The position numbers and the translations under genes are program-made. From contig JAFSGE010000057.1 of the NCBI GenBank assembly GCA_017434885.1, positions 30,417 to 94,416 of the forward strand: 64,000 bases of DNA, written 5' to 3'. The DNA comes from Lachnospiraceae bacterium (GTDB lineage Bacteria; Bacillota; Clostridia; Lachnospirales; Lachnospiraceae). Under the pieces are notes generated by a model. That model was not told the origin of the DNA. It saw nothing but the letters and a program-made list of their open reading frames with translations, and ran no database searches. This document shows positions 1 to 64,000 of the stretch, one piece after another (the first letter of the stretch is position 1; each line of letters begins with the position of its first letter).

Positions 1-775
1 AATTATCAATGGCATAATCCGGCTTAAAGTGCATGGTCAGCATATGATTAATGTCATTACCTTTAAAGGTGGTCTCATCACAATATATGTAATCCGCCCC
101 CTGCTCATTAATCACCTTCACGTATTCATAAAGCGCCGACGGGTGAAGTATGTCATCATGATCAAATAAACCGATGTATTCTCCCGTGGCCAATTTCAGA
201 CATTCATTGGTATTACCTGAAATGCCGGCATTTTTTTCAAGTTTTTGATAAACAATGCGGCCTTTATCTGCCTTAATGTATTCTGCGCAGATTTCACCCA
301 CATAAGCATGTTCTGCATCGGAACCGTCCGCAAGACAAAGTTCCCAGTTTCCGTAGGTCTGGTTTGTCACAGATTCTATCATTTCCCGCAAAAAGCTTTC
401 CGGCGTATTATAAAGCGGCACCAAAATACTGATTTTAACCGCTCTTTCAAACACAGTCTCCTGCTGACGCACTCTCTCAGCCTCATCAGGAAAACTTTTC
501 GTACCATAGCGTTCCATCGCCTGCCGCTCAATACTTTTATATTTCAGTTTTGCAACCACGCCCCGCAGGTTTCCGCAATTTTTCAACCGGTCTCTCTGGC
601 GGATGGCAAAATGCATCCCCTTACGAAGCGGCGATGACATTTTCCATAAAGGATTATTTTTGATTCTGTTTAGTTTAAACGTAAGTTCCTCGTTTTTTGC
701 CTCCAAAACTGCAACGCGTTCCGCTAAATCTGCCGTTTTTATATGTTCTTTTTCGTAGGCTTCCCTGTAATCCAT
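1..775 (-). CDS. GT2 family glycosyltransferase, 3' end cut by window edge
   Basis: The start is ATG at 775, preceded by AAAGGA eight bases upstream; 258 codons are visible and the frame is open to the edge. The first ~40 residues look like a short coiled coil (AERVAVLEAKNEEL). From about residue 95 a GT-A fold begins (ISILVPLYNTPESFLREM, then an acidic YIYCDE motif about 100 residues later), typical of family 2 glycosyltransferases that add sugars from nucleotide donors to surface glycans. It is the last visible gene of the polysaccharide export cluster, 46 bases after another GT2. Acceptor and linkage cannot be read, and a second catalytic module may lie beyond the edge. Confidence 0.85.
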   Translation of the reverse strand, partial: MDYREAYEKEHIKTADLAERVAVLEAKNEELTFKLNRIKNNPLWKMSSPLRKGMHFAIRQRDRLKNCGNLRGVVAKLKYKSIERQAMERYGTKSFPDEAERVRQQETVFERAVKISILVPLYNTPESFLREMIESVTNQTYGNWELCLADGSDAEHAYVGEICAEYIKADKGRIVYQKLEKNAGISGNTNECLKLATGEYIGLFDHDDILHPSALYEYVKVINEQGADYIYCDETTFKGNDINHMLTMHFKPDYAIDN

Positions 776-821
776 TGTTACAATCCTTTCTACGCTTGTT
801 TTTCTGCCTCTGTGTCAGAGC

Positions 822-3074
822 TTATTTCTTTTTGTTTTTGGCTTCCGAATCCTCCACCTGTTTCAGACTTCCGTCCACCTGCAACACCCAACTGCTCCAA
901 TTCACTAATTTTTGTCTGGAACACCTATCCTCTTCCAGCATGCCAAACCGATACTCTCCATCAGGAATATCTTCCAATCTGACCTTTCCGGCAAATCCGG
1001 TTAAATCCACATTTAACTGGTCTGTCAAATTTTTCCTGATATCCGGCCTGTATCTATCCTGTACGGCAATGTACAGAACCTGCTTACTTTCCTTATTTTC
1101 AAGCAAAAGCGTTTTTTTGTAACACGCGTTATTTGCGCCGATAACAAAGGAATATCCTTGAAAATAATAACCCATATCTTCCGCCTTTGGTTCTGCTTCC
1201 CCTTTTCCCGGAGCCACCCCGTATTTCCATTTATAAATATCCATGGCACCTTCCATTCCGATAACAACACAGCCGTCCTGCCTTATATTTTCAGGCAGTC
1301 TGTCCTTCGCTGTCACCTTTGCCCATGGCATATCAAGCGTCACCTGATAAGAAAACGCCGGCGAGTACTCTGATTCCAACATATCATTTGTAAGATATTT
1401 GTGATAAAAAGGATCTGTCCCATATATCTTCTGATGTTTTTCATACAAAACATCCTTTTCCCGCAAAAGACGAAGCTGTTTTTCTTCCGATTCCCCGTCT
1501 TTTCCGCGGCTTAAAGACTCATGATGGTACAAAGTAACATCATTTCTTACAATATTATAATATCCCGCTTCAAAAAACTTATAGCACAAATCCACATCAT
1601 TAAAAGCAACTGCCAATGCCTCCTCAAAGCCGCCTACCTGTTCAAAAACAGACTTTTTCACAAGCAGACATGCACCGGTTACCGCAAGCATATTGTGAAC
1701 TCCTCTGTTTCTTCCGTAATACCAGTCTGTCTTGTCCGAAAGAAACTGCAATTTATGCGCAGGTCCCACACGCAAATTAGTGATACCTGCATGCTGAATG
1801 ATATCAGAATCAGGATAAAGAAGCTTTGCGCCAACTGCTCCCGCATAGGAAAGCATAGCTTTTTCTACCAGCAGGGAAAGCCAGTTCTCCTGAACAATTT
1901 CCATGTCGTCATTTAAAAACAATAACAGATTTCCCTTGGCATAGTCTGCTCCCATATTACACATACGGGAAAAGTTAAAGGTCATAGGTCTATGGTAATA
2001 ACGTATCAGTTCTCCTTCCACATACTCCCATGCCTTCTCATTTTGTACAGCAATTTCTGTCTGAATCCTTTCCTTATTTTCTTCATTGCTTCCATTATCA
2101 ACAATTACTATCTCATAAGGAAATTCGCATTTTGTCCTATCTAAAAAAGAACGGATACAGGTAAACAGTACATCCGGGTTATCTTTTGACGGAATTATCA
2201 CGGATACAAAAGGACTTTCCGCGTTATTTCCTGTTTGCACACGGCAAGACTCCAATTTCCAGTTCTTCACAGTATCATATGCACATTCTTTTCCATGGAA
2301 TAAAATTTCACTCAAATGATAAACCGGCACGCAATCCCCGTTTCGCATACTAAAGGCACCGCTTCGGCAAAGCACCCGCATAAGAAGCTCATACAGACCT
2401 TCCCCTCCTACATGCTCAGATACAACAAAATCATCCGCAAGCAGTAACAATTCCTTTCTTCTGACAGCGGTTAAACTGCCGAAATAAAAGTAGGAAAGGA
2501 AACTGTCGGGAGCAAAATCCGGTTTAAACCACGGGTTCTTCCTTTTCCCTTCTACCCTTACGTCTTCATCTCCGTAAATCACGATTATATTTTTGTTTTC
2601 CAAGAAGCATTTTGCCATCTCACATACTGCAAAATCAGCCAAATCTCCCTCAAAAGCCTGAAATAAAATAACATCCGCTTCGCATTTTTTTATACAAGAA
2701 AGTACCTCCTGCATTTTCAATCTGCGAATCTCTTCCGGCAAAAGCAAAACAAAGGAAAAAACAGCATTATTGTTGTTTTTTTCGTCAAAAACTTCCAAAT
2801 ATCGACATTTTAAACCGTTTTTTGAATGAATTCCTTCATTTTGTTTTCCAAATCTTTCATCATTGTCCTTTACTTCTGCATTTGTCAGACTTATTTCACT
2901 TTCCCTCACAACAAGACCGTCAACTTTAAGCCGTTCCTCCTGTATTGTTATCCACTTTTCATAGGACATCATTTTTTCGAAAAGTTCTTCCGCATATTGC
3001 TTTTCCTGTTTATTTATCAGAATATTTTTCAGTCCCTGTTTCAGTGAAGTCACTTTTAATTCCTTTCTGTGCAT
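822..3074 (-). CDS. Large two-module GT2 glycosyltransferase
   Basis: 750 residues, ATG at 3074 with AGGA upstream. The clear catalytic GT2 domain is residues ~289-530: SVIIPSKDNPD at its start, IVDNGS, and the metal-binding LNDD at about 387-390. Residues ~110-260 carry remnants of another GT2 half (YGDEDVRVEGKR, WFKPDFAPDSFLSYFYFG), a signature of the second half of such domains, but its nucleotide-binding start is degenerate. The C-terminal ~150 residues look like a beta-sandwich. No signal peptide or membrane helix is seen, so it probably acts at the inner face of the membrane on the glycan built for the neighbouring Wzm/Wzt exporter. Donor and linkage are unknown. Confidence 0.85.
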   Translation of the reverse strand: MHRKELKVTSLKQGLKNILINKQEKQYAEELFEKMMSYEKWITIQEERLKVDGLVVRESEISLTNAEVKDNDERFGKQNEGIHSKNGLKCRYLEVFDEKNNNNAVFSFVLLLPEEIRRLKMQEVLSCIKKCEADVILFQAFEGDLADFAVCEMAKCFLENKNIIVIYGDEDVRVEGKRKNPWFKPDFAPDSFLSYFYFGSLTAVRRKELLLLADDFVVSEHVGGEGLYELLMRVLCRSGAFSMRNGDCVPVYHLSEILFHGKECAYDTVKNWKLESCRVQTGNNAESPFVSVIIPSKDNPDVLFTCIRSFLDRTKCEFPYEIVIVDNGSNEENKERIQTEIAVQNEKAWEYVEGELIRYYHRPMTFNFSRMCNMGADYAKGNLLLFLNDDMEIVQENWLSLLVEKAMLSYAGAVGAKLLYPDSDIIQHAGITNLRVGPAHKLQFLSDKTDWYYGRNRGVHNMLAVTGACLLVKKSVFEQVGGFEEALAVAFNDVDLCYKFFEAGYYNIVRNDVTLYHHESLSRGKDGESEEKQLRLLREKDVLYEKHQKIYGTDPFYHKYLTNDMLESEYSPAFSYQVTLDMPWAKVTAKDRLPENIRQDGCVVIGMEGAMDIYKWKYGVAPGKGEAEPKAEDMGYYFQGYSFVIGANNACYKKTLLLENKESKQVLYIAVQDRYRPDIRKNLTDQLNVDLTGFAGKVRLEDIPDGEYRFGMLEEDRCSRQKLVNWSSWVLQVDGSLKQVEDSEAKNKKK

Positions 3075-3111
3075 TTATTATCCTAAGCAGGTGTTCTGCA
3101 CAAAGTATTAT

Positions 3112-5199
3112 TTAGCCAAACAGCTTCTTCTTACCTGCAATTATCGTTTCTGCAAGTTCTTTTGTCAAAGGAGCAATTTCCAATTTAACAGACAGTACAT
3201 TTTCCCCTGTTCTGGGCAATTCACTCAGTTTAATTGTCATATTAGGGTCTGTTGTTGCAAAAACAAAGGAATCCTTCTCAAGCGGCGTTCCGTTGGAAAC
3301 AATGCATTTCTTATTAAAAGGTACTGCAATCCCATTAACAAGCAGTTCCTTTAGCTTCACAACACAATATTTGTCTGCCGGGTCAATACGGAGCGCAGTC
3401 ACGTTTCCGTCAAAAGGAATTTCCGCTTCAATTACATTCTCTTCTGTATAAATGTCCGGCAAATAGTAGGAATCCGCTTCTGAAAATCCGGTTCCTCTGT
3501 CCAAATAAACCTGAATCCTTTTATCCAAAATTTCCTGCAAATGTTTTTCCGTCAGTACCTTGGGATCTACCGCGTAAGTTCCGATTGTTGCACGGATTTC
3601 ACCCATAGACTTGCGTTTTCCTGTCACATGCTTCTGAAATTTTAATTCCTTTTCACGATACTCATCCGCTTCTGCCGGTGTGATACCAAGCCTCTTTATA
3701 ATATAATCTAAATTTAATTTATTTCGTTTTTCTTCCTCAAGTACATAACAGTACACTGCTCGGAACGCAATTTCCTTTGACGGAACTACCTCTTCTTTTG
3801 TCCACTCATAGTCAATAACAGTCCAGTTGTCTCCGTCTACCAAAATATTGGCAAATATCAGGTCATAATCTGCAACCGCTTTTTCTTCTCCGTAAGAAAT
3901 GAACTCCAAATACTTGTCAAACAAGCTATAAAATGCCTCAGTATCATCCTTTTCCAAGCTTTCATCCAAAAGCATTTCCAGTGTTTTTCCTTTTTCAAAG
4001 GGAAAAGCAGCATAGCCTTTCTCTTCCACCCACTTACAGGCATTCACGGAAAGCCCGCTACCCTCGTACCGCTCAGAAAGCTGCTTGTAATAGCTTTCCA
4101 TCTTCTTTACGTGGGAAACTGCATGAGAAGATAGCGGAATTTTGCGAATTTCCTTTCCTTCCTTTGTTTCTGCAAGTTCCGTTCTGAGTACATATTCATC
4201 TATTCTGTCATTGGAATATTTGGCATAGACAGTTTCAGGCTCTTTTCCGATTACCACCATATAGGAATTAGAAAAGACATCAAACAAGCGGTCTGTAATT
4301 ACACCGTCAAAAACATACTTTTCATTGAAGAGAACCATCCTGTCCCTGTCAAAATTACGCATGTTATTTGTAAGTTCTCCCATTTCAGGAAGCCTTTTAT
4401 CCGAATAAATCACTGTAGGAAACTTATAATCAGGATAGGGATAATAAAAGGCACGCTGTTTCACACCACAGTTATCCATAATTCTTTCCAAACCCGGTCG
4501 TGTAAAGGTTCTGGCACTTCCGCCATCCGGATAGCCTTCCAATCCGCTGAAATAAGTGCCTACATGGTCTTCCTTACATCCTGCCCAGTACTTTAAGCCG
4601 AATTTATTCTCAATGGCAATCACAAGGCGTCCGCTTACTTTAACATGCTTCATCATGATTTTCAGAAAATCTTCATATGGAGTTTCTGTTCCCATATAGG
4701 ACTGGGCATATTCAAATACCCCTATCAAGCAGACATAATCATAATCCATAGGAAGCTCCGGCTCAATATCACTGAAGTTTCCCACGCAAATCCTGATATT
4801 ATCCCTGTCCTGATTGCGGTACGCATTGATATGGCTTCTTTTGGCAGACAAATCTACGCAAGTTACCTCTCCTGCCTTTTCTGAAAGCTTATCGGTAATT
4901 GCCCCACATCCGGAACCGATTTCCAGTACTTTGTGACTCTTATCAATGGGAAGCCAGTCTACAATATTGGCACGAAGCGGCGATAAATGATATAAAATCG
5001 GCCAGCTTCCCTCTCTCTCAATGATAGAGGGATACTCCACTCTTGATGCAGTCTTTACAATAGAAAGCAGTTCATCTTCAATTGCACCGTCACTGTACAA
5101 ATCCTCTCCCGGATAATGACGATAATCCAAAGTAACCTTGCCAATTTGTTTTGGCAAGGCACTAATTAGTTCTTCCTGTTTTAAGTGTAACGGCTTCAT
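3112..5199 (-). CDS. SAM methyltransferase fused to kinase-like (APH-fold) domain
   Basis: 695 residues from ATG at 5199; an upstream TTG at 5235, overlapping the ABC ATPase stop, is possible but weaker. Residues ~60-220 are a class I methyltransferase with the SAM loop VLEIGSGCG (91-99) and CVDLS. Residues ~325-495 resemble an aminoglycoside-phosphotransferase/choline-kinase fold: DYDLIFAN (D444, D446, N451) sits where HxDxxxxN is usual, followed by VIDYEW (D463) as the metal-binding Asp. The last ~130 residues look like a beta-sandwich. Methyltransferase-then-kinase order beside a Wzt/Wzm exporter recalls WbdD, which caps and so terminates ABC-exported O-antigen. The capping role here is inference; the first His of the kinase motif is replaced by Asp, so activity is uncertain. 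Confidence 0.8.
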   Translation of the reverse strand: MKPLHLKQEELISALPKQIGKVTLDYRHYPGEDLYSDGAIEDELLSIVKTASRVEYPSIIEREGSWPILYHLSPLRANIVDWLPIDKSHKVLEIGSGCGAITDKLSEKAGEVTCVDLSAKRSHINAYRNQDRDNIRICVGNFSDIEPELPMDYDYVCLIGVFEYAQSYMGTETPYEDFLKIMMKHVKVSGRLVIAIENKFGLKYWAGCKEDHVGTYFSGLEGYPDGGSARTFTRPGLERIMDNCGVKQRAFYYPYPDYKFPTVIYSDKRLPEMGELTNNMRNFDRDRMVLFNEKYVFDGVITDRLFDVFSNSYMVVIGKEPETVYAKYSNDRIDEYVLRTELAETKEGKEIRKIPLSSHAVSHVKKMESYYKQLSERYEGSGLSVNACKWVEEKGYAAFPFEKGKTLEMLLDESLEKDDTEAFYSLFDKYLEFISYGEEKAVADYDLIFANILVDGDNWTVIDYEWTKEEVVPSKEIAFRAVYCYVLEEEKRNKLNLDYIIKRLGITPAEADEYREKELKFQKHVTGKRKSMGEIRATIGTYAVDPKVLTEKHLQEILDKRIQVYLDRGTGFSEADSYYLPDIYTEENVIEAEIPFDGNVTALRIDPADKYCVVKLKELLVNGIAVPFNKKCIVSNGTPLEKDSFVFATTDPNMTIKLSELPRTGENVLSVKLEIAPLTKELAETIIAGKKKLFG

Positions 5200-5228
5200 T
5201 CTTTCTCGTTTTCCTTCCACTTGTTCTG

Positions 5229-6557
5229 TTAACAATTCGCATCGGCCACTTTGACATCAGAATTCATATCAAAATAACCCACTGTATTTTTATCAGAAAT
5301 CACTGTAATATTCAGCACGTCATATAATCTGTGATAAACCTGAAAATCTTCCTTTTCATATCCCGTAACCCCCAGGGAAAGCAGATATTCTCCGCCCTGT
5401 AGATTGATTTCCTGCGTAAATGTAATTTCTTTTACACAGCCCGCCTTAACAGGTTCTAAGAAAGCCTTCTCTATCAGGGTATTGGTTCCCGTAATTTCCA
5501 CACCTTTTATATTTTTGATGGTAAATGCAAAGATAGGGGCTTCCACATCTTCATGAAAACGCACCTTCATATGCACACTACAGGGCTTCCCTTTTAATAT
5601 GGTACTCGTATCACGGTTCATACCATCTGTTATTTTATATGTTTCTATGGTAGCTGCCCGTGTACCGTACTCAAGCAATTCCGGATTTACTACGTTTGCA
5701 TTTATTCCCTCTGTACTACTTGCTGTTTTTATACCATCTGCACTGGCTGCTGCAGCAGCTTCTATCTCTTCATCATCCAACAGGCTGGTGTTTGTTCCGT
5801 CATCAGAAACATACTGACCTACCAACACCTGCTTGTAGACATCAATCATCTCCTTGGGACTTCCCTCACCCAGCTTCACTCCCTGATTCAGCAAAACTAC
5901 ACGGTCGCAATATTTGCTGATACTGCTGAGATCATGACTGACAAACACAATGGTTTTCCCCATCTCTTTAAATTCTTCAAATTTGTGATAACACTTTGCC
6001 TGAAAGAACACATCACCTACAGATAACGCTTCATCCACAATCAATATTTCCGGTTCAATATTAATGGCAACGGCAAATGCCAGCCTCACAAACATACCGC
6101 TGGAATATGTTTTGCAGGGCTGATATACATAATCTCCAATATCTGCAAAGCTTAAAATGTCATCCATTTTGGCATCGATTTCTTTTTTGGAAAATCCCAT
6201 CATGGTTCCGTTTAAGTACACGTTCTCAATACCGTTATACTCCATATTAAAGCCTGCACCAAGCTCCAAAAGAGCTGAAACACGTCCGTTTACATTAACA
6301 TCACCGCGTGTGGCATTAAGCACGCCTGTAATAATCTTCAAAATTGTCGATTTGCCGGAACCGTTGGTACCGATAATTCCCACGGTCTCCCCTTGATAAA
6401 TCGTCATATCCACGCCTTTTAGCGCATAGTGTTCTTTATATTTTTTCTTTCTGCCAAGTCCCAATGCTTCTTTCAGCCGGTCCGAAGGCTTGTTATACAG
6501 TTTATAAGCCTTTTCCAGGCCACTTACCTGTATTGCAATTTCTTTCTTGTTTTCCAT
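5229..6557 (-). CDS. Polysaccharide ABC exporter ATPase (Wzt/TagH type) with C-terminal binding domain
   Basis: 442 residues, ATG at 6557 with GGAAGGA upstream. Residues 1-250 are an ABC ATPase: Walker A GTNGSGKST (63-71), signature YSSGM, Walker B ILIVDEAL, and the switch HDL. This is the subfamily that powers export of lipid-linked polysaccharide or teichoic acid. Residues ~310-435 are an added beta-sandwich, placed like the carbohydrate-binding Wzt-C domain that in O9a-type systems recognises the finished, capped chain. The linker between them (about 255-300) is Ala/Ser/Thr-rich. It lies 21 bases after its permease, and the methyltransferase-kinase gene follows at once. A C-terminal domain implies the exporter selects its substrate. 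Confidence 0.92.
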   Translation of the reverse strand: MENKKEIAIQVSGLEKAYKLYNKPSDRLKEALGLGRKKKYKEHYALKGVDMTIYQGETVGIIGTNGSGKSTILKIITGVLNATRGDVNVNGRVSALLELGAGFNMEYNGIENVYLNGTMMGFSKKEIDAKMDDILSFADIGDYVYQPCKTYSSGMFVRLAFAVAINIEPEILIVDEALSVGDVFFQAKCYHKFEEFKEMGKTIVFVSHDLSSISKYCDRVVLLNQGVKLGEGSPKEMIDVYKQVLVGQYVSDDGTNTSLLDDEEIEAAAAASADGIKTASSTEGINANVVNPELLEYGTRAATIETYKITDGMNRDTSTILKGKPCSVHMKVRFHEDVEAPIFAFTIKNIKGVEITGTNTLIEKAFLEPVKAGCVKEITFTQEINLQGGEYLLSLGVTGYEKEDFQVYHRLYDVLNITVISDKNTVGYFDMNSDVKVADANC

Positions 6558-6578
6558 GGAAACGTTCCTTCCGTCTCA

Positions 6579-7610
6579 TTATAAAACATCTGCAAAATGC
6601 ACTTTTAATCTCTTGAAAATCAATGTTCCCACGCAAAATAAAGTCACTGTAAACAGCCAAAAATACGTGGAAGAATAAAAATGCTCATAAAACCAGTTAT
6701 GTCCGTAAATGGCATCACGGTATCCGTTTACAATATATACCAGCGGATTGAGCTTAAGCAGCGTCACCACTTTGTCATCATTAAACATATTAATATTCCA
6801 TAGTATCGGTGTCGCCCACATACCAACCTGCAGGGCAATATTAATAATCTGTGCCAAATCTCTGAAAAAAACCACAACTGCACAGGTACAATATGTTGCC
6901 GCGAGCACCAGCATAAACAGGCAAAAGCTGTAATAAACCACCTGAATCATGTTAATGGTGGGATAATAACCGTATACTGCCGCTACAATCAGTAAAATCA
7001 CCACAAAAAAGATGTGGATAAAGGTAGCTGCTACCAGCTTGATAATTGGCAAAATACTGATATTAAACACCACTTTTTTGACAAGATAACTGTATTCCAA
7101 AAGCGCATTGGTTCCGTTGGTAATCATTTCCGAAAAATAAAACCACGGAACAAGCCCTGATGTCAAAAACAGCACATACGGTACCTCCACACCACTGGCA
7201 ACCATCTCACTTCTGGTATTAAATATTACGTCAAATACAATCCAGTACATCAGTACTGTAACAACAGGCTGAATCAGCGCCCAAATAAAGCCCAGATAAG
7301 AACCTGCATATCTTTTTTTAAAATCATTTTTGGCAAGTTTCCAAATCAGTTCCCTGCTTTGAAACAATTCCCTCGGTATCACTAACAGCCTGTCATAATA
7401 GATTCCGAATATCACACAGGCCAAAACCAAAAGCACACAGGCGCAATACTTCTTTAAATTCTCTGTATGCTGGTCCGGCGCAAGCGGATTATAATGGTTT
7501 AATATCACAATTGCCACAATCAGACAGATTGCATAAAAAATACCGACACCTACCGGTTTGGGAATGCTTTTCATCCTTCTGATACCGGTTTTTTCTTTCT
7601 TACTTTTCAT
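6579..7610 (-). CDS. Polysaccharide ABC exporter permease (Wzm/TagG type)
   Basis: 343 residues. An ABC-2 permease with about six core membrane segments from residue ~115 on, beginning with the typical WKLAKNDFKKRYAGSYLGFIW amphipathic stretch and QPVVTVLMYWIVF. Two extra hydrophobic segments (about 20-40 and 53-70) precede the core, so the protein is longer than the usual ~260 residues. It would form the membrane channel with the ATPase encoded next, moving lipid-linked glycan outward. The start at 7610 lies six bases past the rfbC stop and its GGAG is very close to the ATG; an internal ATG at codon 13 is an alternative. Confidence 0.9.
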   Translation of the reverse strand: MKSKKEKTGIRRMKSIPKPVGVGIFYAICLIVAIVILNHYNPLAPDQHTENLKKYCACVLLVLACVIFGIYYDRLLVIPRELFQSRELIWKLAKNDFKKRYAGSYLGFIWALIQPVVTVLMYWIVFDVIFNTRSEMVASGVEVPYVLFLTSGLVPWFYFSEMITNGTNALLEYSYLVKKVVFNISILPIIKLVAATFIHIFFVVILLIVAAVYGYYPTINMIQVVYYSFCLFMLVLAATYCTCAVVVFFRDLAQIINIALQVGMWATPILWNINMFNDDKVVTLLKLNPLVYIVNGYRDAIYGHNWFYEHFYSSTYFWLFTVTLFCVGTLIFKRLKVHFADVL

Positions 7611-7616
7611 GCTCCG

Positions 7617-8183
7617 TTAACCATTCTTTCTATTTTCGGTATATTCTTTCAGTCCGCCCCACTTTTGGTCTTTTTCAGACATAATCAGCTCAGTTCCGGG
7701 GGCAATAGGCCACTTGATACCGATATCAGGGTCATCATATTTAAGACCGCCTTCATCATTGGGATGATAGAAGTCGGTACATTTATACGCAAATTCTGCA
7801 TAATCGGAAAGCACAACAAACCCATGTGCAAAATTTTTGGGGATAAAAAATTGCTTTTTGTTTTCCGCGGAAAGAACCACTCCGTACCATTTCCCATAGG
7901 TTTCGGAACCGGGACGTAAATCTACCGCTACGTCAAACACTTCCCCTGCAATCACTCTTACCAGCTTGTCTTGAGGGTAATTAATCTGAAAATGAAGTCC
8001 GCGAAGCACATTTTTTACGGAAGAAGACTGATTGTCCTGCACAAATACCTGATCTATTCCTGCCTCCTTATAATCATTATAATTATAACTTTCCATAAAA
8101 TAGCCTCTCGCATCCCCAAACACAGCAGGGGTGATAACTTTCAATCCTTCTATTTCACATGTTTCAACTGTAATCTTTCCCAT
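7617..8183 (-). CDS. rfbC: dTDP-4-dehydrorhamnose 3,5-epimerase
   Basis: 188 residues, the family's normal length. ATG at 8183 follows AGGAG. It epimerises dTDP-4-keto-6-deoxyglucose at C3 and C5 on the way to dTDP-L-rhamnose or related deoxysugars. Cupin-fold signatures include GYFMESYN, VLRGLHFQ (catalytic His), PQDKLVRVIAGEVFDVAVDLR and PKNFAHGFVVLSD. It lies between rfbA and the exporter permease in one transcription unit, so the cluster makes its own dTDP-sugar donor. Confidence 0.95.
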   Translation of the reverse strand: MGKITVETCEIEGLKVITPAVFGDARGYFMESYNYNDYKEAGIDQVFVQDNQSSSVKNVLRGLHFQINYPQDKLVRVIAGEVFDVAVDLRPGSETYGKWYGVVLSAENKKQFFIPKNFAHGFVVLSDYAEFAYKCTDFYHPNDEGGLKYDDPDIGIKWPIAPGTELIMSEKDQKWGGLKEYTENRKNG

Positions 8184-8248
8184 AGTAACTCTCCTGTTTT
8201 TTGTTTTCCTTCACCGTTTTCTCTGCGTTTTGCTTTCTTTACCGCTCC

Positions 8249-9118
8249 TTACAAACCTTCCGCAACCTCTTTTAGATATTTGCCGTAATCTGTTTTCATA
8301 AGGGGCTGTGCAAGATTAAGGAGTTGCTCTTTGTCAATAAATCCTCTCTTATATGCAATCTCCTCAATACAGGAAATATAAAGTCCCTGGCGCTTCTGAA
8401 AAGCCGCCACAAAATCTGCCGCATCCAAAAGGGAATCATGATTTCCGGTATCAAGCCACGCAAATCCTCTTCCCATGGTTTCTACACGAAGAGTTCCTCT
8501 TCGTAAATATTCATTGTTAATACTTGTAATTTCAATTTCACCTCTTGCGGAAGGCTTTACATTCTTTGCAATTTCCACTACATCATTGTCATAAAAATAT
8601 AATCCCGGCACCGCATAATTGCTCTTGGGATTGGCCGGTTTTTCTTCGATGGAAATCGCTTTTCCCGTCTCATCAAATTCCACTACACCATACTCTCTGG
8701 GATCACGCACATAGTAGCCGAATATGGTTGCACCACTCTCTCTGGACGCCACTTCCCTAAGCATTTTGGAAAAGCTCTGACCATAGAAAATATTATCACC
8801 AAGTACCAGTGCCACGGAATCATTTCCGATAAAATCCGCACCGATAATAAATGCATCTGCAAGACCTCTTGGAACCTCCTGAACAGCATAGGCAAACTTC
8901 ATGCCAAGCTGACTTCCGTCTCCTAAAAGTTCTTCAAAAACCGGCAAATCTCTGGGAGTTGAAATAATAAGTACTTCTCTGATTCCCGCCAACATCAATG
9001 TTGACAGAGGATAATAAATCATCGGTTTGTCATAAACCGGCATAATCTGTTTACTGATTGCTTTTGTAAGGGGATAAAGTCTTGTTCCTGACCCTCCCGC
9101 CAAAATAATTCCTTTCAT
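8249..9118 (-). CDS. rfbA: Glucose-1-phosphate thymidylyltransferase
   Basis: 289 residues, typical RmlA length. Start ATG at 9118 with GGAGG upstream. It joins dTTP and glucose-1-phosphate to give dTDP-glucose. The N-terminal nucleotide loop [31 protein letters not shown] and [20 protein letters not shown] are all present. It is transcribed from its own promoter-like element between rfbB and rfbA (9190-9219) and leads the unit rfbA-rfbC-permease-ATPase-methyltransferase-GT2s. Confidence 0.97.
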
Positions 9119-9189
9119 GAAAAATACCTCCGTACAGTATTTTCGCCTGCTCCCTCTTGTTTTAGGGCATAATACGCATAGCTTATACT

Positions 9190-9219
9190 AGTATACCACA
9201 AAATGGGAGTGATTGTAAA
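9190..9219 (-). promoter_or_regulatory. Putative sigma-A promoter for the rfbA-exporter operon
   Basis: On the minus strand, -35 TTTACA (9214-9219) is separated by 18 bases from -10 TATACT (9190-9195), about 70 bases before the rfbA start. The -35 lies in the loop of a 13-bp hairpin (9200-9232) at the end of rfbB, so termination of rfbB and initiation of rfbA overlap physically. Read by eye only. Confidence 0.55.
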
Positions 9220-9232
9220 TCACTCCCATTTT
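9200..9232 (-). terminator. Hairpin downstream of rfbB
   Basis: A perfect 13-bp inverted repeat: AAAATGGGAGTGA (9200-9212) and its complement (9220-9232), loop of 7. On the minus strand it follows the rfbB stop and ends in only four U, so termination may be partial. On the plus strand the following run is six T, but no plus-strand gene needs it. Confidence 0.6.
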
Positions 9233-9265
9233 TTAACCAAAGTTTTATTCTTTTTATTATACTCT

Positions 9266-10351
9266 TTATACATTTTTATACATAGCATCGTAATACTTCT
9301 GATAATCGCCGCTGGTCGCATTCTTCATCCAGTCTTCATGTTCAAAATACCACTGAATTGTCTTGCGGATACCTTCTTTGAACATGGTTTCCGGTTCCCA
9401 ACCGATTTCAGCCTTAATCTTATCAGGTGCAATGGCATATCTTCTGTCATGTCCCTTACGGTCAGCCACATATTCAATCAGATTTTCACTGACCAGTTCT
9501 TTTCTGGGGTCACCTTCCGGAAGCATATCCTGCAAGGTATCTAAGATGATATGCAAAATTTCAATATTCTGCTTTTCATTGTGACCGCCTACATTGTATG
9601 TTTCGAACAGTTTTCCTTGTTCCTGTACCATATCGATTGCCTTGGCATGGTCTTCTACATAAAGCCAGTCACGCACATTCTTACCGTCTCCGTAAACCGG
9701 AAGCTTTTTCCCTTGGAGCGCATTGTTAATCATAAGAGGAATGAACTTCTCAGGGAACTGATAAGGTCCGTAATTGTTGGAACAATTTGTAATATTGGCA
9801 GGAAACTTATAAGTATCCATATATGCTTTCACCAACATATCTGAGCTTGCTTTACTTGCGGAATAAGGGCTGTGAGGATCATAAGGTGACGTCTCATAGA
9901 AGAAGGCATTCTCATCATCAGGAAGTGAACCGTATACCTCATCTGTGGAAACATGAAGGAACTTTTTCCCTTCTTTGAAGCTGCCGTCAGGAAGCTCCCA
10001 TGCTGCCTTGGCACAGTTTAACATTACCGCTGTTCCCAAAACATTCGTCTGCACAAACACTTCGGGATTTGCAATACTTCTGTCTACATGGCTCTCTGCC
10101 GCAAAATGAACCACTCTGTCAATATCGTTTTCTGCAAAAATCTTTGCAATTGCTTCCTTATCACAAATATCAGCCTTTACAAAAGTATAATTTTCTCTTT
10201 TTTCCACTTCTGTAAGGTTTTCCAGATTACCTGCATAAGTAAGCGCATCCACATTAATAATTCTAATCGTATCTCCGTATTTTTTGAACATATAATGAAT
10301 ATAGTTGGAACCGATAAAACCGGCACCGCCTGTGACCAAATAAGTTCTCAT
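9266..10351 (-). CDS. rfbB: dTDP-glucose 4,6-dehydratase
   Basis: 361 residues, ATG at 10351 with GGAGAG upstream. An extended short-chain dehydrogenase: NAD-binding TGGAGFIGSNYIHYMF at the N-terminus, STDEVYGSL with the catalytic Thr-Asp-Glu, YSASKASSD (catalytic Tyr and Lys) and NNYGPYQFPEKFIPL. It converts dTDP-glucose to dTDP-4-keto-6-deoxyglucose, feeding RfbC. It is separated from rfbA by a hairpin and a promoter, so it may be a single-gene unit. The reductase RfbD that would finish dTDP-rhamnose is not in this window. Confidence 0.97.
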   Translation of the reverse strand: MRTYLVTGGAGFIGSNYIHYMFKKYGDTIRIINVDALTYAGNLENLTEVEKRENYTFVKADICDKEAIAKIFAENDIDRVVHFAAESHVDRSIANPEVFVQTNVLGTAVMLNCAKAAWELPDGSFKEGKKFLHVSTDEVYGSLPDDENAFFYETSPYDPHSPYSASKASSDMLVKAYMDTYKFPANITNCSNNYGPYQFPEKFIPLMINNALQGKKLPVYGDGKNVRDWLYVEDHAKAIDMVQEQGKLFETYNVGGHNEKQNIEILHIILDTLQDMLPEGDPRKELVSENLIEYVADRKGHDRRYAIAPDKIKAEIGWEPETMFKEGIRKTIQWYFEHEDWMKNATSGDYQKYYDAMYKNV

Positions 10352-10410
10352 ATCATCTCTCCGTTTCCGTTTTTCTTTAAGGGCAACATGCCTTTGCCCT
10401 TATCTTTACT

Positions 10411-10439
10411 ACTATAACGCTTTTTTAAAAATAAAACAA
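10411..10439 (-). promoter_or_regulatory. Putative promoter of rfbB
   Basis: Minus strand: -35 TTGTTT (10434-10439), 17-base spacer, -10 TATAGT (10411-10416), ending two bases from the lysozyme stop codon. The leader also contains an 8-bp hairpin (10378-10385 with 10395-10402) without a U run. A moderate match found by eye. Confidence 0.45.
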
Positions 10440-10441
10440 CC

Positions 10442-13006
10442 TTAATATCCCAAATAACTGATGTTCATATCCACGTTGCCACCGATACCTGTCACTTTTC
10501 CCTTAGAGGAGTATTGCCACATATCGTATCTTGTTCTGTCATATGTGGGTGTCGCCGCATACTGTGCAAGCCAGATTTTGTAACCGGTCAGACTTGGTGT
10601 ATCCATATACTCATTAAACCATGTTTTGTTTGCATAAATACCGGTCTTATACCCTGAATTCTGGATAGTCTGACAAAATGCCTTACATACCGCTGTTCTG
10701 GTGCTGGGACTGATGCCGTCCGCTCGTCCGCCGCTGGCTTCCACATCAAGGAAAATAGGATAAGTCAGATTATATCCTTTCACAAGACTAAGTGCCATGG
10801 ACGCCTCTTCCACCGCTTCCACTTCATTCGTTGCCTGCGAGAAGAAGTAGACACCTACCTTAAGTCCTGCATTTTGTGCCCCTTTGATATTGGTATGGAA
10901 GGTCGGGTCTTCAATCAACGCGCCGGTTGTGGAACCACGATATCCGCATCTGATAATAACATAGGAAATACCGCTATTCTTTACAGCATTCCAGTCAATA
11001 GTTCCGTTCCACTTGGAAACGTCAATTCCCAGATTTCCGGAACCGTTATCAAGTACTCCGTTGGAATTAAAATTATATTTTGCTCCCTGAATTACCTGTT
11101 CTCCGGTTACCTTGTTTCCATTCTTATCAAAATAATAAACACTGCCGTCTATGGTCTGCCATCCGGTGTAACGGTACTCTCCGGTAGTCTTACTTATTTT
11201 ACGGTAGAACTCTTTAATGTCACCGTTAAAATAGTCTGCATACTTTGCTTCCCTGAAATTGCCGTCACTGCCTTTTACATAAAGCACTTCTCCGTCTGTA
11301 GTTTTCAGATTACTTTGTGTATCATTCTTTACACTATCCGCCGGACTCGGTGTCGCTGTAGGTGTTACGGAAGGCGTCACTGTAGGTGTCACCGTGGGAC
11401 TTGTACTTGCCGTAGGACTTACCGAAGCGGTAGCTGTAGGGCTTACTGAAGCGGTAGCTGTAGGACTTGCTGTTACCGCCGGCGTCGATGACGGTGTCGC
11501 AGAAGGTATTGCCGTGGGCGTTGCTGTCGCTGCCGCTGTAGGTGTCACTGTCGGCGTAGGCGCTTCTGTCGGTGCCTGTGTCGGCTCTGCCGTTGGCTCC
11601 TCAGTCGGTGCCTGTGTCGGCTCCTCGGTGGGTGCTTCTGTCGGCTCCGCAGTAGGCGCTTCTGTCGGCTCCGCGGGCGCTTCCGTCGGCTCTGCAGGTG
11701 CTTCTGTTGGCCCTGCAGGTGCTTCTGTCGGCTCCGCAGGTGCTTCTGTCGGCTCACCGCCCGCTTCTGTCAGCAGCCGGAATCCGACTGCTGCTTTTGC
11801 ACTGGGATCCACAATATTGCTTCTGTCCACTTTTTCATAACTCTCTGTTGTCTGTTCCGTTCCTTCTATCAGGGTCTTAGTTGATTCTACCCATTCAACG
11901 GTATCTGTGTTAGTCGATTCCACTACGGTTTCGTTCACTTTGGTATCTTCCACCGCAACATTAACCTGTGCTTCTGTCTTAATTTCATTTACTACATCAA
12001 CCTTTTTATATTCAATGGTGTCACGAACGGTAATTGCTGTAGCATCTGTCGAGAAGCTGTATTCTTCAAGGTCACTTGGTCCGATTATTTTCACCTGGTA
12101 TTTTCCGGGTTCAATATTTTTTTCATAAATGATTCCGTCTTTATCTTCATCCTTCAGAGTGTATGTGTTTCCGGAGGGTTTGGTAACTTCAACTTCAAAA
12201 ACAATGTTCGGTATCAATTTTCCCGACTTTTTGTTGATAAACTTAATTTTCAAGTCTTTTTGAATGGAAGTAAGATTCATTTCCACTTCAATCTTACCTG
12301 TTTGTTCATCTACCACCGTAGCTTCTTTTTCAATCTCTTCAAGCTCCGCTGCATATACCTTCGATGCCTGTGCATCCGAGATAGCTAAAAGACCGCTTTC
12401 TCCGATAACGGGAATATTTTCCACGCCCTCACCGACTTCTGCAAATGTAGCTATCTGCTTTTCATCCATCTTGGTACCTACATAAATAGAGCCTACCACA
12501 CCTGCCAGAATCAGAACCACCAAGCCGGTAAACATCACAATATGGTCTACCATACTCATATTCATGAGAAAATCCGCTATTTTCCCGATGCCTCTCGGTT
12601 CGTCATCCTCATCGTCTTCATCTTCGTAGTCTTCATCGTCCTCGTCGTCTACGTCGTAATCCTCGTCGTCTTCCTCATCTTCGTAGTCTTCATCGTCCTC
12701 GTCGTCTACGTCGTAATCCTCGTCGTCTTCCTCATCTTCGTAGTCTTCATCGTCCTCGTCGTCTACGCCATAGTCTTCATCATCTTCTGCATCTTCGTAG
12801 TCTTCATCATCCTCGTCGTCTACGCCATAGTCTTCATCATCTTCTGCATCTTCGTAGTCTTCATCATCCTCGTCGTCTACGCCATAGTCTTCATCATCTT
12901 CTGCATCTTCGTAGTCGTCTTCATCAAAATCCATCCAGTCAAGCTCTTCCGGTCTTTTGTGCTGTTTCTTCTTTTTACTGTTCATTCCTCGCAGCAAAAT
13001 TTCCAT
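10442..13006 (-). CDS. Membrane-anchored GH25 lysozyme with cytoplasmic acidic repeat tail
   Basis: 854 residues. ATG at 13006 is preceded by GGAGG at good spacing, so the start is firm. Order: a basic N-terminus; five 19-residue acidic repeats (32-126); one membrane helix (about 156-177); an exported region with a small beta domain (about 230-330); a Pro/Thr/Glu/Ala linker (about 414-555); a stretch resembling wall-binding repeats (YFDKNGNKVTG); and a GH25 domain from ~660 to the end with GIDVSKWNG and the catalytic FLDVEAS. GH25 enzymes cut peptidoglycan between MurNAc and GlcNAc. With no cleavable signal peptide, the protein should stay in the membrane with its acidic tail inside. It sits beside the surface-glycan cluster. 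Confidence 0.9.
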   Translation of the reverse strand: MEILLRGMNSKKKKQHKRPEELDWMDFDEDDYEDAEDDEDYGVDDEDDEDYEDAEDDEDYGVDDEDDEDYEDAEDDEDYGVDDEDDEDYEDEEDDEDYDVDDEDDEDYEDEEDDEDYDVDDEDDEDYEDEDDEDDEPRGIGKIADFLMNMSMVDHIVMFTGLVVLILAGVVGSIYVGTKMDEKQIATFAEVGEGVENIPVIGESGLLAISDAQASKVYAAELEEIEKEATVVDEQTGKIEVEMNLTSIQKDLKIKFINKKSGKLIPNIVFEVEVTKPSGNTYTLKDEDKDGIIYEKNIEPGKYQVKIIGPSDLEEYSFSTDATAITVRDTIEYKKVDVVNEIKTEAQVNVAVEDTKVNETVVESTNTDTVEWVESTKTLIEGTEQTTESYEKVDRSNIVDPSAKAAVGFRLLTEAGGEPTEAPAEPTEAPAGPTEAPAEPTEAPAEPTEAPTAEPTEAPTEEPTQAPTEEPTAEPTQAPTEAPTPTVTPTAAATATPTAIPSATPSSTPAVTASPTATASVSPTATASVSPTASTSPTVTPTVTPSVTPTATPSPADSVKNDTQSNLKTTDGEVLYVKGSDGNFREAKYADYFNGDIKEFYRKISKTTGEYRYTGWQTIDGSVYYFDKNGNKVTGEQVIQGAKYNFNSNGVLDNGSGNLGIDVSKWNGTIDWNAVKNSGISYVIIRCGYRGSTTGALIEDPTFHTNIKGAQNAGLKVGVYFFSQATNEVEAVEEASMALSLVKGYNLTYPIFLDVEASGGRADGISPSTRTAVCKAFCQTIQNSGYKTGIYANKTWFNEYMDTPSLTGYKIWLAQYAATPTYDRTRYDMWQYSSKGKVTGIGGNVDMNISYLGY
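11340..11765 (-). repeat. Low-complexity PTEAP / ATASP linker coding repeat
   Basis: Inside the GH25 gene. The coding strand repeats 12-15 base units giving PTEAPAE-type motifs, then TATASVSP-type motifs. These disordered linkers usually carry exported catalytic domains across the cell wall. The opposite strand has a long Gly/Ala/Val-rich open frame that is only the complement of this repeat. Confidence 0.85.
12629..12913 (-). repeat. 57-bp tandem repeat, five copies, encoding acidic 19-mers
   Basis: Five head-to-tail copies of a 57-base unit encode YEDAEDDEDYGVDDEDDED (three copies) and a variant with E and D in place of A and G (two copies); a partial sixth follows. Copy similarity at the DNA level is near perfect within each subtype, which points to recent expansion and likely copy-number variation between strains. 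Confidence 0.9.
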
Positions 13007-13061
13007 TTATGTAAACCTCCAAATGTAATACTTTTGTAACATTTTCTTTTCATCCCTTTGA

Positions 13062-13090
13062 ATTATACCATTTTTACTATATCTATACAA
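13062..13090 (-). promoter_or_regulatory. Putative sigma-A promoter of the GH25 gene
   Basis: Minus strand: -35 TTGTAT (13085-13090), 17-base spacer, -10 TATAAT (13062-13067) preceded by TGG, an extended -10. It lies about 56 bases from the start codon. Confidence 0.65.
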
Positions 13091-13137
13091 TCATTTTATC
13101 TATTTCCCATTTACGCGATAACTTAACATTTTTTTCC

Positions 13138-13178
13138 AAAAAAAAACAGCACTCCGGTATTTTTACAGAGTGCTGTTT
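13138..13178 (-). terminator. Rho-independent terminator of the CofE-like gene
   Basis: Perfect 10-bp arms AAACAGCACT (13144-13153) and AGTGCTGTTT (13169-13178). On the minus strand the hairpin is followed by a run of about nine U. It lies 25 bases after the stop of the 13203-14393 gene and insulates it from the lysozyme. Confidence 0.9.
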
Positions 13179-13202
13179 CTCACATACTTTACTATATCTT
13201 TT

Positions 13203-14393
13203 TTAACTTACATAGTTATCGAAGTAACCCTGAATCAGAATAACCGGAGTACCTTTATCACCGGAACCGCTGGTAAGGTCGCAAAGAGAACCGATTAAGT
13301 CTGTCAGCTTTCTGGGAGTTGTTCCCTGAGAAGCCATATCACCTACCAGATTATCTTTCTTTTCTCTGATACGGTTGGAAATTGCTTCCTTCAATGCTTC
13401 ACCGGACAAATCCTTAAAGTCATTATCTGCAAGGTATTTCAGCTTCACTTCGTTGGGTGTTCCCTCCAAACCGGGTGTGCTTGCAGGTGAAACTACAGGG
13501 TCGGCAAGTTCCCAAATCTTTCCAACGGGATCTTTGAATGCACCGTCACCGTATACCATAACTTCTACATGTTTTCCGGTCTTTTCCAAAATCTCCTTCT
13601 GAATGTCCAAAACCAAATCAGTACATTCTCTGGGGAACAGCTTAATGCTGTCCTCTGTAGACTTATTAGAACCAAGCAAACCGTACTTTTCGTTACAGCC
13701 GCTTCCGTTTACGGGACTGTTTAAAATATCATCAAGACCACATACCACTTCTGCGCCGCATGCCTTGAGAATTCTCTTGGAACGTGCACGTGTATGAATG
13801 TCACAGGTAAGCACCTTCTTTGTGTAATTCAGAATCTTGCGGCAGTCATTTGCAAAAATCACTTCTACTTCTGCGCCTGATTCACGAATCAATTCACTGT
13901 AATAATCAACATAATCAACACCTGTAAAAGGATGTACGTTTGCTCCGAACAGTTCTCTGTACTTTTCAAGTGTCAGCACATCGCTGTAAGGGTTTACGCC
14001 TGCTTCGTCAAGCTGATCCCATGATACTAATTCATTACCGACTTCGTCGCTGGGATAGCTGAGCATAAGCACAACTTTCTTTGCACCTTTTGCAATACCT
14101 CTTAAGCAGATTGCAAAACGGTTTCTGGACAAAATAGGAAAAATAACACCGATCGTCTCTCCACCTAATTTGTTCTTAACATCTTCAGCAATGGCATCTA
14201 CCGAAGCGTAATTTCCCTGAGCACGGGCAACGATAGATTCTGTGACTGCGATTACGTCTCTGTCTCTGAGTTCAAAGCCTTCGCTCTGCGCTGCTTCCAG
14301 TACGCTGTCTGTCACGATTTTTACCAAATCATCGCCTTCTCTGATGATGGGACAACGAATACCTCTTGATACTGTTCCGACTTTTCTTTCCAT
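13203..14393 (-). CDS. Coenzyme F420-0:L-glutamate ligase-like (CofE-like) protein
   Basis: 396 residues from ATG at 14393 with GGGAG upstream; a longer frame upstream lacks a good ribosome site. The N-terminal half resembles CofE (F420 gamma-glutamyl ligase): [38 protein letters not shown], and [32 protein letters not shown]. True CofE is about 250 residues; the C-terminal ~150 residues here ([25 protein letters not shown]) are an extension. Coenzyme F420 is not expected in this group and no other cof gene is present, so an amide-ligase role on some other substrate is more likely. It is a single-gene unit with its own promoter and terminator. Confidence 0.75.
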
Positions 14394-14449
14394 ATAGATT
14401 TTTTCTCCCTTGGTGTTTAGATTTGTACAACCGTACAACAACATATATT

Positions 14450-14477
14450 ATTATAATCCAAGTACGTAAAATTGCAA
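14450..14477 (-). promoter_or_regulatory. Putative promoter of the CofE-like gene
   Basis: Minus strand: -35 TTGCAA (14472-14477), 16-base spacer, -10 TATAAT (14450-14455), about 57 bases from the start. It lies just beyond the stop of the HIT gene. Confidence 0.5.
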
Positions 14478-14485
14478 ATAAAAAA

Positions 14486-14899
14486 TTACAAATACGCCTT
14501 AATTTTTTCAATCATCTCTTCGTACCCGTTTTCTGTCAGATACACTTTATCGGGATTCATCTGAAATACACCGCCCCATTCATCGCCATCTTTGTACTTG
14601 GGAACCAAGTGCATATGGAGATGGCATCCGGTATCACCGTAGGCACCGTAATTAAGCTTATCCGGCGAAAACGCTTTGTGAATCGCCACTGCAGCTCTGT
14701 TTACGTCTGCAAAGAAACGGTTTCTTTCTTCCTCGCTGATATTTACAATTTCACTGACATGATCCTTGTAAGCTACGATGCATCTGCCCGGCTTACTCTG
14801 TTCTTTAAACAGAATTAACTGGCTCACATCCAAGTCGCAAATTTTGATACCGAACTTCGCAAGAAGTTCTCCTCCCTGACAATATCCACAGTTGTTCAT
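14486..14899 (-). CDS. HIT family nucleotide hydrolase
   Basis: 137 residues, ATG at 14899 with GGAGG upstream. The histidine triad HLHMHLVP (H93, H95, H97) is intact, the active site of nucleotidyl hydrolases/transferases that cleave AMP-linked substrates. An N-terminal Cys4/Cys7 pair (CGYC) may bind zinc. KPGRCIVAYKDHV is the usual early family motif. Substrate is not predictable. It precedes the CofE-like gene in the same direction. Confidence 0.9.
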   Translation of the reverse strand: MNNCGYCQGGELLAKFGIKICDLDVSQLILFKEQSKPGRCIVAYKDHVSEIVNISEEERNRFFADVNRAAVAIHKAFSPDKLNYGAYGDTGCHLHMHLVPKYKDGDEWGGVFQMNPDKVYLTENGYEEMIEKIKAYL

Positions 14900-14921
14900 A
14901 GTTTTTCCTCCGTTTTGTTTT

Positions 14922-16835
14922 TTATACCCTTTGGGCTTTTTTATTTATTTTATCTTTGTACATGACCTCATCCGCTTCCCTGACATAATCATCCAGCGTT
15001 TTGTCTGTGTTCATATCAGTGCATATGCTTCCCACGCTGACGGAAACTTCGAATGGTAATTGCAATGCTTTCGCCTCCCGGTCAATCTCTTCCCTGACTG
15101 CTGCTGCAACCGTTTCCGGTTCTCCTCTCTGTGCTCTTTGCAGAAAAATCACAAACTCATCGCCTCCGGTCCGCACAGGGATGGCATTCTTCGGAACATT
15201 TCCAAGAATTGCTTTTGCAATCATCTTAATGGCAATATCACCATACTCATGTCCAAAGTTGTCATTAATATATTTCAATCTGTCCATATCCATAAACAGA
15301 ATTGCAAAATCTTCTTTTAACATCTTCTTTTCCGCAAACATTTTGCGTCCGAACCGCTGATAGCCGGTGCGGTTGTACAATCCCGTCATGGCATCCTTCA
15401 CATATAAATCGGAAAGTTCTTTGTTCAAATACTGCAGTTTTTCTTTCTTATGAAGATTTTCCATTGCAGAAGTCAGTACATTCATTACCTTAAACAGATA
15501 TTGCTTTTCCATAAGATAAACTGCATTCCGGATTACAAAATACCCCACCGTTCGTTCTCTGAAATGCAACGGTAAAAACAAAAAGTCCGTACCGCCCTTC
15601 GGGAACTCAAACATAGGGAATATCCCGTTTATTACCTTAGGTTCTCCTTCCAAAACATTTCCGTCCTCATAGGCAAATTCAACCATCATCTGCTCAGGAT
15701 ATCCGCAAACCTCAAAATCATCTTCTCCCAAAAACTGGTTGTCTACATAATCAGGATTTTTCCGAAAATCATTCAGTCTCTCATCCAGCACCAAATACAT
15801 GGCATCACACTGAAAAGCCGGAATGCACTTGGGAATCCAATATGTCATTTCCCTCACATTGTTGCAGCGCATCAACTCATATTCAAGGGCTATCACCTGT
15901 TCTTCAAAATTGTCGGTTTCAATTTCATACATAATCCGGTCTTTTGCCTGTTTTCTTCTGTCAACCACTTCTCCGCAACAACCGCAGCTTTCCGCCGGAA
16001 TGTATCTGGTTTTCGTATAGTTAAACCTTGAAACCGTTTCTCCGTTCCATATTCTAAGTAAAAGGTCCGCGCAGGTATACCCCACCTCTTCTCTGATATG
16101 GCTGACTGTTGTAATCGATGGTGTGAAATAAATCGCTTTGTCAAAATTATCAAATCCGGTTACACAGAAATCATCCGGTATCTGCAGTCCTTTCTCCGTT
16201 GCAGCCTGACAGACTCCCACTGCAATATTGTCATTGGCACAGATAATGGCATCCGGCAGACTTTTTTTCTTTTCGGAAAGTGCCCGGAAGCCATCATAAC
16301 CACAACGATACTCATAACTGCCAAAATAAAAATCTTCCTCGCTGTAGGAGATTCTGTATTCTTCCATGAATTCCTTTAATGCATGTACACGCTTTTGGTT
16401 CTCATAATTTTCTTCATCACCCATAATGAACCAATAATTTTTGCAGGAATGTACCTCATACAAGTGTGCAATCACTTCCCTGATAGCCCGGCAATTGTCA
16501 ATTCCCACATAGTAAAAATCCTCGATTTCATTGGCAATGGAAATCACCGGTTTCCCTGATGCTTTTGCTTTTTTGATGATATCCCTGCATACATCCTTAC
16601 GGCTTATATTGTTAAGGTCGAGAATAATTCCGTCAAACTCTTTTAAATCCGGCAACCGGTGAATATTATACTCTCCCGTGTTATAGGATTCATCCAGACT
16701 AAAGTCCCCTGAACTGTTAAAGATATATAAATTAATATCTTCTCCTGTCTCCTTGATTTTTTGCAAAATTCCGGAAGGCCATGCGTATGTAATATATCGT
16801 TTCCACCCTCCCATAATTAATGCAATTTTCTTCAT
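14922..16835 (-). CDS. Diguanylate cyclase with LacI-type sugar-sensor domain
   Basis: 637 residues, ATG at 16835 with GAGGAA upstream. Residues 1-~270 form a periplasmic-binding-protein fold as in LacI regulators (KIALIMGGWKRY, PDAIICANDNIAVGVCQAA, VTGFDNFDKA, ITTVSHIREEVGYTCADLLL) but with no N-terminal DNA-binding helix-turn-helix and no signal peptide. The middle has a short coiled stretch. The C-terminal ~170 residues are a GGDEF domain with intact RTGGDEF (about 555-561), so cyclic-di-GMP synthesis is likely. No RxxD inhibitory site precedes it. No membrane helix is seen, so it should sense a cytosolic sugar-like ligand. FliB follows upstream on the same strand. Confidence 0.88.
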   Translation of the reverse strand: MKKIALIMGGWKRYITYAWPSGILQKIKETGEDINLYIFNSSGDFSLDESYNTGEYNIHRLPDLKEFDGIILDLNNISRKDVCRDIIKKAKASGKPVISIANEIEDFYYVGIDNCRAIREVIAHLYEVHSCKNYWFIMGDEENYENQKRVHALKEFMEEYRISYSEEDFYFGSYEYRCGYDGFRALSEKKKSLPDAIICANDNIAVGVCQAATEKGLQIPDDFCVTGFDNFDKAIYFTPSITTVSHIREEVGYTCADLLLRIWNGETVSRFNYTKTRYIPAESCGCCGEVVDRRKQAKDRIMYEIETDNFEEQVIALEYELMRCNNVREMTYWIPKCIPAFQCDAMYLVLDERLNDFRKNPDYVDNQFLGEDDFEVCGYPEQMMVEFAYEDGNVLEGEPKVINGIFPMFEFPKGGTDFLFLPLHFRERTVGYFVIRNAVYLMEKQYLFKVMNVLTSAMENLHKKEKLQYLNKELSDLYVKDAMTGLYNRTGYQRFGRKMFAEKKMLKEDFAILFMDMDRLKYINDNFGHEYGDIAIKMIAKAILGNVPKNAIPVRTGGDEFVIFLQRAQRGEPETVAAAVREEIDREAKALQLPFEVSVSVGSICTDMNTDKTLDDYVREADEVMYKDKINKKAQRV

Positions 16836-16855
16836 ATGCGTTCCTCTTCAATCAT

Positions 16856-17986
16856 TCATCTCAAAAAGCCAAGAAGTGAAGGCCACTTCTCCATAAGTCC
16901 GATATTCATATCGGAATGCTCTATTTCCCTTGAAAATCTGTAAACTGTTTTGACTACATCCGAAAAAGTAAGACACTCTCCCTTTTCCGACCAGATAGCT
17001 GTAAGCATCTCATAAATCAAAAACACACTTGCTACCGATAAATTCACTTTATCATAAATACATCCGTCATATACACCGCCGCAAAAATAAGTATCTATAA
17101 AATATACCAATAACTGCTCGCTCATAACCTTCCAGTCAATATCGCTCCTGTCAAGCCAGTTTGCGAATCCCTTTTGCAGCTTGCAATAAGCGTCCCTGCC
17201 TCCTGCATAAAGTATCTTTTCCATCCGGCGCAAATGTACACCCCAGTCTTCCCTGAGCAGTTCCAGTTGATATAACCGATCATATAATTTCCGGGAGCAA
17301 TAATACCTTTTTCCTGTACAACCTTCAAGTATCTTTAACTTTTCATCCACAAAGGCTTCTGCCTTTTTGCTCCGATACCTATTCCACACTTCTTCACAGG
17401 CAAACAATTCGCTCTTTTCAATGCGCACCTGCATATCATGTGCAAGTCCGAGCACAAGTAATGCTCTCCGGGAAATATCTTTTTCCCTGTCCTGCAAAAT
17501 ACTTCTGATTACTTCCCTCGCTTCCACCAGCTGGGAATAAAGAAACGGGTCAAAGTCCCCATACTCTTCAAAGCCGTCTCTGTCGACAGAAAGAAACTTT
17601 ACCGGCTCTTTTCTTGACAAGAGAATCCTTGCCACCTCAGGACAGGAAACAGACAATGTAATTTCCCTGACATTCTCAAACTCTTCCACATGCCTCGGAT
17701 ACATGCGACAGGTTTTGCAAAGGCTGTCGGCTCCCAAATGTAAATACATTTCACACAAATTCTTTTCATTAAGGAACGCACAGCGCTTATCCGCATCCTG
17801 TCTGAACGTCTCCGAGCGGAAATCAATTCCTGCACGTAACGCCTTTTTGTACGCCCCTTTTTCTGCTTTATAACGTTTTAAGGATTTTTTATCTGCCACA
17901 ATCTGCCAACCCGCGCAGCAGGTGCCCTCACACGCATCTGCCAGACAGGCAAACTCCTTATAATAATCGGGAATACTATACTGCAT
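16856..17986 (-). CDS. fliB: Flagellin lysine-N-methylase
   Basis: 376 residues, ATG at 17986, overlapping the HAD gene by 11 bases. FliB proteins methylate lysines on flagellin. The family's Cys-rich N-terminus is present (YKEFACLADACEGTCCAGWQI), with CAFLNEKNLCEMY and CKTCRMYPRH further on, likely metal or Fe-S ligands. No flagellar gene is in the window, so its partner is elsewhere, and it is linked here to a c-di-GMP enzyme. Confidence 0.85.
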   Translation of the reverse strand: MQYSIPDYYKEFACLADACEGTCCAGWQIVADKKSLKRYKAEKGAYKKALRAGIDFRSETFRQDADKRCAFLNEKNLCEMYLHLGADSLCKTCRMYPRHVEEFENVREITLSVSCPEVARILLSRKEPVKFLSVDRDGFEEYGDFDPFLYSQLVEAREVIRSILQDREKDISRRALLVLGLAHDMQVRIEKSELFACEEVWNRYRSKKAEAFVDEKLKILEGCTGKRYYCSRKLYDRLYQLELLREDWGVHLRRMEKILYAGGRDAYCKLQKGFANWLDRSDIDWKVMSEQLLVYFIDTYFCGGVYDGCIYDKVNLSVASVFLIYEMLTAIWSEKGECLTFSDVVKTVYRFSREIEHSDMNIGLMEKWPSLLGFLR

Positions 17987-18644
17987 CGTTTTCTTCCCTT
18001 CCCAGCCATTCTTTAACTTCTGACAAATTCTTGCAGATTTTGTGAGAAAGACGTTTCATCTCTTCATCCGGCGCTACCATATCCGGCACCATTACCGGAA
18101 TTGCCCCTGCTCTGTATGCCGCACGGATTCCGTTATAAGAATCTTCGATTATAAGCGCATTTTCCGGCTTTACCTTAAGGCTGTCACATGCCATCAGAAA
18201 AATATCCGGTTCCGGCTTGCTCTTCTTAAGCATATCCCCACAGGTAAGATTGTCAAAATAGGGCAACAGCCCCGCATCGGTAATTTCCTGTCTCACCACC
18301 GCTTCTCTGGTAGAAGATGCTACACCGATTTTGTAGCCCTTCTCTTTCAGAAAAGTCAGCAGCTCCACTATGCCCGGTTTCATGGGAAGTCTGCCTTCCC
18401 CGTATTTTTCATGAAACGCAGCAGAAGCCTCTTTCTTATAGATATCGTAGGGGAAATCGTTTCCGTAATGTTCAAAATAAATTTCCCTTGTCACAACTGC
18501 ATTTACACCGATTGTCCGGTAATATACCTCCTCGATATCCGGAAAATCATATTTTCGGGCAATCTCTTTCCACCCTTCCAAAACAAGCCTTTCCGAATCA
18601 AATATGACTCCGTCCATATCAAAGATTACCGCTTCCAATTTCAT
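17976..18644 (-). CDS. HAD-superfamily phosphatase (beta-phosphoglucomutase-like)
   Basis: 222 residues from ATG at 18644; the ATG two codons upstream sits too close to AGGAG. Motif I FDMDGVIFDSE with the nucleophile Asp, motif II VASSTREAV, the motif III Lys region KKSKPEPDIFLMA and motif IV IIEDSYNGIRAA are all present. A four-helix cap between motifs I and II (about 15-75) places it with beta-phosphoglucomutase-type enzymes acting on small sugar phosphates. It lies 10 bases after a carbohydrate-active gene, which fits sugar metabolism. Confidence 0.9.
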   Translation of the reverse strand: MKLEAVIFDMDGVIFDSERLVLEGWKEIARKYDFPDIEEVYYRTIGVNAVVTREIYFEHYGNDFPYDIYKKEASAAFHEKYGEGRLPMKPGIVELLTFLKEKGYKIGVASSTREAVVRQEITDAGLLPYFDNLTCGDMLKKSKPEPDIFLMACDSLKVKPENALIIEDSYNGIRAAYRAGAIPVMVPDMVAPDEEMKRLSHKICKNLSEVKEWLGREENDAV

Positions 18645-18654
18645 CTTCATTCTC

Positions 18655-20976
18655 CTAAAACAAATTATTGTCTGTCATGGCTTTATAATAAACCGATAAC
18701 GGAATAAAACTCTGTGCAAAATTTTTGGTTCCCGGCCCTTTATGAATTACGGCATCCTGCACAATCATCTTGTCACTGACAACAGAAGGAGTACCCGCAC
18801 TTATGGCTGATTCAAAGGTTCCTCTTCCGCATTCCAGATAGCTGCAATCACCGCTCAGTTCATAGGCGATGGTAAGCGCCTCCAAAAGCAGGGTATTGTT
18901 TCCCGGTCTGTTCAGACTTGGTAATTCTTTATAATAAAAGAGTCCTGTCTCCATCAAACAATTTTCCACCAAATCATCTACCGCCTTCAAAATCATTGCC
19001 TTGATATCTTCTCTGGGAAATACCCGGTAATAACGCATCAGACTTCCCACCGCAACTGATATCATAAATCCCACTCTAATCATGGTATTGTCTGTATATG
19101 CAGCAATCCAGCCACCGTACGTTTTATCCCATTCCACAAACTGTCCCACAATCCATTCACATTTTTGTATCCACTTTGTATCATGAGTTTCTATATAAAG
19201 CGCTGTCAATGTCCTAAGCGCCCAGCCTGTTTCTCTTGCATTGATTTCTCCCTGTTTACTGTAAAAAGGAGTATCCAAAAGTCTAAGCACGTTTTCACCG
19301 ATACCAAGAGCCGTTTCCAGTGCACGCTCATCGCCGGTAAAGTGATAACAGTCAAGTAATCCTTCTACCCATTCATGGGAACAGACAATAACACCGTCCT
19401 TACAATGACCGTGAGTATGCTCCCACTGTCCTCCCATGATAAGAGGATCCTTGCTGTAGTGACATACATCCACATCCATCCAGTGGCTGCAGGCTGTAAT
19501 CATATAATCCAAAAACCTTCTCTCTCCGGTCCGTGCATACAAAAGCGCGCAGGCATGGGGAAAATCATACTCATTGTTGGTCCATACCGGCATTCCTTTT
19601 CCTCTTCCCTGACTGGTATACCCTGCATCCGGAGAATCTCCGAAATTTAGCATTCCATAACATCTTGCATGTCCGTCACATTTGGTAATCAGCGAAAGCT
19701 CGGCCCTTGCATTTATTTTGTCCTTATCCACGAAAATATCCGGCATCACCTTTGCCCTTGCAAACATTTCGGAAGGGATGGTTGCTTTGTCCGGCATCTG
19801 ATAAATCAGACTGCGGTTATCAATTTCCGTAAGGCTCTCCTGCGGTCCGTGAAAATGCAGTAAAAATTTCTGTTCTCTGGACATACCCGGTTGCATGACA
19901 ACACTTCCCACGCCTTCCGGTACCAGCATAACATACAATCCGTTTCCGTCCGCTTTCACTGCCTTGGGATAATTCTGCTGTGCCTGATAAATGGTAGCAC
20001 ACACACCGCTTACTTCATCGGTTCTGTCAACAAAGAAGGTACCGTAAAATACTTCCGCAAAATGTTCATTGGCTTCCTTTAACAGATATTCCGCATCCAC
20101 TGTTTTTGAAACCTCTGCGCCGCCCCTGCCAATCAGAAAATTAGTTTTGTAGTTGGAACTTGCCACACAGGTTCTTACCGTACTTCTGCCAATCTCCTCT
20201 TCAATGCGGGATAAATCCGAGATTCCCGTAGTCCGGTATAAAACAGGCTCACCGTCTGCCTCTTTTTCCGTCCGCACTTCACCTTCCGCTTTCCGGCACT
20301 TTATCGCCGGACGCTCTGTTGCAAGAAGTTCAAATTGTAACGCTTCTATCTTAAGTTCTTCCTCTGTGGAATTAATCAGCCGGTAGGAAATTTCCACCCA
20401 GGGCTTCTCTGCGTAAGCTGTCAGCTTCAGCTCAAAGGTGATATTTTTATCTCCCACGCATCGTCCCATACAGCGAAGCACCGCTACAAGCGGTCCTTCT
20501 TCCACCAACTGCCATTTATCCAGACAAAGTTCATATTGTTCGTTATTATTTGTCACCAGATAGGGACCTACAAACTGCCGTGCCTCATATCTGCAAAAAT
20601 CATCCTCAAGCCATTCAAAAATATGAGTTCCGCAATCCTTCACCGCAAATCTGACGCCTGCATGAATTTCATAACCGTCCCCGGTCTTCAACGCGGCAAG
20701 TCCCTGATAACCTTCTTCCCCGTCTCCGCCAAATACAGCCTCAAGCACTGCCTTATCATTAGCCGGAAGATTTGCCAGAAATCGCACAAACAAATAGCGG
20801 ATACTTCCGTCTTCATAGTAGGATGTCACCTTAGTCTGTACCGGCATCTTCTGTCCGTCCTGCAAAATCTGCAAACCTTTTGCATCAGTCATTTCCCCCT
20901 TTTTAAAAGGAATTGCAACATAGCAATGTTCTCTGTTTCTGTCATAGCGATACAATTTACGAAATCTGATTTCCAT
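18655..20976 (-). CDS. PcRGLX/YetA-like protein, putative exo-rhamnogalacturonan lyase
   Basis: 773 residues from ATG at 20976, chosen because GGGAG lies just upstream; a TTG seven codons earlier is weaker. The N-terminal region (RFRKLYRYDRNREHCYVAIPF, DGSIRYLFVRFLANLPANDK) matches the RIFT-barrel start of the PcRGLX/YetA family, which includes exo-acting rhamnogalacturonan lyases (PL26). The later part (TGWALRTLTALYIETHDTKW and neighbours) looks like an alpha/alpha-toroid. There is no signal peptide, so it would work on imported oligosaccharides. The HAD phosphatase follows 10 bases later. Substrate specificity is inference. Confidence 0.65.
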   Translation of the reverse strand: MEIRFRKLYRYDRNREHCYVAIPFKKGEMTDAKGLQILQDGQKMPVQTKVTSYYEDGSIRYLFVRFLANLPANDKAVLEAVFGGDGEEGYQGLAALKTGDGYEIHAGVRFAVKDCGTHIFEWLEDDFCRYEARQFVGPYLVTNNNEQYELCLDKWQLVEEGPLVAVLRCMGRCVGDKNITFELKLTAYAEKPWVEISYRLINSTEEELKIEALQFELLATERPAIKCRKAEGEVRTEKEADGEPVLYRTTGISDLSRIEEEIGRSTVRTCVASSNYKTNFLIGRGGAEVSKTVDAEYLLKEANEHFAEVFYGTFFVDRTDEVSGVCATIYQAQQNYPKAVKADGNGLYVMLVPEGVGSVVMQPGMSREQKFLLHFHGPQESLTEIDNRSLIYQMPDKATIPSEMFARAKVMPDIFVDKDKINARAELSLITKCDGHARCYGMLNFGDSPDAGYTSQGRGKGMPVWTNNEYDFPHACALLYARTGERRFLDYMITACSHWMDVDVCHYSKDPLIMGGQWEHTHGHCKDGVIVCSHEWVEGLLDCYHFTGDERALETALGIGENVLRLLDTPFYSKQGEINARETGWALRTLTALYIETHDTKWIQKCEWIVGQFVEWDKTYGGWIAAYTDNTMIRVGFMISVAVGSLMRYYRVFPREDIKAMILKAVDDLVENCLMETGLFYYKELPSLNRPGNNTLLLEALTIAYELSGDCSYLECGRGTFESAISAGTPSVVSDKMIVQDAVIHKGPGTKNFAQSFIPLSVYYKAMTDNNLF

Positions 20977-21037
20977 AGCACAGGCTCCCTTCTCCAATCC
21001 TTACTTTTGTTTCTGTCCCCAAATACTTTTTATTACA

Positions 21038-21082
21038 AAAGCCTTACCGTATACCATGAATTTCACGGCCCGGTAAGGCTTT
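21038..21082 (-). terminator. Terminator after the 72-residue protein gene
   Basis: Perfect 12-bp arms AAAGCCTTACCG (21038-21049) and complement (21071-21082), loop 21, followed on the minus strand by UUUU GUAAU. It sits 22 bases past the stop at 21105. Confidence 0.75.
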
Positions 21083-21104
21083 CTTTTCCTTGCTCTTTTC
21101 TCCG

Positions 21105-21323
21105 TTAGAAAAGCTTCTTAAGAGCATCCGCTGCATCAGAAAGTTTATCTGCTGTCAGTTTTGCCTTTACACCGGCAATCACCTGTTCCATAATGTCATC
21201 GGGAAGGTCCACACCAAGTACTTTCTCCAATGCTTTTACAGGTTCATCCTTAAACTGCTCCTGAAGCGCTTTGTCCTTTGTAATCTTTTCTACTGCTTTT
21301 GTAATTTGTTCTTTGATATCCAT
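21105..21323 (-). CDS. Small helical protein of unknown function
   Basis: 72 residues, ATG at 21323 with GAGGAA upstream and its own terminator, so it is a real gene. It is charged and almost wholly helical, with a Gly-Val-Asp-Leu-Pro turn at 37-41 (KVLGVDLPDDIMEQVIAGVKAKL). This -LG-x-x-LP- turn between helices recalls nitrile-hydratase-type leader peptides, but there is no C-terminal core peptide and no maturase nearby. Function unknown; it is likely cytoplasmic and monocistronic. Confidence 0.75.
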   Translation of the reverse strand: MDIKEQITKAVEKITKDKALQEQFKDEPVKALEKVLGVDLPDDIMEQVIAGVKAKLTADKLSDAADALKKLF

Positions 21324-21415
21324 TTATGTTCCTCTTTTCTATCATAGCTTATATTTACATTATACTGTTTTTACCTGCGAGCTGTAAAGATATTTATTAT
21401 CGTTTCTGCGGTTAT

Positions 21416-22264
21416 TTATCCTGTTATAAAAAGTACTCCCAATGTTCCCGGTCCGCAATGACTGGAAATCACGCCACCTGCAAGTGTTTCATGAATCTCT
21501 TCAAAATGGTTCAGTGTTTGCAAATAAGAACGCACTTCTTCTATCACTTCGCGGTCACAGCCGGAATGGGTAATAAATACTCTGTCCTTTTTGGCGCACT
21601 TTAAGTCTTCTTCCATATCTTTTACATATGTCGGTATTACTTTATTGATGTTTCCGCGATATTTCTTACCCGGTGACATTTTTCCGTCTTCCACTGCAAT
21701 GCGCGGGTGAAGTTTTAAGGCACTGCCTGCCATAGCTGCAAGACCGCTGCATCTGCCGCCACGGTAAAGATACATCAAGGTATCTACTACAAAGCTGGCA
21801 CGCACACGTGGTTTTAATTCTTCAATTCTTCTGACAATTTCCTCTGCACTTTTTCCTTCCTTTGCCATAATCGCCGCTTCAATAACCAAAAGTCCGATAC
21901 CTGTCGAAAGATTGGCAGAGTCCACTATGTATACCCTGTTTTGTACCTCCAGTTCTTCCACTGCAAGCCGCATAACATTCCCGGAGGTGGACATGCCGGA
22001 AGCAATGTGAAAACATACCACTTCATCACCTGCTTCTACATACGTTTTTAAAGTATTTACCGCCAGTTCCATGGAAACCGCCGAGGTCTTGGGTGTGGTT
22101 TTATTCTTCTCTGACCAGTCAAAAATTTCCTGCGGCGTAATATTTACCCCGTCAAGATATTCCTCCTCACCCAATAAAATATTTAAAGGAATCACTGAAA
22201 TATCATATTTCTTTATCAGTTCTTCGGACAAATCACATGTACTGTCCGCAACTATCTTTATCAT
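21416..22264 (-). CDS. DegV family fatty-acid-binding protein
   Basis: 282 residues, ATG at 22264 with AAGGA upstream. The N-terminal KIVADSTCDLSEELIKKYDISVIPL and FHIASGMSTSGNVMRLA are hallmarks of DegV proteins, which bind acyl chains and in some species present fatty acids to a kinase (FakB role). The C-terminal lobe has YLYRGGRCSGLAA and HCGPGTLGVLF. No FakA-like kinase is adjacent. It may be paralogous to other copies elsewhere. Confidence 0.93.
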   Translation of the reverse strand: MIKIVADSTCDLSEELIKKYDISVIPLNILLGEEEYLDGVNITPQEIFDWSEKNKTTPKTSAVSMELAVNTLKTYVEAGDEVVCFHIASGMSTSGNVMRLAVEELEVQNRVYIVDSANLSTGIGLLVIEAAIMAKEGKSAEEIVRRIEELKPRVRASFVVDTLMYLYRGGRCSGLAAMAGSALKLHPRIAVEDGKMSPGKKYRGNINKVIPTYVKDMEEDLKCAKKDRVFITHSGCDREVIEEVRSYLQTLNHFEEIHETLAGGVISSHCGPGTLGVLFITG

Positions 22265-22334
22265 AACTTAAACATCCTTTCTTATTGCGCAAAAGAACAT
22301 TCACAGTCTCCTACTGTCATATCGTTATCAGCAC

Positions 22335-23741
22335 TTAAATAACAGTTACAATCCCAAGCGATTTCAGTAATAAAATCAGCAATAACACAGGAGTCACGAA
22401 ACGAACCATCACAATGTATAACTGCTTTCTGCCGAATTTACATCCTGATTTTTCCACTTCCTCAATCACTGTCTTAGGCTTCAATACCCAACCAATCAAT
22501 ATACATGTTCCGATTGCCACAACAGGCATCATTACATTGTTACTGATATAATCCATAATATCAAGAATCTGAGCTACTGCACCGTTGGGGAGCGTATACT
22601 CAAAATACCAGATATTGTAACCGAAGCATACTGCAAGTCCGCCAACCAAAGCAATCACAATCGTAATAAGGGATGCCTTCAGTCTGCTAAGACGGAACTT
22701 ATCCATAAAGCTGGCAACAACCGCCTCCATAATGGAAACCGCACTGGTAAGCGCCGCGAACAATACCATGGCAAAGAATAAAATACCTACAAATCTTCCC
22801 ACACCGCCCATAGCTGCAAAAATCTTAGGAAGAGACACGAACATCAGACTGGGACCGGACGCTGCCATTCCCTCTGTTCCCATAAAGGTATATACCGCAG
22901 GAATAATCATCGCACCTGCCAAAAATGCCACTGCTGTATCAAAAATTTCAATCTGATTAATTGATTTTACCAGATTCGCATCGTCTTTCACATAAGAGCC
23001 GTATGCAATCATAATTCCCATAGCAACGCTTAAGCTGTAGAACAACTGTCCCATGGCATCCATAACCACAGAGAAAAATCCTTTCACGGTAAGCCCCTCA
23101 AAATTGGGAATTACATATATTTTAAAACCATCCAATCCGCTTCTTGTTACACCGGACGCATCTGTATGACTGATTGTCATAGAGAAAACAGCAATACCAA
23201 AAACAAGCAATACCAAAATCGGCATCAGCACCTTTGAAAAAGATTCAATTCCCTTATTTACTCCGCGAAGTACAATAAAAGCTACAACGGCAAGGAATAT
23301 AACCGTCATCACAATAGGCTCAACATTGGCGGTAATAAATCCTGTAAAATAACCATCCTCTGCCGCAATACCTCCTTCTCCTGTCACAAACGCAACCAGA
23401 TATTTAATTACCCAGCCACCGATTACGCAATAATACGGCATAATAATCATAGGCACAATACATGCCAGTACGCCGAGAAATCCCCAGCCGCTTTTTAGCT
23501 TGGAATATGCAGTCAGCGGACTCTGCTTTGTTTTTCTTCCGATAGCAATTTCAGAAGTAAGAAGTGTAAAACCAAAGGTAAGTGCCAGTACTAGATACAC
23601 TACCAAAAATAAACCACCGCCATCTTTTGCTGCCAGATACGGGAATCTCCAGATATTTCCCAAACCTACCGCGCTGCCTGCTGCCGCAAGCACGAATCCG
23701 ATTGAACCGGAAAACGAATTTCTTTTCTTTTCTGTACTCAT
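22335..23741 (-). CDS. NSS family sodium-dependent transporter, copy 1
   Basis: 468 residues with about 11-12 membrane segments. ATG at 23741 follows AAGGTG. N-terminal GFVLAAAGSAVGLGNIWRFPYLAAKDGGG is the NSS signature containing sodium- and substrate-binding residues in unwound TM1. These symporters use sodium to import amino acids or similar solutes. It lies 32 bases after the second NSS gene, so the pair is probably one transcript. Substrate unknown. Confidence 0.93.
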   Translation of the reverse strand: MSTEKKRNSFSGSIGFVLAAAGSAVGLGNIWRFPYLAAKDGGGLFLVVYLVLALTFGFTLLTSEIAIGRKTKQSPLTAYSKLKSGWGFLGVLACIVPMIIMPYYCVIGGWVIKYLVAFVTGEGGIAAEDGYFTGFITANVEPIVMTVIFLAVVAFIVLRGVNKGIESFSKVLMPILVLLVFGIAVFSMTISHTDASGVTRSGLDGFKIYVIPNFEGLTVKGFFSVVMDAMGQLFYSLSVAMGIMIAYGSYVKDDANLVKSINQIEIFDTAVAFLAGAMIIPAVYTFMGTEGMAASGPSLMFVSLPKIFAAMGGVGRFVGILFFAMVLFAALTSAVSIMEAVVASFMDKFRLSRLKASLITIVIALVGGLAVCFGYNIWYFEYTLPNGAVAQILDIMDYISNNVMMPVVAIGTCILIGWVLKPKTVIEEVEKSGCKFGRKQLYIVMVRFVTPVLLLILLLKSLGIVTVI

Positions 23742-23773
23742 TTTTTCACCTTGGGGATTTCCCCGTCCTTTCT

Positions 23774-25129
23774 TTATCTAAGTCCCATTACTAAAATAAC
23801 AATAATGATAACAGGAATTACAAATGTGACATATCCCCGTAAAAATCTTGGGAACTTCACACCTTTTCCTTCATTTACTTCTGCCAAATAATTATCAAAG
23901 CCCCAACCCCATTTGGTCACACAGAACAACAGGAAAATCAGGGAACCTATCGGCAGCATCAGATTGCTGACAATAAAGTCCTCTAAATCAAGCACTGTAC
24001 TTCCTGCTCCTCTCGGCTGGAAACTGCTCCATACATTAAAGCCAAGCACACAGGGCATGGATGCCACTAAAAGGAAAATACAGTTCACCAGTGACGATTT
24101 CTTACGACTGATGTTCCACTTATCCATACAGCATGCCACAATATTCTCAAACACGGCAATAATGGTTGAGAAGGAGGCAAAGGTCATAAACATAAAGAAC
24201 AAGCTTCCCCAGATACGACCGCCTTTCATGGATGCAAATACGTTAGGCAGGGTAATGAAAATCAGTTCCGGTCCCGCACCGGGGTCTACGCCAAACGCAA
24301 AACATGCCGGAAAAATAATAAGTCCGGATGTAATAGCCACAAAAGTATCAAGAATTCCGATTCTTAATGATTCTCCAAGTAACGTATGTTCCTTGCTCAT
24401 ATAACTACCGAAAATCTCCATAGAACCGATACCCAGGCTCAGTGTAAAGAAAGACTGGTTCATGGCTGCAATAATTACATTCCAAAGACCCACTTCCTGT
24501 ACTTTCTGTAAATCCGGTATCAGATAAAATTTAAGACCTTCCGTGCCACCCGGAAGCAAAATACTGTTGATTGCCAGAATCACGATTAGCGCAAGCAGTC
24601 CAAGCATCATAGGTTTTGTAATTTTTTCCACTCCGGACTGCACACCCAAAGAGCAAATCGCAAAGCCTCCGATGACAACCACAATTGTCCAAAATCCCAT
24701 TCCCACAGGATCATCCAGCATTCCTGAAAAGGTATCCGTTACCTGCTGAGGATTTAATCCTGTAAAGTCGCCCTTTACAAACCGGTAGAAGTAACTAAGC
24801 ATCCAACCGGAAACCGTTGAATAAAACATCATCAGCAAATAATTTCCTACCAATGATAAATTACCATGCCAATGCCATTTCTGCCCCGGTCTTTCCAGTT
24901 CCTGATAACAGGTGGTAATGCTCTTTTTGCTGGCACGTCCTACGGCAAACTCCATGGTCAGCACCGGTACTCCCATTGCAATCAGAAAGAACAGATAAAA
25001 CAGTACAAAAATACCGCCACCGTTCTGCCCTGTCACATAAGGAAATTTCCATACATTTCCGATACCGATGGCACAGCCTGCCGATATCAGAATAAATCCT
25101 AATCTTGACTTAAAACTTTCTCTTTTCAT
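23774..25129 (-). CDS. NSS family sodium-dependent transporter, copy 2
   Basis: 451 residues with 11-12 membrane segments. ATG at 25129 follows AGAGGA. NSS TM1 signature GFILISAGCAIGIGNVWKFPYVTGQNGGG. It differs clearly from the copy downstream (for example Ala-Gly-Cys-Ala against Ala-Gly-Ser-Ala in TM1), so this is an old duplication or two separate acquisitions. Probably first gene of a two-gene transporter unit. Confidence 0.93.
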   Translation of the reverse strand: MKRESFKSRLGFILISAGCAIGIGNVWKFPYVTGQNGGGIFVLFYLFFLIAMGVPVLTMEFAVGRASKKSITTCYQELERPGQKWHWHGNLSLVGNYLLMMFYSTVSGWMLSYFYRFVKGDFTGLNPQQVTDTFSGMLDDPVGMGFWTIVVVIGGFAICSLGVQSGVEKITKPMMLGLLALIVILAINSILLPGGTEGLKFYLIPDLQKVQEVGLWNVIIAAMNQSFFTLSLGIGSMEIFGSYMSKEHTLLGESLRIGILDTFVAITSGLIIFPACFAFGVDPGAGPELIFITLPNVFASMKGGRIWGSLFFMFMTFASFSTIIAVFENIVACCMDKWNISRKKSSLVNCIFLLVASMPCVLGFNVWSSFQPRGAGSTVLDLEDFIVSNLMLPIGSLIFLLFCVTKWGWGFDNYLAEVNEGKGVKFPRFLRGYVTFVIPVIIIVILVMGLR

Positions 25130-25259
25130 GGTATTCCTCTTTTTCTGTTAAAAAATATACTTTTTCATCATATCACATGATTTTCTTTTTGAATATGATT
25201 TATTTTGTTTATTTTTTGATGTTTCTTACTGTCCGTTATCGTCCTTCTTCGTTTTATAT

Positions 25260-26348
25260 TTACTTGAGCGTAATACTATTATTCAACACAGACGTACTGT
25301 ACAAAAATAAAACATCCTGACTTGAAAATGTTACATAATTCCCTATATAAGCGCTTGGCAGATAGCGGATATCTATCATGGTAGTCTTCGTATACCCTTC
25401 TGCAAGCAACGGCACCATACTCCTTGCAAAAGAATCCCCGAACACCACCAACTCCTTATCACTTGTTGCTGCCGGATTTGTAACGGTCACAAGGGAAATA
25501 TTCCCTCCCAAAAACATTTCATAGGGATCTCTGCCCTTTACCTTTTCTATATCGTAAAGCGAAATTGCTTTATTATTTTCATAATCAAACACTGTGCAGT
25601 TATCCAATACGTCATTGGTACAATAGCTGATTGCATCCGGCTCTGCTGCTACTGCCGCCTGCCCGTAATATACTCCGTAAAAAGGGACATCCAACGTTTT
25701 CACTTCATAACTCCCCGCAAGCTGCACTCCCATTTCTTTTGCAAGCAAATGCGCTACATCCGTAATTTCTTCCTGCTTCCAGTGCGTATCTGTCCTATAA
25801 TAATCCGAAAGCTGCAAATTCTTCTCAATCGGTATCGGCATCAAAAATGGTGTCTGTTCATACATTTCGGCAAAAAACAGTTCATAATCCATGGAAAGAT
25901 AATCCTTACCTGCCAGAAAATAACTTTTATCAGGAATCACGGAAAAATACGCATTCACTTCACTGTCCTGAAGATATTTCTCATAAATTCCTTCAAAAAT
26001 CTTTGCCGCTCTTATTATCGAATCCTCTTCCATGGGATATTCCATGGCACACAAATATCCGTCTTTGACAAAAATATCATTTGTATCGGCTTTTTTCATT
26101 ATGTTAAGCGAAAACTCTGCCTTTAGAGAACGCATGGCATCCCGAAACGGGAACTGGTCCGTGGCATAACTTTCCGCCTCCCCTGCAAGCTTTCCCGATG
26201 TAAAGCTTTCCCATGTAAACTGCGGCTTCTGCGCCAGTTTTCTCCTTTCGGATGCGGAGAACTCATCTGCCGGACGAAACAGGCAAATAAGTACAAGCAC
26301 GACATATAAAATTGTAACCACGCAAACTGACACTTTTGAATTACTCAT
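25260..26348 (-). CDS. DHHW family protein (AlgJ/AlgX-like, acyl-transfer partner of MBOAT)
   Basis: 362 residues. One N-terminal membrane anchor (about 6-24), then an extracellular domain. YRTDTHWKQE is the D(T/H)HW catalytic motif of AlgX/AlgJ-like SGNH-type O-acetylation proteins, and VVFGDSFARSMVP supplies the GDS block. It follows an MBOAT gene by 26 bases. Together they would pass acyl groups across the membrane to a surface glycan. The target polymer is unknown. Confidence 0.85.
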   Translation of the reverse strand: MSNSKVSVCVVTILYVVLVLICLFRPADEFSASERRKLAQKPQFTWESFTSGKLAGEAESYATDQFPFRDAMRSLKAEFSLNIMKKADTNDIFVKDGYLCAMEYPMEEDSIIRAAKIFEGIYEKYLQDSEVNAYFSVIPDKSYFLAGKDYLSMDYELFFAEMYEQTPFLMPIPIEKNLQLSDYYRTDTHWKQEEITDVAHLLAKEMGVQLAGSYEVKTLDVPFYGVYYGQAAVAAEPDAISYCTNDVLDNCTVFDYENNKAISLYDIEKVKGRDPYEMFLGGNISLVTVTNPAATSDKELVVFGDSFARSMVPLLAEGYTKTTMIDIRYLPSAYIGNYVTFSSQDVLFLYSTSVLNNSITLK

Positions 26349-26374
26349 TCGCCGGTCATTCCTTTCTCATTTCT

Positions 26375-27799
26375 TTAAAATCTGAAATACAAAAACGGAT
26401 TAAACGAACCGTCCACCAAATACGCAGTAGAAAGGAGTAATAACGCTAAAGCCGCCATAACCTTTGTCACCTGCCATACGATGCTTGTCACAGGGTAAGC
26501 ATTTACCTTTTGCTGTATCCCCGTTGCGAGCAACGCCATTGCCGGTGTACTCGCTATCACACTTACCAAAATGGTCACACCATAGCTTTTCAAATAATAC
26601 AATGCCTCCGCAGAAACTGCCGGAATACCTCCCATACCAAAAAGGCATCTGATATCCGACATTGCCTGTGACATATCAGAAGCATTGAACATCACAAACC
26701 CAATCAACAAAAGCAATAACACATAGCAATTCCGAACCCCTTTTGCTTTCTCCAAAATCCGTAGCAGCCACTTTTTCTCTATTACCAGCAAAATACCAAA
26801 GTAAAGTCCCCAGATAACAAAATTCCATGATGCTCCATGCCAAAGTCCGGTAAACAGCCATACTATAAAAATATTGCGATACCATTTTACCTTAGGTACA
26901 CGGTTGCCTCCAAGAGGAATATATAGGTAATCACGGAACCACGACCCTAAAGACATATGCCATCTGCGCCAGAACTCTGTAATACTTGCAGAAATATAGG
27001 GATAGTTAAAATTTTCCGGCAGGGAAAACCCTAATATCCTTCCAAGTCCGATTGCCATATCACTGTACCCGGAAAAATCAAAATAAATATGCAGGCAAAA
27101 TGCCACCGCATAAAGCCAGTAATACAAAACGGACTTATCACCCGACGCACGGAATCCCTCACACAACGCCCCCAGCTCATTAGCAAGCAGTACCTTTTTG
27201 GCAAGGCCAATCACAAACCGGTAGATTCCGCTTTCCGCCATGATAAATGTGCAGGTCCTTTTTTCTAGTTGCTCCGCCACTGACGCATAACGTACAATAG
27301 GGCCTGCAATCAATTGGGGAAACATTGCCACATACGCGGCCAGCGAAATGAAATTTTTCTGTGCCGGAACCTCTTTCCTGTAAACATCCACCAGATAGCT
27401 GATAATCTGAAAGGTATAGAAGCTGATTCCCACCGGCAACAGAATATGCAGTAGCGGCACTGAAAGTCCCGTTACTGCATTGAAATTTGAGATAAAAAAA
27501 TCCGTATATTTAAAATAGATAAAAATACCTGCAAATACAAATACCGAACCGGAAAGTACCGCTTTCGGTGTCAGAAATTTGTAATTTCCCAACATACTTT
27601 TTTCAAGTAATATTCCTGCAAGATACCCTATCAAAATGGAAAAGAGCATCAAAAGAACATACACCGGCTCTCCCCATGCATAGAACAAAAGACTGGCAAT
27701 CAGAAGAACTGCATTGCGCCCTTTTTGCGGTGTTATAAAATAAGCCAGTAACACCATAGGTAAAAAATAATATAAAAACGGTATACTCGAAAAAACCAT
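26375..27799 (-). CDS. MBOAT family O-acyltransferase (AlgI-like)
   Basis: 474 residues with about 11 membrane segments. Family motifs are clear: FNYPYISASITEFWRRWHMSLGSWFRDYLYIPLGGNR and LFTGLWHGASWNFVIWG with the catalytic His. AlgI/DltB-type proteins move acyl groups through the membrane for O-acylation of extracellular polymers. Operon order is DUF4358 lipoprotein, MBOAT, DHHW protein. The ribosome site (AAGAAAT) is weak, which may mean translational coupling. Confidence 0.92.
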   Translation of the reverse strand: MVFSSIPFLYYFLPMVLLAYFITPQKGRNAVLLIASLLFYAWGEPVYVLLMLFSILIGYLAGILLEKSMLGNYKFLTPKAVLSGSVFVFAGIFIYFKYTDFFISNFNAVTGLSVPLLHILLPVGISFYTFQIISYLVDVYRKEVPAQKNFISLAAYVAMFPQLIAGPIVRYASVAEQLEKRTCTFIMAESGIYRFVIGLAKKVLLANELGALCEGFRASGDKSVLYYWLYAVAFCLHIYFDFSGYSDMAIGLGRILGFSLPENFNYPYISASITEFWRRWHMSLGSWFRDYLYIPLGGNRVPKVKWYRNIFIVWLFTGLWHGASWNFVIWGLYFGILLVIEKKWLLRILEKAKGVRNCYVLLLLLIGFVMFNASDMSQAMSDIRCLFGMGGIPAVSAEALYYLKSYGVTILVSVIASTPAMALLATGIQQKVNAYPVTSIVWQVTKVMAALALLLLSTAYLVDGSFNPFLYFRF

Positions 27800-27817
27800 A
27801 TTTCTTAATACGCCTGC

Positions 27818-28426
27818 TTACTCTGTCAGGCTCTCCTCATACATAACCTCTGCCGCATCATATTGCGCGAGGACCTTTGTTTTAAATATCTCTATAATCT
27901 CCGCATTACCGAACGCAGAAATCACATAATCGTCTCCTGCAGCAACAATTAAAAGTGTATCGGGAAATCCGCACATCCACTGTCTGGCCATAATATTGTC
28001 TTTCAGCGCATCTGCAAATGCCTGCTGCCCGGACGCATCTTTCAAATGAAATGCACCGCAGGTAAACGTATTGGCATTCATCATATGCATCATGGATGCC
28101 GCATCATCAATCAGCGCCACACTATCCTGCGGAAGACCGAGCACCGAATCCATTTCTTCTGCCTTGGAAACATCATACTTTCCGGGGGCATCCATCACGA
28201 TATTGTCATAATCTCCGCCGCCGACAGGGAAACGCTCCGCTTCCTCATAAACCGACCATACATTTGTCAAAAGTTCTGTAGCATCTTTGACATCTACTTT
28301 CACAGACTCGTTGGTCTGTGTTTCTTCCGTATTTTGCTGCGCACCTTCTCCGTTTGCTTTATTTCCGCATCCGAACAGGCACAGAAGTGACATCATTACC
28401 ATCATTAACAATACTTTCTTTTTCAT
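27818..28426 (-). CDS. DUF4358 lipoprotein
   Basis: 202 residues from ATG at 28426 (GAGGAG six bases upstream; an ATG one codon earlier is possible). It has a lipoprotein signal: basic MKKK, hydrophobic run, and a lipobox ending in LFGCGNK. The mature part begins with an acidic/Thr linker and then a compact DUF4358-like domain. It is first in the operon with MBOAT and DHHW genes, so it probably assists surface acylation, though no biochemical role is established. Confidence 0.8.
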   Translation of the reverse strand: MKKKVLLMMVMMSLLCLFGCGNKANGEGAQQNTEETQTNESVKVDVKDATELLTNVWSVYEEAERFPVGGGDYDNIVMDAPGKYDVSKAEEMDSVLGLPQDSVALIDDAASMMHMMNANTFTCGAFHLKDASGQQAFADALKDNIMARQWMCGFPDTLLIVAAGDDYVISAFGNAEIIEIFKTKVLAQYDAAEVMYEESLTE

Positions 28427-28479
28427 CATAATCTCCTCAATCATTTTTTTCCGTTTTCAGTCATTTTACCATAACTTTC

Positions 28480-29910
28480 TTATATTTCAATATCATTTAT
28501 TTCCCTTTTCCAAACAGTTCCCGTAAGTCCGATTTCATCCTCATAAAAAACAGGCTTTTGTCCCTGTTTCTTCTGCTTATCATAATGTTCCAATGTTTTA
28601 AATGCTATTTTGCCCAACAGGAAAATTGCAATGATATTTACAATCGCCATAAATCCCATAGTCACGTCCGCGATATTCCACACCAGTCCAAGATCAGCCA
28701 GCGCTCCCAAAAAGACTGCAACCAGACAGGTACAACGAAATACAAATAACAGTACTTTACTGTTTTTAATAAACAAAATATTAGACTCAGCGTAATAATA
28801 ATTACCAATAATACTACTGAATGCAAAGGCAAAAATAGAAATGGTAATAAAGTGGATACCCCATTCTCCCACATTGCTGCTGATAGCTGCCTGCACATAA
28901 GGAATACCGTCCAGTTCTCCGCTTACTCCCGTAACACCCGATACCAAAAGCATCATTGCCGTGCTGGAACAAATTAAAATCGTATCGATAAATACAGAGA
29001 TAATCTGTACAAGCCCCTGCTTTACCGGGTGGTCTACCTCCGCGGAAGCGGATGCATTGGGTGCACTACCCATACCGGCTTCATTGGAAAAAAGTCCCCT
29101 CTTAATACCGATTACCACCGCACTTCCGGCAAAACCGCCTGCCATTGCTTTCACATCAAACGCATTTTTAAAAATCATGGCAAAAATTCCGGGAAGCTCA
29201 GTAATATGAAGTACCATTGTCACCAGTCCCATCAAAATGTAAACTACTGCCATAACCGGCACCAGACCGGATGTAATAAATCCGATTCTGTGAACACCAC
29301 CCCAGATAACTAAACCGGTAGCCGTAGCAAGGATAACTCCTACCACCACCGGCCATATCGTATCGGAATAATCTTCAATATAATACACTAAGGCAGATGA
29401 TATATTGAAAGACTGCAGCCCGTTAAATCCGTAAGCAAAACAAATAATCAAAAGTACGGAAAACAACACACCCACCCAACGTTTTCCAAGTGCGCGTTCC
29501 ATATAATAAGACGGTCCTCCCCTGAACTGCCCGTTTTCACGCACCTTATAAATCTGCGCCAATGTGCTTTCCACAAAAGCAGACGCACCGCCAATCAGTG
29601 CCATTATCCACATCCAGAACACAGCTCCCGGACCGCCTGCCACAATGGCTGTGGCAATTCCTGCAATATTTCCTGTCCCCACACGGGAGGCTGTGGATAT
29701 CATAAGTGCCTGAAAGGAGGATACTTTCTTCTCGCCGCTTTCTCCTTTTTCGGATTTTTCCAACATGGACTTTATCCCATCTATTAAAAGTCTGAACTGA
29801 ACACCTTTGGTTCGAATGGTAAAATAAATACCGACTCCCACCAAAAAAATGATTAAAACGTATGTGTACATCACATCATTGATGACCGTTAATATATCGT
29901 TAAAACTCAT
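28480..29910 (-). CDS. AGCS family sodium:alanine/glycine symporter
   Basis: 476 residues, ATG at 29910 with AGGAG upstream. Multi-spanning, with family motifs VSSFQALMISTASRVGTGNIAGIATAIVAGGPGAVFWMW and GIKRGLFSNEAGMGSAPNASASA. It imports alanine or glycine with sodium. It lies 53 bases upstream of the DUF4358 operon and may share its transcript. It has a promoter with an extended -10. Confidence 0.95.
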   Translation of the reverse strand: MSFNDILTVINDVMYTYVLIIFLVGVGIYFTIRTKGVQFRLLIDGIKSMLEKSEKGESGEKKVSSFQALMISTASRVGTGNIAGIATAIVAGGPGAVFWMWIMALIGGASAFVESTLAQIYKVRENGQFRGGPSYYMERALGKRWVGVLFSVLLIICFAYGFNGLQSFNISSALVYYIEDYSDTIWPVVVGVILATATGLVIWGGVHRIGFITSGLVPVMAVVYILMGLVTMVLHITELPGIFAMIFKNAFDVKAMAGGFAGSAVVIGIKRGLFSNEAGMGSAPNASASAEVDHPVKQGLVQIISVFIDTILICSSTAMMLLVSGVTGVSGELDGIPYVQAAISSNVGEWGIHFITISIFAFAFSSIIGNYYYAESNILFIKNSKVLLFVFRCTCLVAVFLGALADLGLVWNIADVTMGFMAIVNIIAIFLLGKIAFKTLEHYDKQKKQGQKPVFYEDEIGLTGTVWKREINDIEI

Positions 29911-29982
29911 CTCTTATCTCCTGTCTCTACGTTTCAAATTTCTGCTGTATTCTGCCATTTTCTTCAAATGGCAACATTTCAT

Positions 29983-29994
29983 GTCATTATAACA
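29983..29994 (-). promoter_or_regulatory. Extended -10 promoter of the AGCS symporter
   Basis: Minus strand TGTTATAAT, with -10 TATAAT at 29986-29991 and the TG element next to it; the -35 is poor. The leader then contains an 8-bp hairpin (29953-29960 with 29966-29973). The rest of this intergenic region up to the cotJ ribosome site shows no further signal I can support. Confidence 0.5.
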
Positions 29995-30134
29995 TAAAAA
30001 TACAGCTTCGAGAAATAGCTTACCGGCATCTTCTTCTCCAACATCATTTACCAACATCTCCCCTTTTAAAGTTCCACCTTTTTGCAAAAACTATTTACGT
30101 CACCGTTAACTTCATTCAAAAAAGGAGGTATTTT

Positions 30135-30599
30135 ATGGATTCATCTAATCTTTGCTCCTGCACGGAACCTCTTGCCATGGCAACTGTCCCTATGCAGGAG
30201 TGGTGTGAACCTTATGATTTTACTGCCGCGCTTGCGGAAGGCACCATATTTCCCTGTCTGAATTTAACTTTTTATAAAGCCCCTGAAAAAAAGTGCACAT
30301 GCAAACCTTGCAGCAACACTTCCAATGCTTCCCAAAAAAACCGTGAGGAAATGATGAGTGAACTGTCAGCTGTCAGCTTTGCACTGAATGACCTGACACT
30401 TTATCTGGATACTCATCCGGACTGTCCTGACGGAACTGCTTTGTTCTACAGGCTTTTAGAACAGCGTCTGAAACTTTTGTCCGAATTTGCAGACAAATTT
30501 TATCCTTTGACGCAAATATCCATGATAACCGGAAACTTTGAACAGAACAAATACGGTTGGCCGGAAGGTCCCATGCCGTGGGAAGGAGCGTGTATTTAA
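30135..30599 (+). CDS. Fused CotJA-CotJB spore coat protein
   Basis: 154 residues, ATG at 30135 behind a textbook AAAGGAGG. Residues ~14-50 match CotJA (MATVPMQEWCEPYDFTAALA, GTIFPCLNLTFYK). Residues ~72-152 match CotJB (SFALNDLTLYLDTHPDCPDGTALF, PLTQI, ending PMPWEG). These are normally two adjacent genes; here one frame covers both, joined by a Cys-rich linker (CTCKPC). The stop overlaps the cotJC start (TAATG). In Bacillus the cotJ operon is made in the mother cell under sigma-E; no clear sigma-E promoter was recognised. Confidence 0.85.
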   Translation: MDSSNLCSCTEPLAMATVPMQEWCEPYDFTAALAEGTIFPCLNLTFYKAPEKKCTCKPCSNTSNASQKNREEMMSELSAVSFALNDLTLYLDTHPDCPDGTALFYRLLEQRLKLLSEFADKFYPLTQISMITGNFEQNKYGWPEGPMPWEGACI

Positions 30600-31213
30600 T
30601 GTTTGCTTATGAAAAACGACTGCAATTCCCGGTCAAAATCAAAAATACCAATCCCGACATTGCCAGGCTGATTATGAGTCAGTACGGCGGTCCCGACGGT
30701 GAATTATCTGCCAGTATGCGCTATCTTTCACAGCGCTATTCCATGCCCGTCAAAAAAGTCGGCGGCCTTTTGACCGATATCGGTACCGAAGAATTAAACC
30801 ACATGGAAATCATCTGTGCCATGGTATATCAGCTGACCAGAGATTTGTCTGAAGCTGATGTAAAAAAAGCAGGATTTGATGCTTACTATATCGACCACAC
30901 GAAAGGAATCTGGCCACAGGCAGCAGCAGGTGTTCCCTTTACCTCATTGGAATTCCAGTCAAAAGGGGATGCCATTACCGATTTATTTGAAAACCTGGCT
31001 GCCGAACAGAAAGCAAGAACTGTCTATGAAAACCTGCTCCGCGTCATTGATGACCCTGACGTGACAGCACCGCTGAAATTTTTACGTGCAAGGGAAATTG
31101 TACACTTTCAGCGTTTCGGTGAAGCTCTTGAAATGACAAAAGACACTTTAAACAGTAAAAACTTTTATCATTTTAACCCTGAATTTGACAAAAAGATGAA
31201 CAGCTCTCTTTAG
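30599..31213 (+). CDS. cotJC: CotJC, manganese-catalase-like spore coat protein
   Basis: 204 residues. ATG at 30599 overlaps the upstream stop by one base and follows GGAAGGAG. The N-terminus MFAYEKRLQFPVKI is characteristic of CotJC. Ferritin-like metal ligands fit Glu in SQYGGPDGELSA, the EELNHMEI pair, and later HFQRFGEA. The C-terminus ends NFYHFNPEFDKK. It is part of the inner spore coat. Translation is coupled to the CotJA-JB fusion. Confidence 0.95.
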   Translation: MFAYEKRLQFPVKIKNTNPDIARLIMSQYGGPDGELSASMRYLSQRYSMPVKKVGGLLTDIGTEELNHMEIICAMVYQLTRDLSEADVKKAGFDAYYIDHTKGIWPQAAAGVPFTSLEFQSKGDAITDLFENLAAEQKARTVYENLLRVIDDPDVTAPLKFLRAREIVHFQRFGEALEMTKDTLNSKNFYHFNPEFDKKMNSSL

Positions 31214-31236
31214 TCAACGTCATTCATGTATCAAGA

Positions 31237-31282
31237 AACGAGGATATCCCTAATGCCATAATCATTTTGGGATATCCTCGTT
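31237..31282 (+). terminator. Hairpin after cotJC
   Basis: Perfect 14-bp inverted repeat AACGAGGATATCCC (31237-31250) and complement (31269-31282), loop 18, starting 24 bases past the cotJC stop. There is no long T run after it, so termination strength is uncertain. Confidence 0.65.
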
Positions 31283-31303
31283 CTACTAATATTTCCATTT
31301 TTG

Positions 31304-31312
31304 TGCTATACT
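31304..31312 (+). promoter_or_regulatory. Putative extended -10 promoter of the hydrolase gene
   Basis: TGCTATACT: -10 TATACT at 31307-31312 with the extending TG, 22 bases from the start codon at 31334. No good -35 is seen at 17 bases. The preceding hairpin ends at 31282. Confidence 0.45.
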
Positions 31313-31333
31313 ATGTGCGAGGTGTTTTTTTTC

Positions 31334-32272
31334 ATGAAATTATTGATACTTACTCTTTTTATTTTTTTACTGATAACGGTACTGATTTCCTATATTTCCT
31401 ACCGTATTGCTTTTCGTGCACCGAAGCGCTTACCTGACGGGGACGTTTCCATGCCGGTAGGGGAACAGTATGAAGCACATCGTCCCGGCATTTCCAAATC
31501 CGTGGAAGAAATGCTTGCCCGTCCCTTTGAAGCTGTCACTATTACTTCCCACGACGGTAAAAAACTTTATGCCAGATATTACCACGCAGCCGACAACGCG
31601 CCCCTGCAAATCTTTTTTCACGGGTACAAAAGCAGCGCAGAACTGGATTGCTGCGGTGGCAGCAAATTAGCCGCAAAAATGGGACAGAATACTCTGGTGG
31701 TTGACCAGCGTTCCCACGGCAAAAGCGAAGGCTCCTGTATTGCCTTCGGCATTTTGGAGCGCCGCGATTGCTTAGCCTGGATACAGTATTCCATATCACG
31801 CTTCGGCAAGGATGTTCCGATTATTCTTTCCGGACTTTCCATGGGCGCCGCCACGGTACTGATGGCAACAGATTTAAAACTCCCCGATAATGTCATCGGA
31901 GTGATAGCTGATTGTCCTTATTCCTCACCAAAAGCCATCATCCAAAAGGTAAGCAAAGATATGCATTTGCCTGCAAAACTCATGTATCCTTTTGTCATTC
32001 TGGGTGCAAAGTTATTCGGCAAGTTTGACTTGGAAGAAAGCAGTGCCGTTACTGCCGTTGCCGGTACCAAAATTCCGGTTCTGCTCATTCATGGGGAGGA
32101 TGACCGTTTTGTTCCCTGCGATATGAGCCGTGAAATTCACCGCTCCTGTGCATCACAAATCACCTTTGAAACCATTCCCGGTGCCGGACACGGATTAAGC
32201 TATATGGTGGCACCGGAGCAATACGAAAAGGCTGTCGTAAAATTTATACAAAACATTTTGCCCGTAACTTAG
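31334..32272 (+). CDS. Membrane-anchored alpha/beta hydrolase
   Basis: 312 residues from ATG at 31334 (GAGGTG eight bases upstream). An N-terminal hydrophobic segment (about 1-22) probably anchors it. The fold motifs are FFHGYKS (oxyanion strand), nucleophile elbow GLSMGAAT, acid in HGEDDRFVP and base in GAGHGLSY. It resembles serine-aminopeptidase/lysophospholipase-type hydrolases. Substrate unknown. Its 3' end overlaps the convergent aminotransferase by 29 bases. Confidence 0.9.
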   Translation: MKLLILTLFIFLLITVLISYISYRIAFRAPKRLPDGDVSMPVGEQYEAHRPGISKSVEEMLARPFEAVTITSHDGKKLYARYYHAADNAPLQIFFHGYKSSAELDCCGGSKLAAKMGQNTLVVDQRSHGKSEGSCIAFGILERRDCLAWIQYSISRFGKDVPIILSGLSMGAATVLMATDLKLPDNVIGVIADCPYSSPKAIIQKVSKDMHLPAKLMYPFVILGAKLFGKFDLEESSAVTAVAGTKIPVLLIHGEDDRFVPCDMSREIHRSCASQITFETIPGAGHGLSYMVAPEQYEKAVVKFIQNILPVT

Positions 32273-33425
32273 CAAGACGCTTCAACGCCTCATCTATCGT
32301 TGCCTTTTCTCTTGCAAAGTGGAAGCGGATTAAATGATTCACATCTTCTTTAAAGAAACTGGAACCCGGCACTGCCGCAACTCCCACATTTTGAATCATC
32401 CATTCACAAAACTCCAGATCACTCCAACCTTTAAACTGAGGCAGCGCAAGAAATTCGCTGATGTCTACCAGTACAAAATAGGTTCCCTGAGGAATATTAT
32501 GTTTTAACCCGATTTCATCCAGACCACGGATAAAATAATCTCTCTTTTCCGTATAGGTAGCTAACAGTTCCTCATAATACGATTGCGGGAATTCAAGTCC
32601 CACTGTTGCTGCTTCCTGAAGCGGCGCCGCCGCTCCTACCGTCAAAAAGTCATGCACCTTCTTGGCATGTTCCATCACTTCCGCAGGCCCTATGATATAC
32701 CCCAGTCGCCATCCCGTAATGGAATATGTCTTTGACAAAGAATTGCAGGTAAGGGTGTGCTCGTACATTCCCGGCAGAGATGCCATATAGGTATGCTTAT
32801 AAGGTGCATACACGATGTGTTCATATACCTCATCCGTTACCACAAAGGCATCATACTTAACCGCAAGTTCACCGATTGCCATAAGTTCTTCTTTTGAAAA
32901 AACTTTTCCGCAGGGATTGGAAGGGTTGCAAACAATAATCGCCTTCGCACCCTGTTTAAATCCGTCTTCCACCAAATCAATATCAAAATCATATTCCGGC
33001 GGAACTAGCGGAATATAAATCGGTTCTGCACCCGACAGAATGGCATCAGCTCCGTAATTTTCATAAAAAGGAGAAAATACCATCACCTTATCACCCGGAT
33101 TGCAAATTGTCATCATGGCACACATCATAGCTTCCGTACCGCCACAGGTCACCACAATTTCTGTATCGGGATTGATTTCCCTGCCAATAGCTTTGCTTTG
33201 TTTTGCTGCAAGGGCATCACGAAAATTCTTTGCCCCAAAAGTAACAGAATACTGATGAGGTCCTTCCTTTGCCGCCTTCACAAGGGCATCCGTAATTTCC
33301 TTCGGCGGGTCAAAATCAGGAAATCCCTGGGATAAATTGATTGCCCCATGGGCATTGCTGATTCTGGTCATACGGCGAATCACGGAATCTGTAAATGTAT
33401 ATACTCTATCACTAAGCTTAGGCAT
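32244..33425 (-). CDS. PLP-dependent class I/II aminotransferase
   Basis: 393 residues from ATG at 33425, chosen for GAAGGAG upstream. Fold-type I features: HQYSVTFGAKNFRDALA, the cofactor-phosphate region TCGGTEAMM, VCNPSNPCGKVFS, VTDEVYEH and the PLP lysine in SLSKTYSITGWRLGY. It belongs with aspartate/kynurenine-type aminotransferases using 2-oxoglutarate-like acceptors. The exact amino acid cannot be decided. Monocistronic and convergent with the hydrolase. Confidence 0.92.
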   Translation of the reverse strand: MPKLSDRVYTFTDSVIRRMTRISNAHGAINLSQGFPDFDPPKEITDALVKAAKEGPHQYSVTFGAKNFRDALAAKQSKAIGREINPDTEIVVTCGGTEAMMCAMMTICNPGDKVMVFSPFYENYGADAILSGAEPIYIPLVPPEYDFDIDLVEDGFKQGAKAIIVCNPSNPCGKVFSKEELMAIGELAVKYDAFVVTDEVYEHIVYAPYKHTYMASLPGMYEHTLTCNSLSKTYSITGWRLGYIIGPAEVMEHAKKVHDFLTVGAAAPLQEAATVGLEFPQSYYEELLATYTEKRDYFIRGLDEIGLKHNIPQGTYFVLVDISEFLALPQFKGWSDLEFCEWMIQNVGVAAVPGSSFFKEDVNHLIRFHFAREKATIDEALKRLAKLRAKCFV

Positions 33426-33478
33426 TATTTTCACTCCTTCTTTTGCTTTCTTTTTGTCACATTTCGCCACGCTTTTCT

Positions 33479-33507
33479 TTGCCTGTTGTTATTCTACATG
33501 ATATAAT
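33479..33507 (+). promoter_or_regulatory. Sigma-A promoter of the CPBP protease gene
   Basis: -35 TTGCCT (33479-33484), 17-base spacer, -10 TATAAT (33502-33507, perfect). The start codon is 32 bases further on. One of the best promoter matches in the window. Confidence 0.75.
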
Positions 33508-33538
33508 AGGCGGAAAGGAAAAACAAGGAGAATTCACT

Positions 33539-34528
33539 ATGGAAAAAAATACGATTAAAAAACACTTTTCAAAACTGGGTCTTGTGCTGTTCCTCGGCAC
33601 CCTGCTTATTTACGGCATTCAGTGGCTTTCACTTACTTTGGCAGAAAACATTCCTGCCATCGCAGCTAACAACACACTTTCCTTTTTGTGTGCCATGCTT
33701 CCTATGTATGTGATTGCTTATCCCATCATCTTCCTGATGTTGAAAACAGTCCCTGCATACACAGGACTGGAAAAGAAAAAAATGAAACCGCTTCACATCA
33801 TCGCCGCATTTGCGATGACCTTCTCTGCCGCTTACATATGCAATCTTATCGCCAACATGATTACCATGGTTATCGGTATTATCAAGCAGAGTCCTGTCCA
33901 GAATGTAATATTAGACCTTACAGGCAGCATTCATCCGCTTGCAAATCTTTTTATCATTGCTATCTGTGCTCCCGTTATGGAGGAATTATTGTTCCGAAAA
34001 TTTATTGTTGACCGAACCGTGCAATATGGCGAAGGAGTGGCAATTGTCTTCTCGGGATTGGTTTTCGGCTTCTTCCACGGCAATTTGGTACAGTTTATGT
34101 ACGCAACTACTCTCGGCATGTTTTTTGCTTTTATTTACATCAAAACCGGAAATATCATTTATACCACCATTCTGCATTTCCTTCAGAATTTTATCAGTTC
34201 CTTTGTAGCGGTACTGATTCTGGAAAAGAGCGGTTACATGGAGCTTATGGAAGTTATTTCCGGTGAAGTAACGGAATCTGAATTGATGCAGGTGATTATG
34301 GACAATGCTGCCGGACTATGCCTGTTCGCTGCGTATATCATTATCGTTCTCTGCGTAGTTTTGGCAGGCATTATTCTTTTCCTGGTCAATATGAAAAAGT
34401 TTACCGTTGGTACACGTGAAGTTATCATTCCGAAAGGAAGCCGTTTCAAAACTCTCTTCCTGAATGTCGGTGTTATTTTGTATTGCGTATTCTGGATTGT
34501 TATGATGATTATGCAGTTGTTGCGGTAA
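33539..34528 (+). CDS. CPBP family intramembrane metalloprotease
   Basis: 329 residues from ATG at 33539 (AAGGAG upstream). Eight or so membrane segments. Abi/CAAX-protease motifs: MEELLFRKFIVDR (Glu-Glu and Arg), FGFFHGNLVQF (His) and LHFLQNFIS (His). These are thought to be metal-dependent proteases within the membrane; some protect against bacteriocins. It has its own promoter and terminator and is therefore an isolated unit. Confidence 0.92.
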   Translation: MEKNTIKKHFSKLGLVLFLGTLLIYGIQWLSLTLAENIPAIAANNTLSFLCAMLPMYVIAYPIIFLMLKTVPAYTGLEKKKMKPLHIIAAFAMTFSAAYICNLIANMITMVIGIIKQSPVQNVILDLTGSIHPLANLFIIAICAPVMEELLFRKFIVDRTVQYGEGVAIVFSGLVFGFFHGNLVQFMYATTLGMFFAFIYIKTGNIIYTTILHFLQNFISSFVAVLILEKSGYMELMEVISGEVTESELMQVIMDNAAGLCLFAAYIIIVLCVVLAGIILFLVNMKKFTVGTREVIIPKGSRFKTLFLNVGVILYCVFWIVMMIMQLLR

Positions 34529-34552
34529 ACAAAGGTACTTAACAATATAATA

Positions 34553-34585
34553 GGGCGGATGCAAAAACGCGCATCCGCCCTTTTT
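34553..34585 (+). terminator. Rho-independent terminator of the CPBP gene
   Basis: Arms GGGCGGATGC (34553-34562) and GCATCCGCCC (34571-34580), loop of 8, then TTTTT. It lies 24 bases after the stop. Confidence 0.92.
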
Positions 34586-34615
34586 CATGTACATGGCAAA
34601 TTTTTCTATATTTCA

Positions 34616-37132
34616 TCACTCTGCATTTCTCAATCGCTCTACTACACTTTCACTGTTCACGTATTTTTGACACAACATAGGTATCAGAACAGAAAGAATC
34701 AAAAACACCGGCAGACAGACCATGGATGGAACCACCGTAAATTTCACGGTAAAGTATTCGCTTCCTCCAAGCATCAGCGATAACCCACACATTCCAAATA
34801 AAATGCCTATTGTCCATGTAAATGCAGCTGCCAGCAGCATATAAATGACTCCCTCAAAAATAAGCATACCCCGTTGCTGCTTCACTGTCATACCAATACT
34901 TTCAAGCATTGCAAGTTCCCTTCTCCTTGCCATAACAGAGGTAATGCTTGTATTGGCAAAATTGGCAACACCTATTAGGGCAAGCAACACACTGATTACG
35001 ATTCCTACTACCTTGTACGTTCTTTGAGTATTTTCGTATTCCGCCTCATAAATCGCTCTTGAAGCATATTGCATATTGGGATTTTTCACATTGCAATAGT
35101 TTGATAGAAATTCTTCCATTTCCGGAATATATAAATCCTCAACATCAAGTGAAACTATCATAGGAGCCTTCTGCTCCACAGTCTTTAAGAAAATTTCTGA
35201 AGGTAAAAAGATATTTATTTCTACAGGATGAGTATGCTGAATACTGACATTGTATGGCATACTCGCAACAGCTAACACCTCACAGCTTCTGCTTTCTCCA
35301 TCCATGCCAAACACCTCAACAGTATCACCCACTTCATAAGCACTGAGTCTTCCCTCTTCATCATAGGGACTTACCACCACATAATCTCCACTGTAGAGCT
35401 TGTCTAAATCAATCTCACCCTTCCATACCGTAAGCTCGTCCCACACAGCATCATCTATCCCATATATATGATACATTGCCCCTCCGCTCTGAATTTCCTC
35501 CTCCATATAGGTGAGCCAGTCACCGGAAACCCCAAGTTCGTTACTCGCCCTTTCTGCCATATTGTCCCAATGACTGTCAAGTGCACATCCTTTTTCCGAA
35601 AAATAGATTTTTCCCAGTGATTCTATACCGTTTTGGATAGATAATTCCTTCATAAAATCATCATTTAACGTATCCTGATTGATATAATGAGAGTATATAT
35701 TAAACCATGACACATCTCCCACAACAAAATCGTGACTAATCATTCTGCTCAGATATTTTTCCATATCAAAGCTGTTTGCCATCGTATAAGCCGTATTTAA
35801 AATAATCAGACTAAGAGACAAGGAAACTACTACCAAAATCACTTTTTTCCGGTTTCTTCCTACATTTTCCGCTGCCATTTTCCACAAACGGATTTTTCCG
35901 CCATGTCTTTTTTCCTTCCTTCTGTTATCGGATATATCCACCGCCCGAAGGGCTTCTATCGGGCTGACCTTTTCTGCCAGTTTTGATGCTTTCCCTATAC
36001 TGATAAATACAGTCAGCAGGGAAAATCCTGTTGCAAACAGGAACACCCATGGCTGCAAAGTAACTTTTATTACATTTGTATTTAAAATTCCAAGTACATA
36101 CGGTGTCAGTCCCGCTCCTACCACAATTCCCATAAGCAAACCAATAGGAATCGCTATCATACTGATTAAAAGAGCCTGCCTTCTGATAATTGTTTTTATT
36201 TGGCTTCCTGTTGTTCCAACCATCTTCAGTAATCCATAAAACCGTACATCCTTGACCACGCTAATTAAAAACACATTGGAAATCATCAGATATCCGCAAA
36301 ACACAATCATAAGCACAATCAAAATCACACCACCAATTGTCCCTGCATCTACGGTTGTACTTCCTCCTGCATATGCCCAATTAATTCCGTAATCAATTTC
36401 TTCTGTTTCGTAGCCACTTTCCAAAATTACCTTTAACACTTTTGATTCTATATTCCATGAATTTGCAAAATTAACATCTGCATTTATAGAACCGATATAA
36501 GCATCTGCTTTACTTAAATCATGTTGACTCAGCACTTCTTCTACATAACTTTTGCTAAGCCATGCCTGACTGGCTCTCATAATCACATCGCCTTCCCAGA
36601 AGCCTACCAGAACAAACGTATCCCGATGAGTCTGTCCACATACAGAATATTCCAAAACAACCTTTTCCCCAAGCCGTGCCGGAACTCCTAATTTTTCCAA
36701 AACCAATGTATCTGTTGCAATTTCATCAGCAGCTTCAGGCATTCTTCCCTCTGTTGGCATGGAAAACATCATTTTTGCTTCCAGCGCATCATTAGCGTAT
36801 CTGATTTCGGTAGGTCTTTTTACCAATTCCGCATTCTCCGCCGTTGCCAAAACCACAGAATAAGATATCTCTTTGATATCGGGATGCACCTTAAGTCTCT
36901 CATATTGCTCCTCGGTCAGATACTTGAATCCGGCATGGGCATTTCCACCCACCTGTCTCATTGTACTTTCTTCCATTGAAGAAAGCAGACTACTTGCAAT
37001 CATAAAAAGCCCGGAAAAAAGTATGGTTGTAAGAACCACTGCTGTCACTGCAAATATATTTCTCATCTTATCAGCTTTAAACACTCTATACGCTACTTGC
37101 CTGATAGTTCTTTTATTATTTACCTTAATCAT
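34616..37132 (-). CDS. FtsX-type ABC transporter permease
   Basis: 838 residues from ATG at 37132, with AGGTG upstream and an 8-base overlap with the ATPase stop; a GTG three codons earlier is less likely. Two FtsX cores: about 20-400 and 430-838, each with four membrane helices and a large external loop (about 60-265 and 470-690). The motifs GLLKMVGTTGSQIKTIIRRQ and RRELAMLESIGMTVKQQRGMLIFEG are the coupling regions. It is of the MacB/lipoprotein-export or peptide-sensing kind. Partner ATPase, two-component system and PadR gene all lie upstream on the strand. Confidence 0.92.
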   Translation of the reverse strand: MIKVNNKRTIRQVAYRVFKADKMRNIFAVTAVVLTTILFSGLFMIASSLLSSMEESTMRQVGGNAHAGFKYLTEEQYERLKVHPDIKEISYSVVLATAENAELVKRPTEIRYANDALEAKMMFSMPTEGRMPEAADEIATDTLVLEKLGVPARLGEKVVLEYSVCGQTHRDTFVLVGFWEGDVIMRASQAWLSKSYVEEVLSQHDLSKADAYIGSINADVNFANSWNIESKVLKVILESGYETEEIDYGINWAYAGGSTTVDAGTIGGVILIVLMIVFCGYLMISNVFLISVVKDVRFYGLLKMVGTTGSQIKTIIRRQALLISMIAIPIGLLMGIVVGAGLTPYVLGILNTNVIKVTLQPWVFLFATGFSLLTVFISIGKASKLAEKVSPIEALRAVDISDNRRKEKRHGGKIRLWKMAAENVGRNRKKVILVVVSLSLSLIILNTAYTMANSFDMEKYLSRMISHDFVVGDVSWFNIYSHYINQDTLNDDFMKELSIQNGIESLGKIYFSEKGCALDSHWDNMAERASNELGVSGDWLTYMEEEIQSGGAMYHIYGIDDAVWDELTVWKGEIDLDKLYSGDYVVVSPYDEEGRLSAYEVGDTVEVFGMDGESRSCEVLAVASMPYNVSIQHTHPVEINIFLPSEIFLKTVEQKAPMIVSLDVEDLYIPEMEEFLSNYCNVKNPNMQYASRAIYEAEYENTQRTYKVVGIVISVLLALIGVANFANTSITSVMARRRELAMLESIGMTVKQQRGMLIFEGVIYMLLAAAFTWTIGILFGMCGLSLMLGGSEYFTVKFTVVPSMVCLPVFLILSVLIPMLCQKYVNSESVVERLRNAE

Positions 37133-37802
37133 TGGCAGCACCTACTATCTTTCCGTCCTCAATCCGGACAATTCTGTCTGCCATTTGTGCGATTTCTTCA
37201 TTGTGAGTAATCATAACAATGGTCTGTCCAAACCTTTCACTGCTAACCTTTAATAAACCAAGAACATCCTGGCTGGTTCTGCTGTCCAAATTCCCGGTAG
37301 GCTCGTCTGCAAGAATAATTGCCGGTTTACTTGCCAAAGCTCTGGCAATTGCCACCCTCTGCTGCTGACCGCCCGATAAATTGACAGAAAGATTTTTTAG
37401 CTTGCTTTCAAGTCCCAGTGTCTCAACAATTTCCCTAATATACGCTTCATCCGGCAAATTCCCGTCAAGCCCGATTGGCAGGATAATGTTTTCATATACA
37501 TTCATTGTCGGAAGTAAATTATATTGTTGAAATACAAAACCGATTTTTCTTCTTCTAAAAATAGTCAGTTCTTCATCCTTTAACGCAAAAATGTTTTTAC
37601 CATCCACATAAACTTCTCCTGATGTAGGTCTGTCTAAGCCTCCCAACATATGTAACAAAGTGGATTTCCCACTTCCCGATGTTCCCACAACAGCAACAAA
37701 TTCTCCATTTTGCACCTGCAGATTCACACCATCCAACGCTTTTACTAAGGTCTCCCCACTCCCATAATTTTTTCTAAGATTTCTTGTTTCCAGAATCACC
37801 AT
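37125..37802 (-). CDS. ABC transporter ATP-binding protein (MacB/LolD type)
   Basis: 225 residues from ATG at 37802 (AGGA upstream; longer frame ignored). Walker A GTSGSGKST (40-48), Q-loop QQYNLLPTMNVYEN, signature LSGGQQQRVAIARAL, Walker B IILADEPTGNLDS, and the H-loop THNEEIA. This is the small ATPase class that works with FtsX permeases. The gene for that permease overlaps its 3' end. Confidence 0.95.
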   Translation of the reverse strand: MVILETRNLRKNYGSGETLVKALDGVNLQVQNGEFVAVVGTSGSGKSTLLHMLGGLDRPTSGEVYVDGKNIFALKDEELTIFRRRKIGFVFQQYNLLPTMNVYENIILPIGLDGNLPDEAYIREIVETLGLESKLKNLSVNLSGGQQQRVAIARALASKPAIILADEPTGNLDSRTSQDVLGLLKVSSERFGQTIVMITHNEEIAQMADRIVRIEDGKIVGAAND

Positions 37803-37885
37803 TTCATTTCCTTTCCCAGGCCTTGCCAATCTTAATCAGAAAACCAAACGACACCACACATTGCGAGCCGTCTTATTGAACAAAA

Positions 37886-37917
37886 GTCTGTATCGCATTT
37901 CTACAATACAGACTATA
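37886..37917 (-). promoter_or_regulatory. Inverted repeat at the -10 region between two-component and ABC genes
   Basis: Perfect 8-bp arms GTCTGTAT (37886-37893) and ATACAGAC (37906-37913), followed on the minus strand by UUUUGUU, so it could be a terminator of the kinase gene. A TATAGT -10-like box (37912-37917) touches it, with no good -35, so it could equally be an operator at a regulated promoter for the ABC genes. Confidence 0.45.
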
Positions 37918-37978
37918 CACTGTCATTCTTTCCTGATTCTTTCCAAAGCAACAATAATTCTTACATTTTTGAAAGATT

Positions 37979-38824
37979 TTATGTAACCGTTCTTAAAAAA
38001 ACGGAAAACATGGCTCCTTCACCTATTCGGGAGGCTACCTTAATATAGCCTCCTTGCCCGGAAATGATTTCCCGTGCAAGGTATAATCCAAGTCCTACTC
38101 CTTCTTCCTGCTGAGTCTGCTCAGACTTATAAAATCTGCCGAAAATCTTTGGAACTTCTTCTTCAGCAATACCAATACCATTATCTTTAACATCAATCCT
38201 TACAAACAACTGATATTCACTGACCCTGACATCTATCCGTCCGCCTGCCGGTGTATATTTCACCGCATTATCCAAAATATTTAAGACAGCTTCGCTGGTC
38301 CATTTCATATCAAAAAGGGCATGGCAATCTGTTGTATCCACTTTTATTTCAACGTTTTTATTTTGAGCTTTCTGCTCTGCCTGAAGCACAACCTGTTTCA
38401 GCATTTTTTTCACAGAATTTTCTATGGGAATTGTCTGTATCACACCGCTCTCCAGTCTCGCGGCTTTTACCATGTCCTGTATTAAGAAAGACAACTTTTC
38501 TGCTTGTAAATGAATTGCAGCAACCATTTCCTCATTTGCAGTTCCATTGCTGTTTTCTGCAAGTAGTTCCGAATATAGTAACAAATTGGCAATCGGCGTT
38601 TTGGTTTGGTGGGAAATATCAGATATCAGTTCATGAACCCGCTCTTTTTCTTCCTGCAGTTGCTTTTTGCCAAGTTGATTCATCGCCAGATATTTTGCCA
38701 TTTTTGTTTCAAGTGCAGACATTTTTGTTTCATCATAAACAGCCTCTATCTCATCTCCGGCAATCGCGTGGTCAAGCATTACATTCAGTCGGTTCATTAT
38801 TTTATCTGCACTCCACAAATTCAT
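37979..38824 (-). CDS. Soluble sensor histidine kinase
   Basis: 281 residues, ATG at 38824 with GGAGGA upstream. The dimerisation/phospho-acceptor box ELISDISHQTKTPIANLL has His72; ATPase boxes are LDNAVKYTPAGG (N), VKDNGIGIAEEEVPKIF (G1) and GVGLGLYLAREI (G2). There is no membrane helix or sensor domain; the first 70 residues are helical. It therefore probably takes its signal from a partner such as the FtsX permease. It forms a pair with the regulator 3 bases upstream. Confidence 0.92.
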   Translation of the reverse strand: MNLWSADKIMNRLNVMLDHAIAGDEIEAVYDETKMSALETKMAKYLAMNQLGKKQLQEEKERVHELISDISHQTKTPIANLLLYSELLAENSNGTANEEMVAAIHLQAEKLSFLIQDMVKAARLESGVIQTIPIENSVKKMLKQVVLQAEQKAQNKNVEIKVDTTDCHALFDMKWTSEAVLNILDNAVKYTPAGGRIDVRVSEYQLFVRIDVKDNGIGIAEEEVPKIFGRFYKSEQTQQEEGVGLGLYLAREIISGQGGYIKVASRIGEGAMFSVFLRTVT

Positions 38825-38827
38825 ATC

Positions 38828-39499
38828 CTATTCCTCCCACTGATATCCGATTCCATATACTGTTTTTATATGCTGCGGTTTCGACGGCATTTTTTCTATT
38901 TTATCCCGTAAACGTTTTATCGCCACAGACAATGCATTCTCATCCACATATTCAGCACCATCCGTCCATATCCGGTCTACCAGCACGCTTCTTTCTATTG
39001 TAATCCCCTTATTTTCTACCAGAATACGAAGTAATTTCTGCTCCGTTTTGCTAAGTTCGATTTGGTTTTTACCTACCCAATATTTCATTTCTTTGAAATC
39101 AAAGAAAAACCTGTCTGACCTGTATCCGGTATTTTCTTCTGTCGTAATACTTCTCAGTCTCGCATGCACACGCGCACGCAGTACTGCAAGGCTGAAAGGC
39201 TTTGTAATATAATCATCTGCACCCAGTTCTAACCCGGTAACAATGTCAATCTCCAAATCATTGGCTGTTAACAGTATCACCGGTATATTTGTTGTTTTTC
39301 TAAGTTCCCTCAAAAAATCCAAGCCGCTTCCGTCCGGCAGATTAATATCCAAAATAATAAGCGCTATATCGGATATGTCTGCTTTTCTTGTCTCTTTTAA
39401 GGCAAAGCACTGCAAAACGTTGTATTCCTCACTTTGCAAGGCAAGACGCACTCCGTTCGATAACGACCTATCATCTTCTATCAATAAAATATTTTTCAC
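38828..39499 (-). CDS. OmpR family response regulator
   Basis: 223 residues from GTG at 39499 (AGGTG five bases upstream). Receiver domain: acidic pair IEDD (8-10), phospho-Asp51 in ILDINLPDGSG, TAND, and Lys in ITKPFS. A winged-helix output domain fills the C-terminus (ERSVLVDRIWTDGAEYVDENALSVAIKRLRDKI). It probably controls the neighbouring ABC transporter, as is usual for this arrangement. Confidence 0.95.
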   Translation of the reverse strand: MKNILLIEDDRSLSNGVRLALQSEEYNVLQCFALKETRKADISDIALIILDINLPDGSGLDFLRELRKTTNIPVILLTANDLEIDIVTGLELGADDYITKPFSLAVLRARVHARLRSITTEENTGYRSDRFFFDFKEMKYWVGKNQIELSKTEQKLLRILVENKGITIERSVLVDRIWTDGAEYVDENALSVAIKRLRDKIEKMPSKPQHIKTVYGIGYQWEE

Positions 39500-39529
39500 T
39501 ATATCACCTGACTTCTGACATTTTGATTT

Positions 39530-40219
39530 CTAAGCTTTTTTCCGGCAGGTCTGCCACAAGCCCACAAGCATGAAAACAATTGCAATGATTTGCACTGTCA
39601 ATTTTATGTAGCCGGAAATACTATCCTGCATGATAAGCGCACAGGAATTCATCAGAAGTCCTATTGCCATTAACATAGAAATGTTTCTCTTCTTTGCAGC
39701 AGGAATGCCGCTCTGCTGTTCTTTCAGCCTGTCAATCGCTTCATTGGTTTTCACCGTTGCATTTAACATGGCAATTACAATCGCAAGAATCACTCCCGAA
39801 AAAGGAAGGGCAAATGCATTCCCTGCGCAGGCTGCCATCACTTCTATAAAAAAGCAAATCAGTTCCAAAATAGTCACTGCTTTCAGCATATTACGAATCT
39901 TGGTATAATGTTCAATTTGGGACTCTGCATCTGTATACAGTTCAAACGCTCCGTCCTTTGCATCTTTGCGAAGAATCACCCAATATCCCCAGTTCTGGAT
40001 AATTGTAACTCCCATGTCATTCATAAGTTCTCTGTATTCCTCTGTTACTCTGAAAAACTTTTCCCTGAAATCCACCTGATAAAGGTACTTGCCGGGTTCA
40101 CATTTCTCGAAGAAATATAATCCTGCAAAAAAACTCTGCATCGCCCATCCCTGCGCACACATTTCATTTAACCATGCTGTCTCAGCATCTTTATCAAAAT
40201 ATAATTTAAACTTAATCAT
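39530..40219 (-). CDS. DUF2812 membrane protein
   Basis: 229 residues, ATG at 40219 with GGAGG upstream, overlapping padR by 8 bases. The N-terminal ~90 residues are the soluble DUF2812 domain (FYFEKCEPGKYLYQVDF is close to its core). Then come four membrane helices in two hairpins (about 110-155 and 178-225). DUF2812 genes usually accompany PadR regulators, as here. Function is not established; a signal or stress sensor is possible. Confidence 0.85.
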   Translation of the reverse strand: MIKFKLYFDKDAETAWLNEMCAQGWAMQSFFAGLYFFEKCEPGKYLYQVDFREKFFRVTEEYRELMNDMGVTIIQNWGYWVILRKDAKDGAFELYTDAESQIEHYTKIRNMLKAVTILELICFFIEVMAACAGNAFALPFSGVILAIVIAMLNATVKTNEAIDRLKEQQSGIPAAKKRNISMLMAIGLLMNSCALIMQDSISGYIKLTVQIIAIVFMLVGLWQTCRKKA

Positions 40220-40538
40220 TATTTTTTCCTCCCATCATCTTTCCGTTTCTTACAAGCTCATTAAGGCGTGCCAGTTCTTTTTCAAATGCATTCTTACCTA
40301 AATCAGTAATCATATATTCCTTTTTCTTTCTTGACTGCGTATCCTGACTGTAAACTGTAATCCATCCACGCTTCTCAAGCGTTTGCAAAGCCCCGTACAA
40401 AGTTCCGGCACCGAGTACCACCCGTCCGTTTGTAATCTCCTCAACTTCCTGCGTGATACCATAGCCGTGATTGGGATTTCTCAGTGCTAGTAAAATATAA
40501 TAAAACGCTTCCGTCAATGGGGTATCTAATTCTGCCAT
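40212..40538 (-). CDS. PadR family transcriptional repressor
   Basis: 108 residues, ATG at 40538 with GGGAGG upstream. The winged helix is typical: LTEAFYYILLALRNPNHGYGITQEVEEITNGRVVLGAGTLYGALQTLEKRGWI, then the C-terminal helix for dimerisation. Such proteins repress their own operon until a ligand is bound. Here the promoter contains a matching palindrome. It heads the unit padR-DUF2812, with the two-component and ABC genes further down. Confidence 0.93.
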   Translation of the reverse strand: MAELDTPLTEAFYYILLALRNPNHGYGITQEVEEITNGRVVLGAGTLYGALQTLEKRGWITVYSQDTQSRKKKEYMITDLGKNAFEKELARLNELVRNGKMMGGKNND

Positions 40539-40563
40539 TTCGTCCTCCCTTCGCCGTTCGATA

Positions 40564-40619
40564 TATCGTCTCGCGATACGTTGTATTTATAATATATCAG
40601 CTCCCGATATATCTGTCAA
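40564..40619 (-). promoter_or_regulatory. padR promoter with two operator palindromes
   Basis: Minus strand -35 TTGACA (40614-40619, perfect), 17-base spacer, -10 TATATT (40591-40596). A palindrome ATATATC-7-GATATAT (40592-40612) covers the spacer and -10. A second, TATCG-5-CGATA (40564-40578), lies just downstream of the start site. This layout suits autorepression by PadR. Confidence 0.75.
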
Positions 40620-40640
40620 CGCTAAATTTGCAAAAAACAA

Positions 40641-40680
40641 AAAAAGACAGAATGCATTTTTATATGCACTCTGCCTTTTT
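40641..40680 (-). terminator. Terminator of the AraC/effector-domain unit
   Basis: A 16-base stem with two G-U-type mismatches (40641-40656 with 40665-40680). On the minus strand it is followed by a U-rich tract interrupted by one G. The plus strand also ends in six T, so it could work both ways. It starts 14 bases past the stop at 40694. Confidence 0.85.
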
Positions 40681-40693
40681 TGGGTACCATATG

Positions 40694-41044
40694 CTATCTG
40701 TAATACATAATTTGACAATTCCCTTCATCATCAAACATCTCTATCTCATACTGTAGTACGTCTTCCTTATAAATCTCACTATATAGTTCCCCAAGATTCT
40801 TCGTTTTTCCACAAACCGTTTGCCATCCCTCATCAGGCAAAGAAACCTCACAATTTGTACCATCTATCACACCGTCTTTGAGCCCAATTACATACTCTAT
40901 GGAATCATCCGACCAATGATAGCCAAGCCCTTTGAGATTAGACCGGCTATACCGGGCAGCCATTTCATCCCAAAAAGCACCTATTGTGACGTATTGCTTC
41001 TCATCTACTGTCGAAAAAACTTTACTGATACCTGTAAATTTCAT
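40694..41044 (-). CDS. Free-standing effector-binding (GyrI-like) domain protein
   Basis: 116 residues, ATG at 41044 with AGGA upstream, 8 bases after the AraC gene. It consists only of the small-molecule-binding fold found at the C-terminus of some AraC/MerR regulators (AFWDEMAAR early, GLGYHWSDDSIEYVIGLKDG in the middle, acidic GNCQIMYYR end). There is no DNA-binding part. It looks related to the C-terminal domain of the adjacent AraC protein, so it may bind the same ligand, sequester it, or inhibit the regulator. Confidence 0.7.
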   Translation of the reverse strand: MKFTGISKVFSTVDEKQYVTIGAFWDEMAARYSRSNLKGLGYHWSDDSIEYVIGLKDGVIDGTNCEVSLPDEGWQTVCGKTKNLGELYSEIYKEDVLQYEIEMFDDEGNCQIMYYR

Positions 41045-41052
41045 GTATCTTC

Positions 41053-41889
41053 CTACATTATTTTCTCAATCGGCAACCACAATTCGCAGTCACTTTCTCC
41101 GATATCCTCTTTGCAAGGAGGCATATACAATTCAATATTGTAATTGCCGCCAAGCTTGTAGTCCTTGCAATTCGGAAGCCATTCCTTCCACATCTTCGTG
41201 TTGGTATCCTGTAAATTCTTCATCTTACAGGGGAATACCGCCCAGGTTCCTGCAGGAATGGTTCTGGTCTCATATCCTTCCGGCACTTCCTCACAAGGCT
41301 TGTAATCATCCGCTATCAGATAATCAAACTCTGCACCATCAGAGTCCATACAAAGACCGTATTTTCCGCACACAACATTGCTTCCGCCGTCTTTCATGTG
41401 CTCATCCCAAAACTTAGGAATCTCCTGATAGGATGTCTCCATGTTAAAGCTTCTCTTTCTTCCCATTACCGTAAATGCTGCTTTTTCCTCAATTCGATAA
41501 TTCATCATCGTTCCGCCCTCCAGTGATAAAATGATTTTCAGCGGCGCATAATCGCGAATCTGCGCCCCCATTTCCTTTGCAGCCGACGGTGTGATTCCAT
41601 GAAACTTGGTGAATGCTCTTGCAAAGCTGTCCGGAGAATCGTAACCATACTTCAGTGCCACATCAATTACCTTTGCATCACTGCCTGCAAGTTCTCTTGC
41701 CGCCAAGGCCATTCTTCTGTTGCGGATGTACTCTGCCACACTGAACCCACACAGCACCGCAAAAATACGCTGAAAATGATATTCAGATACATATGCAACC
41801 TCTGCAACATCCTTTATCCGAATGTCTTCGGTCAAATTCTCCTCAATATAACTGATAGCATTTTGCAATCCTTCTGTCCAACTACTCAT
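41053..41889 (-). CDS. AraC family regulator with effector-binding domain
   Basis: 278 residues, ATG at 41889 with GGAGGGG upstream. The N-terminal ~105 residues are the two helix-turn-helix units (IRIKDVAEVAYVSEYHFQRIFAVL, VIDVALKYGYDSPDSFARAFTKFHGITPS), and the C-terminal ~150 residues are the GyrI-like effector domain (EIPKFWDEHMKDG, RTIPAGTWAVFPC, IELYMPP). This is the Rob/BltR-like layout, often linked to drug or amphipathic ligand sensing. A second effector-domain gene follows. Confidence 0.92.
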   Translation of the reverse strand: MSSWTEGLQNAISYIEENLTEDIRIKDVAEVAYVSEYHFQRIFAVLCGFSVAEYIRNRRMALAARELAGSDAKVIDVALKYGYDSPDSFARAFTKFHGITPSAAKEMGAQIRDYAPLKIILSLEGGTMMNYRIEEKAAFTVMGRKRSFNMETSYQEIPKFWDEHMKDGGSNVVCGKYGLCMDSDGAEFDYLIADDYKPCEEVPEGYETRTIPAGTWAVFPCKMKNLQDTNTKMWKEWLPNCKDYKLGGNYNIELYMPPCKEDIGESDCELWLPIEKIM

Positions 41890-41985
41890 GTTTTACCCCT
41901 CCGTTTCGGCTGTAAGTAAATGATAACAACATCAAAGAAAGACTTCCCGACTTTTCTTGCTTACAGTTGTTGGGTATCTCATTAA

Positions 41986-42384
41986 TTAAATTTCAGTTTC
42001 CTGCAATTTCACAACTTTGCGCTCTGTCTCAGCCGCCAATTCATCGGCATACTCCTGCATCCCTGCAATCTCCTTCTTCATGCGCGGATATGTAGTAATA
42101 TCTTTGTAAATAAAATAGAATGCGCAAAGAAACAAAAATACTGCCAAACCGTTGGAAAAAACCTGTGAAACACCAATTAACGGTAACGCCTTATAAATCG
42201 TTGCACCACTGCCGACAAGTGAAACAATGGTGCGCAGATATGCCAGATGGGTCTGTTCCACTGCAAGTTTGCTGTTGGTAAAAGCAAGCTCTGTTCTGAT
42301 TTTGGAAAACTCCGTCCGCTCTACCGCAAGATGATTTTGATTGTATGCCAACGCTCTTTTTATGTTCTCTTTTTTCTCGCCCAT
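41986..42384 (-). CDS. DUF202 membrane protein (YidH-like)
   Basis: 132 residues, ATG at 42384 with GAGGA upstream. The N-terminal ~55 residues are helical with RTELAFTNSKLAVEQTHLAYLRTI, the DUF202 hallmark, and then two membrane helices (about 56-75 and 80-100) and a charged tail. Function unknown. It lies 34 bases after an uncharacterised membrane protein gene and is probably co-transcribed. Confidence 0.8.
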   Translation of the reverse strand: MGEKKENIKRALAYNQNHLAVERTEFSKIRTELAFTNSKLAVEQTHLAYLRTIVSLVGSGATIYKALPLIGVSQVFSNGLAVFLFLCAFYFIYKDITTYPRMKKEIAGMQEYADELAAETERKVVKLQETEI

Positions 42385-42418
42385 AAGTCCTCTTTCCTAT
42401 CATAAAATAGTTACTCTT

Positions 42419-43105
42419 TTACAAAATAAACATAACGCACAATGCCACATAAGTCCACTTTATATTGCGGTTCAGCAACAGATAAACCACACCGAAGCAA
42501 AAACCGCCAAATGCTGTATAAAGTCCTGCTGCCAAGGTCCCCTTGGTAAGCCAGTGTGCCATTCCCCATGTCAATGCCACCACGATACCACCATAAGGAA
42601 TATTTACTCTTTTAAACCATATCTCACATGCTTTCTGCCCATATACAATAATCAGCATGAACAAAATCACTTCAAACAAATAATAAATATATTGAAAAGT
42701 AAATTTAAGTGCGCCCAAACGCTGAAATTCCATAAGCAGCTTACTTCCGCCCCAATCCAGATATGTACTACTTAAACAAATAAACGCACAGCCAAGCGTA
42801 GCCACCCACTGCCACAGCTTAATCGGCTTGCTTTTTTCAAATAAATTAAATCCATAATCTTTCCCAGCTGATTTCACCGTATACCACGCAACAAGTCCCC
42901 ATGTAATGCAGGTAATGATCCAGTGCAAAATTGTCTGCCATGTCACCCATTCCTTCATCTCACAGCCATACAGCATCGGCTCCAAAAGAAATGCATACAA
43001 TGCCTCCAAGCCAAGACCACCAAATGCGGTTAGTGCCAGCCAGATAAAATCCATCCCTTTTACTTTCTTTTCTGATACGCTGCCATTTTTATTCTTATCC
43101 CTCAT
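42419..43105 (-). CDS. Multi-spanning membrane protein of unknown function
   Basis: 228 residues, ATG at 43105 with AAGGAG upstream. About seven membrane helices. TWGMAHWLTKG in the sixth helix region resembles the His-bearing helix of CPBP (Abi) proteins, but the EExxxR box is absent, so protease function is doubtful. It is preceded by phased repeats that may be LytTR targets. The DUF202 gene follows. Confidence 0.6.
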   Translation of the reverse strand: MRDKNKNGSVSEKKVKGMDFIWLALTAFGGLGLEALYAFLLEPMLYGCEMKEWVTWQTILHWIITCITWGLVAWYTVKSAGKDYGFNLFEKSKPIKLWQWVATLGCAFICLSSTYLDWGGSKLLMEFQRLGALKFTFQYIYYLFEVILFMLIIVYGQKACEIWFKRVNIPYGGIVVALTWGMAHWLTKGTLAAGLYTAFGGFCFGVVYLLLNRNIKWTYVALCVMFIL

Positions 43106-43194
43106 CTTAATATTCTCCTTTAGCCTTTCTATTTGTCACCTTAACATTTCAGAACATCCTTTATCAATTGTTCTGCTGTTCCTGACCTGACCTA

Positions 43195-43264
43195 AGAATA
43201 TCATATGAAAAAACATTTGCAAGATGAGTCTGTCTAAGTTGCAACAGAGCATGCTTAAGATGCA
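43195..43264 (-). promoter_or_regulatory. Putative LytTR-activated promoter
   Basis: Minus strand -35 TTGCAA (43217-43222), 16-base spacer, -10 TATTCT (43195-43200). Immediately upstream are direct repeats TAAGTTGCA (43235-43243) and TAAGATGCA (43256-43264) spaced 21 bases, two helical turns, like the paired sites of LytTR proteins. It sits between the LytTR/DUF3021 genes and the membrane-protein gene. Confidence 0.5.
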
Positions 43265-43277
43265 ATAAATTGCTTTT

Positions 43278-43712
43278 TTACATCTTCTTTTTATCCTCTC
43301 CCGGCACATTGATTTCCTGCAGTAATGCATTTGCCTTCTTTATTTCCCAGAAAAAAGAAATATAATACATTCCTGCCAAAACTACATACGGTATAGTAAC
43401 TGTCCAAAACATATCCCTATAACCATCCGGACTTACTTCCGTAAAAAAGTCACCCAGCCAAATACCACCCATCACGCAGGAAATCAACACCACATACTGC
43501 AGAATCATCACAAAAATCACCGGCATATTCTGCATATACTTATGAATGCTAAGAATCAATGTTGCTAATACCGTTATCCCAAGCATTGTCAAAATATTTT
43601 CTACATAGTAGGCATCCCGATGCCCTGTAACACCTTCCAAAAGCACTTTCCCTATCAAAAGGCAGGTAAATACCTCACAGGATATGGACCAAAAATTATG
43701 TCTGGATATCAT
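43278..43712 (-). CDS. DUF3021 membrane protein
   Basis: 144 residues, ATG at 43712 overlapping the LytTR stop by four bases. Four membrane helices (about 12-27, 37-55, 64-84, 101-120) and a charged C-terminus. DUF3021 proteins are regular partners of LytTR regulators and often act as membrane inhibitors of them; here that is inference from the overlap. Confidence 0.85.
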   Translation of the reverse strand: MISRHNFWSISCEVFTCLLIGKVLLEGVTGHRDAYYVENILTMLGITVLATLILSIHKYMQNMPVIFVMILQYVVLISCVMGGIWLGDFFTEVSPDGYRDMFWTVTIPYVVLAGMYYISFFWEIKKANALLQEINVPGEDKKKM

Positions 43713-44167
43713 TTGCCCCCCTCCATTCTACTGCATTTTAACTGCTTATAAAAATCATTCCGATAGCTTCTGCTCATAACAATCATTTCTTCATTGAGCA
43801 GCACCAGTCTCATTCGCATATTCAAGTCTGCTTCTATCCGCTTTACTTTATGAATATTTACTACCATGGATTTGCTGATTCTCACAAAGCCATGTGCCTC
43901 ATACCGCTCTGTCAGCTCTGCCAGTCCTTCTTCCAGTTTCCACACTTCCTGCCGCAGGTAAGCATAGCATTTGCGGTCTACAATTTCACAATAGTAAATA
44001 TCATCCGGCTTTATCAGACAACTTTCCGTTTCATTTCTACCCATGAGCACATCTTTTGATTCCAAATAATTGATAAAATCCTGTGTTTCCTTATTGATAT
44101 TTTTGTAATGAATTTCCAAATAATTTTCCCCAAGTCCGGGTTCATAGGTTTTTGTCCATTTCATCAT
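43709..44167 (-). CDS. LytTR family DNA-binding regulator
   Basis: 152 residues. No receiver domain. The N-terminal ~50 residues are small and helical; the LytTR domain runs from ~50 to 148 (IKPDDIYYCEIVDRKCYAYL, YEAHGFVRISKSMVVNIHKVKRIE, VMSRSYRNDFYKQL). Start and stop overlap the neighbouring genes by four bases each, so GNAT-LytTR-DUF3021 is a translationally coupled operon. Confidence 0.92.
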   Translation of the reverse strand: MMKWTKTYEPGLGENYLEIHYKNINKETQDFINYLESKDVLMGRNETESCLIKPDDIYYCEIVDRKCYAYLRQEVWKLEEGLAELTERYEAHGFVRISKSMVVNIHKVKRIEADLNMRMRLVLLNEEMIVMSRSYRNDFYKQLKCSRMEGGK

Positions 44168-44700
44168 TGTTGCTGTACCAGTTTCATTTCATCTTCCATT
44201 TTTACAAATCCATACTTTACATACAAGGGTCGTCCCATATCGGTTGCTTCCAAAGCAATTTGCGACACGCCCCTTTTCTTTGCCTCGTTTACAAGTAAAT
44301 CCAATGTATGAAACGCTATCCCTTTTCTACGATGCTCCGATGCGGTGTACATATTCATGATATAAGCCTTTTTACCACTAGGATTATGATAGGTTGGCAT
44401 TACCTGATAAAAGCTTACACCACCGGCTCCGACAAATGTTTTATCATTATACACCAGATATGCAATATGCTCTCCTGACTCCAATGCTCTGCTATAATAG
44501 GCATGCGATTCACGTTCCACCAAGGACATATCTGTATTCTCAGACAGCTTATTTGCCGCACGCAGAACAATTATTCTTGTTCTTACCAATTCATTGATAT
44601 CTTCTATCGTTGCTCTCTTGTATTCAAAAGAATTATCATTGTTTTGATTCGACACCGATAAGTATTCATCCGATGCATCCTTAATAATCATTTTTTTCAT
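44164..44700 (-). CDS. GNAT N-acetyltransferase
   Basis: 178 residues, ATG at 44700 with GGGGAG upstream. Acetyl-CoA-binding motif A YTASEHRRKGIAFHTLDLLVNEAKKRG is clear, followed by LEATDMGRPLYVKYGFVKM (motif B). Substrate unknown. First gene of the LytTR operon, overlapping it by four bases, so its activity may be part of that circuit. Confidence 0.88.
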   Translation of the reverse strand: MKKMIIKDASDEYLSVSNQNNDNSFEYKRATIEDINELVRTRIIVLRAANKLSENTDMSLVERESHAYYSRALESGEHIAYLVYNDKTFVGAGGVSFYQVMPTYHNPSGKKAYIMNMYTASEHRRKGIAFHTLDLLVNEAKKRGVSQIALEATDMGRPLYVKYGFVKMEDEMKLVQQQ

Positions 44701-44712
44701 GCTTTGACTCCC

Positions 44713-45453
44713 CTATCCTGTTATTTCGTACGCTGTATACTCATGGTCAAAATGATATCCCAGCTTTTCAGCCAAAGCCACAGACCACTTATTCTGCGCA
44801 TCCCAGCTTGGATATAAGCCTCTTTTCAGACACTCTAAAATAAGCTTCGCCCCGCATGCATATGCCAGACCTTTTCTTCTGTGGTCCTCTCTCGTATCAA
44901 TCTCTATTTCGATTCCTTCCTTGTATCTGCTGTAGGATGATGCACCTGCGACCAATTCTTTGTCTTTCAGAACCACAACGCCCAATCCCAGTTTTTTATA
45001 TGTATCATAATCCTTAAATTGAGATACCAAATCATTCGCCCACCCGGCATTTTTGCACAAACGATATTCATGCTCCTCTAATAACTTTATTTCATAGCCT
45101 TCCGGCAACTCCAAAACTGCTTTCTCCAATTTACATACATCAAAAATATCGTTTTCTTTTTTGATTGCATATCTTGTAACTTTCCTGGCTTTATTGCCAT
45201 AGCAGCTTTCAATCATTTCTCCCCATTCTTCATTTTGCGGAACCATGATCAAAAATTCCTTCTCACAATCTTCCTTCTTAAACATGACTAATTCTTCACT
45301 CGGCTTTCCCGCAAAGAAGGCAAAATCTCCCAAAATTGTCATTGCGGCATCCTCATCAGAATTGGTTCGGACGTCACCCATCACGCCTTGCAGACAGGAC
45401 CATATGATGGTTTCATTCCAATCCTGAAACAGTTCCTTTATGTTCTCTTTCAC
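44713..45453 (-). CDS. GNAT acetyltransferase (ZmaR-like)
   Basis: 246 residues from GTG at 45453 with AAAGGA ten bases upstream. The acetyl-CoA motif REDHRRKGLAYACGAKLILECLKRG is in the last third, followed by YPSWDAQNKWSVALAEKLGYHFDHEYTAYEI. The N-terminal two thirds resemble the long GNAT family that includes zwittermicin-resistance acetyltransferase. It ends 12 bases before the next GNAT gene. Substrate unknown. Confidence 0.85.
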   Translation of the reverse strand: MKENIKELFQDWNETIIWSCLQGVMGDVRTNSDEDAAMTILGDFAFFAGKPSEELVMFKKEDCEKEFLIMVPQNEEWGEMIESCYGNKARKVTRYAIKKENDIFDVCKLEKAVLELPEGYEIKLLEEHEYRLCKNAGWANDLVSQFKDYDTYKKLGLGVVVLKDKELVAGASSYSRYKEGIEIEIDTREDHRRKGLAYACGAKLILECLKRGLYPSWDAQNKWSVALAEKLGYHFDHEYTAYEITG

Positions 45454-45521
45454 TTCAAATCAATCCTTTCCGCTCCCCCAAAAGTGGTATTTTACGGTAG
45501 TCAAACACCTTTCTTGTATTA

Positions 45522-46853
45522 CTAATACAACCAAATCAACTCATTATTCATTTCCATTAGCATCCACCATGGAGCAAATTCATCTTCTGCATCAGTATAT
45601 AGTGTCAAATAAATATTCCATCCTTCTGTGGTTTGAAGGTATGCCATGTTTTCATCACATTCCCAGGTCACTTCATATAGCTGCTCTCCATATTCAATCC
45701 AACCTACTTTATCACTGTTTAATTCCATACGCAAAGTAACAAAACTATCATCCGGCATTTCATACGGAAAATAAACCATTTCTCCCGATTCCGGATTTAC
45801 TGACGCATATCCTATCCACACAGAATCAGATAACATTTCCTCATCAAGTTCTACTTCTCTCATATTCTCCGGATTCAGTACCGGTATTTCCTCTCCCTCA
45901 TAATATTCCTCCGCGCTGTATTCCGGATACTGTGTAATTTCAGTCCAAGTACAATCAATGGCATAAATATCCGGCCAGAAGAACCAAGTGTTCGTTTCTC
46001 CTTCTCCAAAAGTACAATTATAAAAATGCAATTCAGAATCTGCTGAATTTCCATAATATCCACCACAGTAGGAACCGGTAAGAATGCAATCGCGGAACTC
46101 AAAGTTACCGACACCTTCAATCATAAACAGCGATCCATCGGAACAATCCCGAAGAGTACTATTGTACACATAAAGATCACCTGTCCCTTTTCCTGTTTCA
46201 ATCGCATAGACACCGCAACCATATAAATCCATTGCTGAAAGCGTAATATTTTTGCAGCCATAGAAATTCAAAACATTTCCGGAACAAGCACCGGTTTCCG
46301 TATGTCCCATTGTCAGAAATGACAGATTTAAATCGCAACAATTAAAAAATGTCAAAACGGCTGCATACCTTGGTTCCACCACAATCTCTGTCTGGGCAAG
46401 GCTTTCCGCATCTCCCATAATTGTTAAGTCATCAGCGTTTTTAATTACAACCTCTACACCATCATAACAGTACTCAAGCTTTACATAGGGATGCTCTGCA
46501 TTCCAGTCATAGCCCTTCCACGTCTGTACTTCTTCAAGGTATTCACTCATATTGTAATATCCGGGTTCCACAAAAATAGTTACCCCCGGTGCAATTGCAT
46601 CCAAAAACTCTTCTGTACTGCTGACATGAATTACCTCTTCTGTGTCAGAAGAATCCGGCACATCCCCATTTTCCGTCTTCTGACTTTCTTTTGACCTCTG
46701 TTCTTCCTCCACTGTTTCGGTTGCCGCCAAATCCGCTGTTTCCGCTATTTCTGCCACAGCATCCTTATTCTCTTTTTCACCGCATCCTGCTGAATACAAT
46801 GCAAAAATAATAAGCAATATTGTAATATACAAATACCTTTTTCTTCTCTTCAT
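45522..46853 (-). CDS. Lipoprotein with right-handed beta-helix
   Basis: 443 residues, ATG at 46853 with GGAGG upstream. Signal and lipobox YSAGCGEK, then a disordered Glu/Thr/Ser linker (about 28-75). Residues ~76-310 look like a pectate-lyase-type beta-helix: repeated short strands with Asn/Cys turns (CCDLNLSFLTMG, CKNITLSAMDLYGCG, FEFRDCILTGS, LHFYNCTFGEG). No lyase active site could be identified. The C-terminal ~110 residues are a separate beta domain. A surface-attached carbohydrate- or protein-binding role is inferred. Confidence 0.75.
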   Translation of the reverse strand: MKRRKRYLYITILLIIFALYSAGCGEKENKDAVAEIAETADLAATETVEEEQRSKESQKTENGDVPDSSDTEEVIHVSSTEEFLDAIAPGVTIFVEPGYYNMSEYLEEVQTWKGYDWNAEHPYVKLEYCYDGVEVVIKNADDLTIMGDAESLAQTEIVVEPRYAAVLTFFNCCDLNLSFLTMGHTETGACSGNVLNFYGCKNITLSAMDLYGCGVYAIETGKGTGDLYVYNSTLRDCSDGSLFMIEGVGNFEFRDCILTGSYCGGYYGNSADSELHFYNCTFGEGETNTWFFWPDIYAIDCTWTEITQYPEYSAEEYYEGEEIPVLNPENMREVELDEEMLSDSVWIGYASVNPESGEMVYFPYEMPDDSFVTLRMELNSDKVGWIEYGEQLYEVTWECDENMAYLQTTEGWNIYLTLYTDAEDEFAPWWMLMEMNNELIWLY

Positions 46854-46876
46854 GTCATCTGCCTCCCCAACATTTT

Positions 46877-48262
46877 TTATTTTCTGACCGGCATGCCATT
46901 CTCTCCAACCATATAAACGCCAAAATCCTGTTCCATGCTGTCAAAATTATCTAACCGTAAATAATTAGGATTGAGCGGTAATATAAAGATATCTGACGGT
47001 ATATATGCCGGAGCCGCATTCATCTCTCCGGCTCTGACAAGCTGACCATTGCTAACGTCGTACACTACCAGCATCATCTGTCTGTCCTCTGCATCATTTT
47101 CTTCACAAAACAGATAAAGATAATGCTTCCCCTCTGCTGTTTTTACATAATATGGATTGAATCCATACGCAAAAAGTTCTTCATAATGGTAATAGCCATC
47201 CGTATCGGTGTAAATACCAAGCTCCGAATAGAAACGTCCTTCTTCATCATATAATCCGGTAACATTCAATTCTTCCAAAGTACCATCTTCGTCCAAATCC
47301 GTAAAGAAAGAGGAATCCAACGGAAGTCTGACCATATATGCCTCCGGCACATTCATATACTTCTCCTCAAACAGCTCCGAATGCTCCGCAAAAGAAATAG
47401 TTGCCGCCTGTCCGCCGTTCCCCGGCTCGGTAATATCCCCATCACCAAAATAGAACGTTACGCCATTGTAATCCAACGTCCAACTGATGCCATCCTCCGG
47501 AGTGTTTTGGAAATAATCCTGAATGACAGCTTCTGAGTAACCCTCTCCGGCCCAAAGATGACTGTTCAATTCCTTTTCTACTAGGGACGGAATTGGGGTC
47601 ATATCTTTGATTACGTCAGTTATCAATAATTGCTGACCGGTTTGGGTATCATAGTTGCTTCCCCACATTCCCCTGAAATCTTCAATAAATCCATAATCTG
47701 CATATGAATCTGTCAATAGGCTTACCACCACACTATCTGCTCTTCTGACCTGCACATCCACTGTTGATACCTGCGTCTCAAAATACGAATCAACATCAAA
47801 CATCTCATCCGCAAAACTTAAAATGTTATCTGCCTCATCCTCCTGAGAACGTACTATCATACCTGCCGTTTCTGATAGCGTACGGTCCATTTCCTGATAG
47901 TTCTCTGTGTCTTCCCAAAAAGTAACACAATTATACTCACTTATCAGCAACAGTTTCTCATAGTCACCTATCCCTTCATATCTCGCATTACGCGTCTCTT
48001 GCAAAGACAATATCTGTGGTTTTTCTACCACCGGAGCTTGCTCTTCTGTTTGCTCATCTACGTCAGTCATCTCATGCTCTTGTGATTGTGCCGTCTCTTC
48101 CGGCTCTTTCTCCGTCATACTTGCTACATCATTTTCTGCCGCATCTGTTTCCTGTACATATTCCTCTTTTTCCGTTACTGCACTTTTATCACCACATGCC
48201 ATCAATAAGCTCATCATGCATATTAATAACATAACCGGCAATACTTTTTTCCTCTGCTTCAT
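46877..48262 (-). CDS. Lipoprotein with DUF3298/RsiV-like domain
   Basis: 461 residues from ATG at 48262 (AGGAGG upstream). Lipobox LMACGDK, a Glu/Gln/Thr-rich linker (about 30-85), then a beta-rich domain. ISFAEHSELFEEKY, near residue 295, and the DVQVRRADSVVVSLLTDSY stretch match RsiV-like (DUF3298) domains. LDEDGTLEELNVTG resembles a calcium-binding loop. It lies 23 bases upstream of the beta-helix lipoprotein; both share the Glu/Thr linker style and are probably an operon. Function unknown. Confidence 0.7.
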   Translation of the reverse strand: MKQRKKVLPVMLLICMMSLLMACGDKSAVTEKEEYVQETDAAENDVASMTEKEPEETAQSQEHEMTDVDEQTEEQAPVVEKPQILSLQETRNARYEGIGDYEKLLLISEYNCVTFWEDTENYQEMDRTLSETAGMIVRSQEDEADNILSFADEMFDVDSYFETQVSTVDVQVRRADSVVVSLLTDSYADYGFIEDFRGMWGSNYDTQTGQQLLITDVIKDMTPIPSLVEKELNSHLWAGEGYSEAVIQDYFQNTPEDGISWTLDYNGVTFYFGDGDITEPGNGGQAATISFAEHSELFEEKYMNVPEAYMVRLPLDSSFFTDLDEDGTLEELNVTGLYDEEGRFYSELGIYTDTDGYYHYEELFAYGFNPYYVKTAEGKHYLYLFCEENDAEDRQMMLVVYDVSNGQLVRAGEMNAAPAYIPSDIFILPLNPNYLRLDNFDSMEQDFGVYMVGENGMPVRK

Positions 48263-48299
48263 ACTGCTCCTCCTGTCAAAGAATTCCCAATCCAATTTA

Positions 48300-49367
48300 C
48301 TACAAACTTTTATCCAAATTTATCTTTTTCTGCTTCATATCCACTTTCGCTATGACGCCATATTGCAATGCACATCGTGGCACTGCATGTCCGAAATTCA
48401 CATTATAAACAATCGGAAGTTCCTCGTTATCTATTACTTTTATAAGAATATCTTTATATTCCTGATAATAGGCTTCATCTTGTGGTTTTCCTACTATCAC
48501 TCCATTTACCACATCAAATACACCTTTTTCTTTCAGTACCGCAATTTCCTTTTCAAACAATTCCGGCTTCGGTTTTTCTTCACAGGTTTCTATAAACAGG
48601 ATTTTGCCCGTCCACTCTTCTTCACCCGGAAACAATCCGTATTTTTCGCAAACTTCCTTTTCATCTTCATAGCGGGTATTTGTCAGCATATCATAAAAAC
48701 TTTCCAGACATCCTCCCAATAATGCACCTTGAAAAATTTCACTTCCCTGCAAAAGTTCGAACCCTCGCTCTTCTTTGTGCGCCACTCTGTCCGTTCCCAT
48801 TGCAGTTCTGGAAAAGTCTTCTCTTTCTTCATACCAAATTTCACTGGACACAATTTCACCGGATTCATTTCCATCCAAGTATCCCTCAAATGCCTTTTTA
48901 GAATATGGTAACATTTCATCTGCAATTTCTCCCAAATCACAAATAAAATTCGGTCCATAATAGGTAGACAAGCCTAGCTTATAAAACATTAAATGATTAA
49001 CCGTAGTATCTGAAAATCCTGTGAATAATTTCGGATGCGTCTCTACTGCTTTTATGAATTCATCATCTTCCATCAAATAAGGCAACAGTCTGTATGTATC
49101 GTCACCACCTATTGCACAGATAATTCCTGCAATTGAATCATCTAAAAAAGCATCTTTTAAGTCCTTTGCTCTTGCCTGCGGATGAGCCTTCAAATATTCA
49201 ATTCCCTTCAAAGCATTCGGCATAAACACCGGCTCCAAACCATACTCTTTTAATCTCTTTACACCGATTTCTATATTGTGACTGCAAAATTCTTCACCTA
49301 ACATTCCGCTTGATAAGCTAACGATTGCTACCTTGTCACCTTTTCTTAATTTTCTTGCATATTGCAT
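48300..49367 (-). CDS. S66 family LD-carboxypeptidase / MccF-like protein
   Basis: 355 residues from ATG at 49367 (AAGGA upstream; a longer frame lacks a ribosome site). Family S66 enzymes cut L,D-peptide bonds in cell-wall recycling, or microcin C (MccF). RKGDKVAIVSLSS, the nucleophile region AIGGDDTYRLLPYL, GFSDTT, ETCEEKPKPE (Glu) and NFGHAVPRCAL (His) are visible. At the nucleophile position the usual Ser of GG-x-x-S is Thr91. If that alignment holds, the protein may be inactive or altered. Confidence 0.8.
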   Translation of the reverse strand: MQYARKLRKGDKVAIVSLSSGMLGEEFCSHNIEIGVKRLKEYGLEPVFMPNALKGIEYLKAHPQARAKDLKDAFLDDSIAGIICAIGGDDTYRLLPYLMEDDEFIKAVETHPKLFTGFSDTTVNHLMFYKLGLSTYYGPNFICDLGEIADEMLPYSKKAFEGYLDGNESGEIVSSEIWYEEREDFSRTAMGTDRVAHKEERGFELLQGSEIFQGALLGGCLESFYDMLTNTRYEDEKEVCEKYGLFPGEEEWTGKILFIETCEEKPKPELFEKEIAVLKEKGVFDVVNGVIVGKPQDEAYYQEYKDILIKVIDNEELPIVYNVNFGHAVPRCALQYGVIAKVDMKQKKINLDKSL

Positions 49368-49397
49368 AGCTATAATCCTTCCGTTCATAAAACAGTA

Positions 49398-49994
49398 TTA
49401 CTTCTTATCCGCACGCTGTTTTCCCTTAAATTCCTTCTCTACATGGCAATGTTCCTGTTTGCCAACCAACTTATCACCTTCAAAGTCCAGTTCAATAATG
49501 TACGGCATCCAATCTATAATTCGAAGGAAATCATCACATCCAAAACTGTTGTCATAAAAATTTAATATGGTACTAAGGGCAGTCCCATGGGTTCCTATAA
49601 CAATATCTTTGTCTATATTATCTGATAAAATCTCGTTCAGTGCTTCCATATTACGTCCTTGAACTATGGTGATGGATTCTCCACCCTCTTCATGATAATC
49701 ATGGTCAGCCCAGCGTTTCCTAAACATTCCATGATTGTTTCCATCAGGACCTTTTTCGCGCTCTCTTAATCTCTCATCTGTTATAATTTCTTTTCCGAAA
49801 AAAGCTGCTGCATCTGCAATGGTATCCATACTACGCTTATATGGACTGCAATAAAACGCATCTATTTTCTTGTCCTTCAAAAATTCCGTAACAATTGCAG
49901 AATCTTTCTGTCCTTCTTCCGTCAAAGGCCTTGTTCTGTCTTCTTTCCAATCATGTTCCGGCTGTGCGTGACGCACGAAATACACTCTTGTCAT
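49398..49994 (-). CDS. Histidine phosphatase family protein
   Basis: 198 residues, ATG at 49994 with AGGAG upstream. The phospho-histidine motif VYFVRHAQPEHD starts the protein; CSPYKRSMDTI and IGTHGTALSTIL supply the second Arg and His. It is in the phosphoglycerate-mutase-like superfamily. The region after Arg (LREREKGPDGNNHGMFRKRWADHD) is specific to broad-specificity phosphatases. Substrate unknown. Confidence 0.9.
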   Translation of the reverse strand: MTRVYFVRHAQPEHDWKEDRTRPLTEEGQKDSAIVTEFLKDKKIDAFYCSPYKRSMDTIADAAAFFGKEIITDERLREREKGPDGNNHGMFRKRWADHDYHEEGGESITIVQGRNMEALNEILSDNIDKDIVIGTHGTALSTILNFYDNSFGCDDFLRIIDWMPYIIELDFEGDKLVGKQEHCHVEKEFKGKQRADKK

Positions 49995-50032
49995 ACGGTG
50001 TCTCCTATCTCTTTTCCGTTCTTCCGGTTAAA

Positions 50033-50773
50033 TTAAATTTCCACTCTAAATTTCCCTCTGCTCCACAACCACATCGGTGTATGCACATCTATGGGAACCA
50101 AATCCGTGCCTTTTAAAATTTCTTGCCACCTATTTGCTACAAGCTCCTGCACATTGTTTTGCCTTGCTTCTTCCGGTGAAATGATATCTAACCTCTCACT
50201 TGCCTGTATTACATGGGTATCCGGAGCTACCGTTATATTTTCTCTGTCAACAAACTTCACATCTGTATATTGCTCCATCACATACAGCCAGTAGTTACAG
50301 ATTTTGTTACCACCCAAATAAGGAAATTTCTTCTTATTTTTCGCAATGTATTCTTTTACATTCTGCACAGAATATGCATTGTCATGAAATAACTTACGAA
50401 TATCCCCGGAAAAATCATTTTCTATGGTTTCACATAGAGTCCTCCATATAATTGGCTGTTTGTTAGGTTGTAAAGCAACTTTATATTTTAACAATTTCTC
50501 TTTTAGTTGTTGCTCGTCCATATTAACTACCGCTTTTACATCAAACACATCTGCCGTATCGGAATCCTTATATGTTTTATTAGCACATTCCCACAATGTA
50601 TAAGAATTTCTTTGATAATTAAGTGCCATGGGTAATGTAAAATATAAATAGTTTTCTTTTGTCCCCTTGTCTAATGCCGGATTCTCATCTTCAGGCATTT
50701 TTTCGCCGCCAAGTCTTCCTGATTTATAGGACTCCAATAAGGCATATACTCTATTTATATCAAATGACTCCAT
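50033..50773 (-). CDS. HhH-GPD-like protein, possible DNA glycosylase
   Basis: 246 residues, ATG at 50773 with AGGAG 11 bases upstream. Mostly helical. FPYLGGNKICNYWLYVM (150-166) resembles a helix-hairpin-helix with a Lys (K156/157) where base-excision lyases carry one, and VAPDTHVIQASERL (182-195) resembles the GPD motif with the catalytic Asp (D185) and the usual THV. The N-terminal half has no recognisable domain. No Fe-S cluster. Which damage or base it acts on is unknown; assignment is by motif only. Confidence 0.5.
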   Translation of the reverse strand: MESFDINRVYALLESYKSGRLGGEKMPEDENPALDKGTKENYLYFTLPMALNYQRNSYTLWECANKTYKDSDTADVFDVKAVVNMDEQQLKEKLLKYKVALQPNKQPIIWRTLCETIENDFSGDIRKLFHDNAYSVQNVKEYIAKNKKKFPYLGGNKICNYWLYVMEQYTDVKFVDRENITVAPDTHVIQASERLDIISPEEARQNNVQELVANRWQEILKGTDLVPIDVHTPMWLWSRGKFRVEI

Positions 50774-50866
50774 CTTTACACTATCTCCTTGTTTCCGGTG
50801 TCAAACGCTTTACTTATCATTCATTCTAGCACACTAATCTTATATATTCCATGATATCATATACAA

Positions 50867-50890
50867 ATGCCGCAGATTTCTCTGCGGCAT
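50867..50890 (-). terminator. Hairpin after the XRE regulator
   Basis: Perfect 10-bp arms ATGCCGCAGA (50867-50876) and complement (50881-50890), tetraloop. Followed on the minus strand by UUUG, so a short U run. It lies 56 bases past the stop at 50947. Confidence 0.6.
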
Positions 50891-50946
50891 CCCTAAATAC
50901 ATATTCAAATAATCCCAACAACAAACCGGCAACATCTCGATTGCTC

Positions 50947-51564
50947 CTACTCCGACCAGTTCATTTCCTCATCAGAAATTCCCATTTTCCTACATTCGAT
51001 ACATACATAATCTTTTTCTGATTGATTGCCAATTTGGTATTTCAATATTTTATCTTTAAAAACAATGTACTTCACATTCCCGGTCTTAAAATCAACAAAC
51101 CAATTTCCACCATTATCCGGGTCAGTTCCCATCACTTTGGATATTTGCTCCGGAAAATCTTTTTTATCACTGGTAAAAAACAATACTGTCCAGTATTTTG
51201 GCTTTCCACCGGTATTCCACAATTCAATTTTATGTATATTCAGCAGGTCAATGATGGTATCATCTGTTATACTTTCTTTAATCAATACCCCCTCATACAC
51301 TTCTTGCTTCTTCCCTTGAATTGCATTATTTCCACAATTTTGCACTTCTTTAACTTCACTCAATGTCAATTCATCCTTCAAAAGTACATCCATAGAAACA
51401 TGAAATAATTCTCCCAATATTAATAGTTTTTCTGTTTCCGGCAATGCTATGTCTGCTTCCCATTTAGATATTGATTGTCTGCTTACATTGCATTTTGACG
51501 CAAGCTCTTCCTGCGTCATTCCGCTTGCTTTGCGTAATTCTATTATTTTTTCAGACAACTTCAT
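50947..51564 (-). CDS. XRE family helix-turn-helix regulator
   Basis: 205 residues from ATG at 51564 behind AGGAGG. The first ~60 residues are a standard XRE domain ([52 protein letters not shown]). The C-terminal part (about 85-200) is a beta-rich ligand-like domain with no clear family. It may be tied to the lac region upstream. No operator is evident. Confidence 0.88.
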
Positions 51565-51655
51565 AAAAAAGAACCTCCTGCAATTATTGATTATATTGTA
51601 ACCAATCTTTATCAGGTTTACTATCAACTTTAAAGTTCTTTTTTGCAACCTACAG

Positions 51656-52453
51656 TTACCTTTTTATATCCTGATTTCTGTTTCGGAATTCCCTCGGCGT
51701 CATTTTGTATCGTTCCTTAAACACTCTGTTAAATGTTCTTTGACTTTCAAATCCGCAATCTAAGGCAATATTAGTGATGGATTCTTTCGAGTCCTGCAAT
51801 ATTGCCTGTGCATAACTTAACCGGATTCCATTGACATATTGCTTAAAATTACTGTGAAATGTTTTTGCAAACATCCTTGATAAAACATATTTGCTTACAC
51901 ATAAATCAAATGCCATTTTTTCCAGTGATATCTCTTCTCTAAAGTTCTTCGCGACATATTCAACCGCATTGTATATGATATCACCTGTCAAAGCCGAATC
52001 TCTGGTTATGATTTCCATGTCCTCAAACACATGCGCAAGGATTATTTGCACATAAGCCTTTGCCAATGTGCCATTATATTCTTTCTGCTTCACAAGCTGA
52101 TTGATAACATATTCAATATCAGGCGAAAGATTCTCTTTTGTAATTACCGGTATCTTAGGGCAGCAGTTTTGGAGTTCCTCATAATAAGAAGCAAATAATG
52201 TTGGCTTCGCAAACAAATAAATTGCTTTGTTTTCGTCGAAACCAAAGACCTGATAATGATGAATTGCATTAGGAAAAACAATCCCAAAGTCTCCCTTCTC
52301 CAAGTGAAATAACTCTTGCCCCACTCCTAATTCCACGCTTCCCTCTGTTACAAAAATCATTTCTATTGCCTCATGCAGATGTGGCGGAACATGAATAGAT
52401 TTCTTTTGTTCCAGTGCTATTTCTATATTTCTTTTTTCATATGTTAATATCAC
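51656..52453 (-). CDS. AraC family regulator with cupin domain
   Basis: 265 residues from GTG at 52453 (AGGAG eight bases upstream). N-terminal cupin ([51 protein letters not shown]) for sugar binding, then an AraC helix-turn-helix pair ([57 protein letters not shown]). It is immediately downstream of lacM, in the same direction, and probably regulates galactoside use. Confidence 0.9.
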
Positions 52454-52497
52454 TTCAATCACTCCTGCAAAACTACTGCATACTCATCTGTTTTTTC

Positions 52498-53451
52498 CTA
52501 ACAAATCACAAACGAATATGTTATATCTTCTTCTGCGTTAATGTGATAATCCGCTTCCACATCACTTCCCCAGCTGTCAATTCCGCCTACACCTCTTACT
52601 GCTCCATACACACAAAGTACCGTTCTTCTCGCCGGTGGCAGTTCTTCATGGTGCATTGCATTTTCAATTTCGCTTGCTGTATAGGGAAGGCAGGAGAATG
52701 CAAACGCATCATCATTTTTTTCAATTCTTAAAACCTGAGCTGAATTGTCTTTCCGACTGTTGTTAAGACTTGTGTGTCTTGTTACTTCCAACCACTCTGT
52801 CTTCATTCTCATCCCACACTCCTGTGGTACAAGGTACGGTGTCAAGCTCAAATCATCTATTTCATAAACCCCTTTTTCCGCTCCTGCCATACGATCCGGA
52901 TATGTTTCACCGGAAAGCCCTTTATACAAATATTTATCTGCCGGTGTAGGCATAATAAATCTTAAGCCGAATACCGGAAGTTCAGGCAATCCCTTCGCCC
53001 CCTTATAGGAAACATTTACTGTAATTTTACCTTTGTTGTCCACACTATAAGCCACCTCTACCGTAGTCCTTGGTGTTGTAATCGTCTCATATATATATTT
53101 TACAACCACATTTTCAGCAAATACATCTCCACCATACTTATTGTTATCCGGTGCACAAGGCTTACCCTGTGACTCGCCATCTGTAATTACTTCCACCTCT
53201 TTGCAATCAATAAACATATCTGCTGCGAGCCAGCTTCCGCTTTTCATGTGAAACTTGCTTCCTCTGTCATTATCTGTCAATGCTCTCCAAAAGGTAGGCT
53301 TGGGCGGGCGATAAAGCCATTCATATCCGTTCTTTACAAGAGACTCCAGACCGCCCTGCGCATAAGAGAAAATGTAATCAAAGCCTTCTCCATGAACACC
53401 CAGTGTGAAATCTCCATATACTACTCTTAATAATTTAGATGTACAATCCAT
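52498..53451 (-). CDS. lacM: Beta-galactosidase small subunit (LacM-like)
   Basis: 317 residues, ATG at 53451 with AGGAGG upstream, overlapping lacL by 17 bases. It corresponds to the C-terminal beta-sandwich (domain 5) of LacZ: FDYIFSYAQGGLESLVKNGYEWLYRPPKPTFWRALTDNDRGSKFH, GLRFIMP, GLSGETYPDRM, MRMKTEWLEVT. In the split LacLM enzymes both subunits are needed. Co-translation with lacL is ensured by the overlap. Confidence 0.92.
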   Translation of the reverse strand: MDCTSKLLRVVYGDFTLGVHGEGFDYIFSYAQGGLESLVKNGYEWLYRPPKPTFWRALTDNDRGSKFHMKSGSWLAADMFIDCKEVEVITDGESQGKPCAPDNNKYGGDVFAENVVVKYIYETITTPRTTVEVAYSVDNKGKITVNVSYKGAKGLPELPVFGLRFIMPTPADKYLYKGLSGETYPDRMAGAEKGVYEIDDLSLTPYLVPQECGMRMKTEWLEVTRHTSLNNSRKDNSAQVLRIEKNDDAFAFSCLPYTASEIENAMHHEELPPARRTVLCVYGAVRGVGGIDSWGSDVEADYHINAEEDITYSFVIC

Positions 53452-55333
53452 AGTAATACCTCACCTCCTGAATTGCCGGTTTTTCTTTTCTGTCTGCAAA
53501 TACAATTCCGTTTCCTGAAAACTCGTAATCCGACGGCCTATCATCAAAGTCTCCACCGTATCTTAATACTTCCTTACCCGTCACTTCATCCTTTACCAAA
53601 ATTGCCTGGTCTATGAAATCCCAGATAAATCCTCCCTGATACATATCATACTTATCAATTAACTTCATATAAGAGCCAAGACCGCCCATTGAATTTCCCA
53701 TATCATGCATGAATTCACATAAGATATATGGTTTCTTTGCACTGTTAGTCAGATAATCTTCCACCTCTGCAGGCTTTGCATACATACGGCTTTCTAAGTC
53801 TGAAATAGTATCCTCATAAGCTCTGTTATAATAAGAACTTTCGTAGTGAACTAACCTTCCATCATTTTTATCTTTGAAGTATTTGTTCATAGCTTCGATA
53901 TCATCGCCTGCATAAGACTCATTTCCCAAAGACCAGAATAATATAGAAGTATGGTTCTTAAATGTCTCAAAGTTATTTCTTGCCCTGTCAACAACCGCTT
54001 CTCTCCACTGCGGAATAGAACCGGGCACATTACAGGACGTCTCGATAGCTCCAAGTTTTTGGAAAGAGCCATGACTTTCCAGGTTTGTTTCTGACATCAG
54101 ATAAATTCCTTCTTCGTCACACATATAATACCAAGGAATCTGATCCGGATAGTGACATGTTCTCACCGCGTTAATATTGTTCTTCTTAATGCACTTCATG
54201 TCCGAAAGCATTTCTGCCATTCCGATAACCCGCCCGGTTTTTGCGCTCCATTCATGCCTGTTTACGCCTGTCAAAATCAGTCTCTTACCATTTAAGTACA
54301 TTACTTTATCAATAATCTCAAGTCTTCTAAATCCAACCTTGTAAGGAACCACCTCGACAAGCTGCCTGTTTTCATACAACTCGATGTAAGTATCATAGAG
54401 ATACGGATTGTGATTATCCCAGGGAATTACCTTTTCCACATCTGCCGTAATCGTACCTTCCACAATACCGGCTATGTTTGTAAGCGTAATATTCTCACAC
54501 AAAAGCTTATTTCCAAGCTTATCCGCAAGTACAAACTTTGCACACTTTGCACATTCCCTTGCAGAAGAAATTTTCACATCTACAATCATTTGACCGCTGG
54601 CATTGTCCTCATTCAAAATCGGTCGAATCCACATATCCTGCACATGAATATCAGGAATTGCCTTTAACGTTACATTTCTAAAAATTCCAAAGAATCGAAA
54701 GAAATCCTGATCCTCCAAGAATGCGGCAGTGCTCATCTTATGTACCTGTACCGCAAGCACATTATTCTTTTCTTTGATGTAAGGAGTCAGGTCAAACTCT
54801 GCCGGAGTAAAGCTGTCTTCCGCATATCCGATAAACGCTCCGTTTAACCAAACATACATTGCCTCTTCCACACCTTCAAAATATATGCTGATTCTTTTGC
54901 CTACCAGTTCTCTTTCAAGGTCAAATATTTTCACATAGGAACCTACCGGATTATACTCTGCCTCACTGAACATTCCTGCGCCATCTCCGGCCCCTTCTAT
55001 GCTATACGCTCCTCTAAGATACTTCTTTCCCTCCCATGGGTACATAGTATTGATGTATCGTATCCGGTCATAACCGGCCATCTCAATATGTCCAGGAACC
55101 ATAATTTTATCAAAGCCGGTTCTATCATAATCTGCCTGATAAAACTCTTCCGGTCTTTCCATAGCATTTATGCTGAAATGAAAATCCCACTGACCGTTTA
55201 ATGATTGTAAAAGTTTATTTTTTCCGCTCTCCAACGCTTCATAATCCGTAAAATAATTATGGTCACTATGTGCATCCATCTGATTAACACGAAATACTTC
55301 CGGATTATCCAACCATTTCATATTTGCCTGCAT
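53435..55333 (-). CDS. lacL: Beta-galactosidase large subunit (LacL-like, GH2)
   Basis: 632 residues, ATG at 55333 with GGAAAGAG upstream. GH2 layout: sugar-binding domain from the N-terminus, Ig-like domain, then a TIM barrel from ~345. Catalytic acid/base Glu472 lies in WSLGNESYAGDD, nucleophile Glu540 in ILCEFMHDMGNSMGG, and NRHEW and RTCHYP are as in LacZ. Active with LacM. The GPH transporter lies upstream, so transport and hydrolysis of a galactoside are coupled in one operon. Confidence 0.95.
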   Translation of the reverse strand: MQANMKWLDNPEVFRVNQMDAHSDHNYFTDYEALESGKNKLLQSLNGQWDFHFSINAMERPEEFYQADYDRTGFDKIMVPGHIEMAGYDRIRYINTMYPWEGKKYLRGAYSIEGAGDGAGMFSEAEYNPVGSYVKIFDLERELVGKRISIYFEGVEEAMYVWLNGAFIGYAEDSFTPAEFDLTPYIKEKNNVLAVQVHKMSTAAFLEDQDFFRFFGIFRNVTLKAIPDIHVQDMWIRPILNEDNASGQMIVDVKISSARECAKCAKFVLADKLGNKLLCENITLTNIAGIVEGTITADVEKVIPWDNHNPYLYDTYIELYENRQLVEVVPYKVGFRRLEIIDKVMYLNGKRLILTGVNRHEWSAKTGRVIGMAEMLSDMKCIKKNNINAVRTCHYPDQIPWYYMCDEEGIYLMSETNLESHGSFQKLGAIETSCNVPGSIPQWREAVVDRARNNFETFKNHTSILFWSLGNESYAGDDIEAMNKYFKDKNDGRLVHYESSYYNRAYEDTISDLESRMYAKPAEVEDYLTNSAKKPYILCEFMHDMGNSMGGLGSYMKLIDKYDMYQGGFIWDFIDQAILVKDEVTGKEVLRYGGDFDDRPSDYEFSGNGIVFADRKEKPAIQEVRYYYGLYI

Positions 55334-55383
55334 ATACTCTTTCCTTTCTGCAATACCCCTAAATTTTATGCTCTGTCATTATA

Positions 55384-56751
55384 TCACTGCTTTTCTGCTT
55401 TTAATTTATGGTTAGCCTCTTCTACGTTCATAAATGAAAGAATGATTGTAATCAACAAATCAAGAATGAAAGGAAGCCAGAGATACATGAAATACATCAT
55501 GCTAATACAACTATCCGGCTGTACTGCAGCATCACCATTAATAAATCCGCTGAGGTCAAGCATCCACCCTGCAATGGCAGTACCGAGGCCGCCACCAATT
55601 TTTACCCCCAGTGAGGTACATGAATACATTGTACCATCTACTCGTTTTCCTGTCTTTAAATATGTATATTCTGAACATGATGCAATTACTGCATTCATAT
55701 CTCCCTGCCAGGGTCCCTGTCCCAATGCAGCCACTGCTGTAAACAGCAGCATCAGAGGAATACTTCCCATGTATCCGGCTACAACTACCAGTAAACGTCC
55801 TGCTGTAGCAACCATATAACTATATTTATTGAGTTTGTACATGCCCTTCCACTTTGAAACCAGATTTGGTGTAAATATCAATGCGATAATTAATGGAATA
55901 TTTACTGCCCATGAAAAAGCTCCGAAAAGATTTTTATTCAGAAGTACATATGTCATGAAATAGATACCAATGTTAATCATGGCACCATATAACTGCTGAA
56001 GAATATATACACCGCAAATCATTAAATAGTATCTATTGGAAAACAACAATTTTGCTGACTGAATCAACGTTAAGTTATCATCTTTTTTCTCGTCTGCTTC
56101 CTCTCCCTTTGCAAGTTCCTCCTCAGGAAGCTCCTTTACCGAAAATACCGCAAGTGTATTGGTAATAACTCCTAAAATACAGTAAATAATTGCTATATTT
56201 CTCCAGCCTGCTGCTCCACCGCCTAACGCATCTACTGCGCCAACTGTAATTGTCTGAATAAGTAAGCTTGTGCTGAATGCAAAGATGAATCTGAAAGAAC
56301 CCATCTGAACACGCTCTTTACTGTTTTTGGTAACCAGTGCGGTTAATGCTGAATAAGCAATGTTATTCGCTGTGTAAAACACCCCATTCAGTAATGTGTA
56401 TGCAATAAAAAACCATGCGTACTGTGCCGTCTGCCCTATATTTGTGGGTATTGCAAATACGCCAAACAATGTGATTGCACATCCAAAGAATCCCCAAAAC
56501 ATCCAAGGTCTTGCTTTACCCATTTTGGACTTCGTCTTGTCAATCATAGAACCGAAGAACACATCTGTAATTCCGTCAAACAACTTTGATACTGCAATCA
56601 ATGTTCCTACAATACCGGCATTCAGCCCAACCGTATTTGTCAGATAAATCATGACAAAAGATGATAAAAACGCATACACTACGTTACCTGCAATATCACC
56701 GGTTCCGTATCCGACAATATTCCGCATTTTTAAATACTTTTTCTGTTCCAT
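55384..56751 (-). CDS. GPH family sugar:cation symporter
   Basis: 455 residues, ATG at 56751 behind AAAGGAG. Twelve membrane segments. The glycoside-pentoside-hexuronide signature GIVGTLIAVSKLFDGITDVFFGSMIDKTKSKMGKARPW is present. The family includes LacS- and MelB-type transporters. First gene of the unit GPH-lacL-lacM-araC. The disaccharide is probably lactose or another beta-galactoside. Confidence 0.93.
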   Translation of the reverse strand: MEQKKYLKMRNIVGYGTGDIAGNVVYAFLSSFVMIYLTNTVGLNAGIVGTLIAVSKLFDGITDVFFGSMIDKTKSKMGKARPWMFWGFFGCAITLFGVFAIPTNIGQTAQYAWFFIAYTLLNGVFYTANNIAYSALTALVTKNSKERVQMGSFRFIFAFSTSLLIQTITVGAVDALGGGAAGWRNIAIIYCILGVITNTLAVFSVKELPEEELAKGEEADEKKDDNLTLIQSAKLLFSNRYYLMICGVYILQQLYGAMINIGIYFMTYVLLNKNLFGAFSWAVNIPLIIALIFTPNLVSKWKGMYKLNKYSYMVATAGRLLVVVAGYMGSIPLMLLFTAVAALGQGPWQGDMNAVIASCSEYTYLKTGKRVDGTMYSCTSLGVKIGGGLGTAIAGWMLDLSGFINGDAAVQPDSCISMMYFMYLWLPFILDLLITIILSFMNVEEANHKLKAEKQ

Positions 56752-56824
56752 AATAAAATCTCCTTTTCTCTTTGATAAATTTGTACCCTCGCCGCTTCAA
56801 ATCATTTCTTTATTAAGTAGTTAA

Positions 56825-56892
56825 ATTATACTAAATCAACTATTTAAAATACATATCAAGAATTAGACAAAACATGCACAAAATGATACAAT
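56825..56892. promoter_or_regulatory. Divergent promoter region of the galactoside operon and its AraC regulator
   Basis: Minus strand -10 TATAAT (56825-56830) towards the GPH gene, with a poor -35, as in activator-dependent promoters. Plus strand -35 TTAGAC (56863-56868), 18-base spacer, -10 TACAAT (56887-56892) towards the AraC gene. The region between is A/T-rich; no definite AraC site was identified. Confidence 0.45.
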
Positions 56893-56972
56893 AGAAAAAG
56901 AAAAGTTCGTTTTTATTGAATATATACCCAAATCACATAACAAAAAATGAATTACGGGAGTCAAGGAGACCT

Positions 56973-57827
56973 ATGTACGCAAATAACGCCTACTTAAACA
57001 ATACAACCATGGACATAAAGGACAAATCTAAGCCTTTGATTGTTACCAGCTGCGGCACCTATCACTTATATACACGGCCCAAATTACCGACCTGGCGTCC
57101 CAGAGGCAGATTGGACTTTCAGCTTTTATACATTGCTTCCGGCAAAGCACATTTTCACTTCAATGGCAAAGAAGAAATTGTTACTGCCGGACATATGGTT
57201 CTTTATCGTCCGAAGGAACCTCAAAAATACGAGTATTACGGAGAAGATCAGACAGAAGTATATTGGGTTCATTTTACAGGTGGTGATGTAACAAACATCC
57301 TTCGCTCTTATGGACTTACGAAAGGCAGGCATGTCTATTACTGCGGAAAAGGACTTGATTACCAGAATCACTTTCGTCTGATGATTCGGGAACTTCAAAT
57401 GTGCAAGGAGCATTACGCTGAAATATTGGAGATACATTTGCGGGAAATCTTTATTATGATACACCGGCATTTACAAACCGGCTCCAAAATAAGTAACAGT
57501 CAAATTGTGGAAGATATCGATGCTGCTACGCTGTATTTTAATGAGCATTACAATGAAGAAATCAATATTGAAGAATACGCACAGAGCCACAACATGAGTA
57601 CAAGCTGGTTCATTCGTAACTTTAAACAGTACACCGGATTTACACCTCTGCAGTACATTTTATCCGTGCGCATCTATAACGCCGAAGCGCTTCTGAAGAG
57701 TAATCTTTACAACATTACAGAAGTAGCAAGTATTGTGGGCTATGACAATCCACTATACTTTAGCCGAACATTCAAAAAATTGAAGGGGATTTCCCCTTCG
57801 GACTATAAAAACAACATTGAAACCTAA
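56973..57827 (+). CDS. AraC family regulator of the galactoside operon
   Basis: 284 residues from ATG at 56973, with AAGGAG four bases upstream; an upstream TTG is weaker. N-terminal arabinose-binding-like cupin (RGRLDFQLLYIASGKAHFHFNGKEEIVTAGHMVLYRPKEPQKYEYYG, EVYWVHFTG). C-terminal pair of helix-turn-helix units (INIEEYAQSHNMSTSWFIRNFKQYTGFTPLQYI, ITEVASIVGYDNPLYFSRTFKKLKGISPSDYK). Divergent from the GPH-lacLM operon, so it most likely activates it. Confidence 0.92.
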   Translation: MYANNAYLNNTTMDIKDKSKPLIVTSCGTYHLYTRPKLPTWRPRGRLDFQLLYIASGKAHFHFNGKEEIVTAGHMVLYRPKEPQKYEYYGEDQTEVYWVHFTGGDVTNILRSYGLTKGRHVYYCGKGLDYQNHFRLMIRELQMCKEHYAEILEIHLREIFIMIHRHLQTGSKISNSQIVEDIDAATLYFNEHYNEEINIEEYAQSHNMSTSWFIRNFKQYTGFTPLQYILSVRIYNAEALLKSNLYNITEVASIVGYDNPLYFSRTFKKLKGISPSDYKNNIET

Positions 57828-57836
57828 AAGAAAAAT

Positions 57837-57862
57837 AAGGACACTATCCTTCTTTTTGTTTT
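57837..57862 (+). terminator. Weak terminator after the AraC gene
   Basis: AAGGA (57837-57841), loop CACTA, TCCTT (57847-57851), then CTTTTTGTTTT. Only a five-base core stem, extended by A-T pairs. Confidence 0.5.
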
Positions 57863-57956
57863 GCAAATTTTGTCTACTTTTTGATTTCTTTTGGCAAGAA
57901 ATATCCCACATTTTGAATTATGATTACCTCAGAACAAACGAAAGGAGCCAAAAAAC

Positions 57957-58043
57957 ATGAAGCAGAACATAATTAAATTCTTTGATGAAGTATTGAACTT
58001 TTACAAACCATTATTTCTGCATCCAATAAATAGGATGTGGTAA
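57957..58043 (+). CDS. 28-residue small open frame with strong ribosome site
   Basis: ATG at 57957 follows AAAGGAG eight bases upstream; the frame encodes 28 residues (MKQNIIKFFDEVLNFYKPLF and so on) and stops at 58043, four bases before the convergent serine-hydrolase stop. It is not recognised. It may be the truncated start of a gene lost by deletion, such as a sugar-use enzyme next to the regulator, or a real small peptide. Confidence 0.35.
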   Translation: MKQNIIKFFDEVLNFYKPLFLHPINRMW

Positions 58044-58047
58044 TCTA

Positions 58048-59076
58048 CTAACCATTTTCTTGTTGTTGTACATAAAGTTCTTTCCTTATTTTTCTCATTT
58101 CTTTCCAAACATTATCGCCATAGTTGCTTACTAAAACAGAAATTGTACCGTCATTTGGATTATATTCGGAAATAAAACTCACTCCCGGATCACAGCCTTG
58201 AAAATATGCATAATCTTTTCCATCCGGATTATTAATAAGCCATACTCCGTAACCGTAGTAACCTTCCTCTGCATCGCTTCCGTCTCCGCTTTGTTTACTA
58301 AGCATCTTTGAGGCAAGTTCTTTTGAAATCAGTTTTCCTCCCAGCAGTCCTTTCCAAAAATTAATAATATCTTTTACAGAAATAAATGCACCGCCGGCAC
58401 CGGTTCCTTTTACATCAACAGAATATATATTGGTACGGTAATCTTTTGTTTCTGCACAATAAATATAATTATTTGCACATTTAGCAGGTAATCTGTCCAG
58501 TTCGTAATACCCCGTTGACTTCATATCACATACATCAAAAACATTGACTTTCAAATATTGGTCAAACAACAGTCCGGTTACTTTTTCAATTATCATGGCA
58601 AGCAGTACATAACCTGTATTGTTATATTGAAACTTTTCACCTTTAGAATACATCATAGGCTTGTCAATAAATAATGGGAGCAAATCATTATTGCATCTGA
58701 TTTTATAATTAGGATAATCCACCCACAATTCCTCATACTCGTCCATTACAGTTTCATCAAAATAATCAGGAACTCCTGAAGTGTGATTCAACAACTGCTC
58801 TACCGTTACACCTCCATCAATGTTATTTAAATCGATAGTAAGCAACTTTTCCAAGGTATCTTCGAATTTTATTCTTCCCTGCTCAATCAACTGCAAAATT
58901 CCTACTGCGACAAAAACTTTTCCGGCTGATGCACTGGCAAATTTAGTATCTATCGAATTAGGAATTTCATTTGCCAAGTCTGCGAATCCGGTTACACTTT
59001 CACACAGAACATTATCATCCTGAACAATATACACGTTACCTCTAAAACCGGTATCAATTAATCCCTTTATATTCAT
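58048..59076 (-). CDS. Serine hydrolase, class C beta-lactamase fold
   Basis: 342 residues, ATG at 59076 with GGGAG 11 bases upstream. SxxK motif SAGK (S50, K53) inside TKFASASAGKVFVAVGILQL; second motif Tyr in YNNTGYVLLAMIIEKVTG; LLNHTSGVPDYF is the family block. No signal peptide, so a cytoplasmic esterase or peptidase is more likely than a drug-resistance enzyme. Substrate unknown. Confidence 0.88.
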   Translation of the reverse strand: MNIKGLIDTGFRGNVYIVQDDNVLCESVTGFADLANEIPNSIDTKFASASAGKVFVAVGILQLIEQGRIKFEDTLEKLLTIDLNNIDGGVTVEQLLNHTSGVPDYFDETVMDEYEELWVDYPNYKIRCNNDLLPLFIDKPMMYSKGEKFQYNNTGYVLLAMIIEKVTGLLFDQYLKVNVFDVCDMKSTGYYELDRLPAKCANNYIYCAETKDYRTNIYSVDVKGTGAGGAFISVKDIINFWKGLLGGKLISKELASKMLSKQSGDGSDAEEGYYGYGVWLINNPDGKDYAYFQGCDPGVSFISEYNPNDGTISVLVSNYGDNVWKEMRKIRKELYVQQQENG

Positions 59077-59120
59077 ATATTATCTATCTCCCTTCCTTTC
59101 TCCTTCATTCCAGTGCGCTT

Positions 59121-60062
59121 TTACAACAACTCAGTTTTTAACCGTAAAATCCTCTTTTCAATTTCACTAATTATAAGCTTAAATTCTTCATCTGATTTTC
59201 CGGTAGGGTCTTCTAATTCCCAATTATCATCAAACAATCTGCCTATAAAAGGGCAACTTACATTACATCCCATTGAAATAGCTACATCCGGATTCGGAAT
59301 CTCTGTAATCAATTTTGAATACTGTGTCTGTTCCATATCAATTCCATATAATTTTTTCATAATGCGAACTGCGTCCTGATTAATTTTAGGTTTTGTTTCT
59401 GTACCGGCAGAATATGACTCAAATACATCTGATGCTAAGTGTTTTCCCAAAGCTTCTGCAATCTGGCTGCGGCAAGAATTATGTACGCATATAAATGCCA
59501 CTTTCTTCCGTGGCTTCTTATAAAATGGACATTTTTCTTTAATGCATTGTTCATTCTTTTTACTAAAGGAACATTCTATTCTGCTGCTTTCTAATCTCAC
59601 ATTGTAGTTTTCAATTACATATTCGATTGCTTTTTGAAGACTCAAAAATGCATCCCTTTTACAGCATCTGGGTCCCCCTACCCGAGATAGACTACATAAT
59701 GCCTTAGATGTAAACTCCATGTGTTTTCCCCATGACAAATCAGAACTTAACGGACCTGTCCCATCAATAATGGATAATGACGCTCCCAAAGAACTTACGG
59801 CACCACAGACTCCCCACATACCACAAGTCGCTCCCGGCATTTGTAATCCTCTTTTCATTAACTCATTCAAACTTGTCTGCAATTCAATTGCGCCGCCTGC
59901 ATTATGGAAAGCTGTCAACAATGCAGCTCCATCCAGCACATGATGTTCCGGTCCATGTATTCTTACAAAATCTCTTTGAGCTATGTTGCAAAAAATATCT
60001 ATTGGATTCTTACTTGTTTCCTGCAAACACGCATCAATAATTTTCTTTGCTCTTTCTTCCAC
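59121..60062 (-). CDS. DUF5714-arsenate reductase fusion
   Basis: 313 residues from GTG at 60062 with AAAGGTG upstream. Residues ~1-160 resemble the DUF5714 domain: IHGPEHHVLDGAALLTAFHNAGG, GATCGMWGVCGAVSSLG (C80, C86) and GGPRCC (C133, C134), likely metal or redox Cys. Residues ~186-313 are a thioredoxin-type arsenate reductase of the low-molecular-weight phosphatase fold: P-loop CVHNSCR (C192-R198) and the redox pair Cys266/Cys270 in SMGCNVSC. It would reduce arsenate to arsenite. No arsB, acr3 or arsR gene is in the window. Confidence 0.8.
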   Translation of the reverse strand: MEERAKKIIDACLQETSKNPIDIFCNIAQRDFVRIHGPEHHVLDGAALLTAFHNAGGAIELQTSLNELMKRGLQMPGATCGMWGVCGAVSSLGASLSIIDGTGPLSSDLSWGKHMEFTSKALCSLSRVGGPRCCKRDAFLSLQKAIEYVIENYNVRLESSRIECSFSKKNEQCIKEKCPFYKKPRKKVAFICVHNSCRSQIAEALGKHLASDVFESYSAGTETKPKINQDAVRIMKKLYGIDMEQTQYSKLITEIPNPDVAISMGCNVSCPFIGRLFDDNWELEDPTGKSDEEFKLIISEIEKRILRLKTELL

Positions 60063-60230
60063 GATTGTTTCACCTTTCCAACCAGCCTATATAACCGTTG
60101 CAATCCATATCCATATAATTTATCTGGCACATGCGTATTTGCTATAGTAACTTCCTTTTCATCAGCCACGTTGATTACCTCTCTCATTTATAGCACTTTT
60201 CTTAATGTACTGTTTTACATTACATGTTCG

Positions 60231-60263
60231 CAACTTGGTCACTCTGACCAAGTTGTTGACCAT
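60231..60263 (-). repeat. GGTCA/TGACC inverted repeat beyond the AlbA_2 gene
   Basis: Perfect 11-bp arms CAACTTGGTCA (60231-60241) and complement (60245-60255), three-base centre. The 30 bases at 60234-60263 match 27 of 30 with 60475-60504 inside the gene upstream. It lies just past the gene's stop at 60266, and may serve as its terminator, although no U run follows. Confidence 0.8.
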
Positions 60264-60265
60264 GT

Positions 60266-61645
60266 TTATGAATAATATTTCTGATTCTTACTCTTCGGTT
60301 TGTTTGGCTCAGTTCTCTGCAATTCACCAGTTTCGAGCATCTTATCCAGAAAATGCCTTCTAAAATACGAACGCTCTAAATTGAATTTTTGCATTATTTC
60401 GCTTGCAGATTTAGGTTCTCTACAAAATTCAATTATCTGTTTCATTATATCTTGGTCAACATCATGGTCACTTTCTTGGTCACCCTGACCATGATGTTGA
60501 CCATCATTTCTCAACAACTCCAAATACCTATCACAAGCCTTACACAGGACCATAATTCCAGCCTCATTAATCTCATACTCAGGCAATGGTCCCTCATACA
60601 ATTCACATGCTTCTTTAATTTTTTCAAAGCCTCTGCCCCAAGCCTCAATCATACCGCTTTTGAAAAAGATATTTGCCAATTTCGGATTATAAGGCTTTGA
60701 AGAATGCTTCATAAACAACTTGTCTGTGGAATCAAGATTTGGAGGCATTTCACCATCATTCCAAATGTATATCTTATCCTCATATACACTAATCTGTATC
60801 GGATTACAACTACTGTAATCCTTATGAACAACAGCATTCAGCAAAATTTCACGAAAAGCATCCTTGTGAAACATAAACTGCTCAACTCTCTGAATTCCTT
60901 CATAGTTAATTAATGCTTTCATGTATTTTGTATAAACCAAATCAACAGTTTTATCAACTTGTTCAATTAAAGGTCCGTGCACTTCATCCTGATACACCAA
61001 ATCAGAATCCGATTTTCCAAAATAACCAATTTTAATATATGATCCGGTCACCCACTTTTCCGGCTCTTTATAAAAAGCCAACATTGCGGCTCTTATCAAA
61101 TATCCATCTTCATCAATCAAATGCAAATTGTCCATCAAAATGGCATCTTCTACACTTACTTCTTCTTTTGTAAGTCTACCTCTTTTTACTGCCTTCTCTT
61201 TAAATAGCTGTATTGCATCCTGTTTCAAATCAACTACCGACAATTTAGGAAGAGGTACACCATCCCATGTTCTGCCTTGCGTTTTTAACAATGCTCTCTC
61301 TAATTCCTTTCCGGTTATTTCATGCATAGTACTTCCGGAACGATAGTAATATTTTCCACGGAAACTGATTAGAGACGGATATTTTTCCACAACTATCTGC
61401 AAATATTCCAATTCACCTTTATGCTTATGATTTACATCTACGATAATTCCCATTGTATCTGTGATTTTATTTGGAATTATCTCTAACATCTCTTTGGCAT
61501 TATCAATTCCCACAACATTACCATCATCATCTGTACCTATGTATAATGTTCCACCTTGAGCATTAGCATATCCACAAATCCATTTTAGATACTCATCCTT
61601 CCATGAGGATTTCCATTCTATATTTTGATTTTCTTTTTCTTTCAT
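60266..61645 (-). CDS. AlbA_2/Schlafen-type ATP-binding regulator with winged-helix end
   Basis: 459 residues, ATG at 61645. The N-terminal AlbA_2 (AAA_4) DNA/ATP-related domain is clear: NIEWKSSWKDEYLKWICGYANAQGGTLYIGTDDDGNVVGI. The middle matches the HATPase_c_4 block (FHKDAFREILLNAVVHKDYSSCNPIQISVYEDKIYIWNDGEMP, GMIEAWGRGFEKI). Then a His/Asp/Gln-rich linker (DGQHHGQGDQESDHDVDQD), encoded by inverted GGTCA repeats. The end is a helix-turn-helix (SASEIMQKFNLERSYFRRHFLDKMLETGELQRT). These proteins are putative transcriptional regulators, often in accessory regions. Confidence 0.88.
   Translation of the reverse strand: MKEKENQNIEWKSSWKDEYLKWICGYANAQGGTLYIGTDDDGNVVGIDNAKEMLEIIPNKITDTMGIIVDVNHKHKGELEYLQIVVEKYPSLISFRGKYYYRSGSTMHEITGKELERALLKTQGRTWDGVPLPKLSVVDLKQDAIQLFKEKAVKRGRLTKEEVSVEDAILMDNLHLIDEDGYLIRAAMLAFYKEPEKWVTGSYIKIGYFGKSDSDLVYQDEVHGPLIEQVDKTVDLVYTKYMKALINYEGIQRVEQFMFHKDAFREILLNAVVHKDYSSCNPIQISVYEDKIYIWNDGEMPPNLDSTDKLFMKHSSKPYNPKLANIFFKSGMIEAWGRGFEKIKEACELYEGPLPEYEINEAGIMVLCKACDRYLELLRNDGQHHGQGDQESDHDVDQDIMKQIIEFCREPKSASEIMQKFNLERSYFRRHFLDKMLETGELQRTEPNKPKSKNQKYYS
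60454..60502 (-). repeat. 17-bp perfect inverted repeat inside the AlbA_2 gene
   Basis: Arms GGTCAACATCATGGTCA (60454-60470) and its exact complement (60486-60502), loop of 15. The arms contain GGTCA or TGACC words in phase with the reading frame, and encode the GQHHGQGDQESDHDVD linker. Confidence 0.9.
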
Positions 61646-61710
61646 AGTTTTACTAGCTCCCTTGCTTACTGCTTATACACTTCCGACAATAAACCTAAAT
61701 ACCTCTCCTT

Positions 61711-61733
61711 TTCTCGCACCAATGGTGCGAGAA
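61711..61733 (-). promoter_or_regulatory. 10-bp palindrome in the leader of the AlbA_2 gene
   Basis: TTCTCGCACC (61711-61720), AAT, GGTGCGAGAA (61724-61733): perfect arms. It lies 65 bases from the start codon and is followed on the mRNA by AAAAGGAGAGG. It could be an operator or an RNA hairpin. An upstream promoter is -35 TTGCTT (61813-61818), 17 bases, -10 TATAAT (61790-61795). Confidence 0.6.
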
Positions 61734-61789
61734 GATTTAACAATATTATTTACTCCAAACAAGATTTTTTGTTACATTTTAACAAATAC

Positions 61790-61818
61790 ATTATACTATT
61801 TCCAATACGCAAAAGCAA
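61790..61818 (-). promoter_or_regulatory. Putative promoter of the AlbA_2 gene
   Basis: Minus strand -35 TTGCTT (61813-61818), 17-base spacer, -10 TATAAT (61790-61795). Its -35 touches the terminator of the amidohydrolase gene. Confidence 0.5.
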
Positions 61819-61851
61819 TTAGCCAAGAACACTTAACTATTCCTGGCTAAT
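61818..61851 (-). terminator. Terminator of the amidohydrolase gene
   Basis: ATTAGCCA (61818-61825) and TGGCTAAT (61844-61851), with a further three pairs after one mismatch, followed on the minus strand by UGCUUUUG. It begins 11 bases past the stop at 61862. Confidence 0.65.
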
Positions 61852-61861
61852 CCTCTCCACA

Positions 61862-62623
61862 TTACATATTTAATGAATACACTTTCACCGCATTTCTCTC
61901 AAACACTCTTTTTTCTATCCCCTCTTTGAATTCCAACTTTTTAACAAACTGAATATGTTCCTTTTGACTGCATCCGGAATAGTCTGAACCAAACAAAATT
62001 CTTTCCGGCACTTTCTCTATCAATTTCTTTATCTTTGCCTCCATATCCGCCAAAATAGTTGCATCATCCGCAATTGAGGAAATGTCAAAATATACATTGG
62101 GAAACTCTTCTAACAGCAAACACTTCTCTATCTGCGGATAAAAACAGTGACAGCATATTAATTTCAATTCAGGATATTGTTTTGCAACCTCAGATACTAA
62201 CATAACATCACTATATTGATTATTATCCCACCCCGAATGAAAGAGTACGGGTACGTTGTAGTGTATAGCAAGTTCATATACATCCTTTAATGTTTCATCT
62301 GTAAGATAAAACGCTTCATGCCCGGTAAACAATTTAATCCCCACAATCTGTTTTTTATTCAGATACACTTTTAGTTTCAACAACTGTGTCTGAAATTCAA
62401 AAAATGGACTTATTCCACCAACCACATCAACATTGTCTGTTTCCGCAAACAATTCTACACACTCATCCATTGTTCCAATAATACTTTCCATGCTAGAGTC
62501 CGATATTACAATACAATGACTTACCCTATTCTCTCTCATTTCGTATAGTAGCCGTTCCTTTTGTCGCCGAAGTGAATGGTTACCGTTACATACCGGCAAA
62601 TGCACATGCGCATCAATAATCAC
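61862..62623 (-). CDS. TatD/amidohydrolase family protein
   Basis: 253 residues, ATG at 62623, overlapping the GNAT gene stop by 11 bases. Metal-dependent hydrolase motifs: MIIDAHVHLPVC (HxH), GIKLFTGHEAFYL, YNVPVLFHSGWDNN (His), LKLICCHCF (His) and FGSDYSG (Asp). It is a small amidohydrolase with the metals bound by this His/Asp set. Substrate unknown; coupling with an acetyltransferase suggests a shared small-molecule modification. Confidence 0.85.
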   Translation of the reverse strand: MIIDAHVHLPVCNGNHSLRRQKERLLYEMRENRVSHCIVISDSSMESIIGTMDECVELFAETDNVDVVGGISPFFEFQTQLLKLKVYLNKKQIVGIKLFTGHEAFYLTDETLKDVYELAIHYNVPVLFHSGWDNNQYSDVMLVSEVAKQYPELKLICCHCFYPQIEKCLLLEEFPNVYFDISSIADDATILADMEAKIKKLIEKVPERILFGSDYSGCSQKEHIQFVKKLEFKEGIEKRVFERNAVKVYSLNM

Positions 62624-63101
62624 TTGTCATCACCTCACTTATCACTTTCACCATAAATAAGCATGGGTTTTCCTCATCCCAAACACATGTAAACACTTCT
62701 AATGGATAAAAACCTTCTTTCCTATAGAAAGCCCTCGTACCGTTATAAGGTTCATATATTGCCGATTCATCCAGTGTCTTAACAGTTAAAAACTTATAAT
62801 TATTTTCTTTACAAAATTCAACACACGCATCCATCAACAGATGACCAATTCCCATTCTGTGGTACTCTTTTAGAACACCGAAATTATAAACATCTGCCGT
62901 ATATTCGTTATGAATTTTTAACACCGCAAAACCTACTGCTTTACTACCATCAAAAGCTGCAATAAATGGATATTCTCTGTGTATCACTGATTTATTCACA
63001 ATATCTTTCGGGGGAGAAAACCACTCCGGCAAAGCATTCATAACTTCTAATGTAATTCTTGTTTTTTCATCTTTGTTTTCTACTGTTTTTATTGCTATCA
63101 T
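62613..63101 (-). CDS. GNAT N-acetyltransferase
   Basis: 162 residues from ATG at 63101 with AGGAGG; a longer frame upstream lacks a ribosome site. Motif A NFGVLKEYHRMGIGHLLMDACVEFCKENN and the later NGTRAFYRKEGFYPLEVF are standard. Its stop overlaps the amidohydrolase start. Confidence 0.9.
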   Translation of the reverse strand: MIAIKTVENKDEKTRITLEVMNALPEWFSPPKDIVNKSVIHREYPFIAAFDGSKAVGFAVLKIHNEYTADVYNFGVLKEYHRMGIGHLLMDACVEFCKENNYKFLTVKTLDESAIYEPYNGTRAFYRKEGFYPLEVFTCVWDEENPCLFMVKVISEVMTSDY

Positions 63102-63430
63102 TCTTTTCCTCCTAACTCTGACAAGGCAATAAACGCCGGTCCGCTTTGCAACCGTCTTATTAATAAAAAAAGCTACAGATATCACTCTGCAGCTAAACAT
63201 CAACTATATACAGAGCAAAAATCATTCATGACATCAAAATAAAAACTGTACTAGGACAGTCTCTTATTTTCTATTCATTTCTGATTTTCTGCTCTTTCCG
63301 TCTATTTTCCTATCGGTAACCGACAGTACGATAATCGGGCTAATCACTTCCATTTCATCATTGTTGCCTTGTCAATACATATATTATCATTTCACTAAAA
63401 ATTTTACAACCACATTATATATCTTACTAC
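63102..63430. other. Intergenic stretch without a supported gene
   Basis: Contains a 29-residue minus-strand open frame (start about 63357) without a ribosome site, and a short hairpin ACTGT-ACTAGG-ACAGT near 63250. No convincing promoter, RNA or mobile-element end was found. Its gene-poor, slightly disordered character may reflect a past deletion. Confidence 0.4.
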
Positions 63431-63907
63431 TTATTCCACACTTAAATATTGAAGTTGTTTAAAAAGTTTTCCTCGATTAATGTCTCTTTTCTTCCCTGTC
63501 AAACAAAAGCCATTACTTTCATAAAAATATCTTGCTTTCATATTTTCTTCCAATACCCATAAGTATATTTTCTTATATTCAAATGTATCCTTCAAATATG
63601 TAATAAACTGCTTACCATATCCCTTATTCCTATATTTCTCCAAAATATATATGCTTAATATTTCACAGCGCTCATTCCGTTCACTTTCTACTTTGACTAT
63701 TCCAACTGCCGTCTTATCTTCATAAAGTAAGAAATAAAGAATCCGTTCATCTCTGCACGCTTCTCTAAATTCACATGTCCTTACATCCGGTGTATCAGCT
63801 TCTAAATAATCCATCGGAAAAATATCTTTATACGCTTGTTTCCATGCCATAGAATGAACATATCCTACTAAGTCAGCATCATTTATATCTGCTTTTTTTA
63901 TTCGCAT
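63431..63907 (-). CDS. GNAT N-acetyltransferase
   Basis: 158 residues from ATG at 63907 (GGAG six bases upstream; a GTG four codons earlier is weaker). RIKKADINDADLVGYVHSMAWKQAYKDIFPMDYL and SIYILEKYRNKGYGKQFITYL (motif A), followed by VLEENMKARYFYESNGFCLTGKK, identify the family. Substrate unknown. The remaining bases to the window end hold nothing I can support. Confidence 0.92.
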   Translation of the reverse strand: MRIKKADINDADLVGYVHSMAWKQAYKDIFPMDYLEADTPDVRTCEFREACRDERILYFLLYEDKTAVGIVKVESERNERCEILSIYILEKYRNKGYGKQFITYLKDTFEYKKIYLWVLEENMKARYFYESNGFCLTGKKRDINRGKLFKQLQYLSVE

Positions 63908-64000
63908 ATATATCTCCACTTTTTATATTCCTAATTTATACTTCTTGATAATAGCACAACACAAAAGATTTTGCACTCTTTCCGAGCTCAGCCAACATAA

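Follow-up and report, generated by a model that had tools for sequence, protein, structure and literature searches.

A methyltransferase-kinase of the O7 ORF6 kind beside a Wzm-Wzt exporter is a candidate glycan chain terminator in Lachnospiraceae

Does a Gram-positive bacterium finish and export a glycan with an enzyme that joins a methyltransferase to a kinase? The question is raised by a 64,000-nucleotide stretch of DNA (the window) in which such a protein, here termed MTK, is encoded next to an ABC exporter. MTK lies on the minus strand, as do all its neighbors named with coordinates below. Its open reading frame (3112-5235) begins with TTG at 5235, and the ATG at 5199, 29 bases past the wzt stop, is the likely start, giving a protein of 695 aa (3112..5199). 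Upstream is the exporter ATPase Wzt (442 aa, 5229..6557), in which Pfam identified ABC_tran (5e-22) and, as the added C-terminal domain that had been noticed from the letters of the sequence, Wzt_C (PF14524, E 4e-41; residues 296-431, 5265..5672), the proposed cap reader; its best PDB matches, 8dku and 7k2t, cover the ATPase part. Pfam further assigned the permease Wzm (ABC2_membrane, 6579..7610), rmlC of the dTDP-rhamnose pathway (7617..8183), an rmlA-type nucleotidyltransferase (8249..9118) and an rmlB-type dehydratase (9266..10351). An rmlD homologue, matched to E. coli RfbD (35%, E 2e-44), is present on a different contig of the genome. Downstream of MTK, a GT2 glycosyltransferase of 750 aa (822..3074, Pfam) is followed by a gene that begins in the window (1..775) and continues beyond its edge (L002:10805-12775); it encodes a 656-aa protein with two GT2 modules. 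Left of the window, the same contig continues from this double GT2 gene to phosphoglucomutase and two more GT2 genes, and further on to two genes identified by Pfam, one for a bacterial sugar transferase with CoA_binding_3 and one for an LCP (LytR_cpsA_psr) protein, and to one more GT2. The cluster order is rmlBAC-wzm-wzt-MTK-GT, and the cluster also encodes an initiating sugar transferase and an LCP ligase. Among public sequences, those nearest to MTK (82% identity and below) bear the title Lachnospiraceae, and for this reason we take the host to be Gram-positive.

MTK can be divided into three modules. The methyltransferase (residues 19-300, 4300..5145) carries the SAM motif E93-G95-G97-G99; the kinase module (residues 308-560, 3520..4278) contains the putative Lys K353 and the catalytic residues D446, N451 and D463; and a C-terminal domain (residues 561-690, 3130..3519) aligns with the matching part of a Pseudomonas relative described below. 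By sequence alignment alone, this last domain occupies the position of the Ig-like carbohydrate-binding module (CBM) of ORF6 from the Klebsiella pneumoniae O7 system. The catalytic stretch of the kinase, DYDLIFANILVDGDNWTVIDYEW, spans residues 444-466 (3802..3870). The sequence-only reading of this DNA had described a 695-residue methyltransferase joined to a kinase-like fold, and this description was confirmed: VLEIGSGCG, DYDLIFAN and VIDYEW are all present, the methyltransferase is found by Pfam and the kinase by profile comparison. Single-sequence searches of MTK against Pfam, NCBIfam and PDB gave significant matches to methyltransferases only (best Pfam E 7e-9), and Pfam did not detect the kinase.

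The kinase emerged when alignments were compared with alignments. A profile of 52 kinase modules matched one built from 23 APH-fold kinases (prob 91, E 1.1e-6), and in this match the catalytic Asp-Asn pair and the second Asp line up; four unrelated control alignments (RmlB, Wzt, PGM and GT) compared with the kinase profile scored prob 0.2-0.7 (E 0.075-0.31). Other searches gave fainter signals. A Pfam scan of 30 family members produced one weak kinase-family match, APH at E 0.024, among the 25 of 37 families listed; the full-length MTK profile matched GCN2 in the PDB weakly, at E 4e-4, within the kinase region; and the kinase-only profile had no significant PDB match, with JAK1 alone at E 0.09. 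The landmarks of kinases are the motifs named VAIK, HxD and DFG. In MTK, the classical His of the second motif is an Asp, from which the earlier reading had suggested a pseudokinase or altered chemistry.

The suggestion of a pseudokinase was not borne out. In an alignment of 71 sequences (A2; the window plus 70 of 75 listed references, with L081, L094, L103, L107 and L108 omitted), K353 is kept in 71/71, D446 in 70/71 (the exception is an X), N451 in 71/71 and D463 in 71/71. Position 444 is D in 66/71 and N in 5/71, so that His is replaced in all aligned relatives. Among 50 divergent kinase modules with a mean column identity of 27%, this position is D in 25 and N in 25, and the residues R, T, K, D, N, D, E and W do not vary (alignment A3 omits L133, L159, L170 and L173). 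The motif was recognized in 144 of 149 kinase ORFs; four of the five misses retain the residues but differ in the letter preceding the second Asp, and the fifth contains an X. The kinase dN/dS was 0.06-0.13 in five comparisons, in which dS was near saturation. With the catalytic Asp, Asn and Asp unchanged in the aligned relatives, one X aside, and His replaced in all of them, a pseudokinase appears unlikely. Two Gram-negative relatives have F or Y at position 444, and in the Citrobacter protein the second catalytic Asp is Glu. The K353 column holds H or R in these relatives, which makes the assignment of K353 as the ATP Lys unsure.

The same reading had called MTK WbdD-like. The order of methyltransferase and then kinase in one chain stands, and E. 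coli O9a WbdD (PMC3482155) also shares the gene order wzm-wzt-terminator-GT, but kinship does not. As the reference we used WbdD of E. coli HS (O9), taken from the annotated locus, where the record between wzt and wbdA reads class I SAM-dependent methyltransferase and the gene name is our assignment. In blastp, MTK matched this protein at E 0.094 in the methyltransferase only; hhalign gave prob 68, again in the methyltransferase only, a likeness at a generic level; and the MTK kinase profile did not match the WbdD kinase (prob 0.3). Since the kinase finds no counterpart in WbdD, we dropped membership of the WbdD family.

Closer relatives were found on Gram-negative plasmids. A tblastn search of plasmids with MTK gave 15 records, of which two matched well, a protein of Pseudomonas asturiensis pCC1524 (E 1e-40) and one of Citrobacter braakii pF217-3 (6e-29), the other 13 being weak. 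Both genes come after permease and ABC ATPase genes, and the Citrobacter terminator had no DNA match in E. coli genomes. An alignment of 30 MTK relatives matched the Pseudomonas protein over 633 columns and all three modules (hhalign prob 100, E 2e-46), and MTK matched the Citrobacter protein in blastp over the methyltransferase and the first part of the kinase (E 4e-36). The Pseudomonas protein is a terminator-polymerase of 1457 aa with two GT2 modules at its C-terminal end, and the 656-aa glycosyltransferase of the window locus is 39% identical to its polymerase half over 546 aa. Since MTK and the 656-aa protein both align to it, this single chain corresponds to two separate genes in the Lachnospiraceae locus.

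The Pseudomonas protein in turn connects MTK to O7 ORF6, which phosphorylates and then partially methylates a rhamnose acceptor (Kelly et al. 2024, PMC11231755). Y28, Y66, G91, G93, E112 and Y158 of the Pseudomonas protein are, with the same numbers, all six of the SAM-site residues named for ORF6, and MTK has Y35, Y70, G95, G97, D116 and Y164 opposite them. In a 32-row alignment that includes MTK, the six columns hold Y in 31/32, Y in 32, G in 32, G in 31, D or E in 32 and Y in 32. The seventh residue named for ORF6, D441, is offset by two in the Pseudomonas protein (D443); in ORF6, D441A abolishes activity and leaves chains unexported (PMC11231755). Compared in this way, ORF6 and MTK have in common a methyltransferase, a cryptic kinase and a further domain in the same order, a catalytic Asp followed by Asn, a rhamnose glycan and a Wzt exporter whose ATPase carries a C-terminal CBM. 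Kelly et al. likewise report that Pfam detects the methyltransferase of ORF6 alone (PMC11231755). We conclude from sequence that MTK shares its catalytic core with methyl-phosphate terminators of the O7 ORF6 kind, on a comparison made through relatives, residue numbers and architecture rather than with ORF6 itself.

The resemblance extends to the core, yet not to the coil and the same-chain GT modules. In ORF6, which serves LPS, a coiled coil and two GT2 modules belong to the same chain, whereas MTK has its glycosyltransferases split off and lies in a Gram-positive cluster that includes a gene for an LCP protein. According to its authors, the coiled-coil ruler is a marker of the strategy and the GT2-in-same-chain arrangement is variable (Kelly et al. 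2024, PMC11231755). A crude heptad score found no coiled-coil ruler in MTK (0.83, within a background of 188 proteins with a 95th percentile of 1.06), in contrast to WbdD, whose C-terminal coiled coil recruits the polymerase and which scored 1.58; the Pseudomonas protein scored 1.29 and MTK relatives up to 1.39. We also considered a coiled coil in the 656-aa glycosyltransferase, which scored 1.19 at residue 13, and rejected it as a candidate: two other glycosyltransferases of the locus scored 1.18 and 1.21, the N-termini of 57 orthologues had a median of 0.98, and a coil on this protein would be a guess.

We then turned to the linkage between MTK and the exporter. The 149 loci analyzed comprise the 29 best family matches (30 before removal of the window itself, L004), 80 public loci, and 20 mid and 20 remote loci that were hand-picked rather than random. 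In or near the family, the kinase accompanies a methyltransferase in all 149 loci: 135 have both in one ORF, and in 14 the kinase is encoded by the ORF that follows. Wzt_C is encoded immediately upstream in 131, is fused in 2 and lies elsewhere in the stretch in 8; it is absent from the stretch in 3, and 5 have no room for it. Thus, 141 of the 144 loci with room have Wzt_C in the stretch. The family had been searched for members away from an exporter, and the three loci without Wzt_C nearby come from genomes that all carry it on another contig. Among the 80 public loci, 64 are titled Lachnospiraceae and the others Acetatifactor, Blautia or further labels; 71 loci have Wzm-Wzt-MTK as successive genes and 56 have the longer run Wzm-Wzt-MTK-GT750-GT656, counts that contig ends limit.

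The modules are also shuffled among relatives. GT2 polymerase modules, in the window separate from MTK, are in several relatives fused to the kinase or to the entire MTK. In L115, L118, L128, L132 and L134 the methyltransferase stands alone and is followed by a kinase-GT; in L121 and L122 methyltransferase, kinase and GT form one chain; and in L119 and L120 methyltransferase and kinase are separate genes. In L050, one clean ORF of 1217 aa runs from the ATPase and Wzt_C through an acidic linker into MTK. L099 was a candidate for a second Wzt fusion; its junction contains ambiguous bases, and we did not count it as evidence. The idea, raised by the sequence-only reading, of a Gram-positive module for chain termination and export checking beside Wzt_C thus finds support in genomic context, module shuffling, the Wzt fusion and the co-occurrence described below.

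The observed genes, domains and conserved catalytic residues, the homology to the ORF6 kind traced via Gram-negative relatives, and the link with Wzt_C exporters make the chain-terminator reading well supported. We consider it probable that MTK terminates a rhamnose-containing and probably wall-anchored polysaccharide by means of a methyl-phosphate cap that Wzt_C reads. In this proposal, whose activities, order, cap, capped sugar, growth stop, cap reading and wall attachment we infer, the sugar transferase would start the glycan on a lipid carrier and GT2 enzymes would lengthen it in the cytoplasm, using dTDP-rhamnose. The MTK kinase would phosphorylate the sugar at the non-reducing end, probably a rhamnose, and the methyltransferase would then methylate the terminal phosphate. 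The methyl-phosphate would halt chain growth and be read by Wzt_C of the adjacent Wzm-Wzt, so that only finished chains would be exported, and the LCP enzyme would join them to the wall. Wzt C-terminal domains have been described as cap readers in other systems; that of Aquifex aeolicus, which shares Wzt_C with the window, reads a 3-O-methyl cap (PMC9445017).

Three rival readings of the same enzyme were considered. If the kinase were a scaffold and the methyltransferase capped a hydroxyl, the cap would be methyl only, as for E. coli O8 WbdD, which is without the kinase, and for WsaE of Geobacillus stearothermophilus. WsaE resembles the MTK locus in being a Gram-positive rhamnan system in which a methyltransferase joined to two rhamnosyltransferases, encoded beside Wzm-Wzt, makes a 2-O-methyl cap (PMC2943079); it differs in that no kinase is named, a distinction drawn from its description rather than its sequence. 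The catalytic Asp, Asn and Asp, which both sets of relatives (71 and 50) keep throughout except for one X, the kinase dN/dS of 0.06-0.13 and the fact that ORF6, with the same module order, is an active kinase (PMC11231755) nevertheless make a methyl-only cap unlikely. The cap might instead bear phosphate in another form, or the two reactions might occur in a different order. The Clostridioides difficile SLCT-11 S-layer glycan, likewise a Gram-positive rhamnose glycan with a phosphate-bearing end and an ABC exporter, ends in 2,3-cyclophosphoryl-rhamnose, for which its authors propose a role in termination (PMC6254364); here again the difference, a cyclic phosphate, is one of description, not sequence. 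With the SAM-site columns of the methyltransferase kept, and methyl-phosphate the product of the characterized relative ORF6 (PMC11231755), we regard this reading as very improbable.

MTK could also be a decorating enzyme that places methyl-phosphate on inner sugars or side chains while growth continues. The tie to Wzt_C exporters and the fusions to Wzt and to polymerase glycosyltransferases fit a terminator better, and we find decoration improbable. For the terminator reading, a bolder extension is that Gram-positive Lachnospiraceae cap and export their chains in a single physical hand-over unit. A terminator with no ruler of its own would then have length set by contact with the polymerase GT and would pass the cap directly to Wzt_C, in one lineage inside a single Wzt-methyltransferase-kinase chain; we consider this possible but doubtful.

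Gram-positive chain termination as such has already been proposed, for WsaE and for the C. difficile S-layer glycan, and the WbdD paper mentions Gram-positive O-linked glycans (PMC3482155). The relatives listed for ORF6 are from alpha- and gammaproteobacteria, cyanobacteria and Methanoculleus, and the term "gram-positive" appears nowhere in the main text of that paper (Kelly et al. 2024, PMC11231755). In the open-licence literature, a scope outside which most subscription papers fall, we found no account of a terminator that joins methyltransferase and kinase, either for a Gram-positive wall glycan or from Lachnospiraceae. Immunostimulatory activity has been reported for wall glycans of gut Lachnospiraceae that are rich in rhamnose, for example those of Ruminococcus gnavus.

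Finally, we determined how widespread the enzyme is. Within the window's family, 155 of the 299 genomes, representing 154 of 298 genera, have a relative of MTK at E <= 1e-10, and 176 of the 299 have Wzt_C. Both are present in 148 genomes, MTK alone in 7, Wzt_C alone in 28 and neither in 116 (Fisher p 6e-46, with shared descent not corrected for); at this cut-off, 28 of the 176 Wzt_C genomes are without MTK. Should roughly half of the sampled genera cap rhamnose-rich wall chains by methyl-phosphate, this group would set the length and export of their chains and would be a chemical mark and a directly testable assay point; were the hand-over reading true as well, methyl-phosphate ends would be a widespread but so far unseen mark on the wall rhamnans of gut Lachnospiraceae. 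The family also offers a large natural sequence set for the kinase of the newly described ORF6 kind of terminator, with modules fused, split and joined to the exporter. In a sample of the phylum, 10 of 299 genomes match MTK, 4 of them in the family. The six loci outside it have the kinase motif in 5/6 and Wzt_C in the stretch in 3/6, and one of the six, L174, encodes a methyltransferase without the kinase motif.

Among the 299 genomes of the window's family, 28 harbored the C-terminal domain of the exporter ATPase (Wzt_C) and lacked a relative of the methyltransferase-kinase (MTK); other, undescribed terminators may lie beside the Wzt_C exporters in these genomes. At another compared locus (L174:4853-5890), a 345-aa methyltransferase relative without the kinase motif adjoins a Wzt with Wzt_C, raising the possibility of a methyl-only cap. 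In a Lachnospiraceae MAG, Wzt and MTK are joined in a single 1217-aa open reading frame (L050:8411-12064) with an acidic, low-complexity linker. Terminators similar to ORF6 of Klebsiella pneumoniae O7 are encoded with adjoining ABC exporters on plasmids of Pseudomonas asturiensis (L150:11920-16293) and Citrobacter braakii (L151:11944-13893), the latter protein having Glu in place of the second catalytic Asp.

Within the window, the rml genes are preceded by a GH25 lysozyme-like protein (10442-13006). Its N-terminus is acidic and rich in repeats, and the protein also contains a stretch of proline and threonine as well as choline-binding-type repeats. Between their RmlA and RmlC matches, many related loci (L054-L113) carry a second open reading frame of ~420-470 aa, absent from the window, that matches a portion of this GH25 protein. 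The GH25 lysozyme-like protein itself was seen again in loci related to that of the window.
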